The notes below the pieces were generated by a model that saw only the letters and a program-made list of their open reading frames with translations, was not told where the DNA came from and ran no database searches. Source: Meghimatium bilineatum (Eukaryota > Mollusca > Gastropoda > Stylommatophora > Philomycidae). Taken from it: DNA of 64,000 nt. Made by a program: the position numbers and the translations under genes. The first letter of the stretch is position 1; the number at the start of each line of letters is the position of its first letter. Below are positions 1 to 64,000 of this stretch, in pieces. The DNA is taken from the NCBI GenBank assembly GCA_034231615.1, contig CM067307.1:6432513-6496512 (forward strand). The letters run 5' to 3'.

Positions 1-101
1 TCCATAGCCAGGAGTGCATGTTTTTTTTGACGCATCCAATACCTGAGTCACGACTCCTACTTTAAAGGGGGTCAATTAGTTAGTTAGTCGTCGGATCATC
101 A

Positions 102-622
102 TCACTGCAAACACGTCCATAGTTGCTCCGATCTCTCCATGAGTGTATCCGCCATTACACTTCTGCTGACAGTACCGGTCCTATGCTGGTTGACCATCAT
201 TCTTCTGCGCCCTCCAAAATGTTCACATCTAGCAACACCGCATTTCAATCCCTGATCTTTAAACCTAGCCATTGAAAAGGAATCATCATCCACATTAGTC
301 TCACTCTCGCATGTTATATCTCTTAAGGAGTTCAAAACGTCAGCGCGATCCATTGCCCCATCGCCCTGTGCCACAATCGCGCACGATGCCAGTTGATCTG
401 CTCTTGCAACGCCCACATGTCCCGGCACGAAAATAAATGTAACCACTTTCAAGCTCGCCTTTCTCAAGTCCTCAATCTACTGTTCGCGAACGAGACCCAC
501 TTGTACCTTCTTAATCATACTCATAGAGTCACTCAAGATGCAGACCTGCGTTACCTTCTGTGTGCGTAGCCACTCAAATGCCTTGGTCACCGCCATAGTC
601 TCCATGGTCATACTAATCGTAG
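102..622 (-). mobile_element. Old LINE, C-terminal RNase H half (split copy, part 2)
   Basis: This is the continuation of the RNase H-like domain of the non-LTR element whose reverse transcriptase lies at 2205-3323. Reading the minus strand, 'CILSDSMSMIKKV' (about 560-520) matches the central D-containing strand of RNase H, and 'FIFVPGHVGVARADQLAS' (about 440-380) matches the 'PGHxGxxxNxxAD' motif near its end. An in-frame stop (TAG, 479-481) breaks the frame, so the copy is dead. It is cut off from its N-terminal half by the insertion at 623-2204. The element probably continues past the left edge. An RNase H domain downstream of the RT places it broadly in the I/Jockey-type LINEs; the clade is not settled. 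Confidence 0.75.
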
Positions 623-2204
623 TTCAGCATTAACACAGATAAGTGCAGCACTACACTCTTTACCCTCTCACCAAAACAAAAAGCTGGTCATATCAAGATA
701 GATGGAGAGCTCTTGAAAGAAGACAAAAAACCCACATACCTCGGAGTTACTTTTGATGATAAGCTGACATGGAAGCAGCACATAAACAAAGCAACAACAA
801 AAGCCAGGAGGAAGCTAGCTATCCTGAGAAAACTAAGTGGAACCACATGGGGAGCCAGTGGAAATATACTCAGTAAAGTTTACCAGCAAGGCATAAGACC
901 ACACCTGGAATACGGTTCATCTGCGTGGTGTCCTGCATCAAACACCACATTACAAGATCTAGATAAAGTGCAAAAACCAGGCACTTAGAATAATGTTGGG
1001 AGCAATGAAATCAACACCCATAGCAGAGATGCAGAAAATGGGAAGAATGCAAACACATGGCGAACGCAGAGACACAAAAGTACTAATTCAAGCAGAAAAG
1101 TTTCAGTGTATGCCAAGTCATCCAATGAAGGAAAGATTCCAAAATCTAGCAATGGGACGACTGAAAAGGAGCAGCTTTATCCATCAAGCTAAACGACTCC
1201 GTAGACAACTTACAGACCTACCTGAAGTTGACAGCCCCTTAAGGTCTGTACCAGAGCAAACCCCGTGGAGTGAAAGCCATGGAATGCCAATATACATTCA
1301 GACCCATGTGAAAGGAATACTAAGCGAGGACGAACAGAACAGTGTGCAGCGAATGACAGTCACCCTCAGTTTCCTGGATGAGGAATATCCACAAGATATA
1401 TGGGTCAGAGTGTACACAGATGGGTCAGCACAGAATGCCGTGAGGAATGGAGGTGCAGGTGTATATATAGAATATCCACACAAGCCTAGAGATACAATCA
1501 GAACACCTACAGGAAAATTCTGCAATAATTATGATGCAGAAATCCAGGCAATTAGTGTGGCAGCTAAAAAACTGCTGAACTCCAACTCTGACCTACAGCC
1601 TGTGGTATTCCTGACAGATGCAAGGTCAGTGCTTCAAGCTCTCCAGTCTGGAAAACTAACAGACTTAAAAAAACTACTTAGCGAATTGTCTTACCAGTAT
1701 AGGGTAACCATGCAGTGGATACCCTCTCACTGTGGAATACCAGGAAATGAAAAAGCAGACCAACTGGCTAAGGAAGGTGCTGCCGAAGACCAACCAGATA
1801 TACCAATCACCTACCATCAGAAAAAAACAGATGATAAAGTCAATAAGAAAGCCACAAACACCAACACAAGATGACTATCACAATATGAACAGATCAGAAC
1901 AAGTTATAATTCTACGTCTCAGAACAGGACACAACCGACTCCGCAGTCACATGTATACAAAGTTCAAGATTGGCAACACGGCCATGTGTACATGTGGACA
2001 GGCAGCACAGAGTGCCAAACATATACTTCAAGAGTGTTCTGAGCATGAAACGCTGAGGCAGACATATTGGCCAGAGGAAACAACACTGGAATCAAAGCTC
2101 TATGGGACACTGTATGAACTACAAAAGATAGTGAGTTTTATTAAGGAGACAGAATTACAGATATAGACATGTTTCAAGTGAACGAAAGAAGAAGAAGAAG
2201 AAGA
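623..2204 (+). mobile_element. Young 5'-truncated LINE inserted into an older LINE, with 13-bp target-site duplication
   Basis: The insert is flanked by identical 13-bp copies of ATACTAATCGTAG (610-622 and 2205-2217) and ends in (GAA)n, the signature of target-primed reverse transcription. It begins inside the RT palm/thumb ('INTDKC' at the 5' edge), then 'YLGVTFDDKLTWKQHI' (from 737), an RNase H domain ('VYTDGSAQNAVRNGGAGVY' about 1411-1467, 'FLTDARSVLQAL' about 1610, 'MQWIPSHCGIPGNEKADQLA' about 1711-1770), then a C-terminal cysteine motif ('MCTCGQAAQSAKHILQECSE', about 1984-2043). Two single-base frameshifts split the frame, each an extra A in an A run (five A at 972-976, seven A at 1821-1827). 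The copy at 10164-10708 has six A at the second place. Otherwise the frame is open, so the insertion is recent. Confidence 0.92.
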
Positions 2205-3323
2205 ATACTAATCGTAGTGACCGCAAAGGCACCACTTTCCTCCTTGATCGTTTTTACCTGCGCACTGAGCTGTAAAGGCCCAAGCACTGCGAACATGCCT
2301 AATTACAGATCCATCAGTGTATATAATCACATCCCCCTCTTAGGTATTCTCACTGATTAAAGCCTGCACTTCTTTCTCCACAGCTGTGGGACACCATTCT
2401 CTGCATTTCCTGCTAAGTGATATTACTACTCTCAAACAAGTTTCGAAATCTGTGGGTAGACCTATCCATTCCGCACCTGCTGCCACATCCTGCAATTGGC
2501 ACACGCTTTGTATGACATCCTCAGCACGTCCCATCCACGACCTCCCTCTCTTGAGTCTGCTGCCTTTAACTTTCTGTATTTCGGAATGCAACGGGTGTTC
2601 CTTATCTGCATATATTTGAAGGTACGCCCGTGCACTGAAATACTGTAATCTGTGCTCAGCTGTTGGGCAGTCAAGTAGGTATCGCATAGCTCTTGTCGAT
2701 GTGTCTCTTGTGCACCCAAGTTTGATACGCATTGGTGCATTCTGGATTATATCCAGTCTTTCGATCTGAATTTGGCTAAGAGTCAGAATTGCCAGTGCAT
2801 ATTCCACCACAGCCACAACCAAACCCTGGTACAAAAGAAATAACAATCTCTGTTCACACTGCGCAGCAGCCATAATCTTCATAGCTGCTAAGCCTTTGCC
2901 TGCCCTTATGATAATGTGGTCAACATCTTCCCTGAAACTCAGGCTTCTGTCAAAAAACACACCCAGATATCTCATTGTGCTGGTTCTTTCTAAACTTTTC
3001 CCGTACAACGAAACTTGTGGCATGGGTGTCTTTACCATGTAATTGTTCAAGGAAAACCACGTCACGAATTCCTTAGAAGGATTAACCACTGCTCCCGTAT
3101 CTCGACACAAATTTGTCAGTCTGTCCAGCTCCTTCTGTAGCTCCACGGCGCACTCTTCTCGATTTCTGCCCTGTCTATACTCCAGGATATCATCGGCATA
3201 TGACATCGTGATCAATTGTGATGGGGCATGGGGGCTTCTGTGTGTTCTTGAGCAGGAACAGCACTTCCGCCAGTCAGTCTCGTGCTGGACTATTGTAGCT
3301 TCATTGCCACTGAATTGATTCAC
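2205..3323 (-). mobile_element. Old LINE, reverse transcriptase and start of RNase H (split copy, part 1)
   Basis: An open stretch of about 327 codons (2340-3323) carries the RT catalytic 'SYADDILEYRQG' (about 3200), followed by 'YLGVFFDRSLSFREDV', the thumb region and a linker. After a break it resumes with 'VIIYTDGSV' (about 2330-2300), the first RNase H motif. The endonuclease and the upstream RT motifs are missing, so the element is 5'-truncated near 3323-3340. It is the host of the nested insertion at 623-2204; its RNase H continues at 102-622. Confidence 0.85.
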
Positions 3324-3329
3324 ACACTA

Positions 3330-4285
3330 CACTGCCCTCTAGCGTGTATTACCTTTTCCAGATTCAGTGTGTACTAGTAAGATCACTGTAACGTTAGGTG
3401 CATTGACATTGGTCGTCCTCCAACGTTTCTACTTTTTTAAGCCTGCCAAGACAGAATGCACAGATACCTTGCATCACTGAATGCCTTTGGAGTACATTAG
3501 TGATTTTGGATATAATTGCGTAGAGGTTTCGGGGGTATTCTCTCTCTCTCTCTCTCTCTGCGGGCAATTCCCATTCCATCCACAGCATCCACATCCACAG
3601 ACACGAGCCTAAAAGGGTTATCCAGGAATACAGCAAGAGCAGCTGTATTGGTTCAACATTGACAGAACATTTACATTGCTCAACATTAACAATAAATACA
3701 ACTTGACTTTTTATTGACATCACAAACATTCTATCCCAAGACATTGACAAAACATGCTCTCAAATTCTAAAACACTGACAAAACATACTCTTATATTGAC
3801 AACGGACGGACAACACTGACACGGCACGTCTAAACAACTCCCAGCAGGCGACAACCCACACCATGTTTTCCTTACCCACACCTTCGTGCTGAGCCCGAGA
3901 TTACGCTTCCTGGAATTCTAAGTTTACGTTACTCTTCAATAATTTTGTTTTTATTTGAAGTTTCTAGCAGAAAGTTTCTCACAAACATGAAACGGAGGCG
4001 GTGTGGGAGCTGTCTGGAGTTGCCTGCCACCTGACACTGCTGTGAAATCTTGCAACTGAGAATTTCAGCAAATGCTTTCTTCTCACAAATGTGCAAGTGT
4101 ATGCCTTTTTTTTGTTGTTGTTGGTGTTACTTGTTCTAGTTTTTTTTAAACATACACACGTACAACTATTGGATGTTTTTTTTAAATAAAATAATAGAGA
4201 AAAAAATGATGACATCATTGATATAAAAAAATATATTGAAAGGAGAAACTGTAGTCAAATATGTCTAGGTATAGAAATATAAGTA
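3330..4285. other. Unassigned stretch
   Basis: I see no gene here. There is a short (TC)n run at about 3540-3559 and a loose, degenerate repetition of 'attgacaaaacat' between 3650 and 3810. The open frames on the minus strand show no recognisable motif. Confidence 0.5.
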
Positions 4286-4513
4286 TGTCTGTGAACTGAT
4301 TGAGTGTGTGAATTGAGGTAGTGTCTGTGAACTGAGTTAGTGTCTGTGAACTGAGTTAGTGTGTGTGAACTGCGTTAGTGTCTGTGAACTGAGTTAGTGT
4401 GTGTGAACTGCGTTAGTGTCTGTGAACTGAGCTAGTGTGTATGAACTGAGTTAGTGTCTGTGAACTGCGTTAGTGTCTGTGAACTGAGATAGTGTCTGTG
4501 AAATGAGTTAGTT
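4286..4513. repeat. 19-bp minisatellite, about 12 units
   Basis: The unit is GTTAGTGTCTGTGAACTGA, with C/A variation at the last base and C/G variation in GTGTCTG/GTGTGTG. The two variant types alternate in the middle of the array, suggesting duplication of dimers. Confidence 0.9.
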
Positions 4514-4559
4514 TGACCATCAGAGCTGTTGTTGGGAAAATTCTTTTTTTTTAGACTAG

Positions 4560-5075
4560 ATCCGTAAGGAGTTTTTTGTCCTTTTACTCTCCTTCCCCCC
4601 CCCCTCCACCTCTACTTTATACTCATCCTCTCTTTTGTTCATGCCTTTCCTCTCCTTTTAATTCTTTCTTCTTAACCCTCTCCTTCTTACTTTACTTTAT
4701 CTTTATCCTCTTCCTATAATTCCGTCGTTTTATCCCTTTTCTTCCCTTTTCTTTTTCTTCATTCGCCTCTTGTTTTTTCAGTTCCTCTTTGTTCTCATGT
4801 GTTCTTCTTTTCTTCTGTTTTTCTTATTCTTACTTTTCCATTTTTTGTTTTGTTTTTAATGTTCTTCTAGTTTTTTAATATTATTAGTTTTTGCCATCTA
4901 CTTATATATTCTTTTTTCGTATTTTCTATTTTCTTCTTTTTTCTAGCACATCTGCTAAGTATGTGATTATTTCTGTGTACCTTCCTTACTCGTAGCATGC
5001 TATGTTGTGACATTGATAAAGGCATTTAGGTCGAAACGCTGTGTTTTGTGTGCATTAATAATTTATGGATTTTGC
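4560..5075 (+). other. Pyrimidine-rich tract ending in a 'GTCGAAACG' cassette (copy 1)
   Basis: About 400 bp of T/C-rich DNA leads into ATTGATAAAGGC...GGTCGAAACGCT (5010-5040), then a 'TTAATAATTTATGG' stretch. A similar arrangement (T-rich tract, cassette, AATAATTTAT) recurs at 35990-36235. The function is unknown; see the finding on hammerhead-like cores. Confidence 0.5.
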
Positions 5076-5329
5076 TGAGCATGTCATGGTAGCGGGATCA
5101 AGACTATACTCTTTAAGTTAACGTATTGGCCCTATCGAGATTAGATTATTGTCGCGGAGATGAGGCTTGATTCAGCCAACAGTTGCTGAAAACTAAGTCT
5201 GACAAAGCCCTCCTTCAACCTATCAAAACCACAGTCTGCACTAGCAAGTATAGTACTGAAGACGCAAGCAGACAGTCAACAAGCCCACCACAATAATCAG
5301 GATACCACACACCACCATGAAATTGGAAT

Positions 5330-5592
5330 ATGTTTATATCTGAATCTTACGTATGTATACACACTTGGCAACACAACAACACAACCATGTACTTCAGACA
5401 GCAGAGTCAATTATTCAGTAGTACCCAGTTTATGAAAAACTGAGACAAATACACAAGCCCAGTGGAACAACTGTTGAAACAACTATACGGACCCCTGTAT
5501 GAATTACAAAATAGTAAAGGCTATAGTCGAGAGAAAACTTCAGATATAAGCATGTTCTGTGCGAACGAAAGAAGAAGAAGAAGCAGAAGAAA
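5330..5592 (+). mobile_element. Degraded LINE 3' end
   Basis: 'LYGPLYELQN' (5485-5514) matches the C-terminal end of the LINE at 10164-10708 (LYGPLYKLQK). It is followed by ATATAAGCATGTTCTGTG and a GAACGAAAGAAGAAGAAG tail. Upstream to about 5330 the reading is eroded, but it keeps the order of the young element's cysteine region. This looks like an older member or a relative of the same family. Confidence 0.7.
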
Positions 5593-5617
5593 GATTATGA
5601 CTGATTATTATTATCCA

Positions 5618-5725
5618 CTGCTTCCTTCTCTGATACCGACAGCAGACAGCTCCGGTATCGTCTCTGATACCGACAACAAACAGTACCGGTATCGTCTCGA
5701 TACCGACCGCAGATAGTACCGATAT
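5618..5725. repeat. About 35-bp repeat, 3 units, each internally palindromic
   Basis: Each unit holds GATACCGAC near its start and a CGGTATCG near its end, so every unit can fold into its own hairpin. The third unit is slightly shorter and diverged. Confidence 0.75.
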
Positions 5726-5767
5726 TTCTTCTTTATGTCATTAAATGCGCTTTGCTCATTCCTCTTC

Positions 5768-6127
5768 AGGCTCTTGTTATGCCAGCTCTTGTTATGCCAG
5801 CTCTTGTTATGCTATTTTTATGCTATTGTTATGCCAGCTCTTGTTATGCCAGCTCTTGTTATGCCAGCTCTTGTTATGCTATTGTTATGCCAGCTCTTGT
5901 TATGCCAGCTCTTGTTATGCCAGCTATTGTTATGCCAGCTCTTGTTATGCTATTGTTATGCCAGCTATTGTTATGCCAGCTCTTGTTATGCCAGCTCATG
6001 TTATGCTATTTTTATGCTATTGTTATGCCAGCTCTTGTTATGCTATTGTTATGTCAGCTCTTGTTATGCTATTGTTATGTCAGCTCTTGTTATGCTATTG
6101 TTATGTCAGCTCTTGTTATGCTATTGT
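5768..6127. repeat. 15-bp minisatellite with 11-bp variants, about 25 units
   Basis: The unit is CAGCTCTTGTTATGC, with interspersed shorter TATTGTTATGC / TATTTTTATGC units. It is open in several frames (MPALV, CQLLL, YASSC repeats) only because the unit is a multiple of three without stops. I do not call it a gene. Confidence 0.93.
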
Positions 6128-6184
6128 CTGAAAAGGTAGTAAATATTAGTAATACGTTAACCTAACTTGAAGATTGCAAATGTC

Positions 6185-6395
6185 CACTAAGGAGGGTTGG
6201 ACGTAAGGTTGGGTACTCTATCCTACAAAAGGTCAAAGCGTTACAAAATGATGTGCTGAAGCAGGGTATATTATTACCCAAGGCGCAGATATCACAGCCG
6301 AAATGTAAACAATTAAAAAAACGCATTATATTCTCCAGACCACTTTGTGCTAATGTGCAAGAATTTAAAAACAAACGCAGACAGGGTGAAGATAG
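6185..6395 (+). mobile_element. SINE-B copy
   Basis: It matches the family in order: ACTAAGGAGGG start, GCAGATATCACAGC, TGTAAACAATT, AACGCATTATATTCTCCAGA, GCTAATGTGCAAGAATTTAA and an AACAAACGCAGA tail. It is diverged but colinear with the copy at 39883-40165. Confidence 0.75.
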
Positions 6396-7595
6396 ACATT
6401 CTTTCTATTCGCTGATGCACTTCCACTATCATCTGTAATTTATCGTCCTGCATTCTAGAAAGCTGTTTGCTTATTGCTATATTTAGCTTTATATGTACAT
6501 GCATACTTGGCTACTTTTCTGTACATACTCTGTGCCGTATAGACGATCTTGTTCTACGGTTGTAGAAGCGTACAATCCCGTTGTATTGACCGGACCTGTG
6601 TGAATATTCTGGTGTCTTAACAACTCATCTGACGTTTGGATACGGTGGGTGGTTGGTGAAAGTTGAAAGTAAACAGCTGTGGGTTATGACAGGTATCAGA
6701 AAACTTTTAAGTCAATTTGCTTTCAAGGTCTGATACACAAACTGTCAGTAACAGGAACCGTTGATTCAAAACTTCGATTCAAAGGTTCCTGTTGAAGACA
6801 GTTGACAATTCTGTCTTGGAGCACTTCAATTGCTATCGGTGGCAGTTTGTGGTGACGCGAAAAACGTGAAATAGTATCTGTGTATACGTCATTGCCTCCG
6901 TGAAAGCTGTGATATCATTGGTTGATGTATTAATGTGTTCATCCCAAGTGGAACTCTACAATCTAATACGTCTGCCAACGTTCTCCAACTTTTGTTTGTT
7001 AGAAGAATATATCATGGGACAAGAAAGTGATAAGTTGTTGTTTTAGGGCCGTAGATACACGGCTTGGGTAAAATAAAGGTATTGCGAGATGTTTGGTGAC
7101 TTGATGGGGGGAAATAATTAATGTGAGGTCGTTGATATGTCCTTCTTTTCTGGTGTGCCTCTTAATACTAAGTGCGATGTTATAATACTTCCTGGGGAAA
7201 GGGGGGGGGTGTTAACTTCAAAACGTCCCATATCTACGTGCGTATACGGTTCACAGAGCGGGTGTTATAACTTCGAATTCGAATTTACCTGTAACGTAAA
7301 TTATTTAGTTTTTAGGATGGACTATGTGTACAAGAAAACCAGTCTAAATAGCATCTAGTATTTTTGTTTATGATGTTGTCTTGCAAGGCGATGAGTCGCT
7401 GACTAAATGAACTTAGTTCGAGCAGTGTTTGTCATTTCTTCTATCCCATATTTTACACCTCTAATATAACATCGCTTACGATGTAATCAGCTTTAATGCT
7501 GACCGCCTTTACTTTGACCTATTTTGGTACCTATTTTTCTTAGGTCCTGTCGACCCCAAAGTCCGTTAATTATTAAAAGATAATAAACTAAAGTA
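6396..7595. other. Unassigned stretch
   Basis: I find no gene. AACAGGAACC (from about 6750) and GGTTCCTGTT (about 6788) form a 10-bp hairpin with a loop of about 25 bases. A G-run sits at about 7199-7208, and GGGCCGTAGATACACGG (about 7047) resembles the flank of repeat E. The plus-strand frame at 7137-7358 has no recognisable motif. Confidence 0.5.
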
Positions 7596-7598
7596 GAC

Positions 7599-7806
7599 AT
7601 TCTCTTCTGTAGCAGGTCATTCTCAAACTCCCACTGAATATCTCCTGTAGCAGGTCATTCTCAAACTCCCACTAAATCTCTCCTGTAGCAGGTCATTCTC
7701 AAACTCCCACTGAATCTCTCCTGTAGCAGGTCATTCTCAAACTCCCACTGAATCTCTCCTGTAGCAGGTCATTCTCAAACTCCCACTGAATCTCTCCTGT
7801 AGCAGA
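7599..7806. repeat. 38-bp minisatellite grown inside a SINE-A copy
   Basis: Five tandem units run CTGTAGCAGGTCATTCTCAA then ACTCCCACTGAATCTCTC. This is the tail-proximal part of SINE-A (TTCTCAAACTCCCGCTGGAT, CTCTTGTAGCAGG in the 52.7-kb copy) repeated head to tail. The rest of the SINE follows directly. Confidence 0.88.
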
Positions 7807-7915
7807 ACAATTGTTCTACCAGCTTTCCGGCAGGATGTAGCTCAGAGAACAGAAATGTCTTGTGCCTTCATTTTAATTGCGCTTATGGCCCAGCACATTC
7901 GTTTTCGGCGTTAAG
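7800..7915 (-). mobile_element. SINE-A copy (body)
   Basis: It continues from the array at 7599 with TTCTACCAGCTTTCCGGCAG, GATGTAGCTCAGAGAACAG, a TTTTAATTGCGCTTATGGCC block and CAGCACATTCGTTTTCGGCG. These are colinear with the copy at 52685-52850. Confidence 0.85.
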
Positions 7916-7984
7916 TAAAAATCACTTTCATTCGCTATTGGAACAGGAAACCAAAATACTAACAGCCACATTTCCTCACTGAGT

Positions 7985-8085
7985 AATCTACTTCATAACT
8001 GTATAATCTACTTTATAACTGTATAATCTACTTTATAACTGTATAGTATACTTTATAACTGTATAGTCTACTTTATAACTGAATA
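7985..8085. repeat. 20-bp minisatellite, 5 units
   Basis: The unit is TATAATCTACTTTATAACTG, with A-to-G changes in the later units. Confidence 0.9.
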
Positions 8086-8104
8086 ATCCACAAGAATTAA
8101 CGAC

Positions 8105-8170
8105 TACCAATTTGGCATTTATTCAAGAATGTAGGCAAAGGTTTGAAGAGGGGGGGGGGGGGGTTAACAC
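8105..8170 (-). repeat. Repeat E copy (G-run)
   Basis: GGCATTTATTCAAGAATGTA precedes an uninterrupted run of about 13 G and GTTAACACG. This is the same arrangement as at 35262-35345, read on the other strand. Confidence 0.55.
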
Positions 8171-8228
8171 GTAATTTGTGGAGAGCTTCTTCTGGCGTGG
8201 AGTGCTCTTTTCAACTTTTCAACAATTA

Positions 8229-8364
8229 GCTCTTTCTGTTGAAATATGAGTTGTTTCTGTTGAAATATGAGTTCTTTCTGATTAAATATGAGTTCTTTCT
8301 GTTGAAATATGAGTTCTTTCTGTTGAAATATGAGTTCTTTCTGATGAAATATGAGTTCTTTCTG
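8229..8364. repeat. 21-bp minisatellite, about 6 units
   Basis: The unit is GTTGAAATATGAGTTCTTTC plus one T. Variants have GATTAAATATG or GATGAAATATG. Confidence 0.9.
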
Positions 8365-8440
8365 CGAAAAGAATGTCTAGGTTGTCAAGAAATATAAACG
8401 CAACTGAAGAGAGAAAAAATCTATAATAGAGAAACAATAA

Positions 8441-8905
8441 CACGCCCTCAGCAACCGTCCAGTATTCATTGAATGAAGTAGATACACCCTCAGCAACCGT
8501 CCAGTATTCATTGAATGAAGTAGATACATTCTCAGCAACCGTCCAGTATTCATTGAAGGAAGTAGATACACCCTCAGCAACCGTCCAGTATTCATTGAAG
8601 GAAGTAGATACGCCCTCAGCAACCGTCCAAGAGTCATTGGCGGAAGTAGATACGCCCTCAGCAACCGTCCTGTATTCATTGAAGGAAGTAGATACGCCCT
8701 CAGCAACCGTCCTGTATTCATTGAAGGAAGTAGATACACCCTCAGCAACCGTCCAGTATTCATTGAAGGAAGTAGATACGCCCTCAGCAACCGTCCAGTA
8801 TTCATTGAAGGAAGTAGGTACGAGTTCAGCAACCGTCTAATATTCATTGGCGGAAGTAGATACGCCCTCAGCAGCCGTCCTGTAGTCATTGACGGAAGTA
8901 GATAT
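8441..8905. repeat. 42-bp minisatellite, about 11 units
   Basis: The unit contains CATTGAAGGAAGTAGATACA and CCTCAGCAACCGTCCAGTAT. The 14-codon period keeps frames open on both strands. Variants (GTCCTGTATT, GGCGGAAGTAG) cluster in neighbouring units, as expected for local duplication. Confidence 0.93.
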
Positions 8906-9186
8906 AGTAATAACAAATTTGGTGACGTGATATTCGAAAAACAAACAACAGTTTTGGGATATGAAGAATGTAGACGAGGAAACTAGTGATTTATCCTTGA
9001 CCATCATTATCTTGACATTGGTTTACTTTTATAAGTGCATTACAACAGGTAGAAAAGTAGATTCTTTGAAGTTGGAAGCCCTATAGGTGCACAATTATGT
9101 TCGAACAAATAGGAAGATCTAAGCAGTAATATCTGTCAAGGAACAACTATTTACATGTTACAACAGGTAAGATAGTTCAGTCTCTG

Positions 9187-9275
9187 AGGGACATCCAGGT
9201 GCTAGGGACATACGACAGGTGCTAGAGACATACAGGTGCTAGTAACATACAGGTGCTAGGGACATACAGGTGTAC
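9187..9275. repeat. 16-17-bp repeat, about 5 units
   Basis: The unit is GGTGCTAGGGACATACA with small length changes. Confidence 0.8.
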
Positions 9276-9539
9276 AATACATAAGGATAACAAGAAATAT
9301 GCTCGTGTTCCGCTAGCATTATAGTCAGTTTGCCCTCAAAAATAGTTTGATATATTTTTCATGCTTTAAACAGCGGAGTTCAAATCCTCATTTCCTTGCA
9401 GCTGTTTTCATGCGAATTGTGTACACATGATAGTGGTTATCAGTTGTTTATCAGTATTTCTTCCAGAACGAAGGCTTCCTTGTGAATATCCTGTAATCCC
9501 CGCAGTCTCTGGCAAGATGCTCGCTTCCTCTAACGAGAG

Positions 9540-9849
9540 TTAAATTATTTGTGAATTAATTTTGAATTAATTGTGAATTAATTGTGAATTATTTGTGAAT
9601 TAATTGTGAATTTATTGTGAATTTATTGTGAATTAATTGTGAATTATTTGTGCATTAATTGTGAATTAATTGTGAATTAATTGTGAATTTATTGTGAATT
9701 AATTGTGAATTTATTGTGAATTATTTGTGAATTAATTGTGAATTTATTGTGAATTAATTGTGAATTAATTGTGAATTTATTGTGAATTATTTGTGAATTA
9801 ATTGTGAATTATTTGTGAATTTATTGTGAATTTATTGTGAATTAATTGT
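9540..9849. repeat. 11-bp A/T-rich minisatellite, about 28 units
   Basis: The units are TGAATTAATTG, TGAATTTATTG and TGAATTATTTG in mixed order. Several sub-blocks repeat as groups. Confidence 0.93.
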
Positions 9850-10054
9850 CATGCAATTACTTGTGTTGCCTATTCATGTGTCAGTCTAATATATTTAGGA
9901 AACATCACGGAATATCGAAACAACATAATGTGACATGAGTCTCGATCGACCGATAATTTATAACTTCAGTTTAAGTCTAAACTTGATAATATTCAGTTTC
10001 TATAATCGAATCTTTTGGGGGGATGCAGATTCGTCATATTTGGAAAACATATTG

Positions 10055-10135
10055 ACTCAAGTTGCAAGGCGAATACGTGGCAGATGAACGGACCTGGTTC
10101 AAATCACGTCTGCTAAGTTTTCATTGTTCCTGTGC
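10055..10135 (+). repeat. tRNA-like SINE head (GGTTCAAATC B-box)
   Basis: The stretch TTGCAAGGCGAATACGTGG then GCGGACCTGGTTCAAATC-like sequence (here ACGGACCTGGTTCAAATCAC) matches 38325-38400, including the GACTCAAG lead. It has a B-box, but no cloverleaf I can close, so it is a SINE head or tRNA relic. Confidence 0.5.
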
Positions 10136-10163
10136 AGAGATTAAAGGTAAACAATCAACTACT

Positions 10164-10708
10164 TCTTCTTCTTCTTCTTTCGTTCACTTGAAACATGTCT
10201 ATATCTGTAATTCTGTCTCCTTAATAAAACTCACTGTCTTTTGTAGTTTATACAGTGGCCCATAGAGCTTTGATTCCAGTGTTGTTTCCTCTGGCCAATA
10301 TGTCTGCCTCAGCGTTTCATGCTCAGAACACTCTTGAATTATATGTTTCGCACTCTGTGCTGCCTGTCCACATGTACACATGGCCTTGTTGCCAATCTTG
10401 AACTTTGTATACATGTGACTGCGGAGTCGGTTGTGTTCTGTTCTGAGACGTAGAATTATAACTTGTTCTGATTTGTTCATAATGTGATAGTCATCTTGTG
10501 TTGGTGTTTGTGGCTTTCTTATTGACTTGATCATCTGTTTTTTCTGATGGTAGGTGATTGGTATATCTGGTTGGTCTTCGGCAGCACCTTCCTTAGCCAG
10601 TTGGTCTGCATTTTCATTTCCTGGTATTCCACAGTGAGAGGGTATCCACTGCATTGTTACCCTATACTGGTAAGACAATTCATTAAGTAGTTTTTTTCAA
10701 GTCTGTTA
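10164..10708 (-). mobile_element. Young LINE, severely 5'-truncated, with 11-bp target-site duplication
   Basis: This is a second copy of the family at 623-2204. Minus-strand frame 10199-10678 reads 'MQWIPSHCGIPGNENADQLA' (RNase H end) and 'CTCGQAAQSAKHIIQECSE', ending in KETELQI and the GAACGAAAGAAGAAGAAG tail. AATCAACTACT flanks it at 10153-10163 and 10709-10719. It differs from the first copy at few positions and its frame is intact across the A-run that is broken there. Just outside, ATCAACTACTGAAACAAGTG is tandemly duplicated (10710-10749), overlapping the target-site duplication. Confidence 0.92.
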
Positions 10709-10984
10709 AATCAACTACTGAAACAAGTGATCAACTACTGAAACAAGTGCATTAATTTAAATTTCTTGTTAGGGTTTTTAAAGACGACGAAAGAATGTAC
10801 AGAGAGATCAGGACAACAATTTAAAAAGTCAACTTCGTAAATTATGAACTTCACCAATTTTTGAAAACAAAAATATATCCCGATGGAAACAAAAACGCAA
10901 ATCATAAATTCAATTTCCTTGAATCATCATCCACCATCCTGTTATCAATGCCATACTATGGACACTAAATTTAAAAAAACAAGA

Positions 10985-11330
10985 GAGAAAAATTACTTCG
11001 TGTGAAATGAAATATCGAAGAAAAGCAGAAAACAGATCAAGAAGAAATCATGTGAGAAATGAAGAGATTACGAGAACTGTTGGAATAACATCCGTCGTCA
11101 GATATATTGAAAACCAGAGACTGAAATGGTTCTGCCACTTAATGAGAATGAAGTGGACATACATGCTACTAGCAAGGGCATACAACATGAACATTGAAAT
11201 AGCAAGAGGCAGAAGAAGACCAAAAAAGAAGCTGGACTGAAGGAGTTATCACGATTCCGAGAAGTCACAATATTACTGCATATCAAGCGGGCCATTGCCT
11301 GAAAATCGATCTTTTTTCACATCTTGCGAC
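10985..11330 (+). mobile_element. RTE-like LINE, 3' end of the ORF
   Basis: The frame reads 'HVRNEEITRTVGITSVVRYI', 'NQRLKWFCHLMRM' and 'ARGRRRPKKKLD', matching the '(R)xRNEEIxRxxG...LxWxGHxxRM...GRxRxxW' C-terminal signature of RTE-like elements. After the stop, AATCGATCTTTTTTCACATC and TGCGACGCCAACAAACGC run into (GATA)n. It holds one copy of the stretch that is amplified about 45-fold at 50170-52305, and so shows the ancestral arrangement. Confidence 0.8.
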
Positions 11331-11353
11331 GCCAACAAACGCAGAGAAAAGAT

Positions 11354-15213
<3,860 letters not shown>

Positions 15214-16150
15214 CTGGAGACTGGAGTATTACTGGTTATTGAATGAAGTGCAATCATGATTGTCTTAATATACAATCAATCAATCAATCAATCAATTAAA
15301 TCTGTTCTATACTTGAATATTGTTACATTCATTCTGTGTTAAGATGGCGTTCAGATAGTCCGGTTAGGCCTGGCGCGTATTGACGAGAATATTCAGCTGT
15401 TGCTTGCCAGGACAACAATGTCATCACTTACGATCCGTGTGGTCTTCATCTTACGCCGTTAAGCATACCTCTCTGTCTCATTCTACCTCGTTCTTGTCAC
15501 CTTGTCGAGCAGGTGAGGAGAGGCTATTGTAGTCGCTCCAGTTGTAAAGTGAGGCGGGTGTGGCGAGTCAGGCCAAATTTTGAAAGAGATCTCATCAGAA
15601 TATCTGCTGTAAGTTTAGTTTGGCCTTCCAGTTACGAGAGCTCTTCACTGTGTGAAGGAAGTGCGGTATGGAAACTTGATCGCAATTCTTTTGTGTTGCC
15701 TGTTTGTACAATACGATCTTACTGGTCGCAGTCCCGTTCGTTTATGTTTAACTTTTCCCACTCCAGCAACAAAAACCCGGTATAGAATATTTAGCCAGTG
15801 ACTATTGACAAAACTGTCGTCGGTACATAAAAGTTGTCTTTTTATGGATATACCTTCACTGTGACTGCTTCTCTCTGGGCTCTTCTTCACATAAACTTCT
15901 GTAAGGGCGTCTCTTCTGATTGAAAGAAGGTGTACATAGCAACGCGTGCACTATTTACTTACTTCAGAATTGAAGATCTCTGGAGATGTTGGCACAGCCC
16001 AATAAACAAGAGACGGAGTTTGGGGTGGGCGGAGAACTCTAAAAGCTTCAGTCTCACGTTATGTTGAATTATCGGCCGTTCTAACTTGTGTTTGTGGAAC
16101 TGTAGTTTGTTTTACGTAAGATCTACTAGAAACAATTCCAGAATGGAGAT
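15214..16150. other. Unassigned stretch, less repetitive and more GC-rich
   Basis: A short (AATC)n run lies at about 15269-15297. After it comes apparently single-copy DNA with AAGATGGCG (about 15343), GGCGCGTATTGACG, and a donor-like GAGCAGGTGAGGAG (about 15507-15520). A non-coding first exon is possible, but nothing here proves transcription. The frames at 15513-15785 (+) and 15645-15890 (-) match no family I know. Confidence 0.4.
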
Positions 16151-16157
16151 TAAACGC

Positions 16158-16300
16158 GTAGATAACATGGGCAAAAGATGGGCACAGCATAGATAAGATG
16201 AACAAATCATAAATAAGGTGGGCAAAAGGTGGGCAAAGCATAGATATGATGGGATAATCATAGATAAGATAGACAAATCATAGGTAAGACGGGCAAAGCT
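16158..16300. repeat. Degenerate repeat of about 30 bp, 4-5 units
   Basis: It is built from CATAGATAAGATGGGCAAA-like blocks with many substitutions. Confidence 0.65.
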
Positions 16301-16356
16301 TGGAACAGGGCAAGGAAGTTGTGGTAATCACTGGAAACACATAATACATACAAATC

Positions 16357-16390
16357 GAAGTTTCCGCCTAAAAGTCTTTATCAGGACTAC
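16357..16390 (-). other. 'CTGATAAAG...GGCGGAAAC' cassette (copy 2)
   Basis: On the minus strand: CCTGATAAAGACTTTTAGGC, then GGAAACTTCG. It shares TCCTGATRAAGACTTTT with the 36157 copy. In this copy the ACGTC after GAAA is not kept. Confidence 0.5.
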
Positions 16391-16619
16391 ATACACAACA
16401 AAAAACGCCGAGCACGAATCGCACAAAAGATAAGAAATGACATGATTTGGGGTGCTAAACACACACACACCCCACAGAATAACGGGAGCACAGAAAAATA
16501 ACGCAGTGATCTGTCATGCAAATCGAAAGAAGTGATTAAAGAATGTTGAGGCTTTGTTTGCTATTTTTCTGTGCTCACTCTCTGATAAGCAACAGGGAAG
16601 TTCGTGTGATTTCCGCCGG

Positions 16620-16710
16620 GGAGGGTGAAGTACGTTGTGCTGCTGGTTTACAGTATAGCTGCATTATTTGCACCTCGGAAGGCCCAGCTCATCCGCTTTC
16701 CTCGTATCTT
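16620..16710 (-). mobile_element. SINE-B fragment
   Basis: TACGTTGTGCTGCTGGTTTA, AGTATAGCTGCATTATTTGC and CCAGCTCATCCGCTTTC match the central block of SINE-B/SINE-A (AATGCGTTGTGTCATGGTTT, ACAGC...GCG). Confidence 0.6.
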
Positions 16711-16954
16711 TAGTTCGGGTAGTAGACTTGTGACAGCTTTCCTACATGTCGCAAGTCGATGGATATGTATCGACTCTATGCCGTGGCGGTTTTACACCAA
16801 GTGTGCTTGGACTTTACAGGCCAAAACATATCCATGGTTAGCAGTATCCGTGAAGACGGAAGTCAGGGATTTAGGTTTGGGTCGACTACGTCAATCACGC
16901 ACGAGGTGTTCCTCTGCCAGTAAACTCGTTTGGCGTAATTAGACGTGGCTTCCA

Positions 16955-17765
16955 TTTGTTGTCTTCGTGAGCATGGTTCGGTATGTTATCCATCCAAAGC
17001 AAGTGATGATGACCATTTGTTACATCCACGTTTGAAATTCAATTAGAGTTATGTCCTTGCTTTTGAGTTCGTAGATGGTTAATAAGCCCTATTCGAGCTG
17101 TAAATGTTCTTGGACAGTTCGGGCATGGAATGACCACTGTAGACGCTTTTTTGGTCTATCCCTGACTTTCAAGCTACTTTCCACTGTTGAGCTGTTGCAT
17201 TTCTCCTTTTTTCACTAGATGACGCGCTCTTTTTGACTATAGAACGCCATGTAGATCTATTTTGCGCAAATTCTTCCCATGTACCATGGTCTTTTTCAGA
17301 ATTTTCAGTGAGGTCTTTAAGGAATCCTTGTAGCGCTTCTTTTGGCCACCTAGAGATCGTGTACCCTTCTCCAACTCACCATAGAGAAGTATCTTTGGCA
17401 GGCGATGATCTTGCATACGCACCAAATGACCTGTTCAACAAATCTGTGTCTACATCAGTATAGTGTCAATGCTGGGGATACCAGATCTGTCAAGGATTGT
17501 TGTATCCGGAACATTGTTATGCCATCTGATAATCATGACTTTTATGAGACAAGTTGTGTGAAATTGATTACGCTATCTCACATGACGTCTATACACAGTC
17601 CATGTTTCACTAGCGTATAACATCACTAGAAATACTACTGCTTTGTAAACTTTCAGCTTAGTCTGTAGATTAATGCCATGTCTACGCCACAAATTTGCGT
17701 ACAATCTGCCGAAAGTGCTGCTTACCTTGACGATCTTTGTATACACTTCATCAACAACGTTGGTA
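16955..17765 (-). mobile_element. LINE 3' region with a C-terminal C2H2 zinc finger
   Basis: Minus-strand pieces in order: 'VDEVYTKIVKVSSTFGRLYA' and 'LKVYKAVVFLVMLYASETWT' (RT thumb), 'GHLVRMQDHRLPKILLYGEL', 'GGQKKRYKDSLKTSLK', then 'CPNCPRTFTARIGLINHL' with spacing C-x2-C-x12-H-x4-H (His of 'NHLRTQKQGH'). This layout (RT end, KKRYKDxLK, terminal C2H2 finger) is a recurrent LINE type in invertebrates. Stops and frame changes show it is dead. Its 5' edge abuts the 45-bp array at 17770. Confidence 0.82.
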
Positions 17766-17769
17766 TTTT

Positions 17770-18090
17770 GTAATAGACACAGACGGGGCAACACAGCGAC
17801 CTGCCACGTATGTTGTAAGAGACACAGACGAGGCAACACAGCGACCTGCCACGTATGTTGTAAGAGACACAGACGAGGCAACACAGCGACCTCCTATGCA
17901 TGTTGTAAAAGACACAGATGAGGCAACACAGCGACCTGCCACGTATGTTGTAAGAGACACAGACGAGGCAACACAGCGACCTCCTATGCATGTTGTAAGA
18001 GACACAGACGAGGCAACACAGCGACCTCCTATGCATGTTGTAAGAGACACAGACGAGGCAACATAGCGACCTCCTATGCATGTTGTAAGA
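17770..18090. repeat. 45-bp minisatellite grown from the SINE-B 5' region, about 7 units
   Basis: The unit has GACACAGACGAGGCAACACA, GCGACCTGCCACGTATG and TTGTAAGA. The CATG-TTGTAAGAG part is the CATGTCGTAAGAGGCGACTA block of SINE-B, and the rest of a SINE-B copy follows immediately at 18090. Units with CCTATGCATG alternate with units with GCCACGTATG. Confidence 0.9.
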
Positions 18091-18345
18091 GCTGACTAAG
18101 GAAGTGTGTTGGTGAAGTTGGCTGTACCATCCCATAGGCAAAGTATCTCTAATAGCTCTCTGAAAGTGGATGTGTCAAGCCAAAAGGCACACAAATCTTA
18201 GCGAAGCTGTAAACTCTGACACATAACATTCTATTCTTTGGACTGCATACTGATAACAAGCCGGAGTTTGAACACACGCAGAAGGAGATGTAAGCCACGA
18301 CACAGTGCATTCTCCAGGCTGGATCATGATAATTCATAGGAATTT
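18085..18345 (+). mobile_element. SINE-B copy downstream of the 45-bp array
   Basis: GTAAGAGCTGACTAAGGAAG, GGCTGTACCATCCCATAGGC, GGATGTGTCAAGCC, GCGAAGCTGTAAACTCTGAC and TCTTTGGACTGCATACTGAT follow in order. This shows that the preceding array is an expansion of this copy's own 5' part. Confidence 0.82.
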
Positions 18346-18884
18346 GAGAAGAAAAAAAAACAGAAACGGATAAAGGAAACAAGGGCACCTCATATTTACA
18401 GTTTCCTTCAACTAAATACGAGGAGTCAATTAAATTGAAATATAGACCATATGCAAATTTTGGACAAAAAAATTTATAAATATAATCTCATACACCATAA
18501 CGTACCTGGCTAATTATATGTGCGTCCTCTGTTACTAAGCAACAATGTTGATGATGGCGCGGCGTGGGTGTCTTCCTTAACATGAATGATTACACAAACA
18601 CCGTGGGGGTAGCATAACACAGAATGCGAAGATAAAGTGATTCGACACCGGCCTGTGGTAGACGTTTGTGTTTATGTTTACATGTGGGTGATTGACAGCG
18701 ACTCAACCAATCACCTGTCGTGGAACGTCAGTCGCTACTTCCGGTACATCTAAAGCCAGATGAGCGTGCAGTGCGATTTTTTTACGGATGTGAGAGAAAA
18801 AACAAAACACGTGACTAGATGATGAGAGCAGATGTAATTTGGATATTGGCCACCACTTAACTCTAGCCAATTGTGCGTTGTGAA
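18346..18884. other. Unassigned stretch
   Basis: I see no gene or known repeat. The short frames have no recognisable motif. Confidence 0.45.
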
Positions 18885-18985
18885 CAGCATACAAACCCTT
18901 ACTAATATTTGAACAGCATACAAACCCTTACAAATATGTGAACAGCATGCAAACCCTTGCAAATATGTGAACAACGTGCAAACCT
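18885..18985. repeat. 29-bp repeat, about 3.5 units
   Basis: The unit contains TGAACAGCATACAAACCCTT and ACAAATATG. Confidence 0.85.
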
Positions 18986-19044
18986 TTATTATTAAGAGAT
19001 GAAAATACCAAGGTTGTAGAAAAGAGGAAAGTGTTTGGGTTGTT

Positions 19045-19160
19045 CCATTCCCCCCTCCCCCCTAAGAATTCAGAATATGATATTTGGTATTAGGACTTTA
19101 TGCAAAAGGTGGGTAACACCTCCACAGCCCCACCACCCCGTACTGAAAACGTATGTACAG
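19045..19160. repeat. Repeat E copy (C-run)
   Basis: CCCCCCTCCCCCCTAAGAA is followed by GGTATTAGGACTTTATGCAA and AGGTGGGTAACACCTCCAC. The order differs slightly from the other copies, so assignment is tentative. Confidence 0.45.
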
Positions 19161-19560
19161 CTCAGAAATGCCTCTGTAATGAAATGAATAGGTCAGTGTG
19201 TGGACAGTGTTAGAAATGAGAACAATATAGCAATCAGGACCGTAGATATGTGTTTTGTATGGAATGAGGGATGGGGTTTACTTTTGTTAAAAAGAGAAAC
19301 TAATGCTCCCGTTTTCCCGGATTATTTTTTTGATAGGCTTTTATCATCATTTCCTATAGGGGTTTGGGGTGTAAACAACAACCCCGCCCCATTATCTATG
19401 GGCGTGGCAGCAGCGAGATGTCACGAATATTGTAAGAGGCATCTGCGTTTGATCTCACACTCCTACAGGTAGTAGGAATTCGCTCATAGACCGAAATATC
19501 CTGTCTTATTGTTGACTGCATTGCTGAAACATCTAGCACATTCTATTTCAGCATCACTCT
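19161..19560. other. Unassigned stretch
   Basis: A plus-strand frame (19200-19472) shows no recognisable motif. CACGAATATTGTAAGAGGCA (about 19418) resembles the 5' block of SINE-B and may be a scrap of it. Confidence 0.4.
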
Positions 19561-19564
19561 TCGA

Positions 19565-20065
19565 TCTGGTGTTGCCAGGTCACGAGCGTGGAGCAAAGAA
19601 TAGCGACACTGTTATCTGTCAAGCATGTCGTAAGAGGTAACTAAGGAGGTCTTGGTGTAAAATTGGTTGTACCATCCCATATACGATCTAAATAATCCAG
19701 AAGTCAGATATTGTAATCTGATGTGTCAGACTGTCAGAAGTCATATTGTAATATGATGTGTCAGACTGCCACAAGTCATATTGTAATATGATGTGTCAGA
19801 CTGTCAGAAGTCATATTGTAATATAATGTGTCAGACTGTCAGAAGTCATATTGTAATCTGATGTGCCAGACTGTCAGAAGTCATATTGAAATCTGATGTG
19901 TCAGACTGTCAGAAGTCATATTGTAATCTGATGTGCCAGACTGTCAGAAGTCATATTGAAATCTGATGTGTCAGACCGCCAGAAGTCATATTGAAATAAT
20001 GACAATAATGACAACACGCACTCTGTTTTCTGGACTACATCTGCTGATCTGCAAGAGTTTAAGAA
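19565..20065 (+). mobile_element. SINE-B copy enlarged by an internal minisatellite
   Basis: The 5' part is full: GGTGTTGCCAGGTCACGAGC, GGAGCAAAGAATAGCGACAC, CATGTCGTAAGAGGTAACTA and GGTTGTACCATCCCATATAC. The middle is replaced by the array at 19690-19995. The 3' part resumes as TTTTCTGGACTACATCTGCT and GATCTGCAAGAGTTTAAGAA. The flanks prove that the array arose inside the SINE. Confidence 0.88.
19690..19995. repeat. 35-bp minisatellite inside SINE-B, about 9 units
   Basis: The unit holds AGTCATATTGTAATCTGATG and TGTCAGACTGTCAGA. SINE-B normally has one GAAGTC...GATGTGTCA here. The last units alternate TGTAATCTGATGTGCC and TGAAATCTGATGTGTC, a two-unit higher-order pattern. Confidence 0.93.
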
Positions 20066-20520
20066 TGTACACAACTCCTTAGTAGCTCCTTACCTGTCCA
20101 TCTCCTGATCTCCCCAGTTGTGTATCCTTCGTACGTCTTACTTCTCTTCCCCGGACTCTACCCGCAAGTATTCACTCTAACAATATATCATTTTTATTAT
20201 TTATATCTAAAATATTTTATTTTTTCATTTTTATCCCTGTTACTACTTCTTTCTTCCCAAGTGTTGTCAGAACCTCTTTGTTCATTTTCTTCTCCTATTT
20301 TGAATAGTTCTCCCTATTCCTCTATATATCAACATCTCAAAAACATCAATTCTGTCTTGTAGATATTTGTTCATGTCCATGTTTCAGAGCCAAGCATTAA
20401 GGTAGAGTAGATATAACATTTCATAATTCTCTTTCTTAGTATGTTATTTACATATATTCGTTATTTTTTCTCATGTCATTGAAAGTAGTTTTAGTCATTC
20501 CTATTTTTATTTTAACAAGT
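20066..20520. other. Pyrimidine-rich unassigned stretch
   Basis: T/C-rich DNA (20110-20350) resembles in composition the tract at 4560-4980, but I find no cassette at its end. The hydrophobic frame at 20120-20362 is a by-product of that composition. Confidence 0.45.
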
Positions 20521-20625
20521 AAAATCAAGTAGGAAGCGAGAGGATAAATTAAAAATTATTCAGACCAATGGGAATTGAACCAGTCCGTTCTGAAGGCACC
20601 AAATCGCATAATCACCAAATCAGAC
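20520..20625 (-). mobile_element. SINE-C copy (tRNA-like)
   Basis: On the minus strand the order is: GGTGCCTTCAGAACGGACTG, GTTCAATTCCCATTGGTCTG (B-box GGTTCAATTCC), then AATAATTTTTAATTTATCCTCTCGC-like sequence and a CTTCCTACTTGATTTTACTT end. It matches 29350-29455 and 33880-34042. Confidence 0.75.
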
Positions 20626-20722
20626 AGTGGGGAGAGTATCACTATCAGACAGTGAGGACAGTATCACTATCAGACAGTGAGGACAGTATCCCTACCAGAC
20701 AGTGGGGACAGTATCACTAAAT
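20625..20722. repeat. 25-bp repeat, 4 units
   Basis: The unit is ATCAGACAGTGAGGACAGTA plus TCACT, abutting the 5' end of the SINE-C copy. Confidence 0.88.
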
Positions 20723-20854
20723 TTGATAAGCCAGCAACAGTCCATTATAAAAAAAAGCAAACATCAAATCCAGTAGAAAAGCCAGCTGTGCTGGTTGGCA
20801 TCTTGTGACATCATTTTGTTAGGCTGATATACTATTCTCCACAAAATCCCACCA

Positions 20855-21150
20855 CAGCACGGGAGGTTGTTACATTCACCCGTCACAACACAGGAGGTTG
20901 TTACTTACAACACTCGTCACAACACTGGAGGCTGTTTATCACAACACCCGTCACAACACGAGAGGCTGTTACTCACATCCACCCGACACAACACAGGAGG
21001 CTGTTTCTCACAACACCCGTCACAACACGGGAGGCTGTTTCTCACAACAACCGTCACAACACGAGAGGCTGTTACTCACATCCACCCGTCACAACATGAG
21101 AGGCTGTTTCTCACAACACCCGTCACAACACGGGAGGCTGTTTCTCACAT
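20855..21150. repeat. 34-bp minisatellite, about 9 units
   Basis: The unit holds GGAGGCTGTTTCTCACAACA and CCCGTCACAACACG, with a subtype carrying GAGAGGCTGTTACTCACATC. The two subtypes recur in runs. Confidence 0.92.
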
Positions 21151-21639
21151 CCGATAGATTTTTTCTTCTTAAGATTCGTTTATTCCAATGAATGGTTAAC
21201 AAGTAGAGCTGAGAAGACTGGTGGCAATGTACTTGTGTTTGTGTCACAGGACCACCGTAGTTGAGTCAATGAGTAGAATACTCAACAGGCGTTCACAGAA
21301 AGTGTTGGCACGTACATTCATGCAGAAACCGGGAGATAAAGTGGCTAGGCCGCGGGTGAAGCAAAGCGTACACGTAAATAAGTATGATGAGCTGGCGTGA
21401 GAAATAGATGAACGTGGTAAACCACAACAAGATATTCTCACACTTGCTTACTCTTTGAAATTATGTTCTAGTTAGATCATCATTTTTCCAAGTTTTACTT
21501 GAAGTCGAAATAGGAAGTACACAGTAATTATAATCAGATCACAGTAATGGCATTGTGATCTGAAATATATGTTGTGAGAGGTGACTAAAAAAGGGTAAGG
21601 GTGAACTGCAGGTCTTCCAATATCACCATTCTTTTATTT
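21151..21639. other. Unassigned stretch
   Basis: I find nothing I can name. AGTAGAATACTCAACAGGCG lies at about 21270. No open frame has a motif. Confidence 0.4.
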
Positions 21640-21716
21640 CAACATTCGATATTTCGTATTTGATGTTTCGTATTTGATGTTTCGTATTTGATGTTTTGTA
21701 TTTGATGTTTCGTATA
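21640..21716. repeat. 15-bp repeat, 5 units
   Basis: The unit is TTTGATGTTTCGTAT, directly upstream of the LINE fragment at 21800. Confidence 0.88.
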
Positions 21717-21799
21717 TGAGAGTCGTGTAGCCGTATGGGTAGAACTTCAGCGTATATGTCAATGATAACGGTTATTTGGAAAAGTAACATTAGTGTTGG

Positions 21800-22265
21800 A
21801 GTGAAAGTCAAATGTATAAGTCACTGGTGCTTTCTGTTGTACTGTATGGTTGTGAGAGTTGGACACTCACTGTGGACATGGAGAGACCACCACAGGTTCT
21901 TGAGTGCAAATGCTACAGACGAATTCTACACATTTTTTTATAGAGAACATAAGACCAATCTGTACGTTAGAAATAAAGTAGAGATGTATGCCGGTGTACA
22001 AGAACCATTGCTTTCAATAGTGAAACGACGAAAATTAGCATGGTATTTGGACATGCATGCAGACATGATTCTTTGTCAAAAACAATACTGCAGGGAACTG
22101 TCGAAGGGTGAAGAAGAAGAGGAGGGCAAATAAAGACATGAATAGACACATCAAGGAATAGACAGGACAAGATTTTTCCTCACTCCTCCGCATCGTTGAA
22201 GATATAAATCGCTGGAGGATTCTGTGTTCTGAAGCATCCAATGTGGTACCCCTATGATGTGGTAC
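21800..22265 (+). mobile_element. LINE 3' fragment
   Basis: Pieces in different frames read 'SLVLSVVLYGCESWTLTVDM' (RT thumb) and 'LLSIVKRRKLAWYLDMHAD' (the KRxKLxWxGHxxR block). The end is GCATCCAATGTGGTACCCCT, the same terminal sequence found in tandem at 28703-28870. Frameshifts make it a pseudogene. Confidence 0.78.
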
Positions 22266-22269
22266 CCCT

Positions 22270-22470
22270 GACGGGTTACGGGTTTATTCATTCATTCAAT
22301 TTCTCAGAAACTTGAGGTCCCAGGTTCAGTCTACAGTTAGGACAAGGATTTTTGTCTTTCAGAGGTGCAATAAAAAATTCTTCTTGTGCACGTCGTCGCG
22401 GCGACAGCCATGCCAAGGCGGTCTTTATTTCCACAGGCAACAAGTCTCCCTGCGCTCCATAACAGGAAAA
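22270..22470. other. Possible tRNA-like SINE fragment
   Basis: AACTTGAGGTCCCAGGTTCA followed by GTCTACAG has a B-box-like GGTTCAGTC. Downstream are TTTCAGAGGTGCAATAAAAA and a GC-rich CGTCGTCGCGGCGAC patch. I cannot link it to another copy here. Confidence 0.35.
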
Positions 22471-22476
22471 CACGCA

Positions 22477-22612
22477 GTGGATGAGTACAAGAATAGACAG
22501 AAATAATGGATGAGTACAAGAAAAGACAGAAATAGTGGATGAGTACAAGAAAAAACAAAAATAATGGATGAGTACAAGAAAAGATAAAAATGATGCATTA
22601 GTACAAGAAAAG
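22477..22612. repeat. 29-bp repeat, about 4.5 units
   Basis: The unit is GGATGAGTACAAGAAAAGAC plus AGAAATAAT. Confidence 0.88.
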
Positions 22613-23595
22613 ATCGTGGTGGTCAGAGAAAAAACAAATTAAATAAAACTAACAAATAAGAAAAAGTAGTTTTAAGAAAATGGAAAAAAAAAATGCAAAT
22701 AAAAAAGGAAGTACAAACAAAACACTCGAGTAGGGATGAAAGAGAAGAAAAAGACACAAGATGTGAAAGAATATACCTAGAATTAAGACACAGAAGAATG
22801 CATCAAGTCACTTGTGATATTATATTTGTTGCGGTTTTTTTCCTCTTTGTAGATGGAAATTCCATTCATTCTTTACAGCAGTCTAGGCCAGCATTATAGA
22901 ATCATCCGCGTACGTTTGCTTCGTGCCAGGACTAGATAAGACATTTAGAAAGAACCCATTGATATTAATGTCACCAAGCACCGGCGGCCATTTTGAAAAT
23001 GTCATCGAGACAGGAAGTTGTGTGGAAAAAATAGGAAACTCGTTTTGCTATCGGGCATTCCCGCTAATGATAGCCGGAAGAGAAATGGAGTCAAGAGTGG
23101 TGAAGGACAGGCCATGAAACTAACCAGTTGTGTGTGCTATCTTATCAAAGGCATTGAATTTAAGGCAACCACAGAATCAAAATAATCGAACAAGGGGAAG
23201 ACAATGAAGTTTCTGAATTCTTGCAACGGTCTCACAATACGTAATGTGATATACTTGGCTGGAAACTGAAGCTCCCGGAGTCTCATCATAGAACAAAGAT
23301 AAACTATCCGGGAGTAGACATATAAAGAAAAAGAGAGAAATTAGGAGAAATATCACAGGATTTTGTGTGTACGAATGAGCAGGCATGGAAACCTAAGCGA
23401 TACACGAACATAGTTTTATCAAGATCGTAGATAACGTGGGGGGGGGGGGACTAAGTGGTTAAGAATTAGACAACCCTTCTTAGGGTTACATAAGCGTATA
23501 GAATTTAGAGTTAAATAAACTAACTTTCATTTACTTTCAGTTTTAAGTGTTACTCCACACACACACACGCGCGCGCGTACACACAAATATATTTT
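22613..23595. other. Unassigned stretch
   Basis: The 5' part is A-rich. There is a G-run at about 23440-23449, and (CA)n followed by (GC)n at about 23558-23577. No coding signal is recognised. Confidence 0.45.
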
Positions 23596-23599
23596 CATT

Positions 23600-24330
23600 C
23601 CCCAGGTATGTTGTTGTTTCACTTCGCAGGTATGTTATTGTTTCAATCCGTAAGTATGTTGTTGTTTCATTCCCCAGGTGTATTGTTGTTTCCCTCCGCA
23701 GTTATGTTGCTGTTTCATTTCCACGGTAGGTTGTTGTTTCAGTCCCTATATATATTGTTTTTTCCCTCCGCATGTATGTTGTTGTTTCATTTCCCAGGTA
23801 TGTTGTTGTTTCACTCTGCAGGTATGATGTTGTTTCATTTCCCAGGTATGTTGTTGTTTCCGTCCGCATGTCTGTTGTTGTTTCATTTCCCAGGTATGTT
23901 GTTGTTTCATTTCCCAGGTATGTTGTTGTTTCATTTCCCAGGTATGTTGTTGTTTCATTTCCCAGGTATGTTGTTGTTTCCGTCCGCATGTCTGTTGTTG
24001 TTTCATTTCCCAGGTATGTTGTTGTTTCACTCCGCAGGTATGTTGTTGTTTCACTCCGCAGGTATGATGTTGTTTCATTTCCAATATAGGTTGTTGTTTC
24101 ACTCCGCAGGTATGTTGTTGTTTCATTTCCAATGTATGTTGTTGTTTCAGTCCCTACGTATGTTGTTGTTTTACTCACAGGGATGTTGTTATTTCACTCC
24201 CCATGTATGTTCTGGTTTCACTCCCCAGGTATGTTGTTCTTTGTGTTTTACTCCCCACGTATGTTGGTGTTTCACTCCCCAGGTATGTTCTTGTTTCACT
24301 TCCCAGGTATATTGCTCGCTTCCAGGTTAC
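23600..24330. repeat. 24-bp minisatellite, about 30 units
   Basis: The unit is GTATGTTGTTGTTTCATTTC plus CCAG; variants have CTCCGCAG, CGTCCGCAT or CAGTCCCTA in place of CATTTCCCAG. The eight-codon period keeps frames open in both directions (MLLFHFPG on plus, EMKQQHTW on minus). It abuts a SINE-A body at 24318, and the unit resembles that SINE's ATTTCCAGCAGGATGTAGTC, so it may be SINE-derived. Confidence 0.92.
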
Positions 24331-24390
24331 AGTCGCGTTGCGTAGCTGTTTTATTTGCACAATGGCTCGACACATCAGTTTTTGTTGTCA
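24318..24390 (-). mobile_element. SINE-A 5' part next to the 24-bp array
   Basis: GCGTTGCGTAGCTGTTTTAT, TTGCACAATGGCTCGACACA and TCAG match the GCGTTGTGCCGCCGTTTTAT, TTGCGCCAATGGCCCGGCAC block of the copy at 46790-46965. Confidence 0.7.
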
Positions 24391-24534
24391 CCTATTGTTA
24401 TAAAACAGAAGTTCTCAACCTTTATCAGATGGCGATCACTGGGATGTGAACACATATCCTAAAGGGAAATGTTTGAAATCATCCGAACATCTCCATCTAA
24501 GAAACTGTGCAAATCCCTAAGTCATATTATGATA

Positions 24535-24745
24535 TGAATACAGAGAAGTGACCCTTTTACCTGTCATGCATGTCGCAAAAAGCGACTACGAAGACTGTGG
24601 GGTGGATTTGGCTGTCCCTTTACATAGAGGGTCTTAATAATCCAGCCATGCTGAAGTAGAATGTGTCAAGATAAAGGTGTAGCTATCGCAGCAAAGCTAC
24701 AAACTATGAAAAAACACATTTCTTTCTCTGGACTCATCATCATCA
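24535..24745 (+). mobile_element. SINE-B copy
   Basis: It contains CCTGTCATGCATGTCGCAAA, AAGCGACTACGAAGACTG, GGGGTGGATTTGGCTGTCCC, CATGCTGAAGTAGAATGTGT, GCAGCAAAGCTACAAACTAT and a TTTCTTTCTCTGGACTCATC 3' block. The tail joins the LINE fragment at 24745. Confidence 0.82.
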
Positions 24746-25345
24746 GGTGCCATGCCGGCTGGCGTAGACGATCATGGTTCTCCACAGCTCTCTGTCCACA
24801 GTATTATGTATCAAGGTCGTTGTTGTTTCCTTGCCGTGCCAGGTTGTTAAACTGTCTAATATTTTCTTACGTTGTCGCCCTCTGTCTCTGTTGCGTTCAA
24901 TTTTGCCTGTTGTGACTATGTTCTCTAAACCTGCCTGTCTCATGAAGTGGCCAAAAAAAAAGAAGATTGCATTTTTCTTATATTGTTGATTAAGGTCCGT
25001 TTCGCATTTGACTCTTTCAACACCTCTACATTAGATTGTATGGCATTCCATAGTATTCTCAGCATTCTTCTGTAGAACCACATCTTTTGCCTCTAATTTC
25101 CCACTTTCCAGTTTGTTTATTGTCCAAGACTCGCACCCATATGTTAGTATAGGAGTTATATAGCACTGCAGAACTCTCTTTCTCACCTCTAATGACACGG
25201 TCATATTACACAATATATTTTTCATTTTTCTGAATGTTGTTTTTGCCTGTCCTATTCTGCATCTTATTTCTGTTGAACTTCTTCCATCTGCTGTAATCAT
25301 TGTACCTAAATATTTGAATTGGTGGACCTGTTTCTCTGGACTACA
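24745..25345 (-). mobile_element. RTE-like LINE, RT thumb to C-terminus
   Basis: Reading minus: 'MITADGRSSTEIRCRIGQAK' and 'ILTYGCESWTINKLESGKLE' (25300-25090), then after a break 'MRQAGLENIVTTGKIERNRD' and 'GRQRKKILDSLTTWHG' (24943-24850), ending 'WRTMIVYASRHGT'. The '(Y)GCESWT...GxIxGxRxRGRQRxxxxD' order is the RTE-like C-terminal signature. One frame break (about 24960-25030) makes it defective. Confidence 0.85.
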
Positions 25346-25400
25346 TCCTGATAATAATCTTCAGGGTTCAGATATTGAACCCAGGACAAGAAGAAGAGCT
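25328..25400 (+). mobile_element. SINE 3' scrap
   Basis: TTTCTCTGGACTACATCCTG followed by ATAATAATCT is the shared 3' block of SINE-A/B. The GACAAGAAGAAGAGC at about 25384 could be its tail. Confidence 0.45.
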
Positions 25401-25845
25401 AGATGACGAATGCGTGAAGAAATAAGTTGTAAGAAAGTACATTTTGCGGCATCAATTGTCACGGCAAGGTGAATTTGTGCGACTAAATATGTCTCATGAA
25501 AGATAATGGAAAAAGCAGCGCTGATGGAAAAATGGTAATTAAACTGGCAGTCTGAGAAAACGAGTGACAGAATGTATCAACACCTACCCGAAATAAAGTG
25601 AATCAGGCACCTGGGTTGATTATGGCGTGCGGTCAGGTAGTGATAACCAGGTGATATGGAATGGCCGCAGACCCGCAGATAAGGGGATGTGCTTTAATAG
25701 ACCCTCCATTGAATGGGTTCTTTCTTTTCTCTATATATAAATGCATAATTTCGTAACTCTATGTTTGTGTCGCTCGGTATAGAAATCTCAACGGCGTATC
25801 AAAATTAGCGCTCTATACTACTCCCATTATAGTTTCTGCTGGTTT
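25401..25845. other. Unassigned stretch
   Basis: I recognise no gene or repeat. A short GGTTGGTTTGGTTGGT run starts just beyond, in the LINE at 25850. Confidence 0.4.
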
Positions 25846-25849
25846 AACT

Positions 25850-27970
25850 TTCGTTTTTTCTCTCATGGTTGGTTGGTTTGGTTGGTCTGATCCAGCAGTC
25901 CATGGGCTCATGCCCTTTGCTCCAATGACATTGTGTGAAATATACATGTGTTTGTGAGCTGTTGTTTTGCTCCATTTGAGGGGCTCTCTCTATTTGGCCT
26001 TGGAGGGAGAAGCATTTTCTTGACGTCATCCAGTGCTGGACATTCACAAAGGTGATGATAAACAGTTTCATACGGATGAGTGCACAGCCGGCACCCTGGA
26101 GTGTGTGGTTGTATTCTGTTCATGTGATTGTTAAGATGTACATGTGTGCACAGCCGTGCACCCTGGAGTGTGTTGTGACTGTACTCTGTTCTGGTGATTG
26201 TTAAGATGTACATGTTGTGTGCACAACATTGATGATACTTTGATCATTCCTTCCTAGGAGGTTAATGTTGTCTTTATGATGTGGGCTGGTCATACATTTA
26301 TACATTTCTTTCTAGTTTTTCATGGACCATCTGTTCATCCAATTTTCTTTGTTCGCAGATTTCAACATCATTTTAACTGTGTGCTTGCATGTGTCTGTAT
26401 ATCGCTGATCTTGTTGTGCTCCCTTCTTTGTTAGTCTGTGTGCCATGTAATTGCCAGGTGTGTTTGTGTGGCCAGGAATCCACTGCATAACAATTTCTGA
26501 TTTCATAAGATCTAAGCAGCTGGTTGGCATGGTGATATATTTCAACTAGCTCAGGCTTACAATGTCCATCACATTCTAGTGCTTGAAGAGCAGACATAGA
26601 ATCTGTAAAAATCACAATGTTTTGGACAGATTGAAAGGCATCAAATATGGACTTCAGGTGGTACAAGGCAACTTCTAGTGCTGTTATTTCATCTTAATAG
26701 TTAAAACTCATCATATTTTTTGTCAGGATATTCTATATAGACACCATAATCTTCGTTAAAAGCAGACCCATATGTATAGACATAGATCCATTGTTCTGGG
26801 TGGGTGTCTATTGTTTTCTGTGTTGCTTTCATAAGACTTACTGGGTCGGAACTTTTCGTTACATTATCTCTTAATTGTGTTTTGATTTCCGGCAATTTAA
26901 AACCTACGTGTGGTGGTAAATATGTTTCTACTATTTGCAGTTCTTGTCTCTTGTCTGGGAGGTGATAACTGTCTTTTATTTCATTGGCATGGCTGATGAC
27001 TGCCTTTTGTTTTATTCTGCGGTTTGGTTGCCAGTTTTCTACAAGTTATTTATTTGGGGTGGTCTTTATTCATTATTTTGCTTATTTCATAAGCTTCCAT
27101 TGCAGCCATATCTCTCCGCATCTCAAGGGGTTCTATATTCATATGTATTTCACATGCAGCGTTGCTGTAGATCTCATTGCTGCACTAATAAGACGTAGGT
27201 CATTGTTCTTCACGCTGTCTAGGGATTCTACATTTGTCGTGGAACATGTTGTGAGGAGTGCACTGTTGTATTCTAAAGCAGAACGTATGTAACCAAGGTA
27301 TAGTCATCTAAGGGTATCCTTGTCTGATCACCAAGATGTGTTAGTGAGTCTTTTCAGTAGTTGTAACCGTTTAAGTGCTTTATTTTTGGCATTTTCTACA
27401 TGTTTCTTGAGGGTGAGCTGCCGATCAAGCGTGACTCCAAAATATGTGGGGTGTTCTTCTCTTGGCAATTTCTGTGTATCCAACCATAGACTGATATTTT
27501 CTTTGCTACTTTATGACTCTTGGTAAAGATGGTATAGACAGTTTTCTTACAGTTTATTTTCAGCTTCCATGTTTGACAGTACTCGTGTAGTCTTCTTAAA
27601 TCTCCATTTAATCTTTTGGCTGCACATTCAACATTCTCATGGCTCTGCCATATAATGGCATCGGCATAGAGGGCTTTTTTCAGCTTTCATATGTTTGACA
27701 AGGTCGTTAATGTAAATGAGAAAGAGGGTGCAGCTCAAAGCACAGACGCTTCTTGTCAGCTTCGGACAGCTTCCCTACTCTGGCAAAAAAGTGGTTAAAG
27801 TGTTCTGCTTTTTTCTGATCTGTGGTGATTGTTCTGTTTCTATCTATCACAGATATATCATTTGTTCTTCTTCTTTTCCCAGAGAAATTGTTGCTTAGCC
27901 CAAGCCTTTCTTTTTGTCTCATCTCCGCCATGTTTTTCCTTTCATCTTCGTCATGTATTTCTTCACTCAT
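25850..27970 (-). mobile_element. RNase H-bearing LINE with an internal RT deletion
   Basis: Minus-strand order: an EN-RT linker 'RTITTDQKKAEHFNHFFARV' (27860-27790) jumps at about 27750 straight into 'LSCTLFLIYINDLV' (RT motif before the catalytic site), so the first half of the RT is deleted. The catalytic box then reads YADA in the best frame rather than YADD. Next comes RT thumb sequence, then RNase H: 'WIYVYTYGSA' (first Asp lost), 'IVIFTDSMSALQAL', 'MQWIPGHTNTPGN'. It ends with a cysteine block 'YETVYHHLCECPALDDVKK'. A segment of about 70-75 bp near 26080-26220 is duplicated in tandem. Multiple frame breaks make it defunct. Confidence 0.82.
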
Positions 27971-28100
27971 TCTCTCTCTCTCTCTCTCTCTCTCTGTTCC
28001 GTTGCCTACGATGAGAGTGCCTCCTCACGTTCCTCTTATCTTTCTTAATTCTCTATATTCGTTGACTAAGATGAGAGTACCTCCTTCATCCATTCACAAC
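27971..28100. repeat. (TC)n run and a 60-bp-spaced duplication
   Basis: (TC)n lies at about 27970-27996. GATGAGAGTGCCTCCT (about 28010) recurs as GATGAGAGTACCTCCT (about 28070), with a GTTG-C/A-CTA lead in both. Confidence 0.6.
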
Positions 28101-28700
28101 TAAAGTTCTCGTTTATCGTCCAACTGCTGACACGTGTCACTGACCTGGAACATGACGTGATATTGAAAGTGGTAGGGAAGAGTGCACAACATATAGAGCA
28201 GAAATTATAGGAGTGTTGAAAGCTGAGACAGAGAGGAAGGGTGTTTGTGTTTTGACATTTATTATGTGGCTGTTATTTAGTTTGTGTGTGTGTGCATGTA
28301 ATCGTGTGTACTGAAGTATGTGTTTGTGAATTCCTCCAATAATGTCTGGGTGTGTATGTACATGTCTGTAGGTAACTATATGAGAGGTGCGGAAGTGTGT
28401 TGAAATTGCTTTCTTTCTCTCTCTCTCTCTATCTCTCTGAATTTTGTATTGCATTCATTTTATAGTTTCAAGTTCTACTAATTTCCATTTCATCTTTTCA
28501 AGTTCTACTAATTTCCATCCAGGTTTTTCTAACCAATACTTGTGAAGTTTCCAAATAGTTCAATCTTCTATAATTTTAAAATGTGTCCAGGGTGTAGATA
28601 AGGATGAAGGATTTTGAAGTGGTCCACCCAGTTCCCCCTTTATGAAAATAGAACAAAACATTTAGTATTATCGATCTATCTATAAACCTGTAACCATTTA
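28101..28700. other. Unassigned stretch
   Basis: TCAAGTTCTACTAATTTCCA occurs twice (about 28468 and 28497), and a (TC)n run lies at about 28413. No gene is recognised. Confidence 0.45.
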
Positions 28701-28702
28701 GG

Positions 28703-28870
28703 GTCGTAGGGGTACCACATTGGATGCAGCAACACCCACAGTCAAGTTTGTAGGGGTACCACATTGGATACAGCAACACCCAAAGTCAAGTTCGTAGGGG
28801 TACCATATTGGATACAGCAACACCCAAAGTCAAGTTCGTAGGATACCACATTGGATGCGGCAACAACAGA
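28703..28870 (-). repeat. 44-bp array made of a LINE 3' terminus, about 4 units
   Basis: The unit holds GTAGGGGTACCACATTGGAT and ACAGCAACACCCAAAGTCAA. Read minus, ATCCAATGTGGTACCCC is the last sequence of the LINE at 21800-22265. The array sits exactly at the 3' end of the related LINE at 28865-29275, so the terminus itself is tandemly repeated. Confidence 0.82.
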
Positions 28871-29275
28871 GTCTTCCAGTGATTTCTATCTTCAACGATG
28901 GAGACGACAACCTTCTGCCAACTCCTTGATATTGTCTGTCCTTTCTGTTATTCGTCCTCTGCTTTTTACACATTCTAATTTTCTCTGCAGTATTGGTTTT
29001 TTTGTGTGCAAGGAATCATGTCGACATACATGTTCAAACCATGCAGGTTTTCCTCGTTTCACTATTGACAGCATTATTTCTTGTGAACCTGCATATAAAT
29101 ATTTATTGTATTTCTTACGTACACATTTGTCCTATGCTCTCTATGGGAGGTTCGTAGAATTCGTGTGCAACATTTGTATTCGAAGCCCTGTTATCTTCTC
29201 TCCATGTCTACAGGAAGTGCCCAGCTCTTACAACCATACAGCACAATAGAAAGTACTTCTTGTTATAGTCAATAC
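28865..29275 (-). mobile_element. LINE 3' fragment (same family as 21800-22265)
   Basis: It carries 'MLSIVKRGKPAWFEHVCRHD' (29074-29015), 'TDNIKELAEGCRLHR', and upstream, in a shifted frame, an RT-thumb relic 'LLCCMVVRAGHFL' parallel to that of the 21.8-kb copy. Confidence 0.78.
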
Positions 29276-29349
29276 AGTTTGGTGTTGATTATCATGTCTT
29301 TCCACAACCTTCTATTTCGTGTTCAAATAGAATGGATGGTTACTGGATG

Positions 29350-29455
29350 GAGATGCGGTTAGTCAAGTACGGAAAGCGCGTGTTCAATAGTTGCTAGGCG
29401 ATTTGGTGCCGTTGAACGGACTGGTTCAATTCCCGTTAGTCTCAAGTATTGCGTG
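29350..29455 (+). mobile_element. SINE-C copy (tRNA-like)
   Basis: GGTTAGTCAAGTACGGAAAG, CGTGTTCAATAGTTGCTAGG, CGATTTGGTGCCGTTGAACG and GACTGGTTCAATTCCCGTTA lie in order, with a B-box GGTTCAATTCC and possible A-box TAGTTGCTAGG. It sits between two LINE fragments. Confidence 0.78.
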
Positions 29456-30415
29456 TTCTGTCAATCATTTCCGAAATCAATACCGTTGATACGAGTAATC
29501 AGCTCTCTTTTTGAATTAATTTCTTTCAAAATATCTTCATTTCGCTTTTTATCAGTGTCTTCTTATCATTCCTCTATAAAACCACATCTCTGCGGCCTCA
29601 ATATAATTTTACACTGTTCTGCTGAATGTCCAGGATTCACTTCCATACATCGAACGTTATTGGTTCTATATAACTTCAAGAACTCTATCACCTCAAGGAC
29701 AAAGATCTATTACATATGATGATATTCATCTTGTGAAATGTTGCCTGGGCCAGGCCAGTTCTGCATTTGATTACTTTAAGACATTGTCCATCTGATGTTT
29801 TTAATGTACCTAAGTATTTGAATATGTTGATTTGCTTCAGACTGATCCCATCAACTTTGATATTATATTCTGAAAGACATTTATTCTTTGATATTACCAT
29901 TACTTCAGTGTTTCTGCTATTCAGAATACATTCTTTATTTTAACTCTCATTTGCAATAATATCCATCGTTTCTTGTAACTGTATTTTATTTTCGGCTGTG
30001 AAAACTTTATCATCAGCATATCCTATGTTGTTTATATGTCCTCATATCCTATGTTGTTTATATGTCCTCATATCCTATGTTGTTTATATGTCCTCATATC
30101 CTATGTTGTTTATATGTCCTCATATCCTATGTTGTTTATATGTCCTCATATCTATTCATGGCATATACCTTCTGTGGATCTCGTTATTATTTCACTATAT
30201 ACATTTAACAGATCAGGTAAAAGAACACGTCCTTGAAGTCTAACCCCTTGTTTGATGTGTCGAAATGCTCCAGTTTAGTAATCGAGTCTTATGGCTGCTC
30301 TTTGTTGCCAATATATTCTTTATTATTCTCAGAACTTTACCATCAATGTTTAAACTTTCCAATATTCCAATTATTTCTTCATGTTTTACCTTATCAAATG
30401 CATTAGAAATTATCA
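29455..30415 (-). mobile_element. RTE-like LINE, RT domain, carrying a minisatellite at its catalytic motif
   Basis: Minus-strand order across frame breaks: 'AFDKVKHEEIIGILESLNID' and 'GKVLRIIKNIYWQQRAAIR' (30400-30290), 'GVRLQGRVLLPDLLNVYSEI' (equivalent of the GCxLSPxLFxxY motif), the 26-bp array, then 'NNIGYADDKVFTAENKIQLQ' with the YADD catalytic Asp pair (about 30030-29980). Next are 'IFKYLGTLKTSDGQCLKVIK' and, in another frame, 'MYGSESWTF' and 'EAAEMWFYR'. Stops and frameshifts make it a pseudogene. Confidence 0.85.
30015..30150. repeat. 26-bp array inside the RT catalytic region, 5 units
   Basis: The unit is TCCTATGTTGTTTATATGTC plus CTCATA. On the minus strand one unit encodes the 'HINNIGYADD' approach to the RT active site, so a segment ending at the YADD codons has been copied five times. 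The 26-bp period shifts the frame. Confidence 0.9.
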
Positions 30416-30424
30416 GAAAGCACT

Positions 30425-30700
30425 AGTGAGTTATATAGTTTGATTTACATACATTTAGAAGACCAACGGAAAACATTATAAGACAGACACTGCTCTGGAA
30501 CCAATAGGAAAATAGAAATCCTAAAAATACCTGGATGACAGAATTTGCTGCAGAAATGCAAAGATATCTTATATACTTTTGGGAATGCCCCACGTGCTGT
30601 CAAGCTAGTTTATAATCAAGAATCTAGACGATGAAACAAGAATCAAGATACAAAGATTTGGATGAATATATAAAAAGCTGGAAATATTAACTAAAAAGTG
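30425..30700 (+). mobile_element. LINE C-terminal scrap
   Basis: Pieces in mixed frames read 'TLLWNPIGKRK' and 'NPKNTWMTEFAAEMQ', equivalent to the common 'WxPxGKRxxGRPxxTW' LINE C-terminus. A GAAGAAGAAGTGAAGAAGA tract follows at about 30700. Confidence 0.6.
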
Positions 30701-30892
30701 AAGAAGAAGAAGTGAAGAAGATGGAGAAAGTTTATTAAAGACATGTGCTCGGTATAGAACTTAAAGTGGTATTCACAAGAAACAATACAGCATACGTAAA
30801 CTCCACCACGTGTTTAATTATTTCCCTTGTCTATGTTTGTAAGTTTATGTTCATCATTTAATAATTGAAATATTTATTTATTTAAATTTCGG

Positions 30893-30955
30893 GTTAGGGT
30901 TAGGTATGTAAAACACAACTATCCTAAACCTAACCCAAACACTAAAATAAAGAAA
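30893..30955. repeat. Telomere-like motif in inverted arrangement
   Basis: GGGTTAGGGTTAGG (about 30893-30906) is followed 20-30 bp later by CCTAAACCTAACCC (about 30933-30946). This is two to three TTAGGG-type repeats facing their complement, a potential hairpin. Confidence 0.7.
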
Positions 30956-31984
30956 TAGTTAATATATTAAATAATGCACATGAAATATACAACCAGATAT
31001 AAGGGAAGTAGCTCGACTATGTTGTGGCGTCTACTTGTATTGCACCCAAAAGAAACTGATAACGCAACGCACAAAAAAAAACCATGCATCACAAGATAGA
31101 ATAAAGAACAACAACAATAATACAATCAGTACATCAATTTATTTAGTGTTTAACAAATCAAGTTACATAAATGTCCAACTGCGTTCACTTAACTTTACAC
31201 GCTTTGGTAGAGCACAGTTAACAGGGACATCGATTTACGTTTATTTCATATAACGAACACTCGAAGAACATAATTTATACACAATTTGATCTATGTTTGT
31301 TATATATAAAGAATAATTATACAACATAATTTACATTAAAGGCAATTTAACGAAGCGTATACTCGGTCAAACACAACTGTGCGATTGCTACTTCTATTGT
31401 TTGTATAGTTTTGTGGAAGGTTATTGCTTTGGGTAGATGTTGTGGTATTTCAGTATTTAGTGTCATTTCTATTTAAGTACTGTGATCCGTGGTTCATTTC
31501 CATTACAAATGCATCATTCTTTTATGTACTCATCAGCATCTAGTTTAACCTATTTCTATGAACATGGATATCAAATTTTCTGGAGGAAGTAAAGGCGGCG
31601 GGCGTGATGCTGACCATATCATCCCTATGTATACAGTTGACCAATGATAAATCAAGCCCTAACATCGTATTTGGTATTTCATTACAAGCATGAAAAAAGC
31701 AAAACTATTTGTACTTTTACTTCCACTTATTGCTTTGGTTGTGGTTGTTCAGGCTGTGATCTCTGAGAATTGTCTGTTAACTCATTGTATACCACAGACC
31801 TATTAGATAGGTCCGAAAGTAGATATAACCTTACCGAGAGCCTATTAATTAGCTGTCATTCTCTATCATATGAACTATTCGTGAAAGAAATGATGATTTT
31901 TTTTACATATTCTAAAACTGAATGGTCAGTGTGGCTATGAGCTGATGGCAGGTATAGACGTTATAAACCATCTGGTTATCACTG
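30956..31984. other. Unassigned A/T-rich stretch
   Basis: I see no gene and no repeat shared with the rest of the window. The frame at 31035-31253 is not recognisable. Confidence 0.45.
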
Positions 31985-32170
31985 TATCTTCTTCTTCTTC
32001 CGTGTTAGCTCTCAAACTCCTGTAGTTTAGCAGGATATAGTCCGGAGAACGGAATGCGTTTTGTCGAGGACACATCTTTACAGCTTGGTTGCGATATATA
32101 TGCGTTTCGGACTACACATCTCAGAATACCTTCTTGAACACTTGACTCAACAAGTGAAAGTAATCTACCG
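31985..32170 (-). mobile_element. SINE-B copy, 3' half
   Basis: A CTTCTTCTTC tail (minus-strand GAA), then AGCTCTCAAACTCCTGTAGT, TTAGCAGGATATAGTCCGGA, GAACGGAATGCGTTTTGTCG, TTACAGCTTGGTTGCGATAT and a GACTACACATC end. Confidence 0.8.
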
Positions 32171-32312
32171 ATATTCTGAAATCACGTCCGTTTTCCTGCT
32201 GCCCAACTAGTAATATCCTCTGAAGTCCCTTCAGTTTTCTTATTGCCTAACTGATAATATATTCTGAAGTTACGTCAGTCTTTCTATTGCCCAACTGATA
32301 ATATATTCTCAC
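32163..32312. repeat. About 45-bp repeat, 3 units
   Basis: The unit holds ATTCTGAAGTTACGTCAGTC, TTTCTATTGCCCAACTGATA and ATAT. The units are diverged. Confidence 0.75.
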
Positions 32313-33870
32313 AAACATCTGGAAATAATATATTATATTTCAATGCACACATCCACGTGTATCCTGACAACTATCACTATATTAGCCATATTATCGCAAT
32401 CACATTTCACAAAAATATAAATAGTACATACAGACCAAGAAAAGACATAATTCAAACAAGCCTTTTGGGTCTTGTTTTCGTTTATTCCCGTGCATTTCGT
32501 TCGCCGGCGTTAGCAGGTGACAAAAGTATATAAATAGTGATCAAGGTAAAGACCAAAATAGTATGACCATTACAGCAGCTAGAAATACGCATCCAAGCAT
32601 TGATTGTATATAAAAACTGCAAATTTACTATCCATTCACTGATGTATTTCACTAGCAGATATTACGATGTTACGACTTAAGTTCTTGGCATTAACTTTTT
32701 AAGGTGAAGTAAAATGTACATATTACAGCAAGGTTCGCTCCTTTCAATCGTTAGTCAAATTTAGTTATATCAGAGCTTTTAACAACCAATAAATAATAGA
32801 CGTCGCGGTTCTGGTAATCCAAGCACAACGACCTCCGGGGTATACAGTAGACATGGACCTACAGGCATTTATATTATAAAATGGCAAACTGCGGGATTCA
32901 CAGAAAAATGTCGGTTCTCACCAAAAATAGCCTGAATGTCCTGAAAATAGCCTGAAAATATTTAGCAAATCCTTCTTCAAAATAGTCCTTCTTGCTGATC
33001 TCACACATCGTCACTCATCTTAACTGTACAGACTGATTATTTGTGTTTGTATCCTAGTCTCCAACCAATGAAAAGAAAGGAGAAGCGTGTATGCAAATAT
33101 AAGTGATGTTACAAGAGATTAATGTGTGTTAAATCATCCTTGCTGGACAAAAATCCTTTTTGTAAAGCAATACTACTGGGAATTGGTTCAAAACGGGAAA
33201 TCCCGAACGACACACTCACCTAAATGTGACGCTGTAGTTGCCTCGCTATATCTAGATGTCCGTGTATTACTGTATGATAATACCGAAATGACGTATGCAC
33301 ATGGCAACACGTGCACGGAAATAGACGACTTTGTAAACGAATGCACTTACAAGTAACAACACAATTACATGTTTCTAATGTAATTAACAGTTGAAAGAAA
33401 GCATGTACAGTAGCTTACGTTTGCTCATTAATTCTTATCTCCAAAGAGATTTTTAATTCTGTCGTAATTTCAAAGTTGCTATACAATGGATGAGCACTTG
33501 CTTCGTATATGATTGGTCCTGGGTTCATTTCCCAGTTGAAATTAATTTTTAAAATGAAATTTTTTTCAAGATCGCAACGTCCTCACGAGTTGACCCAGTC
33601 TGAAATGTGTAACTGATATCAATCCGAGATGTAAAGGCTGTGAGGGAGAGGAGATTGCTACCGCCCTCATATAGCAGAGCCACTTAAATGTGAAATCGTT
33701 GGTATCTCAAATTCTGGCACTGATACCGCGGGTAGTTTTAATAATTCATGTGAGTTGCTTGTCGTCATAATCATCAACATCATCATCATGTGACATATTA
33801 TTTCCAGAACGTGATTTTCCTTATGGATTCTCTAAACACTCTGCGATTCCGGGCGAGTTGCCCTGTCGCA
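32313..33870. other. Unassigned stretch, mostly single-copy in appearance
   Basis: A 76-codon plus-strand frame (33126-33356) has no motif I know, and its base use is unremarkable, so I do not call it. TCCTGGGTTCATTTCCCAG (about 33515) has a B-box-like GGTTCATTTCC and may be a tRNA-like relic. Confidence 0.45.
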
Positions 33871-33873
33871 GCT

Positions 33874-34042
33874 AAAAATTCTTGAGACTAACGGGAATTG
33901 AACCAGTCCGTTCAACGGCATCAAATCGTCTAGCAACTATCGTACACGGGTTTTTCCGTACCTGACTAACCTATTTCAATTCCCGTTAGTCTCAAGAATT
34001 TTTAATTTATCCTCTGGCTTCCTTCTTGAATTTATATGCCGC
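33874..34042. mobile_element. SINE-C in inverted (hairpin) arrangement
   Basis: A reversed SINE-C head (33880-33972, with GGGAATTGAACCAGTCCGTT and GCATCAAATCGTCTAGCAAC) is followed at once by a forward 3' part (GTTAGTCTCAAGAATTTTTA, ATTTATCCTCTGGCTTCC). The two share perfect 29-bp inverted arms at 33874-33902 and 33975-34003, leaving a loop of about 72 bp. Confidence 0.85.
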
Positions 34043-34495
34043 AGCTAGAGACTTGTTTAAACAATGTTATATATCACTACACCATCGTCGTCTTGGGTGC
34101 CCTCCTCCACTAGTTGCCATTAACTCTGCCTTCAGCTACTAATCTTTCAATACTGTTTTTTTTCTTTATATGACAAAAAATACAGATTTCTAGTTAAGGG
34201 GCCAGTCTACTTGCTTATTGGTGATAATAATAGAATATAACCCACAACCCATTATTTAGGTGAATTGGGGTGTTACATTTAGACATTTGATGCAGAAAGT
34301 TCTTCAGGCATCACTCTTATCTGCCATCTTGATTAGTTAGGATATGTCACATCATCTTCAGTTTTTCATATTGTCCAACTAGTCTTCTTCTTCATCTTCT
34401 TCATCTTCTTCTTCTTCTTCTTCTTCTACTGAACGAAGATATGGAGTTATTGTTATACAATTTTATGGGATTATGTTTTGCTGCGACGTTTATGA
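34043..34495. other. Unassigned stretch with a (CTT)n run
   Basis: (CTT)n with CAT interruptions occupies about 34383-34428 and ends in CTACTGAACGAAG. It could be the tail of an otherwise lost minus-strand (GAA)-tailed element. Confidence 0.45.
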
Positions 34496-34499
34496 AATA

Positions 34500-34790
34500 T
34501 ATAAATGTCACCATAAGAGACCGATGGAGAAATGAAAATATTAGGAAAATAAAAAAACATATCATCTCATATCAAGATTACTTCTAGAGACAGCAAAACA
34601 TGTGGTTTTACTCGCTCATGAGAATGGAACCAACATAACCATCCCTTCGTGCATACAGCAGGACTACAAAGCACACGGGGAAAACCAATAACTAGATGGG
34701 TGAAGAAAATCAAAGAAACCTTAAAGAGAAATGGGCTGAATGGTTAATACGACCCAAATGACCAAACACAGAAGACAACTCCAACTACCT
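34500..34790 (+). mobile_element. RTE-like LINE C-terminal fragment
   Basis: Across two frame breaks it reads 'WFYSLMRMEPT' (GHLMRM block) and 'PITRWVKKIKETLKRNGLNG' ending in a stop (about 34690-34749). This is the same architecture as the end of the 11-kb LINE. Confidence 0.68.
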
Positions 34791-35009
34791 TATTTATTTT
34801 AATTGTTTTTTCTTAACTGTTTTTTTTTTGTTTCATGATAAACACGTTTGATAGTTGTCTTTGTTCTATGTTTTATTGTCTATTAATTATTATTTTATAT
34901 CGATAGTTAGATATTAATATGAACCTGTTTACTTTATTTAGTATTTGCGTCAGTGACATCAAGCTATATTAAAAAATTATGAAGAACGAAATAAAGCATT
35001 CTTTAACAT

Positions 35010-35196
35010 AAAACAGATGTGGGAAGTCCCGGATGACCTAAAACAGATGTGGGAAGTCCCGGATGACCTAAAACAGATGTGGGAAGTCCCGGATGACCTA
35101 AAAAAAGATGTGGGAAGTCCCGGATGACCTAAAACAGATGTGGGAAGTCCCGGATGACCTGAAACAGATGTAGGAAGTCCCTGATGACCTAAAACA
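35010..35196. repeat. 30-bp minisatellite, 6 units
   Basis: The unit is GATGACCTAAAACAGATGTG plus GGAAGTCCCG, nearly identical between units except for a small indel in the fourth (AAAAAAAGATG). Confidence 0.93.
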
Positions 35197-35261
35197 AACC
35201 GCTCTATATATGATCAATATCGCACTGGAGATCGTAGATGAGGGGAGGAGGGAGGTTGGAA

Positions 35262-35345
35262 TATTGAACCCCCCCCCCCTTTCTCCTTAAATAAGTTGAG
35301 CATGAAATTTAGTTCTAGGAATTTATTCAAAATGTCGGTAAAACT
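35262..35345. repeat. Repeat E copy (C-run)
   Basis: A run of 9-10 C (about 35270-35279) is followed by TTTCTCCTTAAATAAGTTGA, AATTTAGTTCTAGGAATTTA, TTCAAAATGTCGGTAAAACT and CCACCC. It is the clearest representative of this family here. Confidence 0.6.
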
Positions 35346-35384
35346 CCACCCATTAACGAAATTTCACCCCAAAAACATCATATA

Positions 35385-35670
35385 ATCTCTCATTTTAAAA
35401 AGTCACTATCTCTCTTTTTTTTAAAGTCATCTAATCTCTCATTTTCAATAAGTCATCTAATCTCTTATTTTTAGAAAGTCATTTAATCTCTAATTTTAAA
35501 AAGTCATCTAATCTCTCATTTTTTTAATGTCATCTAATCTCTCATTTTTTAAAGTCATCTAATCTCTCATTGTTTTAAAAAAAGGCGTTCAATCTTTCAT
35601 TTTTTAAATAAAAGTCATCAAATTTAATGAGATATTTGATGACTTTTTTAAAATGAGAGAATAGATGACT
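35385..35670. repeat. About 25-bp T-rich array ending in an inverted unit
   Basis: About nine units of AGTCATCTAATCTCTCATTT plus a few T/A. Then GATGACTTTTTTAAAATGAG and AGAATAGATGACT (about 35637-35670) repeat the unit in the opposite orientation, so the end of the array can fold back. Confidence 0.82.
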
Positions 35671-35739
35671 AAATCTATTTTAATGAAAGAAGTGAATTTG
35701 CACACGAAAACATGAGAATGACCATTTTTTAAATGTTAA

Positions 35740-35840
35740 ACCTTCTCCCCTCAACTACTTAACTGAAGACGTATCCACGGTCCTGATCACTGAATACAAT
35801 AATTTAGTAGAGGGTAGTGGTGTGATTATAATAATGAATG
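35740..35840. repeat. Possible repeat E flank
   Basis: CTTCTCCCCTCAACTACTTA then GAAGACGTATCCACGGTCCT and GATCACTGAAT parallels GTAGACGCATCTACGGCCCT at 40340. The C-run has decayed. Confidence 0.4.
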
Positions 35841-35989
35841 AAGTATATTTATACCAGCAGCTTTCAATGTGTCCGATGAAACTACGTCAGTCATCATTCT
35901 ACAATTACTTTTAACCAGTCACTTCAACCATTCTGCTCGACTACATCGAATTTCAGATAAGCTTGGATGTGTCCTCTTTTATTATACTT

Positions 35990-36235
35990 GCCCTGTTGTT
36001 TTTCCTTTTACTCTCTCTCTCTCTCTCTCTAATGTCCTGGCCATATGTCTTTTTTCTCCTTTTATTTCTTTCATCTTATCCTCATTATCATCTTCTTTTG
36101 CTTCTCTCTTACATCATGATGTCTCTGTAATATTCATTTCTTGTTTTCTTTTTGGTCCTGATGAAGACTTTTTAGTCGAAGCGTCGTTTGTTTCTGTTGA
36201 TGTTGTTAGATTTTTTTTTCTATTTTGCTAATAAT
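35990..36235 (+). other. Pyrimidine-rich tract with cassette (copy 3)
   Basis: A T/C-rich tract leads to CCTGATGAAGACTTTTTAGT then CGAAGCGTCG (36157-36186). After a further 40 bp comes TTTTGCTAATAATTTATC, similar to TTAATAATTTATGG after the 5010 copy. AGAC/AGTC pair around a TTTT loop directly after CTGATGA. Confidence 0.6.
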
Positions 36236-36504
36236 TTATCTCTTGCTTTTTTCTCTCCTTCAGTCTCAAAGCCGCTTCTGTGGTCCGATGTGTATGAGCA
36301 AATGTCAGTATCCAATATATCAAGAGCACCACTGTGGCTGTGCTCGTTAAAATAGATAACCACGTGTTTTATAGAATCACGACGGATATCATGGAGATGT
36401 TGGCAAATGTGATCATCTAGTCGCTGGCCAGCTTTTCCTGTGTGTGTAAATTGATAATACTTACAAATAATAGCATAAATAAAGTTTTCACTCTAACATG
36501 TGAA

Positions 36505-37150
36505 ATAAGTAACACATGGCAGACTTACATCAGACAAATGTATTGCTGATAGACGTATTTCAGACAAATTTAATAATACATGCCAGACTTATTTCAGACA
36601 AATGTATGAACATGCATGTGACAGACTTACTTCAGACAAATTTAATAACAGATGCCAGGCTTTCTTCAAATAGATTTAATGACAGACTTACATCAGACAA
36701 TTTTAATAACAAATAGCAGACTTACATCAAAAATATTTAATAATAGATAGCAAATTTACTTCAGACAAACTTAACAGATGCCAGACTTTCTCCAGAAAAA
36801 TGTATGCCAGATTTACGTCACACAAATGTCATAAAATATGCGAGGCTTACTTCAGACACATTAGATACCATGTCAGACTATATTCAGACAAATTAATCAC
36901 AGACTTACAAAAGACAAATTTAATCAGAGATTACAGACTTACTTCAGGCAACTTTTATAACATATGCCAGACTTTCTTCAGACAAATTTAATGACAGACT
37001 TAAATAAGACACCTTTAATAACAGATAACAGACTTTCTTCAATTACATTAAATAAAATATGGCATACTTACTTCCGACAAATTTAGCAGCAGATAACAGA
37101 CTTACACCAGACAAATTTAGTAACAATAACAGACTAACACCAGACATTTT
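36505..37150. repeat. Diverged array of about 33 bp, about 18 units
   Basis: Units are built from CAGACTTACTTCAGACAAAT and TTAATAACAGATGC with many substitutions and indels. This is the most degraded array in the window and therefore probably the oldest. Confidence 0.8.
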
Positions 37151-37575
37151 AAGATCATATTATACCAAGTAATTTTGGGGATCACGTGACATCAATTAAA
37201 TTTTAAGTTAATGTGATACAAAACTGTGGGTTTTTTTTAATTGACGGTTTCATCTATAATATTATTGATGATTATGTTATTAGAGATGTTGATAAATGAC
37301 AAAAGATGATTATGAAAGCGATGCTGGCAGTGGTCGGTCATGAGGATGATAATGGATGAATAGACAAAGAACAGATAAGATGAATAATACAATACTTATT
37401 GACAAATGATTTGAAAAACTTATTGGAAATGTGATCCTAGGTCAGTGACGTGAAGGTGGTCACGTGACAAGTTCGCATCCAATCAGTCAAGAGCACGTCT
37501 GTACACACTGTACATTCCAATCAGAATCGTTAAATCTGCACGTGCCAGATTATCAGTCCGGTCATCGTGACTTCA
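37151..37575. other. Region downstream of the Lhx2/9 gene
   Basis: I recognise no gene. A palindromic GTCACGTGAC (37459-37468, E-box CACGTG) and a nearby GTGACGTGAAG are present, without further support for a regulatory role. Confidence 0.4.
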
Positions 37576-37581
37576 TTTATT
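37576..37581 (-). promoter_or_regulatory. Polyadenylation signal AATAAA for Lhx2/9
   Basis: AATAAA on the minus strand lies about 92 bp past the stop codon at 37673-37675. That would give a short 3' UTR; other signals further down cannot be excluded. Confidence 0.5.
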
Positions 37582-37672
37582 TATAATAATATGTGGTCCA
37601 ATGCTGTGGTCGTTGTTGTCGTGTGTTCACGGTCCTTCGCTATGGTCAATGTGTGCGGTCGTTTTGCTGCGA

Positions 37673-37981
37673 TCAATTGATAGTTGCGATGGTGCTGGTG
37701 AAGAGATCTGAAATGCTGTTGTTACTGCTGCTATTGTGGTCAGTATCCATGGTTGAGGAGTGAATGTCGCTGAGTGAGGGAGTTGAACTAATATCCGAGA
37801 GGGCAGGTGATCCCGCATTAAGATCAGGGATTGAGTTTGTATCTTTAGCCTCCTTATCTTGGCCATCCGGTGAACCAGGTATCTGATCTTGACCCTGGCC
37901 AGATTTGGTTCCACCTCCTTCAGAGTCCTGCTGTTTCAGGAGGTTCCTCCTGTACTTGGCACGCGCGTTTTGGAACCAGAC
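37673..37981 (-). CDS. Lhx2/9: LIM-homeobox Lhx2/9 (apterous) last exon: end of homeodomain and C-terminus
   Basis: The exon encodes 102 residues and a stop. It opens with 'VWFQNARAKYRRNLLKQQ', the recognition helix of a homeodomain: V47, W48, F49, Q50, N51 and R53 are all in place, and KYRRNLL is close to the KFRRNLL of Lhx2/9. The rest is a Ser/Gly/Asp-rich tail ('SEGGGTKSGQGQDQIPGSPD'), ending near 'NSISDLF', which resembles the LTDLF/LTNLF end of vertebrate Lhx2/9. The product is a nuclear transcription factor. Family members bind TAAT-type sites and act in appendage, eye and neural patterning with LDB/Chip partners bound by the LIM domains, which are not in this exon. The acceptor is TTCACAG before GTC (intron AG at 37982-37983 on minus). 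Phase 0 joins it to the exon at 41024-41235. Confidence 0.93.
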   Translation of the reverse strand, partial: VWFQNARAKYRRNLLKQQDSEGGGTKSGQGQDQIPGSPDGQDKEAKDTNSIPDLNAGSPALSDISSTPSLSDIHSSTMDTDHNSSSNNSISDLFTSTIATIN

Positions 37982-38073
37982 CTGTGAACAGTGAAATATT
38001 AGAGAATTATGCATCAGGGTAAGTTAAAATATATTTTTCTTAAATAATAGAGCAGATACGAACTGATACAAAT

Positions 38074-38278
38074 CTATAATACTTTCAGTGAAGTCTATGA
38101 TAATACTTTCAGTGAAGTCTATGATAATACTTTCAGTGAAGTCTATGATAATACTTTCAGTGAAGTCTATGATAATACTTTCAGTGAAGTCTATGATAAT
38201 ACTTTCAGTGAAGTCTATGATAATACTTTCAGTGAAGTCTATGATAATACTTTCAGTGAAGTCTATGATAATACTTTC
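38074..38278. repeat. 24-bp minisatellite near the Lhx2/9 splice acceptor, about 8.5 units
   Basis: The unit is GATAATACTTTCAGTGAAGT plus CTAT, almost perfectly conserved between units. It lies about 90-300 nt upstream of the acceptor in transcript orientation. Confidence 0.95.
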
Positions 38279-38324
38279 GAAGACTGAAAACGTCTTCTTG
38301 TTGAAGACAAGACGGAAAACGTGG

Positions 38325-38400
38325 TGACTCAAGATGCCGGGCGAATGGGTTCCATCTTAGCGGACCTGGTTCAAATCCAAACCCCCGCGAGATTTTTCCT
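38325..38400 (+). repeat. tRNA-like SINE head
   Basis: GACTCAAGATGCCGGGCGAA, TGGGTTCCATCTTAGCGGAC and CTGGTTCAAATCC carry a good B-box (GGTTCAAATCC). It is related to 10055-10135. Confidence 0.55.
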
Positions 38401-39085
38401 TATTAATAAATACTCGATCTTTCTATACTACATTATTCATTTACTTATGATTACACTTTGCCTTACAGCCAATGAAAATCAAAGAAATAGTAAAATGAAT
38501 CATGTTAATATGTTTTAATTCCTATCAGGCAGTGGGCCTTATAATGTTAGATGGTCATGAATGAGTCAGTAATGTATCAGTGACTTCACATAGTTTCCCA
38601 TGATTGTTGTTAAAAAACGTATCTCATAATCAGATAACATAAAAGAAAAGAAAAATGTTCACGGTCAGCGGATGGTGAGGACGGATTCTAAAAGTATGTC
38701 TGATTCTGAACTGTTACAAATATCAACCTGTTTTATCACCTGCTCATTCAATGCCACACCATGACAGATTACATACTCAGGTGTGTCTGTAAATGAACGT
38801 GTCAGTTTCGTATCAAGACTTCAGGGTTTTTGCAGACTTAACGGCAGGTATGAAAGTGTAAGTCTGGTACCGGGACTGTTCTGCCTCTTCAAACTAAGGT
38901 TGACAGGGGTTAGACTAGACAATTTTATTAGAGACGCTAGACCATTTATTTATATTTAGATGTAAACAGTTTGTTTAGAGATATTTTAGACATTTAGTTA
39001 AATGGAGATTAGATGGCTAGGTTCATCTAAAACAACAAGTAGACAGTTTCCTGTATGTTGGACACATAATTACAAATTATGGTTG
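38401..39085. other. Unassigned intronic stretch
   Basis: I recognise nothing, on either strand, beyond A/T-rich single-copy DNA. Confidence 0.45.
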
Positions 39086-39089
39086 ATGT

Positions 39090-39660
39090 GAAAAAGAAGT
39101 CAAGAGGAGATTAAGAATGGTTAAAGTACTTTCAATGACATGAGGAAAATATTAAAATCTAACTAAATCACAAACTAAAAATGAGAATTATAAAATGTTG
39201 CTTCTTTTGTACAATAATGTATGGCTCAGAAGCATGGACAATGAACAAACAACTAGAAGACAGAATTGGTGCCTTTGAGAATTAGATATATGCAAGAATA
39301 AGGAGAGCTTCGTGAAAAAGAAGAATATGGAGAACTTCGTGGAAAGAGAAGAAAACAAATGAGGAGGTCCTGACAACACTGCGTATGAAAAAAATAATGG
39401 CAATAGGTATAAGTGTTACTAATATTAGTTAATCAAATAAACAATAAGACAAACTTGCAAGGAGACAATGTGACCAGCGACGTTTCGACTAGAAGAATTG
39501 TTTAAGGAAATACAAATCCAAAACACATTATATTTTGGACATATTAAAAGACATGAGACCTTACTTGAGAGTAAAGTTGAGGTGAGGTGAGGTGAGCAAG
39601 AGGTAGGCAGACATACAAGGGAGAAGGAAATATCATTAGATGGACAGAATGCAGTTTGTC
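39090..39660 (+). mobile_element. LINE fragment interrupted by a cassette-bearing insert
   Basis: The plus strand has, across frame breaks, an RT-thumb relic (ATGTATGGCTCAGAAGCATG, GACAATGAACAAACAACTAG = 'YGSEAWTMNKQLEDRI') and 'TLRMKKIMA'. It resumes at about 39520 with 'LYFGHIKRHETLLE' and a GGGAGAAGGAAATATCATTA region ('GEGNIIRWTE'). About 100 bp (39410-39515) without LINE similarity separates the two and holds a cassette at 39478-39508. Confidence 0.7.
39478..39508 (-). other. 'GTCGAAACGTCGC' cassette (copy 4)
   Basis: On the minus strand: CTTAAACAATTCTTCTAGTC then GAAACGTCGC. The GAAACGTC half is kept; the TGATGAAG half is replaced. It lies in sequence that splits a LINE, so it was carried in by an insertion. 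Confidence 0.5.
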
Positions 39661-39882
39661 AGAGTGCACCACCAAGACAAGACAAAAAATATTAGAGGTC
39701 CATCGTATCCAACATTCGATGTGGAGACGGCACCTCATGTGATGAGATTTGTAAGCAACACATCCAGTTATATACGTGGTCAAGCACTACAGACTGAAAA
39801 ACAATCAAGAATGAGTCTACAGATAGAGAGGTATGAGGGTTCAAATCCCCCTTTGCAAATCAGACCATACATTCGTCAGTAT

Positions 39883-40165
39883 GTTGCCGGGCCCCGAGAG
39901 GAGAGCAAAGAATAACAGCACTGTACCTTCCTTGCACGTCGAAAAAGGCGACTAAGGAGGTTATGGGGTGGAGTTAGCAGTCACATGCCAAACAGAATCA
40001 AAGTGACCCAACGCCATTCTGAAGTCAGACGTGTCATGCCTACATTCGCAATTCGCAGATATCGCAGCAATGCTGTAAACCATGACACGAAGCACTCCCC
40101 ACTCAGGACTACATTCTGCTAATCTACAGGAGCTTGAGAACAAACGGAGACGAATAAGAGGAAGA
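39883..40165 (+). mobile_element. SINE-B copy, near full length
   Basis: Reference-quality order: GTTGCCGGGCCCCGAGAGGA, GAGCAAAGAATAACAGCACT, GTACCTTCCTTGCACGTCGA, AAAAGGCGACTAAGGAGGTT, a GGGGTGGAGTTAGCAGTCAC block, CATTCTGAAGTCAGACGTGT, GCAGCAATGCTGTAAACCAT, ACTCAGGACTACATTCTGCT, AATCTACAGGAGCTTGAGAA and CAAACGGAGACG. No tRNA, 5S or 7SL head is evident to me. Confidence 0.88.
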
Positions 40166-40299
40166 AAAACATACATGTAATTTACACTAGCATTGTATCC
40201 AAGGGTGCGGAAAACCCTCTCCTTTACTCTTTAACTATTCTTACAAATCATGCCATCATATTTCTCATCAAAGAGTGGGCAAGTACACCGGAAAACTGG

Positions 40300-40375
40300 C
40301 GAATGACCTACGGTTTTATATTAACCCCCCCCCCTCACTGTAGACGCATCTACGGCCCTGTTCAAGAATGAGCAT
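40300..40375. repeat. Repeat E copy (C-run)
   Basis: TATTAACCCCCCCCCCTCAC, TGTAGACGCATCTACGGCCC and TGTTCAAGAATGAGC. GTAGACGCATCTAC is near-palindromic. Confidence 0.6.
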
Positions 40376-41020
40376 GAGATAATGTGGAGACCGCAATGGT
40401 CCATAAAAAAAATACTAGAATTAAATCTCTATGGTCCTCTGTACGAAATAGGTCTATCACTAGTGGTCGTCCAGACTAACCAATCTGCAACAACAAACCC
40501 ATAGTAGATGACACGCGTATATAGTGAAACTTTTATCTTATCCCCCCCCCCTCCCCACCACCCCAGATATCTACACAATTCTGTTTTGACCCTCTCAGAA
40601 GAAAATGTTTCTTTTCAAAGCAGTGCACATCGCCGCTGTGACCTGACCATAGGATTACGTGTAAAACATACTGCCTAACTAAGAAAACAGCCTCATAATA
40701 TGACACATATGATTTTTCTTGTCATTTTCATTGGCTGTCGACACATAGTACAAAAAACTAACCAATGGAAATCACGTGAAATGTTACATGCGGCAATTTA
40801 GAAGGAGTATTCCCAAATGAGCCGACATGGCTTATATTGCAAATTGTCACGGCAGAGATATGCATCCTTCTGGGTATGAAATAGAGCTCCAGAGAAACAT
40901 TCCCATTTCACAAAAGGATACAAGATCTCTATTGCTTGTAATTCCTGAGGATCAAAACTAACAAGAAACACAAACAATCTCCCTCTACCATCTCACATGT
41001 TTTCATAAAGAAGTCACGCT
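40376..41020. other. Unassigned intronic stretch
   Basis: There is another C-run at about 40541-40550 with a TATCCCCCCCCC lead, probably related to repeat E. Otherwise it looks single-copy. Confidence 0.4.
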
Positions 41021-41023
41021 GAC

Positions 41024-41235
41024 CTGTAGAACTCGCTTGGACAGTCCAGTCTTCTGGGCCAGCTGTTTGAGATCTTTAGCATCCGGGTTATGATTCAAAG
41101 CAAAGTAGGATTTCATGGTTCGAAGCTGGTGATGTTTGAAAGAGGTTCGAACTCTTTTCTGTCGGGGAGTTTGGTGTGGATACCCATCTCTATCCATCAC
41201 ATCGCCGGATCTGTCAGAGCTATCTCCTCCAAGAC
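41024..41235 (-). CDS. Lhx2/9: LIM-homeobox Lhx2/9 (apterous) internal exon: N-terminal three quarters of the homeodomain
   Basis: A 212-bp exon: acceptor CACATCCAG then GTCTTGGAGG, donor CTACAG then GTCAGC. Its first two bases complete a split codon (phase 1 intron upstream), and its end is phase 0. It encodes a short linker ('MDRDGYPHQ', comparable to LDRDQPYP before the vertebrate Lhx2 homeodomain). Homeodomain residues 1-46 follow: 'RVRTSFKHHQLRTMKSYF', 'NHNPDAKDLKQLAQKTGL' and 'KRVLQ'. R5, F8 and F20 are in place. The FKHHQLRTMKSYF and NPDAKDLKQL segments are diagnostic of Lhx2/9/apterous. Together with the last exon the 60-residue domain is complete and looks functional. Confidence 0.95.
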
Positions 41236-41860
41236 CTGGATGTGGATACAATAATGAAATTGAGTTCAGTGTATAACATAAGAATAAGTAACATAAACTG
41301 GCATCAGTGATGCTCAACATTTGATTTCAAGAAACTGAAATGACACTATTGCGAAATATAAAACTTATAAAAATAGACGCACTTTTTTATTTACACAATT
41401 TTTGGCAAAAATTATTTTTACTATTTAATTACATGCAGAATATTATCAGAATATCATGAGAATATCATCAGAATATCATAATCTTGTATCATCCTGAAAG
41501 ATTCATCATAAGTATCAAACCCATATCCCTTCAGGCTCGTCGTGGTGTTTTTGTGGAAACGAAACCACAAACATTTCGCCATGCCTCTCTGTGTTTTGTT
41601 TGAATGTGGATAATCTTAATGTACAGTCTTGTAATATTATCAATCCATACTCAGCACACACGGGTGCCGTCTCCAGAAAACTCTTCTACCCCTGACGCTG
41701 AAAGTCAACAAAGGGTTTAGCGAATAGATATAATCCACACTTTCCCTGAAAGATTCAGGGATACATCGAAAAACAGCATGACTTGACAGGGAAACAAGTT
41801 TCACAATATGAACACAAAAATGACCTTGATACTTGTACATCCGTGCAATCGGGTGTGTTG
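41236..41860. other. Start of the upstream Lhx2/9 intron
   Basis: I find no LIM-domain cysteine pattern on the minus strand. GAATATCATCAGAATATCAT-type short repeats occur at about 41450-41480. Confidence 0.5.
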
Positions 41861-41869
41861 TAAATAAAC

Positions 41870-42240
41870 TGCAAAAAACAAAACTACATTCGGAGAAAGT
41901 ATGTAGACATCTACGTTGACATAAGAAAATTTGATGAAAGCAAGCATATATGCTACACATTGAGATAAGTACGTAGTTAATGTAAATGTAGAGACAGGTA
42001 TGAAATGTAGGATTAGTAAGTCAGTCACAACTTAAAATATAAAATCACTTTCCTGATCCGACAAATTCAAGTTGTGATTTTGACTTGCTAACCCTACTTC
42101 TTAAGCCTGTATCAACATTTACATTAACGACGTACTTTTCTCTGCATGAAGTTTATTTTTATGCCTTACTCGACTTTACTTCCATCAATTTCTCCCACGG
42201 CAGCGTAGATATCTACATACTGTCCTCCAATATAGTTGTT
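41870..42240. repeat. Large inverted repeat, arms about 150-170 bp
   Basis: Left arm (about 41880-42030) and right arm (about 42070-42240) are diverged reverse complements. The minus frame of one and the plus frame of the other both read 'PVSTFTLTTY' and 'VDIYILS-N-VV'. GTTAATGTAAATGTAGA...GTAGGATTAG faces CTAACCCTAC...TCAACATTTACATTAAC. It lies in the presumed Lhx2/9 intron, so the pre-mRNA could fold here. It may be a foldback element; its right arm runs into a cassette at 42294. Confidence 0.85.
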
Positions 42241-42293
42241 TTTTTGGGGGGGTCTATTTCTACTCAAGTCGGTGTGTTTTTTCCTTATCTTAA

Positions 42294-42320
42294 CAAAGAT
42301 CGAGGGTCGAAACGTTTGCC
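42294..42320 (+). other. 'GGGTCGAAACGTTT' cassette (copy 5)
   Basis: AAAGATCGAGGGTCGAAACG then TTTGCC, preceded by a T-rich run and followed by TGTATTTGTTATATTTGT. Confidence 0.45.
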
Positions 42321-42329
42321 TGTGTATTT

Positions 42330-43050
42330 GTTATATTTGTAAAACTGACATTTAACAATTTTTGTATTATTTTACAAATATTCATTGACCAAGTGATAGG
42401 TAGACATTTGTAATGCAGTTTTCTTTCTTGTTTACCGTTGAAACTAAACTACACAGTGTCTTTTAGAATTTAATACGGCCGTACATAAAACATGAAATTT
42501 GAAAAGAAAAACATAAGGAAATGAACATATCACTAGTTACGCCTTAATCTCAAAGTCAGAGAGTCCATTTGCAGTGCGCGCAGTGACATCTTGATTCCAC
42601 CAATCAACGTTTTCAGATGTCATTTAAATCAACTGCTGGCACGAGAGGCACACGTCACATTAAACTTCCGGCAATGACTTGACCAGGAACATCAGCCTTC
42701 TCTTCTCTCCATTTTCTCACGAAGTGCTTGACTCCAAAATGAGAGAGGAAGGAGGAGAGAAGATAAACTGTTACCTACTATAGTTGCATAGTAGGTACAT
42801 TTAGATAGACAAGTGCATGTCTAGTTTTATAGCAAATAATAGTGAGGTGATTAGTACGTTGGAGGCTTGCGTCAAGGGTACTGAGTACTGAGTACTGAGG
42901 ACGGTTTGAGACGGTGGAGATGAGTAACAATGGGGATGCTCCTTTCTGAGTAGATAAAAATAATATTTGAAGAATATTTGAAATAGCACATTGTAACTCA
43001 ACTGTTGGTGAATGTGCGGTGGAGTGCAACTAACACATTCAAACACGCCG
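42330..43050. other. Unassigned stretch
   Basis: A small GTACTGAGTACTGAGTACTG run lies at about 42878. No gene or shared repeat is seen. Confidence 0.45.
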
Positions 43051-43054
43051 GTAT

Positions 43055-43165
43055 ATAACGGGGGGGGGGCGCTGTGGAAGATTTAACCGCACCACCTCAA
43101 CCCCCTCCCACCCCACCACGTAAAAAATCAATCAGAAATCAGTTTTATTACTAGAAATTTAGTCA
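43055..43165 (-). repeat. Repeat E copy (G-run)
   Basis: ACGGGGGGGGGGCGCTGTGG with CCGCACCACCTCAACCCCCT downstream and ATTACTAGAAATTTAGTCAA at the far end. The elements of the family are present but rearranged. Confidence 0.45.
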
Positions 43166-43342
43166 AAAATTGTGGTTAAGGAATTGTTGGTCACCACGAA
43201 GAGCATTGGTATCGATACATAAACGTTAATCAAAACCTATAATAATAGTGAATAAGCAAATATTTGTTATACATACCAACCACTAATAATACAAATAAGA
43301 TACAAACAATTATAATTAAAGAACAAGGGTAAGGGCGAAAAT

Positions 43343-43375
43343 GCTGACGTTTCGGTAAAAGATCTTCGTCTGAAC
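43343..43375 (-). other. 'GAAGATC...CCGAAACGTCAGC' cassette (copy 6)
   Basis: On the minus strand: GTTCAGACGAAGATCTTTTA then CCGAAACGTCAGC. It keeps GAAACGTC; CAGACGAAG stands where CTGATGAAG is expected. Confidence 0.55.
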
Positions 43376-43481
43376 GAGCATATAATAATAAGAAAATGAA
43401 TACTGAAAAAATATTAAGATTTTAATTAATCAGGCTTATACATGATTCTTGGAGCTTCTCTAGCTTGACGGTAATTACCAG

Positions 43482-43483
<2 letters not shown>

Positions 43484-43549
<66 letters not shown>

Positions 43550-43560
43550 ATGTGTGTTTA
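43484..43560. repeat. (TA)n(TG)n compound microsatellite
   Basis: About 20 TA units followed by about 11 TG units. Confidence 0.95.
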
Positions 43561-43664
43561 TGTGGATGTGTATGTATAATGCTAATACTAGATAAGATCA
43601 ACAGTATATTGGAATGCTTAGATGATACTTTAATATGTCGGAAATATTGTATAGAATAACCGCA

Positions 43665-43812
43665 GAAGATGGATGTGTCGGGCTATTGGCGCAAAAACAA
43701 TAGCCACACAACACATTCCCATTCTCTGGACTACATCCCTGCTAGAAATCTAGTATGATCATTGTCTTACTACAAGACGGACCCAGTGGGAGTTTGAGCA
43801 TGAATGCTGACG
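43665..43812 (+). mobile_element. SINE-A copy
   Basis: AGATGGATGTGTCGGGCTAT, TGGCGCAAAAACAATAGCC, ACACATTCCCATTCTCTGGA, CTACATCCCTGCTAGAAATC, ATTGTCTTACTACAAGACGG and GTGGGAGTTTGAGCATGAA. A 21-bp array begins where the (GAA)n tail should be. Confidence 0.88.
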
Positions 43813-43814
43813 AT

Positions 43815-43898
43815 GACGTATAGATTAGTATAGAAGACGTATAGATTAGTATAGAAGACGTATAGATTAGTATAGAAGACGTATAGATTAGTATAGTT
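43815..43898. repeat. 21-bp array at a SINE-A 3' end, 4 units
   Basis: The unit is GACGTATAGATTAGTATAGA plus A. It starts directly after TGAATGCTGACGAT, the SINE-A end. Confidence 0.92.
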
Positions 43899-43944
43899 GA
43901 CAAATGTCATATAGATATATAAATATATAAGAAAATATAAGTGT

Positions 43945-44062
43945 TCAATAGAGATATATGCATATGAAGGATAATAGTTCAATGGAGATATATGCATATG
44001 AAGGATAAGAGTTCAATGGAGATATATGCATATGAAGGATAAGAGTTCAATGGAGATACAGG
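43945..44062. repeat. 34-bp repeat, about 3.4 units
   Basis: The unit holds GTTCAATGGAGATATATGCA and TATGAAGGATAAGA. Confidence 0.9.
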
Positions 44063-44084
44063 TGAATTTCTAGTATAGGTTTCC

Positions 44085-44160
44085 GTTCGGCTATAAATAG
44101 CGCACTGTTTACATTAACGTCACGGATTTCCCGTGAAACAACCAATCATATTGATTCACG
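44085..44160. promoter_or_regulatory. Candidate core promoter cluster (TATA, CRE-like, CCAAT)
   Basis: CTATAAATAG (44091-44100, palindromic CTATTTATAG on minus), GTCACGG, AACGTCAC (CRE-like) and AACCAATCA (CCAAT) lie within 65 bp. On the minus strand the order CCAAT, CRE-like, TATA has classical spacing and would fire toward the Lhx2/9 exons; on the plus strand only the TATA is well placed. There is no transcript evidence. Confidence 0.3.
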
Positions 44161-44820
44161 CCTTAGACGAGAATTCTTAGACAATTAATTATTAATTCTA
44201 AACACACATTCTAATCCTTCTCCCCCCTCCCCAAAAACTATATAAACTAATTCTAATCCTTTTTAACCCTCCCCCCCCCATTACCAAAATCTATAATCTT
44301 ACACAACTTATCTAACACTGCAAAGGTTAAGTAATACCTCGAAAATAGAACAAATGTCACAACGGAGACCTATACTAGAAATTGGCTGAGATACATAGAT
44401 ATGAACGATAAGAATGAAGAAGAGAGAATACCTGGACTTTGTTTAGATAAACGGGACCAGATGCTAAACACATCATCAGAATCCTCAGAGAAACAAAGTC
44501 TGACAAGAATAGACTTGTGGACGAACGATACCCCCTTGTTACCAAAACAAGCGACACCTCTGCTACTGTTTCAATAGGGAAGTCGCCAGTGGAGAGATTC
44601 ATAGACTCCCTGGGCTGGAATCATTTGTTCAGACGGAAATTCAAACTTTCGGAATACGGGTCTAAGGTAAACAAACGATGCCATCTTGGAAGTTCACACT
44701 TGGTAAATATACGAATTGGCACCGCTCGACACCTGTCGGCTCAGGCCCGCATCATATTCAGGTGTGCACATTCTCTCTTTCAAGTCACAATTATACTGGT
44801 CCATAATCCTGTAGATTGTG
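44161..44820. other. Unassigned stretch with two overlapping open frames
   Basis: C-runs at about 44220 and 44272 may be repeat E scraps. The plus frame from 44517 and the minus frame 44375-44602 have no motif I recognise; the plus frame runs into a SINE-B, which argues against a conserved gene. Confidence 0.4.
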
Positions 44821-44821
44821 G

Positions 44822-45050
44822 GGGCCTTCTTCTTCTTCTTTTGCTTTCGTTCTTAAACTCCTGCAGATTAGCAGGGCGTAGTTCGGAGAACAGAATGCGT
44901 TGTATCATGGTTTACAGCATGACTGCGATTTTACGCCATTCGGCTTGACACATTCAACTTCAGCATGGCTTCTGGGTAATTTGACACTCTATGATATGAG
45001 ATAACCAACTCCACCCTCAAACTTTCTTAGTCACCTCCAGCTGAATATAT
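44822..45050 (-). mobile_element. SINE-B copy with (GAA)n tail
   Basis: Plus-strand reading: CTTCTTCTTCTTTTGCTTTC (tail), GTTCTTAAACTCCTGCAGAT, TAGCAGGGCGTAGTTCGGAG, AACAGAATGCGTTGTATCAT, GGTTTACAGCATGACTGCGA, TTGACACATTCAACTTCAGC and CAACTCCACCCTCAAACTTT. It is the best example of the tail. Confidence 0.9.
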
Positions 45051-45064
45051 TTTCTACATTTTCC

Positions 45065-45300
45065 TCTGCTTTTTTTCCAATACTCCTGTTCGCCGGCAGG
45101 ATATAGTACGGAGAACGAAGTGCGTTGAATCATAGCTTATAGTTAGACTGGAATATCTGCTCCTTTCGGCATTATTATTCTGACCTACATGATGAAGAAC
45201 CAACTCCACACACCCTCAACCTCTTTAGTCTCCCCTTATAACATGCATGACATGTCACTGTTTCGCTATTCTTTGCTCTCATGTTGTGCCCCGCAATCAT
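45065..45300 (-). mobile_element. SINE-B copy
   Basis: TTCGCCGGCAGGATATAGTA, CGGAGAACGAAGTGCGTTGA, TCATAGCTTATAGTTAGACT, CCAACTCCACACACCCTCAA, AACATGCATGACATGTCACT and GTTTCGCTATTCTTTGCTCT. It is head to tail with the copy before it. Confidence 0.85.
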
Positions 45301-46050
45301 GTAAGGGCTGCACCAAAGGATGAACACAGAATTGTAAGCAGAACTGCGATATTTGCGCCTTGTCCAGAAAATCCGTGTATGCAAAACCGTTTAGTAATCG
45401 CAAAGACATATGAGAACAAAGAAACGAGGCATCTGGCAGATAATAAGTCTTGTATTGTATGACAGTTAACAGAGGAAGTGATAGCCAGCTGTGGTACATG
45501 AAGTTGATGAGAGACATGTCCGCCTGTGCCAGTTGCCATGCACGTGAAGACAGTGCAGAATGTGGGCACATTTTTCTGCCTGGTGAATCTTAACCGCAAC
45601 CCTCTTCGGAATGCAACACCGGATCAGTGTCCCTGAAGACACGTTCGACTGTTATTCCTCAATTTATCGTTGTCAACAAATCGACTTTTTCTCCCTGACA
45701 ATCATCTCCGGTAGTTGTCTCTGTCTACAACATGTCTGCTGTTTTTGTTTCTGATACCATCTTCTCAACGTCTGGTGCCGGTTGAATCTGTCGTCTGATG
45801 ACAAGATCACGTGTCAAGAAATACATCACGCATGCGCAGCATTTCACGCATTTCCTGACAGTAAACACATACCGAGTTAAGATGGCGAAGATAAGTGAAA
45901 AAACATCATTTATTTTGTAGAAGATACACACACAAACATGATGATTAAAAAAAGCAGATTTCCTTTATCCCGACAATCGGGCAGCGTAAGAAAAGATACT
46001 TATAAAGACAGAAGAAACAAAACAGTATAAACAACAAACTAGTGTTGCAT
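45301..46050. other. Unassigned stretch
   Basis: AGCAGAACTGCGATATTTGC (about 45338) is a SINE-B scrap. The rest looks single-copy and relatively GC-rich; no coding family is recognised. Confidence 0.4.
45828..45887 (+). promoter_or_regulatory. Candidate TATA-less promoter (NRF1-like and YY1-like sites)
   Basis: CACGCATGCGCAGC (45827-45840) matches the NRF1-type GCGCATGCGC pattern, and TAAGATGGCG (45878-45887) matches the YY1 AAGATGGCG site that often lies just downstream of start sites. Orientation would be plus. No downstream gene is recognised. Confidence 0.3.
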
Positions 46051-46054
46051 GCAC

Positions 46055-46290
46055 CTTGGAGATGATTCTTCTTCATCCGCTTTCGTTATCAACTGCAGAA
46101 TACCAGGGTGTAGTCAGAAGAACGGAATGTTTCACATCGAGGTTTACAGCTTGCCTGCTATAAATGCGCCTTTCGCACTGACACATCCGGCTTCAGCACG
46201 ATTTCTGGATCACTTTGACCTTCTATACTCTACGCGATGACACAGCAAACTCCACCCTCAAATCTCCGCAGTCACCACCTACGACGTATG
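46055..46290 (-). mobile_element. SINE-B copy
   Basis: TTCTTCTTCATCCGCTTTCG (tail side), AACTGCAGAATACCAGGGTG, TAGTCAGAAGAACGGAATGT, TTTACAGCTTGCCTGCTATA, ACACATCCGGCTTCAGCACG and CAAACTCCACCCTCAAATCT. Confidence 0.85.
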
Positions 46291-46445
46291 AAAGGCAACA
46301 GCTGTGTTATGCGCTTCCGTGAGATTTTGAAAAAAAAAGGTTCTTGGAAAACAAAAAGAGAGTGGGTGCTTGAAAACCTGTACCCTCCTCCCGTTTCCAC
46401 GGTTTTGGGGTGTACTACACACACACACACACATATATATATTGG

Positions 46446-46708
46446 TAGCATATCCTATTCAGGACAAAGCCATCAACCCAGAAGTTGTTGGCTGTAGTAA
46501 TTTTCTATGCAACATACATACGTTCAGTAGTCGGGCATTTGAGCATCCGAACCGTTCAGAAAGCAATGGGAAAACTACTAAACGTATTTATGTTGCATAG
46601 AAAATTACTACAGCCAAAAAGTTCTGGGTTGAGGGCTACGTCCTGAGTATGATACGCTAACATTGGTTTTTTTTAAGTTTGCTATTGCTTTCTGAACTGT
46701 TCGGATGC
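46446..46708. repeat. Foldback structure with two nested inverted repeats
   Basis: Outer arms of about 85 bp (46446-46530 and 46575-46658) are near-perfect complements: AGTAATTTTCTATGCAACAT faces ATGTTGCATAGAAAATTACT. A second pair, 46543-46567 (GCATCCGAACCGTTCAGAAA) and 46684-46708 (TTTCTGAACTGTTCGGATGC), straddles the right arm, so two mutually exclusive hairpins are possible. It is flanked by (CA)n/(TA)n on the left and a tRNA-like head on the right. Confidence 0.9.
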
Positions 46709-46717
46709 ACAATTGTC

Positions 46718-46781
46718 TGTGTCGGGATTCGAACCCCGCTACCTTGACCGTCAAAGTCACGTTCTGTACCACGCCGTCACA
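46718..46781 (-). pseudogene. tRNA-like sequence (tRNA relic or SINE head)
   Basis: Minus strand: TGTGACGGCGTGGTACAGAA start, a 5-bp anticodon-type stem ACTTT/AAGGT around GACGGTC, and a T-arm CGGGGTTCGAATCCCG with a perfect B-box, closed by ACACA against TGTG. It is only 64 nt, the base before the would-be anticodon is A rather than T, and the D-arm is poor. It is not a functional tRNA as read. Confidence 0.6.
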
Positions 46782-46789
46782 GATACATA

Positions 46790-46965
46790 TAATTCTTCTT
46801 CTTCTTCTTCATCGTTCATTCTCAAACTCCTGCTGGATCTCCCTTGTAGCAAGACCATTGTCCTACTAGATTTCTAGCAGGATGTAGTCCAGAGAATGGA
46901 AATGCGTTGTGCCGCCGTTTTATTTGCGCCAATGGCCCGGCACATCCGTCTTCGGCGGACATATA
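46790..46965 (-). mobile_element. SINE-A copy, full 3' end
   Basis: Plus-strand reading: TTCTTCTTCTTCTTCTTCAT (tail), CGTTCATTCTCAAACTCCTG, CTGGATCTCCCTTGTAGCAA, GACCATTGTCCTACTAGATT, TCTAGCAGGATGTAGTCCAG, AGAATGGAAATGCGTTGTGC, CGCCGTTTTATTTGCGCCAA and TGGCCCGGCACATCCGTCTT. Internally, 'ATCTC-CTTGTAGCA' and 'TAGATTTCTAGCAGG' are partial repeats of each other 30-35 bp apart, a plausible seed for slippage. I take this as the reference copy. Confidence 0.9.
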
Positions 46966-47019
46966 ATTCAAACATTTCCTATATAGGTTATAGCTATTCT
47001 ACTATTGTTTCACTTTTAA

Positions 47020-47160
47020 TCACATGTTATACATTTAATCAAATGTTATACATTTAATCACATGTTATACATTTAATCACATGTTATACATTTAATCAAA
47101 TGTTATACATTTAATCACATGTTATACATTTAATTTAATCACATGTTATACATTTAATAA
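47020..47160. repeat. 19-bp A/T-rich array, 7 units
   Basis: The unit is TCACATGTTATACATTTAA. Some units have TCAAATG. Confidence 0.93.
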
Positions 47161-47220
47161 TGAAGCAAGTACAATGCGAATAATTCACTTTTGATCCACG
47201 AGCAAGTTCGACTGAATTGT

Positions 47221-47221
<1 letters not shown>

Positions 47222-47257
<36 letters not shown>
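47222..47257. repeat. (TG)n microsatellite
   Basis: About 16 TG units. Confidence 0.95.
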
Positions 47258-47260
<3 letters not shown>

Positions 47261-47437
47261 CATGTCTACAAACCACTCTACCACAGCAGTCTAGATGTCA
47301 TATGTAAGACATTGATTTATAGCTATTGTTGAATATTACGAAGAGATAAAGTATAGACAAATGTCAAAATGAACGGAAATAGGAGCAGATGTTACCAATA
47401 TTAGTCATTTACTTAGTATTTTTGTTTTGTTTTTCGT

Positions 47438-47466
47438 CTTGATGAAGGTTTATAGTCGAAACGTCG
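47438..47466 (+). other. 'TGATGAAG...GTCGAAACGTCG' cassette (copy 7)
   Basis: CTTGATGAAGGTTTATAGTC then GAAACGTCG, preceded by a TTTTGTTTTGTTTTTCG run. It is the most complete copy except that C before TGATGA is T. Confidence 0.6.
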
Positions 47467-47639
47467 TCCGTCGCTGTTTCTCGTTGTAAGTTTCTTTCAT
47501 TGACTACTATTGAATATTATGATACAACTTATGCTTTCCAGCATCATTGCCAAGGCTACGTGTACTGCAGTGGCCTACTTTGGCAGCCGAAGAATGACAT
47601 CATGTACCCGTAAAAGTATGTAGAACACCGACCATGCAA

Positions 47640-47790
47640 AAGTTTGTCATTACTTGTCGCGATCTCATTAAACTGGGAGGGGGATGGAGGGGTTTTTCGG
47701 AGTTTTTCCTCTTAGGGAATCTGAATACATTTAGTACTAGGAAGCAATAAAGCTAGCATACCCCCCCCCCCCCCAATTAAATGGTTAACC
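47640..47790. repeat. Repeat E copy (C-run)
   Basis: GGGAATCTGAATACATTTAG, TACTAGGAAGCAATAAAG, then a C-run of 14 (about 47761-47774) and AATTAAATGGTTAACCAG. Confidence 0.55.
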
Positions 47791-47851
47791 AGATACAATA
47801 AATTGGGAAAAATCTCACGAAAATGAAGGAATTACCTATGGAAACACCACA

Positions 47852-47978
47852 GAAGACGGATGTGTCGGGCGATTGGAGCAAATAAAACGGCGACATCATT
47901 ATCTGGCACGACATCCTGCTGGAATTCTAATTGGATCTTTGTCCTGCTACGAGAGAGATCGAGCGGGAGTTTGAGAAT
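47852..47978 (+). mobile_element. SINE-A copy leading into (GAT)n
   Basis: AGAAGACGGATGTGTCGGGC, GATTGGAGCAAATAAAACGG, ATCTGGCACGACATCCTGCT, GGAATTCTAATTGGATCTTT, GTCCTGCTACGAGAGAGATC and GAGCGGGAGTTTGAGAATGG. The trinucleotide array begins where the (GAA)n tail of other copies begins. Confidence 0.9.
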
Positions 47979-48053
47979 GGCAGCTATTGATGATGATGAT
48001 GATGATGATGAGGGTGGTGGTGGTGATGATGATGATGATGAGGTTGGTGGTGG

Positions 48054-48098
<45 letters not shown>

Positions 48099-48200
48099 GG
48101 GTGGTGATGATGATGATGATGATGAGGGTGGTGGTGGTGATGATGATGATGATGATGAGGGTGGTGGTGATGATGATGATGATGATGATGAGGGTGGTGG

Positions 48201-48233
<33 letters not shown>

Positions 48234-48299
48234 GGGTGGTGGTGATGATGATGATGATGATGAGGGTGGTGATGATGATGATGATGATGAGGGTGGTGG

Positions 48300-48362
<63 letters not shown>

Positions 48363-48371
48363 GGGTGGTGG

Positions 48372-48425
<54 letters not shown>

Positions 48426-48431
48426 GGGTGG

Positions 48432-48476
<45 letters not shown>

Positions 48477-48575
48477 GGGTGGTGATGATGATGATGATGA
48501 TGAGGGTGGTGGTGGTGATGATGATGATGATGATGAGGGTGGTGGTGATGATGATGATGATGATGAGGGTGGTGG

Positions 48576-48671
<96 letters not shown>

Positions 48672-48677
48672 GGGTGG

Positions 48678-48743
<66 letters not shown>

Positions 48744-48752
48744 GGGTGGTGG

Positions 48753-48842
<90 letters not shown>

Positions 48843-48890
48843 GGGTGGTGACGAGGGTGGTGACGATGATGATGATGATGACGATCCATT
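47979..48890. repeat. (GAT)n array with GAGGGTGGT punctuation, about 0.9 kb
   Basis: GATGAT blocks of 5 to 31 units are separated by GAGGGTGGT or GAGGGTGGTGGT. All lengths are multiples of three, so one frame is poly-Asp, another poly-Met/Val and the minus strand poly-His. This looks like coding sequence but is a tail-derived satellite. The last part has GACGAGGGTGGTGACGAT. Confidence 0.96.
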
Positions 48891-48914
48891 AAATCTAGGA
48901 ATTTACCTTCTTTT

Positions 48915-48990
48915 AAATTAATCCTCCCCCCCCCTACTAATCATTACTGACAACATATCTGTGGTTATGTGTTAATGAACACCTGTATCA
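48915..48990. repeat. Repeat E copy (C-run)
   Basis: AATCCTCCCCCCCCCTACTA, then ACAACATATCTGTGGTTATG and TGTTAATGAAC, parallel to the 'GTAGACGCATCTACGGCCCTG...AAGAATGA' flank at 40340. It abuts the end of the (GAT)n array. Confidence 0.5.
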
Positions 48991-49244
48991 TGGTTCAAGA
49001 TATACCATGTAATATCCCCAAATCCTCGGCCCCTTCTCCCATCCTAGCCAAAATTACTCAAGTACTAGCTAACACTCAAAAATATACTTAGTCAACTGTC
49101 TCCCGGTCGTGATTGACGGAATGACAAAATCCCCCGCAAACAGTTACAAAATATTTTGCGTACGCTCATTATTATGTTCCATTATACATTTTCAAGTTCT
49201 CAGATTTATTTATGTGGGTGTTTTCTTTCATATCAAACCATTTA
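48991..49244. other. Unassigned short stretch
   Basis: No repeat or gene is recognised. A short plus frame at 49109-49291 lacks motifs. Confidence 0.4.
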
Positions 49245-49692
49245 GCCATGACAGACTCCAAAACCTAACGACTGAAACCATCTATCCATGACACGGCCCG
49301 CAAAACCTATCGACAGCAACAATCTATCTATGACACTGCTCCCAAAACCTAGCGACTGGAATCAACTGTTCATGAAATTGCTCCCAAGGCCTAGCGACAT
49401 CTATCCATGACATAGACTCCAAAACCTAACGACATCTATCCATGACATACACCCCAAAACCTAGCATTTGGAACCATTTATCCATGACATAGACCCCAAA
49501 ACCTACCGACTGGAACCATCTATTCATGACACAGACCACACAACCTAGCAATATTCATGACATAGACCCCAAAACCTAGCACCATCTATCCAAGACACAG
49601 GTCCCAAAACCTAGCGACATCTTTCCATGACACAGATCCCAAAATCTAGCACCATCTATCCATGACACATACCCCAAAACCTAGCGATTGGA
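49245..49692. repeat. Diverged array of about 30-43 bp, about 12 units
   Basis: Units are built from CATCTATCCATGACACAGAC and CCCAAAACCTAGCGACTGGA. Some units lack the GACTGGAAC part, giving two lengths. Confidence 0.85.
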
Positions 49693-50110
49693 AAATGTTC
49701 TAACAAACAAAAAGGTATGATACATTCTTATATCGTCCCCACATTGTAGGAATTATTTACCTCCCAACCGTTTAAGAGATTATTCACTGGAAACACAGAG
49801 TTTCGTTAAGCGAAGGGAAGAAGATAGAGAATTCTGACACGTGGAAGATTCCAGACTTGTACTGCCTGGCATGATGTGTCAGAGACTATACTTAATGCTG
49901 CATTGAGTTTGCATCTTACAGACAGTAATGCTTCAGTTTAAACAAAGATGCCAGACGTATTACGACGTAAGCCTTAATTTTTTACTGCCTGGAATTTTGT
50001 GTTTAATCTTATAGTAGATTATGTAATAATTCCGATGAAAACTAAAAGGCAAATTATAAATTAAATCTTTATACAAACATTGTGTCATCGATGTCACTTA
50101 CTAACACTAA
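49693..50110. other. Unassigned stretch
   Basis: AGATGCCAGACGTATTACGA (about 49945) resembles the unit of the 36.5-kb array. No gene is recognised. Confidence 0.4.
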
Positions 50111-50111
50111 G

Positions 50112-52550
50112 GAACACGAGAGAAAGCTTACTACATGTGGGGGGAAAAGATGACTAAGAAATATAGGAAACGGAACAAGAAGAGATCATTTGATGAATAA
50201 AGAGATTACAAGAACTGTTGGAACAAGAAGAGATCATGTGAGGAATGAAGAGATTACAAGAACTGTTGGAACAAGAAGAGATCATGTGAGGAATGAAGAG
50301 ATTACAAGAATTGTTGGAACAAGAAGAGATCATGTGAGGAATGAAGAGATTACAAGAAGTGTTGGAACAAGAAGAGATCATGTGAGGAATGAAGAGATTA
50401 CAAGAACTGTTGGAACAAGAAGAGATCATGTGAGGAATGAAGAGATTACAAGAATTGTTGGAACAAGAAGAGATCATTTGAGGAATGAAGAGATTACAAG
50501 AACTGCTGGAACAAGAAGAGATCATGTGAGGAATGAAGAGATTACAAGAAGTGTTGGAACAAGAAGAGATCATGTGAGGAATGAAGAGATTACAAGAACT
50601 GTTGGAACAAGAAGAGATCATGTGAGGAATGAAGAGATTACAAGAATTGTTGGAACAAGAAGAGATCATTTGAGGAATGAAGAGATTACAAGAACTGCTG
50701 GAACAAGAAGAGATCATGTGAGGAATGAAGAGATTACAAGAATTGTTGGAACAAGAAGAGATCATGTGAGAAATGAGGAGATTACAAGAAGAGATCATGT
50801 GAGGAATGAAGAGATTACAAAAACTGTTGGAACAAGAAGAGATCATGTGAGGAATGAAGAGATTACAAAAACTGTTGGAACAAGAAGAGATCATGTGAGG
50901 AATGAAGAGATTACAAAAACTGTTGGAACAAGAAGAGATCATGTGAGGAATGAAGAGATTACAAAAACTGTTGGAACAAGAAGAGATCATGTGAGGAATG
51001 AAGAGATTACAAGAATTGTTGGAACAAGAAGAGATCATGTGAGGAATGAAGAGATTACAAGAAGAGATCATGTGAGGAATGAAGAGATTACAAAAACTGT
51101 TGGAACAAGAAGAGATCATGTGAGGAATGAAGAGATTACAAGAATTGTTGGAACAAGAAGAGATCATGTGAGGAATGAAGAGATTACAAAAACTGTTGGA
51201 ACAAGAAGAGATCATGTGAGGAATGAAGAGATTACAAAAACTGTTGGAACAAGAAGAGATCATGTGAGGAATGAAGAGATTACAAAAACTGTTGGAACAA
51301 GAAGAGATCATGTGAGGAATGAAGAGATTACAAGAATTGTTGGAACAAGAAGAGATCATGTGAGGAATGAAGAGATTACAAGAACTGTTGGAACAAGAAG
51401 AGATTATGTGAGGAATGAAGAGATTACAAGAACTGTTGGAACAAGAAGAGATCATGTGAGGAATGAAGAGATTACAAGAACTGTTGGAACAAGAAGAGAT
51501 CATGTGAGGAATGAAGAGATTACAAGAAGAGATCATGTGAGGAATGAAGAGATTACAAGAAGAGATCATGTGAGGAATGAAGAGATTACAAAAACTGTTG
51601 GAACAAGAAGAGATCATGTGAGGAATGAAGAGATTACAAGAAGAGATCATGTGAGGAATGAAGAGATTACAAAAACTGTTGGAACAAGAAGAGATCATGT
51701 GAGGAATGAAGAGATTACAAGAAGTGTTGGAACAAGAAGAGATCATGTGAGGAATGAAGAGATTACAAGAATTGTTGGAACAAGAAGAGATCATGTGAGG
51801 AATGAAGAGATTACAAGAAGTGTTGGAACAAGAAGAGATCATGTGAGGAATGAAGAGATTACAAGAATTGTTGGAACAAGAAGAGATCATGTGAGGAATG
51901 AAGAGATTACAAGAAGTGTTGGAACAAGAAGAGATCATGTGAGGAATGAAGAGATTACAAGAATTGTTGGAACAAGAAGAGATCATGTGAGGAATGAAGA
52001 GATTACAAGAAGTGTTGGAACAAGAAGAGATCATGTGAGGAATGAAGAGATTACAAGAACTGTTGGAACAAGAAGAGATCATGTGAGGAATGAAGAGATT
52101 ACACAAACTGTTGGAACAAGAAGAGATCATGTGAGGAATGAAGAGATTACAAGAACTGTTGGAACAAGAAGAGATCATGTGAGGAATGAAGAGATTACAA
52201 GAATTGTTGGAACAAGAAGAGATCATGTGAGTAATGAAGAGATTACAAGAACTGTTGGAACAAGAAGAGATCATGTGAGGAATGAAGAGATTACAAGAAC
52301 TGTTGAAAATTACTGTTGGAAAGAAGGGACTGAAATAGTTCTGCAACTTAATGAGAATGAACACATATTAGCCATCAGGAAGAGCATAAAACATGGGGGA
52401 AAAGTAAGATGCAGAGGGCGGCCAAGAAGATGCCTTGAAGGTGTTACCATCGTTCTGAGAAGATTCAATATATTACTGCATATCAAGCAGAAAAAAATTT
52501 CCATTGCCCAATAGCGGATTCTAATTCAATCCTGCGATGTCGTAAAGCAG
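50112..52550 (+). mobile_element. RTE-like LINE 3' end swollen by an internal minisatellite
   Basis: Left flank GAGAGAAAGCTTACTACATG is homologous to 10985-11010 of the single-copy relative. Then come the array (50170-52305) and 'LQLNENEHILAIRKSIKHGG', 'KVRCRGRPRRCLEGVTIVLR', the C-terminal part including the GRPRR motif, ending at the stop about 52512. CAATCCTGCGATGTCGTAAA equals the ATCTTGCGACGCCAACAAAC just before (GATA)n at 11.3 kb. So the array is bounded on both sides by its LINE. Confidence 0.88.
50170..52305. repeat. 48-bp (and 33-bp) minisatellite derived from LINE coding sequence, about 45 units
   Basis: The standard unit encodes 16 residues, 'RRDHVRNEEITRTVGT'. The short unit (11 residues) lacks the 'TVGTR' part and occurs at about 50780, 51050, 51520-51560 and 51640. 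Subtypes TRT, TRI, TRS and TKT (one-base changes) are ordered. A four-unit block marked by GATCATTTGAGG repeats with a 192-bp offset (50471 and 50663), and TRS/TRI alternate between 51710 and 52030. Both strands remain open because every unit is a multiple of three; no start or context suggests a host protein. Confidence 0.96.
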
Positions 52551-52684
52551 AAAATAGACAGGAATATATATATAATGGATAAGCTCAGTAGCTCTTTGTT
52601 TTCTATCTTGTATACTTTCCTCATCACAGGCTTCATCACAGGCTGGCTGGAATTAATTCCCAACTATTGAGATGACTTTCTTGT

Positions 52685-52850
52685 CGTCTACATCTTCACC
52701 GTTCATTCTCAAACTCCCGCTGGATCTCTCTTGTAGCAGGACCAAAGTCCTACTAGATTTCCAGCAGGATGTACCCAAAGAGAATGGAAATACGTTGTGT
52801 CGCCTTTGTTATTTGCGCTAATTGCACAACACATTCGTTTTCGGCGGAGT
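52685..52850 (-). mobile_element. SINE-A copy
   Basis: CATCTTCACCGTTCATTCTC, AAACTCCCGCTGGATCTCTC, TTGTAGCAGGACCAAAGTCC, TACTAGATTTCCAGCAGGAT, GTACCCAAAGAGAATGGAAA and a TTTGTTATTTGCGCTAATTG end. The tail is a diverged GAA tract. Confidence 0.9.
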
Positions 52851-53354
52851 ATTTCTTACAATAACTCATTATTTTTCTCAGGGATTTGCAAAACTTGACA
52901 ACCTTATAGCAAATTATATGACGAGGCCACACATCCACCGAGCTGTCTATCATCACTGACTCACACGTAACTAAGGCCTCCATGCCCCTAAATATCACTG
53001 AATCTTATCAATTATGAAATAAGATTGTAAAGAGAAATATACTCAGCAACTCGTAAACTCCGACACTGTTATCACGAGCATTGTAAAAATAGTCGGCCTC
53101 CCATACACCTGTCGTTGAAATAACGTGAAGAACTCTTCCGAACTTCCGGGGAATGGCAGGGATGAGCTATATCGTGTTCGGGACACTTCAGGAATCATGG
53201 GAAACTAGTCGGAACTGTCAAAACACAGGACACTAGATCTATTTTTATCGTATTCGTGAGTTCTGCTGTTAAGGTTTATTTAAATTCGAAATTTGCAATT
53301 TCTTTTAGATTGGGGGGGGGGGGGGGGGATGTTCCTTTTCAAACTATGATTTAA
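52851..53354. other. Unassigned stretch with a long G-run
   Basis: A G-run of about 17 (about 53312-53328) lies just before the 25-bp array, with TTAAATTCGAAATTTGCAAT upstream. No gene is recognised. Confidence 0.45.
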
Positions 53355-53505
53355 AAAATCTTTTTGCAGCAGAATTTCCCCATTATATTTTCAGCAGAAT
53401 GTCCCTACTCTATTTTCAGAAGAATTTCCCCATTCTATTTTCAGCCGAATGTCCCTACTCTATTTTCAGCATAATGAATCCACTATAATTTCAGCAAAAT
53501 GTAGT
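53355..53505. repeat. 25-bp array, 6 units, SINE-A derived
   Basis: The unit is CTATTTTCAGCAGAATGTCC plus CTACT. It aligns with CTAGATTTCCAGCAGGATGT of SINE-A, and the remaining SINE-A body follows at 53495. Confidence 0.85.
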
Positions 53506-53590
53506 TTAGAAACCGAAAATACGTTGTGTTAGTATGATTAACGTCAATGTACCGACACATCAGACTTTGCCTGTGGTATCTTACACGTTC
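53495..53590 (-). mobile_element. SINE-A body fragment after the 25-bp array
   Basis: TTTCAGCAAAATGTAGTTTA, GAAACCGAAAATACGTTGTG and CCGACACATCAGACTTTGCC match the AGCAGGATGTAGTCCAGAGA, ATGGAAATGCGTTGTG and GGCACATCCG blocks. Confidence 0.7.
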
Positions 53591-54009
53591 AGTATACCAC
53601 TTCTACTGAATGGTATAGACGTTCGGTAGACATTGCCAGTAGGCCAGCAGTACGTTTGAACTTTTTTCCCAAACTGCGCGCTGGTCATCAACGTCAAACC
53701 TAGTCACGGTTATAGACAATTACTTGAATTTTATTCTGCGGTCTGTGTCGCGACATTGCCACAGCCGCCACACTGTCATTTAAAATGTTCCCTTTTAGCA
53801 TTTAGTTACATAATTTTTTTAAAATACTTGCTCAATCGTTCTGAACCTCGTGGGGGGGGGGGGGGGGGGGAGAAAAGAAGGGGGGGGGTTGTGTCCATAG
53901 AACGGAATGCGTTGTGCAGAGCAGGCGCTATGATTCTGGTGCTCACGACCAACGTGGTGTTCTCGTAAGTACGTAAGGACAAGCTCGCGTCATGCGAGTT
54001 GAAAAATAC
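53591..54009. other. Unassigned stretch with two G-runs and a SINE scrap
   Basis: G-runs lie at about 53852-53870 (18 G) and 53881-53888. TAGAACGGAATGCGTTGTGC (about 53898) is a SINE-A/B core fragment. Confidence 0.5.
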
Positions 54010-54095
54010 CAGAGGTCATTAACGACTACATTTGGTCCAGAGGGCATTAACGACTACATTTGGTACCAGAGGGCATTAACGACTAAATTTGGCTG
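54010..54095. repeat. About 31-bp repeat, 3 units
   Basis: The unit is AGGGCATTAACGACTACATT plus TGGTACCAG. Confidence 0.85.
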
Positions 54096-54164
54096 TGAGA
54101 ACATCAACAAGTATATGTGGGCGGTGCTCGCCCTCTTATAAGCTTGAGAACCCCTGGTTTAGTG

Positions 54165-54345
54165 CTTTGCTTCCAGCCTGACACATTTTGTCGTCAGCAG
54201 AACTTTTTGCGTCACTTCAACCTATAGAACGAGACATCTATCACTACCTCCAGATCTCATTAGTCGTTTCTTACAACGTGCATGCCTGATCGCAGTGATG
54301 CTACTTTTTGCTCCATGGAGTCGCACGTCAAAAGTAGTAAAGGCT
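54165..54345 (-). mobile_element. SINE-B 5' half
   Basis: CCTGACACATTTTGTCGTCA, GCGTCACTTCAACCTATAGA, TCACTACCTCCAGATCTCAT, TAGTCGTTTCTTACAACGTG, CATGCCTGATCGCAGTGATG and CTACTTTTTGCTCCATGGAG. Confidence 0.78.
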
Positions 54346-54439
54346 ATTAAAATGAAATATAAATAATAATGAAACGCATAAAAATACTCCAAATAATGGA
54401 ATATCAGCCTTGATGTCCTGAGCGCGCAGGTCTGTGGTA

Positions 54440-54730
54440 CCTTGCTGATGGTCTCGGCTGTGGCCTAGTTAATAGTGAGCTTACTAACTATCACCGGGTA
54501 CAATGTGCCAGGTTTGAAACCAAGTATGAACAACAACAAAATCCGGGTCATGATTTCTCGCTTGAAACGACCATCCCTTCAGTCGACCCACATGTGAATG
54601 GGTACCCGACGCATGAGTTGGGGAAGGTAAACACAACAAGGAAGGGAACTGGCCACCCCACCTAATAGTTGCTGCGCAGAATACATGAAGAGTTAACCTC
54701 ATCCCGTACAACAAGTTGCTGCCATGGAAC
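54440..54730. repeat. Putative tRNA-like SINE of another family
   Basis: GGCCTAGTTAATAGTGAGCT, ACTAACTATCACCGGGTACA, CAGGTTTGAAACC (B-box-like), AATGGGTACCCGACGCATGA, GTTGGGGAAGGTAAACACAA and GGAAGGGAACTGGCCACCCC resemble a repeat layout I know from invertebrate genomes (tRNA-like head, then GGGTACC and GGAAGGTAA blocks). There is only one copy in this window, so it is not confirmed here. Confidence 0.45.
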
Positions 54731-55074
54731 ATATATTTACCTTAAAGCTCTTGGGAAACAACAAGGATGAAATCAAATACTACAATATTACAAGTCGTAA
54801 ACCGTGGTGGTGTAATATAGAAGGTATAATAGTGCCATGCATAAGTCGGATGTGTCTGGTAGAAAGGTCCAGATATCTCAGTCAATCTATAAAACACCAC
54901 AAATGCATTCCGCTGACAGGAATTTGAGTATCGCTTGACTAAGTAGAAGAAATAGACAATACTTAATACGATTAGGTGTTGCCAGGACCCTCTGGTAGAA
55001 GTACGAGTACTAACGAAGAAGGAGAAATCGATAGAAATTAAACCTAAAAGGTAGGTAGGCTTACTTGAACCTAA
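54731..55074. other. Unassigned stretch
   Basis: A 67-codon plus frame (54724-54927) has no recognisable motif. TTAGGTGTTGCCAGGACCC (about 54974) matches the very 5' end of SINE-B. Confidence 0.4.
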
Positions 55075-55290
55075 AGACTTACAAACTCTAAAATAGTCTA
55101 AGAACTTACAAACTCTAAGATAGTCTAAAAACGTGCAAACTCTAAGATAGTCTAAAAACTTGCAAACTCTAAGATAGTCTAAGAACTTACAAACTCTAAG
55201 ATAGTCTATGAACTTAAAATCTCTAAGATAGTCTAAAAACTTACAAACTCTAAGATAGTCTAAAAACTTACAAACTCTAAGATAGTCTTA
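55075..55290. repeat. 27-bp minisatellite, 8 units
   Basis: The unit is GATAGTCTAAAAACTTACAA plus ACTCTAA. Confidence 0.93.
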
Positions 55291-56154
55291 ACAGCAAATA
55301 TATCATTGTCCTTATCTCACAAATTTATATCTTTCGCTGATAACCAGAGGTCAACAATGGGAGGATATCAAAAATAATCCAGACTGGACATGCCTAGAAA
55401 AAAAGGACAATGTTGTGTCCCTGAAGTGAAAGGTATGATGAGTGTCTGGTTTTTGTTTCTATTGTCTGTCCTTAATATCCTGAAAATCGGATTGTCTTCA
55501 CTTATCTCCCTTGTGTCCACTGAGTTTTTGTTTTCAGCATTTATCTCCCTTGCATGTCCATTTATTTCCCCTTGTGATCGGAAGCAAACGACTGGACAGG
55601 TTATAATCGGATTAGATAAACTATGGATTTGTTCCTGTATTGTCAGAAGGGGGAGAAAGGCCTGAAAAATCTAACTATTTCGTGCCGAAATTTGTTAGCG
55701 GGTGTCCAGTGGAGACATGTGGAACTTTAGTACATAAGCTGGGGAGTTAATCCTGGGTACGACTGAAGAATTAACAGTACAATCATACTAATCTTAGGAT
55801 AGTAGGGAGAGCGGTTAACTTGAACTAATAACAGTGTTAGAGTGAAATCTTTTGATAACAGTAAATGTCTGGTGTCAGCAGGAATTTAGAGTGTTGGACT
55901 TTTGGTTTTTTTGTTGTTTAACGACTGGTTTCTACATTAATGGATTATTGTATTGTTGGGCCAGTACATTTACAAAATGATGTGTTCTTGGAAGAGATGA
56001 GAGCTTATGGTGGACAAAAATGTGGTGTCCATACCAAAGGAGAGTTATTACTTAGGGATTAGGAAAGCAGCACTATTTCGGTTAAATAAAGTCTTGGTAT
56101 GTGTTTAGTTATTTAAGTGCTTGGGGAGGATTTTGTGGAGGCTCGTGTGTTGGT
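55291..56154. other. Unassigned stretch
   Basis: The plus frame 55390-55665 (91 codons) has a hydrophobic middle but no known motif. TTATCTCCCTTG occurs twice (about 55501 and 55542). The rest is G/T-rich without a signal. Confidence 0.4.
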
Positions 56155-56520
56155 TTAAGGAATGAGATGGTTTACTGAATGAAGTGGTTTACTGAATGAA
56201 GTGGTTTACTGAATGAAGTGGTTTACTGAATGAGGCGGTTTACTGAATGAAGTGGTTTACTGAATGAGGTGGTTTAGTTAAAGACGTGGTTTAGTGAATG
56301 AGGTGGTTTAGTTAAAGACGTGGTTTAGTGAATGAGGTGGTTTAGTTAAAGACGTGGTTTAATGAATGAAGTGGTTTACTGAATAAGGTGGTTTACTGAA
56401 TGAAGTGGTTTACTGAATGAAGTGGTTTACTGAATGAAGTGGTTTACTGAATGGTTTAGTGAATGAGTAGGCTTAATGAATGAGATGGTTTAGTGAATGA
56501 GTTGGTTTACTGAATTAGGT
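56155..56520. repeat. 17-bp minisatellite, about 21 units
   Basis: The unit is GAATGAAGTGGTTTACT. A block with TTAAAGACGTGGTTTAGT is repeated three times in the middle, a higher-order pattern. Confidence 0.92.
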
Positions 56521-56820
56521 GACTGGCTACACTCATGGAGGAGCACCGTGTTACATAGCTTTTCTTTTGTAGGGCTCCGAGAACTTAAGTATGGTATCTG
56601 TCCATTAAGAAAATTTGATCTAAACGCCGAATTTTAGTATATAAAGTGCTCTATATTAATCTTTAAGAAAAAACAATTATTTGCATTATCTCACTGTTAT
56701 TAATTCGTTCTGTCCAAAGGAAAAAAAATTTATATTATAGCCTGTACCGGGCACTGCTTTTCAACTGTTGTTTCATCTCTGAAATCTGATGAGTCGGATC
56801 AATGACACAAATAACACAAT
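56521..56820. other. Unassigned stretch
   Basis: I see nothing specific. CTGATGAGTCGG (about 56788) may be the eroded 5' end of the SINE-A that follows. Confidence 0.4.
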
Positions 56821-56900
56821 GGCTCTATGCACTTCGTTCTCAGAACCCCATCCTACTGGAAATCTAGCAGCTGCTATGTCTTGCCACAAGAGAAATCTAG
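56821..56900 (+). mobile_element. SINE-A left flank of the 33-bp array
   Basis: GCACTTCGTTCTCAGAACCC, CATCCTACTGGAAATCTAGC, AGCTGCTATGTCTTGCCACA and AGAGAAATC align with GCATTTCCATTCTCTGGACT, ACATCCTGCTGGAAATCTAG and TCCTGCTACAAGAGAGATC of SINE-A. Confidence 0.75.
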
Positions 56901-58270
56901 CTGTAGGATTGTCCTGCTACAAGAGAAATCTAGCTGTAGGATTGTCCTGCTACTAGAGAAATCTAACAGTAGGATTGTCCTGCTACAAGAGAAATCTAAC
57001 AGTAGGATTGTCCTGCTACAGAGAAATCTAGCAGTAGGATTGTCCTGCTACTAGAGAAATCTAGCAGTAGGATTGTCCTGCTACAAGAGAAATCTAGCAG
57101 TAGGATTGTCCTGCTACTAGAGAAATCTAGCAGTAGGATTGTCCTGCTACAAGAGAAATCTAGCAGTAGGATTGTCCTGCTACAAGAGAAATCTAACAGT
57201 ATGATTGTCCTGCTACAAGAGAAATCTAGCTGTAGGATTGTCCTGCTACTAGAGAAATCTAGCAGTAGGATTGTCCTGCTACAAGAGAAATCTAGCAGTA
57301 GGATTGTCCTGCTACAAGAGAAATCTAACAGTAGGATTGTCCTGCTACAGAGAAATCTAGCAGTAGGATTGTCCTGCTACAAGAGACATCTAGCAGTAGG
57401 ATTGTCCTGCTACAGAGAAATCTAGCAGTAGGATTGTCCTGCTACAAGAGAAATCTAGCAGTAGGATTGTCCTGCTACTAGAGAAATCTAGCAGTAGGAT
57501 TGTCCTGCTACTAGAGAAATCTAGCAGTAGGATTGTCCTGCTACAAGAGAAATCTAGCAGTAGGATTGTCCTGCTACAAGAGAAATCTAGCAGTAGGATT
57601 GTCCTGCTACTAGAGAAATCTAGCAGTAGGATTGTCCTGCTACAAGAGAAATCTAGCAGTAGGATTGTCCTGCTACTAGAGAAATCTAGCAGTAGGATTG
57701 TCCTGCTACAAGAGAAATCTAGCAGTAGGATTGTCCTGCTACAGAGAAATCTAGCAGTAGGATTGTCCTGCTACTAGAGAAATCTAGCAGTAGGATTGTC
57801 CTGCTACAAGAGAAATCTAGCAGTAGGATTGTCCTGCTACAAGAGAAATCTAACAGTAGGATTGTCCTGCTACAAGAGAAATCTAGCAGTAGGATTGTCC
57901 TGCTACAGAGAAATCTAGCAGTAGGATTGTCCTGCTACAGAGAAATCTAGCAGTAGGATTGTCCTGCTACAGAGAAATCTAGCAGTAGGATTGTCCTGCT
58001 ACAGAGAAATCTAACAGTAGGATTGTCCTGCTACAGAGAAATCTAACAGTAGGATTGTTCTGCTACAGAGAAATCTAGCAGTAGGATTGTCCTGCTACAG
58101 AGAAATCTAGCAGTAGGATTGTCCTGCTACAGAGAAATCTAGCAGTAGGATTGTCCTGCTACAGAGAAATCTAACAGTAGGATTGTCCTGCTACAGAGAA
58201 ATCTAACAGTAGGATTGTCCTGCTACAGAGAAATCTAACAGTAGGATTGTTCTGCTACAGAGAAATCCAG
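56870..58270 (+). repeat. 33-bp (31-bp variant) minisatellite inside SINE-A, about 43 units
   Basis: The unit is CTAGCAGTAGGATTGTCCTG plus CTACAAGAGAAAT; the short form reads CTACAGAGAAAT and predominates from 57900 on. It is the SINE-A segment between 'GAAATCTAGTAGGA' and 'CTACAAGAGAGATC', looped. The array exits through AGAGAAATCCAGCGCAGAAC, matching the AGAGATCCAGCGGGAG that follows this segment in SINE-A. Subtypes (ACTAGAG, ACAAGAG, ACAGAG, CTAACAG) occur in ordered blocks. Confidence 0.96.
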
Positions 58271-58324
58271 CGCAGAACAAACACTCAAACAATCGACATT
58301 TGTACGGATACACGTTTCAGTGGC

Positions 58325-58475
58325 ATTGCCAAAATTATATGAACCCTACTTCGGATGTGCTGGGCCATTATCGCAAATAAAACGGTGACAAAACGCATTT
58401 CTATCCATTGAATATATCATGCTGGAAATCTAGTAGGAACAGCTTGAGTTGGAGAACTAACGCAAACAAAAAATT
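58325..58475 (+). mobile_element. SINE-A copy next to the array
   Basis: CTTCGGATGTGCTGGGCCAT, TATCGCAAATAAAACGGTGA, AACGCATTTCTATCCATTGA, ATCATGCTGGAAATCTAGTA and GAACAGCTTGAGTTGGAGAA. It has a single, unexpanded version of the 33-bp segment, partly deleted. Confidence 0.82.
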
Positions 58476-58940
58476 GAAATGGCACGTCTTTCGCTTCTCT
58501 CGAACCTCGACCACTTTTCTGTGATTTGACATTATTAAGCTGATTTAGCATCCTTAATCTTCACCACGAATGTCGACATAGTTAAAATAGTCATCGTATT
58601 AGAATGGACAAGATAAAATTTGAATAACTATGTCTGAGAGCAATGATGTTGTACAGATGTTGTCATGGTAACAGCTGGCAGGCCGGTGCCACAAGACGCT
58701 GACTTCATTAAATGTCCCCCATATCCTATCCCGCCTACCCAGATCGGTAACAAAAATACTTCCAGTCCAGACCTCATGTGCTGGCATCACGTGACAGAGA
58801 TCAAGCACACGTGTTTGTCATGCAGGCTGTTGTTCTGTGGGTACCGCGCATGTGAGAGAGATAGAGGTCACTTGGTGCAGGTACATGTACCTATGTCTCG
58901 CTATCCCGCGTGTACTCGAAAGCAGATTTTTATATATCTC
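58476..58940. other. Unassigned stretch
   Basis: The plus frame 58665-58952 has a Cys/His cluster ('CLSCRLLFCGYRAC'), but its spacing fits neither LIM nor another finger I know. ATCACGTGACAGAG (about 58786) has an E-box. Confidence 0.4.
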
Positions 58941-58944
58941 AGCA

Positions 58945-59155
58945 TCTCCTGATTTCGTTCTCAAACTCCTGTAGATTAGCAGGATGCAGTCTGGAGAAAG
59001 GAATATTGTGTGTTATCGATTACAGATCGATTGCGATAGTTGAGTGGTTTGGCCTAACATATCCGACTTCAGCATTGCAACTAAATCACTTTAGTGTCAC
59101 TCCAGATCGCCTGGACAGCCAATTTCACCCCATACCTCTCTTAATCTGTTGAATT
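58945..59155 (-). mobile_element. SINE-B copy
   Basis: TTCGTTCTCAAACTCCTGTA, GATTAGCAGGATGCAGTCTG, GAGAAAGGAATATTGTGTGT, GATTACAGATCGATTGCGAT, CATATCCGACTTCAGCATTG and AATTTCACCCCATACCTCTC. Confidence 0.85.
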
Positions 59156-59359
59156 TAGACACTTATAAAGACACATTTAAGGAGGGTTTATTGTAATATG
59201 GTTCACTCATTTGTATTAACTGTGAGTTGCTGATTGAAATCGTGCTGAGAGATTTAGTTTACAACAACTTTGTTTTATGGTCTCTCAGGGATTATCGCAA
59301 GAGCTACGGAGTATCGTGATAAGACTGTGCTGTAGTCAGGTAGTATGTTACTTTGTTAA

Positions 59360-60205
59360 GAATAACGGGACACTTATTGAGAAACTAAAGTACAACGGAG
59401 CAGAAATGTTAACAATAACGGGACACTTATTGAGAAACTAAAGTACAACGGAGCAGAAATGTTAACAATAACGGTACACTTATTGAGAAACTAAAGTACA
59501 ACGGAGCAGAAATGTTAACAATAACGGTACACTTATTGAGAAACTAAAGTACAACGGAGCAGAAATGTTAACAATAACGGGACACTTATTGAGAAACTAA
59601 AGTACAACGGAGCAGACATGTTAACAATAACGGGACACTTATTGAGAAACTAAAGTACAACGGAGCAGAAATGTTAACAATAACGGGACACTTATTGAGA
59701 AACTAAAGTACAACGGAGCAGACATGTTAACAATAACGGGACACTTATTAAGAAACTAAAGTACAACGGAGCAGACATGTTAACAATAACGGGACTCTTA
59801 TTGAGAAACTAAAGTACAACGGAGCAGACATGTTAACAATAACGGGACACTTATTGAGAAACTAAAGTACAACGGAGCAGACATGTTAACAATAACGGGA
59901 CACTTATTGAGAAACTAAAGTACAACGGAGCAGACATGTTAACAATAACGGGACACTTATTGAGAAACTAAAGTACAACGGAGCAGAAATGTTAACAATA
60001 ACGGTACACTTATTGAGAAACTAAAGTACAACGGAGCAGACAAGTTAACAATAACGGGACACTTATTGAGAAACTAAAGTACAACGGAGCAGAAATGTTA
60101 ACAATAACGGGACACTTATTGAGAAACTAAAGTACAACGGAGCAGAAATGTTAACAATAACGGTACACTTATTGAGAAACTAAAGTATAACGGAGCAGAA
60201 ATGCT
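59360..60205. repeat. 53-bp minisatellite, 16 units
   Basis: The unit holds AACAATAACGGGACACTTAT, TGAGAAACTAAAGTACAACG and GAGCAGAAATGTT. Two diagnostic sites (GGGACAC/GGTACAC and AGAAATG/AGACATG) vary in runs. The units are otherwise almost identical, so expansion is recent. I found no transposon match for this unit. Confidence 0.96.
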
Positions 60206-60320
60206 GCTGCAATGATGATGTTATTCGGAGAGAGAAAGCCGTAGAGAAGTCTTGGTCGGGGAAGGGGGGAAGGGTAAGGGTGGGAATTCTCCCTTTTCTG
60301 ATGTGCTTCTAGTATTTCGT
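60206..60320. other. Spacer between two arrays
   Basis: A short stretch with GAAGGGGGGAAGGGTAAGGG; no feature is seen. Confidence 0.5.
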
Positions 60321-60321
60321 T

Positions 60322-60372
60322 TCGTTGCTTCTCAAACTCCTGATATCTCTCACAGTAAGGAATTGGTCCTAC
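60322..60372 (-). mobile_element. SINE-A tail-side flank of the large 33-bp array
   Basis: CGTTGCTTCTCAAACTCCTG, ATATCTCTCACAGTAAGGAA and TTGGTCCTACTAGATCTCTC align with CGTTCATTCTCAAACTCCTG, CTGGATCTCCCTTGTAGCAA and GACCATTGTCCTACTAGATT of the 46.8-kb copy. This proves the origin of the array that begins here. Confidence 0.8.
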
Positions 60373-62958
60373 TAGATCTCTCTTAGAACCAGGCATTGGT
60401 CCTAGTAGATCTCTTTTAGAACCAGGCATTGGTCCTAGTAGATCTCTCTTAGAACCAGGCATTGGTCCTAGTAGATCTCTCTTAGAGCCAGGCATTGGTC
60501 CTACTAGATCTCTTAGAGCCATGCATTGGTCCTACTAGATCTCTCTTAGAACCAGGCAATGGTCCTACTAGATCTCTCTTAGAACCAGGCATTGGTCCTA
60601 CTAGATCTCTCTTAGAACCAGGCATTGGTCCTACTAGATCTCTCTTAGAACCAGGCATTGGTCCTACTAGATCTCTCTTAGAACCAGGCATTGGTCCTAC
60701 TAGATCTCTCTTAGAACCAGGCATTGGTCCTACTAGATCTCTCTTAGAGCCAGGCATTGGTCCTACTAGATCTCTCTTAGAGCCAGGCATTGGTCCTATT
60801 AGATCTCTCTTAGAACCAGGCATTGGTCCTACTAGATCTCTCTTAGAACCAGGCATTGGTCCTACTAGATCTCTCTTAGAGCCAGGCATTGGTCCTACTA
60901 GATCTCTCTTAGAGCCAGGCATTGGTCCTACTAGATCTCTCTTAGAGCAAGGCATTGGTCCTACTAGATCTCTCTTGGAGCCAGGCATTGGTCCTACTAG
61001 ATCTCTCTTAGAGCCAAGCATTGGTCCTGCTAGATCTCTCTTAGAGCCAGGCATTGGTCCTACTAGATCTCTCTTAGAGCCAGGCATTGGTCCTACTAGA
61101 TCTCTCTTAGAGCCAGGCAATGGTCCTACTAGATCTCTCTTAGAAACAGGCAATGGTCCTACTAGATCTCTCTTAGAGCCAAGCATTGGTCCTACTAGAT
61201 ATCTCTTAGAGCCAGGCATTGGTCCTACTAGATCTCTCTTAGAACCAGGCAATGGTCCTACTAGATCTCTCTTAGAACCAGGCAATGATCCTACTAGATC
61301 TCTCTTAGAACCAGGCAATGGTCCTACTAGATCTCTCTTAGAACCAGGCAATGGTCCTACTAGATCTCTCTTAGAGCCAGGCATTGGTCCTACTAGATCT
61401 CTCTTAGAGCAAGGCATTGGTCCTACTAGATCTCTCTTAGAGCCAAGCATTGGTCCTACTAGATCTCTCTTAGAGCCAGGCATTGGTCCTACTAGATCTC
61501 TCTTAGAGCCAGGCAATGATCCTACTAGATCTCTCTTAGAGCCAGGCAATGTTCCTACTAGATCTCTCTTAGAGCCAGGCAATGTTCCTACTAGATCTCT
61601 CTTAGAGCTAGGCAATGATCCTACTAGATCTCTCTTAGAACCAGGCAAGGATCCTACTAGATCTCTCTTAGAACCAGGCAAGGATCCTACTAGATCTCTC
61701 TTAGAACCAGACAATGTTCCTACTAGATCTCTCTTAGAGCCAGACAATGTTCCTACTAGATCTCTCTTAGAACCAGACAATGTTCCTACTAGATCTCTCT
61801 TAGAACCAGACAATGTTCCTACTAGATCTCTCTTAGAGCCAGACAATGTTCCTACTAGATCTCTCTTAGAGCCAGACAATGGTCCTACTAGATCTCTCTT
61901 AGAGCCAAGCATTGGTCCTACTAGATCTCTCTTAGAGCCAGGCATTGGTCCTACTAGATCTCTCTTAGAGCCAGGCAATGATCGTACTAGATCTCTCTTA
62001 GAGCCAGGCAATGTTCCTACTAGATCTCTCTTAGAGCTAGGCAATGATCCTACTAGATCTCTCTTAGAACCAGGCAAGGATCCTACTAGATCTCTCATAG
62101 AGCCAGGCAAGATCCTACTAGATCTCTCTTAGAGCCAGGCAATGTTCCTACTAGATCTCTCTTAGAACCAGGCAAGGATCCTACTAGATCTCTCTTAGAA
62201 CCAGGCAATGTTCCTACTAGATCTCTCTTAGAACCAGGCAAGGATCCTACTAGATCTCTCTTAGAACCAGACAATGGTCCTACTAGATCTCTCTTAGAAC
62301 CAGACAATGTTCCTACTAGATCTCTCTTAGAACCAGACAATGTTCCTACTAGATCTCTCTTAGAACCAGGCAAGGATCCTACTAGATCTCTCTTAGAGCC
62401 AGGCAATGTTCCTACTAGATCTCTCTTAGAGCCAGGCAATGGTCCTACTAGATCTCTGTTAGAGCCAGGCAATGTTCCTACTATATCTTTCTTAGAACCA
62501 GGCAATGTTCCTACTAGATCTCTCTTAGAACCAGGCAAGAATCCTACTAGATCTCTCTTAGAACCAGGCAATTGTCCTACTAGATCTCTCTTAGAGCCAG
62601 ACAATGGTCCTACTAGATCTCTCTTAGAGCCAGACAATGTTCCTACTAGATCTCTCTTAGAGCCAGACAATGGTCCTACTAGATCTCTCTTAGAGCCAGG
62701 CAATGGTCCTACTAGATCTCTCTTAGAGCCAGGCAATGGTCCTACTAGATCTCTCTTAGAACCAGGCAATTGTCCTACTAGATCTCTCTTAGAACCAGGC
62801 AATGGTCCTACTAGATCTCTCTTAGAGCCAGGCAATGTTCCTACTAGATCTTTCTTAGAACCAGACAATGGTCCTACTAGATCTCTCTTAGAGCCAGGCA
62901 ATGGTCCTACTAGATCTCTCTTAGAACCAGGCAATGTTCCTACTAGATCTCTTTTTTA
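60355..62958 (-). repeat. 33-bp minisatellite from SINE-A, about 79 units (2.6 kb)
   Basis: The unit is TCCTACTAGATCTCTCTTAG plus AACCAGGCATTGG. It covers the same SINE-A segment as the 56.9-kb array, read in the opposite direction and with its own diagnostic changes (BglII-like AGATCT, GCCAGGC). The 11-codon period gives 'GPTRSLLEPGI' on plus and 'LVGPMPGSKRD' on minus. Subtypes CATTGG, CAATGG, CAATGTT, CAAGGAT and GACAATG occur in blocks that repeat (e.g. the 61.5-61.7 and 62.0-62.4 kb stretches). A SINE remainder is not evident on the right, where it ends at CTCTTTTTTAACG. Confidence 0.96.
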
Positions 62959-63045
62959 ACGTTTCTCAGCGAAACGTCTTCACTTGTACTTATGTGAAAA
63001 TGAGAGTTTTACACTAAAACAATAAAGTGTATTTTTTCGGTTCAT
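62959..63045. other. Right border of the large array
   Basis: AACGTTTCTCAGCGAAACGT (about 62959-62978) is an 8-bp inverted repeat containing GAAACGTC, reminiscent of the cassette half, but no TGATGA partner is present. Confidence 0.35.
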
Positions 63046-63115
63046 ACCAGCAACCCCCTACCCCTCGCTTTCTTAGTGAAAAAGTATCTACGTTCCTGAA
63101 CATTTGTAAGGGAAC
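63046..63115. repeat. Repeat E copy (short C-run)
   Basis: CAGCAACCCCCTACCCCTCG, then AAAAAGTATCTACGTTCCTG and AACATTTG parallel the 40.3-kb copy. Confidence 0.5.
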
Positions 63116-63784
63116 AACCCTGAATTTGATACTGAACTTTTACAAAAGTAATGGCAAGATAGCTAGAAAAATCATATATTAGCATTTCATGCTTGACCTG
63201 ACCTGGCCAGATGACAACCAGGCATGCCAGCTGTCACTTATCTAGTTAAAAACATGTCAGTTTCAACACAGAGACATCAATCTACTTCCTATCCACATTT
63301 TGCTAGACCCGCCATCTTGCCACATCCGGTACGACTATGGGTGAGTGCTAATTCGTGTCATAACAGATCGGCTCGCGGCGCTTCTACGACCACCACAACA
63401 AACCCCTCTGCAAGCATAAATCTATCTACTGAAACATAAATATAAATGTAATCAGATACGAGCACAGCGGAATAATTTATGTTTTTTTTTCTTAATTTTT
63501 TTTTCCCAAAAATTATCATCTAGAGATGTATGTGCCATCAACAAAACATCATTCTTTTGACTCGGATATACTGTTTAACGCTGATATATTTAGAAGGCTA
63601 AAGTGGACTGAGCACTTCAGTGGTTTTCTGAAGTACAGAATGTTACTCAAATGTTTAAGATTGTTTTTACTCAATGGGAGAGTGTTGGTTAAATTCCTAA
63701 TATTAAATTTAAAGTTCTGATTTTCTAAGAGAGAAGGGTTTGAACACCCCAAGCCATCGTGTCCCCCCTCTTAATCCACGGACA
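63116..63784. other. Unassigned stretch
   Basis: CTTGACCTGACCTGGCC (about 63191) is a small direct repeat. The frames at 63224-63439 and 63526-63720 show no motif I recognise. Confidence 0.4.
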
Positions 63785-63960
63785 TGAAAAACGAATCCCG
63801 CCGAAGACTGCTGTGTTGTCCATTGGGGCAAATAAAACGACGACGCAACGCATTTGCAGTCTCTGGATTATTTCTGTTAGAAATCTAGTCTGACCATTGC
63901 CTGCTACAAGAGAGATACAGCGGGAGTTTGAGAATGAACTCTGAAGAAGAAGAAAAACAA
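63785..63960 (+). mobile_element. SINE-A copy with (GAA)n tail
   Basis: CGCCGAAGACTGCTGTGTTG, TCCATTGGGGCAAATAAAAC, GACGACGCAACGCATTTGCA, TCTCTGGATTATTTCTGTTA, GAAATCTAGTCTGACCATTG, CTGCTACAAGAGAGATACAG, CGGGAGTTTGAGAATGAACT and GAAGAAGAAGAAAAAC. It is full length on its tail side. Confidence 0.9.
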
Positions 63961-64000
63961 ATACATTCTCAAATTGGTCCAAATTTAAAAATGTCCAAAA

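Follow-up and report, generated by a model that had tools for sequence, protein, structure and literature searches.

Tandem repeats derived from transposable elements (TEs) have been described in several systems, some of which involve LINE coding sequences. As summarized in a review, satellites or microsatellites derived from LINE ORF2 include PROsat (Phodopus, L1), HinfI/SCR1 (chicken, CR1) and Pvc20 (seal, L1), the title cited for the latter mentioning a common site in the ORF2 of mammalian L1s (PMC9659126). The same review cites human minisatellites derived from Alu (PMC9659126). Within the ORF1 of mouse L1, a length polymorphism region is made of 66- and 42-bp repeats (PMC3600994), and in Drosophila virilis the TIR-220 of Tetris represents a TE sequence that builds an emerging satellite (PMC4079207).

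Here, we analyzed a stretch of 64,000 nucleotides from Meghimatium bilineatum (C10:6432513-6496512, hereafter the window) containing a LINE-derived tandem array, and searched the host genome (1.61 Gb, 32 contigs) for its relatives. Like PROsat, HinfI/SCR1 and Pvc20, the window array consists of tandem units from LINE coding sequence (PMC9659126). In contrast to these three systems, as far as the review describes them, the repeated segment is here 48 bp long with alternative unit lengths fitting short direct repeats, and many tandem loci, with 1, 2, 5 or dozens of units, are present in one genome. As in the mouse L1 ORF1 region, tandem repeats lie within a LINE ORF and have lengths that are multiples of three; however, the mouse region is described with one to four units in L1 families (PMC3600994), whereas long arrays are found here in broken copies and some of them have out-of-frame units. 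The LINE arrays share with the Alu-derived human minisatellites the passage from a dispersed element to local minisatellites, the source being a SINE in the latter and a LINE coding stretch in the former (PMC9659126). Finally, TE sequence is used as satellite building block both by Tetris TIR-220 and by the window array, although Tetris is a foldback DNA transposon with internal tandem repeats (PMC4079207) and the element studied here a LINE. Our literature search, which was not aimed at this array family and was of partial coverage, returned no title on it.

Satellites from LINE ORFs being already known, it is their repeated births that make the present family interesting. The start of a satellite is hard to see, since the ancestor and the successive steps are usually lost. 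In this genome, one dispersed element seems to have provided numerous replicate starts at a single site, in copies of 1, 2, 5 or tens of units, and such copies offer a natural series of stages in the possible birth of satellite DNA. Moreover, a sequence rule led to two further unit lengths being sought and found. Rates, microhomology length, frame and chromosome position hence become testable inside one genome.

The window array and its LINE flanks

The array (Table 1) is formed by 46 head-to-tail units, in close agreement with a previous reading of the sequence only, which had estimated about 45 units of 48 bp with some of 33 bp. These units fall into twelve sequence types, and the 41 full 48-bp units are on average 96.9% identical to one another in pairwise comparison. 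A 32-base pattern of the unit is matched 41 times in the window, as against 0 expected from 100 shuffles.

Table 1. Coordinates of the tandem arrays and LINE segments of the window
Feature	Position	Strand	Description
Tandem array	50175..52307	+	46 units: 41 x 48 bp and 5 x 33 bp
Four-unit block, units 4-7	50319..50510	+	exact duplicate is units 8-11, 50511-50702
Left LINE flank of array copy	50025..50174	+	homology to 10872-11036; TGA 50151-50153 in the frame of the array
Right LINE flank, 3' end of copy	52308..52583	+	13-column alignment gap near array; TAG 52336-52338 in LINE frame
Sibling LINE end with the 48-bp segment once (11037-11084)	10872..11349	+	homology to array flanks
(AGAT)n array at the end of the sibling LINE	11350..15213	+	TRF; shared 3' end of LINE copies
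Array with second-repeat units	7601-7805		38 bp
Array with second-repeat units	56859-58271		33 bp, 15 of 41 spacings 32 bp
Array with second-repeat units	60364-62952		33 bp

The 33-bp unit corresponds to the 48-bp unit minus 15 bp lying between two ACAAGAA copies. Out of five 33-bp units, four precede the same AAA-type unit, a type representing 10 of the 46 units; the 33-bp units therefore look like a single event that was then copied, and the fact that both lengths are multiples of three thus concerns about two events and not 46. Regarding the order of the units, two types alternate across units 34-40, and the distribution of types is non-random as judged by repeated 3-mers of types (P 0.0004) and by matches at lag 2 (P 0.00075; 20,000 permutations), the matches at lags 1, 3 and 5-8 being not unusual and those at lag 4 giving P 0.046 in the same permutations. 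The higher-order structure perceived from the sequence alone was found again in its two elements, an exact 192-bp block and the alternation of two types. Mature satellite DNA forms long heterochromatic arrays with genome-wide higher-order repeats; the block structure of the window array amounts to one local two-copy block, and the order of units is a matter of local block duplication and not of a genome-scale higher-order repeat.

It had also been proposed that a homologous LINE end of the same window carries the segment once, between matching flanks. This holds over the whole of 10872-11349: the two array flanks and their counterparts (10872-11036 and 11085-11349) are identical at 277 of 387 ungapped positions, and the array unit and the single-copy segment at 44 of 48. 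The two copies are siblings, and the one with the single segment is not, as had been suggested, the ancestor of the other. A third candidate LINE fragment, at 4767-4857, was rejected as A-rich and devoid of a LINE reading frame.

The LINE family, its direct repeats and its tandem loci

At up to 3 mismatches, the 35-base core of the unit is matched 8132 times in the genome, and its reversed control never. A search with the C-terminal protein of the LINE produced 66,212 first-look candidates, 150 of which were scored, and 29 single-copy LINEs retrieved in this way have a majority unit that agrees with that of the array at 47 of 48 positions. As expected for a TE-derived minisatellite, the unit has its homologue inside a dispersed element and LINE sequence continues on both sides of the window array. 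Genome matches, LINE flanks and majority unit together thus confirm that the array originated from LINE coding sequence, as had been proposed. In pairwise comparisons, homology ends on the right mostly at about 320-340 bp past the unit start and on the left at scattered positions, and GATA-like sequence is present just beyond the LINE 3' end in 5 of the 13 copies displayed, including the sibling of the window. The element hence has the fixed 3' end, variable 5' end and short tandem tail of a non-LTR retrotransposon (LINE), whose C-terminal part presumably resembles RTE C-termini. No useful relative came out of the viral, bacterial, phage and plasmid collections, one weak plasmid match (E 0.9) and one Paenibacillus pattern match being taken as chance.

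In single-copy LINEs, GAACAA bounds the 48-bp segment on both sides (59 loci, one of which is in fact an array). Around the unit, the majority sequence of the 29 copies contains 20 exact direct repeats (at least 6 bases, within 100 bp), including GAAGAGAT at a distance of 20 bp, ACAAGAA at 33 bp, GAACAA at 48 bp and AGAACAAGA at 58 bp, with repeat lengths of 9 bp for the 58-bp step, 8 bp for the 20-bp one, and 7 and 6 bp for those of 33 and 48 bp. The unit lengths thus agree with the distances between short direct repeats of single-copy LINEs. Out of the 20 direct repeats, units of 20 and 58 bp were the new predictions looked for, the former drawn from GAAGAGAT within the array unit and the latter from the direct repeats of the single-copy LINE; the 20-bp prediction was not wholly blind, period-20 rows having been seen earlier (TRF of the window; loose anchor) and taken as artefacts.

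Junction patterns of 43-44 bases, with up to 3 mismatches, yielded in the genome 1622 matches for 48 bp, 1640 for 33 bp, 166 for 20 bp and 159 for 28 bp, the latter unit being the 48-bp one minus 20 bp. The 20-bp junctions occupy at least 18 loci among the matches listed, and 58-bp junctions were found as 5 matches at 4 loci, two of these matches being 58 bp apart; reversed-pattern controls gave 0 matches for every junction length. When the five junction types were sought in the sequences that we read, the 20-bp one was encountered once (L098) and the 58-bp one never.

Among the matches listed for the 48-, 33-, 28- and 20-bp junctions, the 48-bp segment is tandem at 58 loci at least, and the 48-, 33- and 28-bp junctions alone define at least 43 array loci. 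On C1-C3, the matches listed include 53 loci with an exact core; 8 of them have more than one such core and 2 further ones (L014 and L029) proved to be arrays on reading, so that at least 10 of 53 are tandem in this set chosen for its exact core. LINE copies with 1, 2, 5 and dozens of units are thus present in the genome.

Fifteen arrays were read (L029, L062, L070, L077, L092-L101 and the window array). They extend over 0.27-2.6 kb within the stretches examined, some of which are incomplete, and among the matches listed runs reach at least 4.6 kb (C10:5763108-5767726) and 4.4 kb (C3:62823267-62827699). The main unit is 48 bp in 7 arrays, 28 bp in 5 and 33 bp in 3, proportions that are not those of a fair sample, the arrays having been picked from pattern listings and the 28-bp ones from the 28-bp search. 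Unit lengths not divisible by three account for 161 of 437 units, in 8 of the 15 arrays.

Two observations on location can be added. Array loci (43) are nearer contig ends than single-core loci of C1-C3 (43), with a median fractional distance of 0.079 versus 0.120 (P 0.011), in two sets that come from different listings and contigs. In addition, at least 28 LINE-end matches, many of them about 2.8 kb apart, are spread over about 98 kb at C25:85804315-85902247, which is probably a larger tandem array with the LINE end inside its unit.

Reading frame and probable separate births

Long stop-free frames cross the window array on both strands, with 786 codons on the plus strand (50154-52514) and 737 on the minus strand (50154-52367), slightly more than the 700 or so codons noticed in the sequence-only reading, which had attributed them either to selection for frame while the LINE was active or to chance. 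Selection finds no support in the present data. Distinct changes among the units are 10 non-synonymous and 3 synonymous, with 10.0 and 3.0 expected (38 and 3 when counted by unit), and change among the window units is hence neutral. On either side of the array the LINE frame is interrupted, by the stop codon of the left flank and, on the right, by a stop codon and by the alignment gap, which lies just 3' of the array and shifts the frame; the open frame beyond the array differs from that of the LINE, and the continuous LINE frame through both flanks that characterizes an in-frame LINE ORF repeat is absent from the window array. Moreover, out-of-frame 20- and 28-bp units exist elsewhere, and 68% of random 48-mers drawn from window positions 16001-43000 would, once repeated, leave both strands open. 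As a control, the period is a multiple of three in 12 of 32 window arrays (at least 3 copies, period of at least 10; P 0.71). The long open frame thus looks like a by-product of the coding origin and of unit lengths that are here multiples of three. As for the single-copy LINEs, the 29 copies show 37 synonymous and 38 non-synonymous changes, the comparison with the array being not significant (P 0.13) and the control a weak one, because retrieval by protein similarity favors synonymous changes. Constraint on the array was also considered from its faster flank (277/387 versus 44/48, P 0.0016) and abandoned, a nearby LINE block reaching 42/48 and the edge unit 41/48.

Pure chance, the other explanation initially put forward, is unproven: 20- and 28-bp junctions, the units not divisible by three of other expanded copies, represent 325 of 3587 junctions (9%), outnumbered by 3262 in-frame ones (48 and 33 bp), in counts that are of junctions and not of births. 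The repeat behind the 20-bp unit (8 bp) being longer than those behind the 33- and 48-bp ones (7 and 6 bp), this tenfold excess needs a reason, and repeat length alone fails to predict it. The 58-bp step, which has the longest repeat, gave only 5 matches in raw counts. The excess of in-frame junctions could reflect filtering in active LINEs, a preference for longer units, or the weight of a few in-frame arrays of very large size. We regard it as unlikely that this excess stems from duplications that took place and were filtered in active LINEs, with a length-variable C-terminal segment whose dead descendants became satellites; if true, a protein-level filter would have shaped which satellites the genome could make.

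Given the LINE origin, the shared site, the unit lengths, the broken frame and the neutral change established above, we consider it probable that the window array is a minisatellite born, through short direct repeats, within the 3' coding part of a single dead copy belonging to an abundant non-LTR retrotransposon, and that such births were repeated elsewhere. Slippage or unequal exchange between direct repeats (48, 33, 20 or 58 bp apart) would duplicate the intervening stretch; later exchange, internal-repeat deletion (48 to 33, 48 to 28) and block duplication would then produce a longer, homogenized array. The same event would have taken place separately in many LINE copies, and we infer that most births were independent.

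In 14 of the 15 arrays, LINE sequence is recognizable (score of at least 18) on at least one side, L095 being the exception and four stretches incomplete, and 75 of the 85 non-canonical unit variants are private to one array, the 10 others being common to two. Regarding copies with two units, a two-unit protein query gave at least 11 matches that cover almost its whole length (span 207-219 bp), 2 of these 11 lacking stops. Four such copies were read. In L103 and L104, the two units have in common their differences from the array unit, as a local duplication would leave behind, some of the shared positions also varying among single LINEs. The two units of L102 differ by one base and L105 has six changes in its first unit and none in its second; in neither copy are changes shared between the two units, a pattern that does not fit a recent local duplication.

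This last pattern, the two-unit copies matched over almost the whole query and sometimes free of stops, the predominance of in-frame junctions and the precedent of mouse L1 ORF1, whose 66- and 42-bp repeats are in frame as far as described (PMC3600994), would be accounted for by a duplication in an active LINE, kept in frame by selection, whose expanded copies spread by retrotransposition. We nevertheless consider this scenario unlikely, given the neutral changes among window units, the frame broken on both sides of their array, the 28-bp main unit of 5 of 15 arrays (all five picked from the 28-bp search) and the private nature of most variants. A single birth followed by spread to many loci, through gene conversion, satellite movement or segmental duplication, appears very improbable: all the arrays read do use the same segment, three unit lengths recur between them and a minority of variants is shared, but 14 of 15 arrays adjoin LINE sequence at the LINE's own position, the other variants are private, and copies with 1, 2 and 5 units occur. 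That the 786 open codons encode a functional repeat protein can practically be dismissed, with neutral change among units, a minus strand that is equally open, another window array open over 548 codons on each strand (60482-62132) and no Pfam family above cut-off in the 91 C-terminal residues scanned, a scan that covered the part outside the repeats.

Other repeats of the window

Beside the LINE, a second dispersed repeat is present as several single copies (52667-52800, 46797-46911, 43706-43815, 47911-47979, 63843-63972, 58388-58438 and 7769-7864), and it matches the units of three further arrays (Table 1). Other retrotransposon fragments, at 963-2166, 2340-3326 (-) and 10199-10696 (-), match RNase H, and a single weak match to reverse transcriptase, below cut-off, was obtained for them. 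A (TGA)n array of 0.9 kb (47988-48885) starts where one copy of the second dispersed repeat ends, and the 3.9-kb (AGAT)n array likewise follows directly on the sibling LINE, of which it would be the expanded 3' tail. Element tails may hence seed long microsatellites. In total, the window (1-64000) has 49 tandem arrays, counting microsatellites, which together occupy 19,813 bp or 31% of its length.
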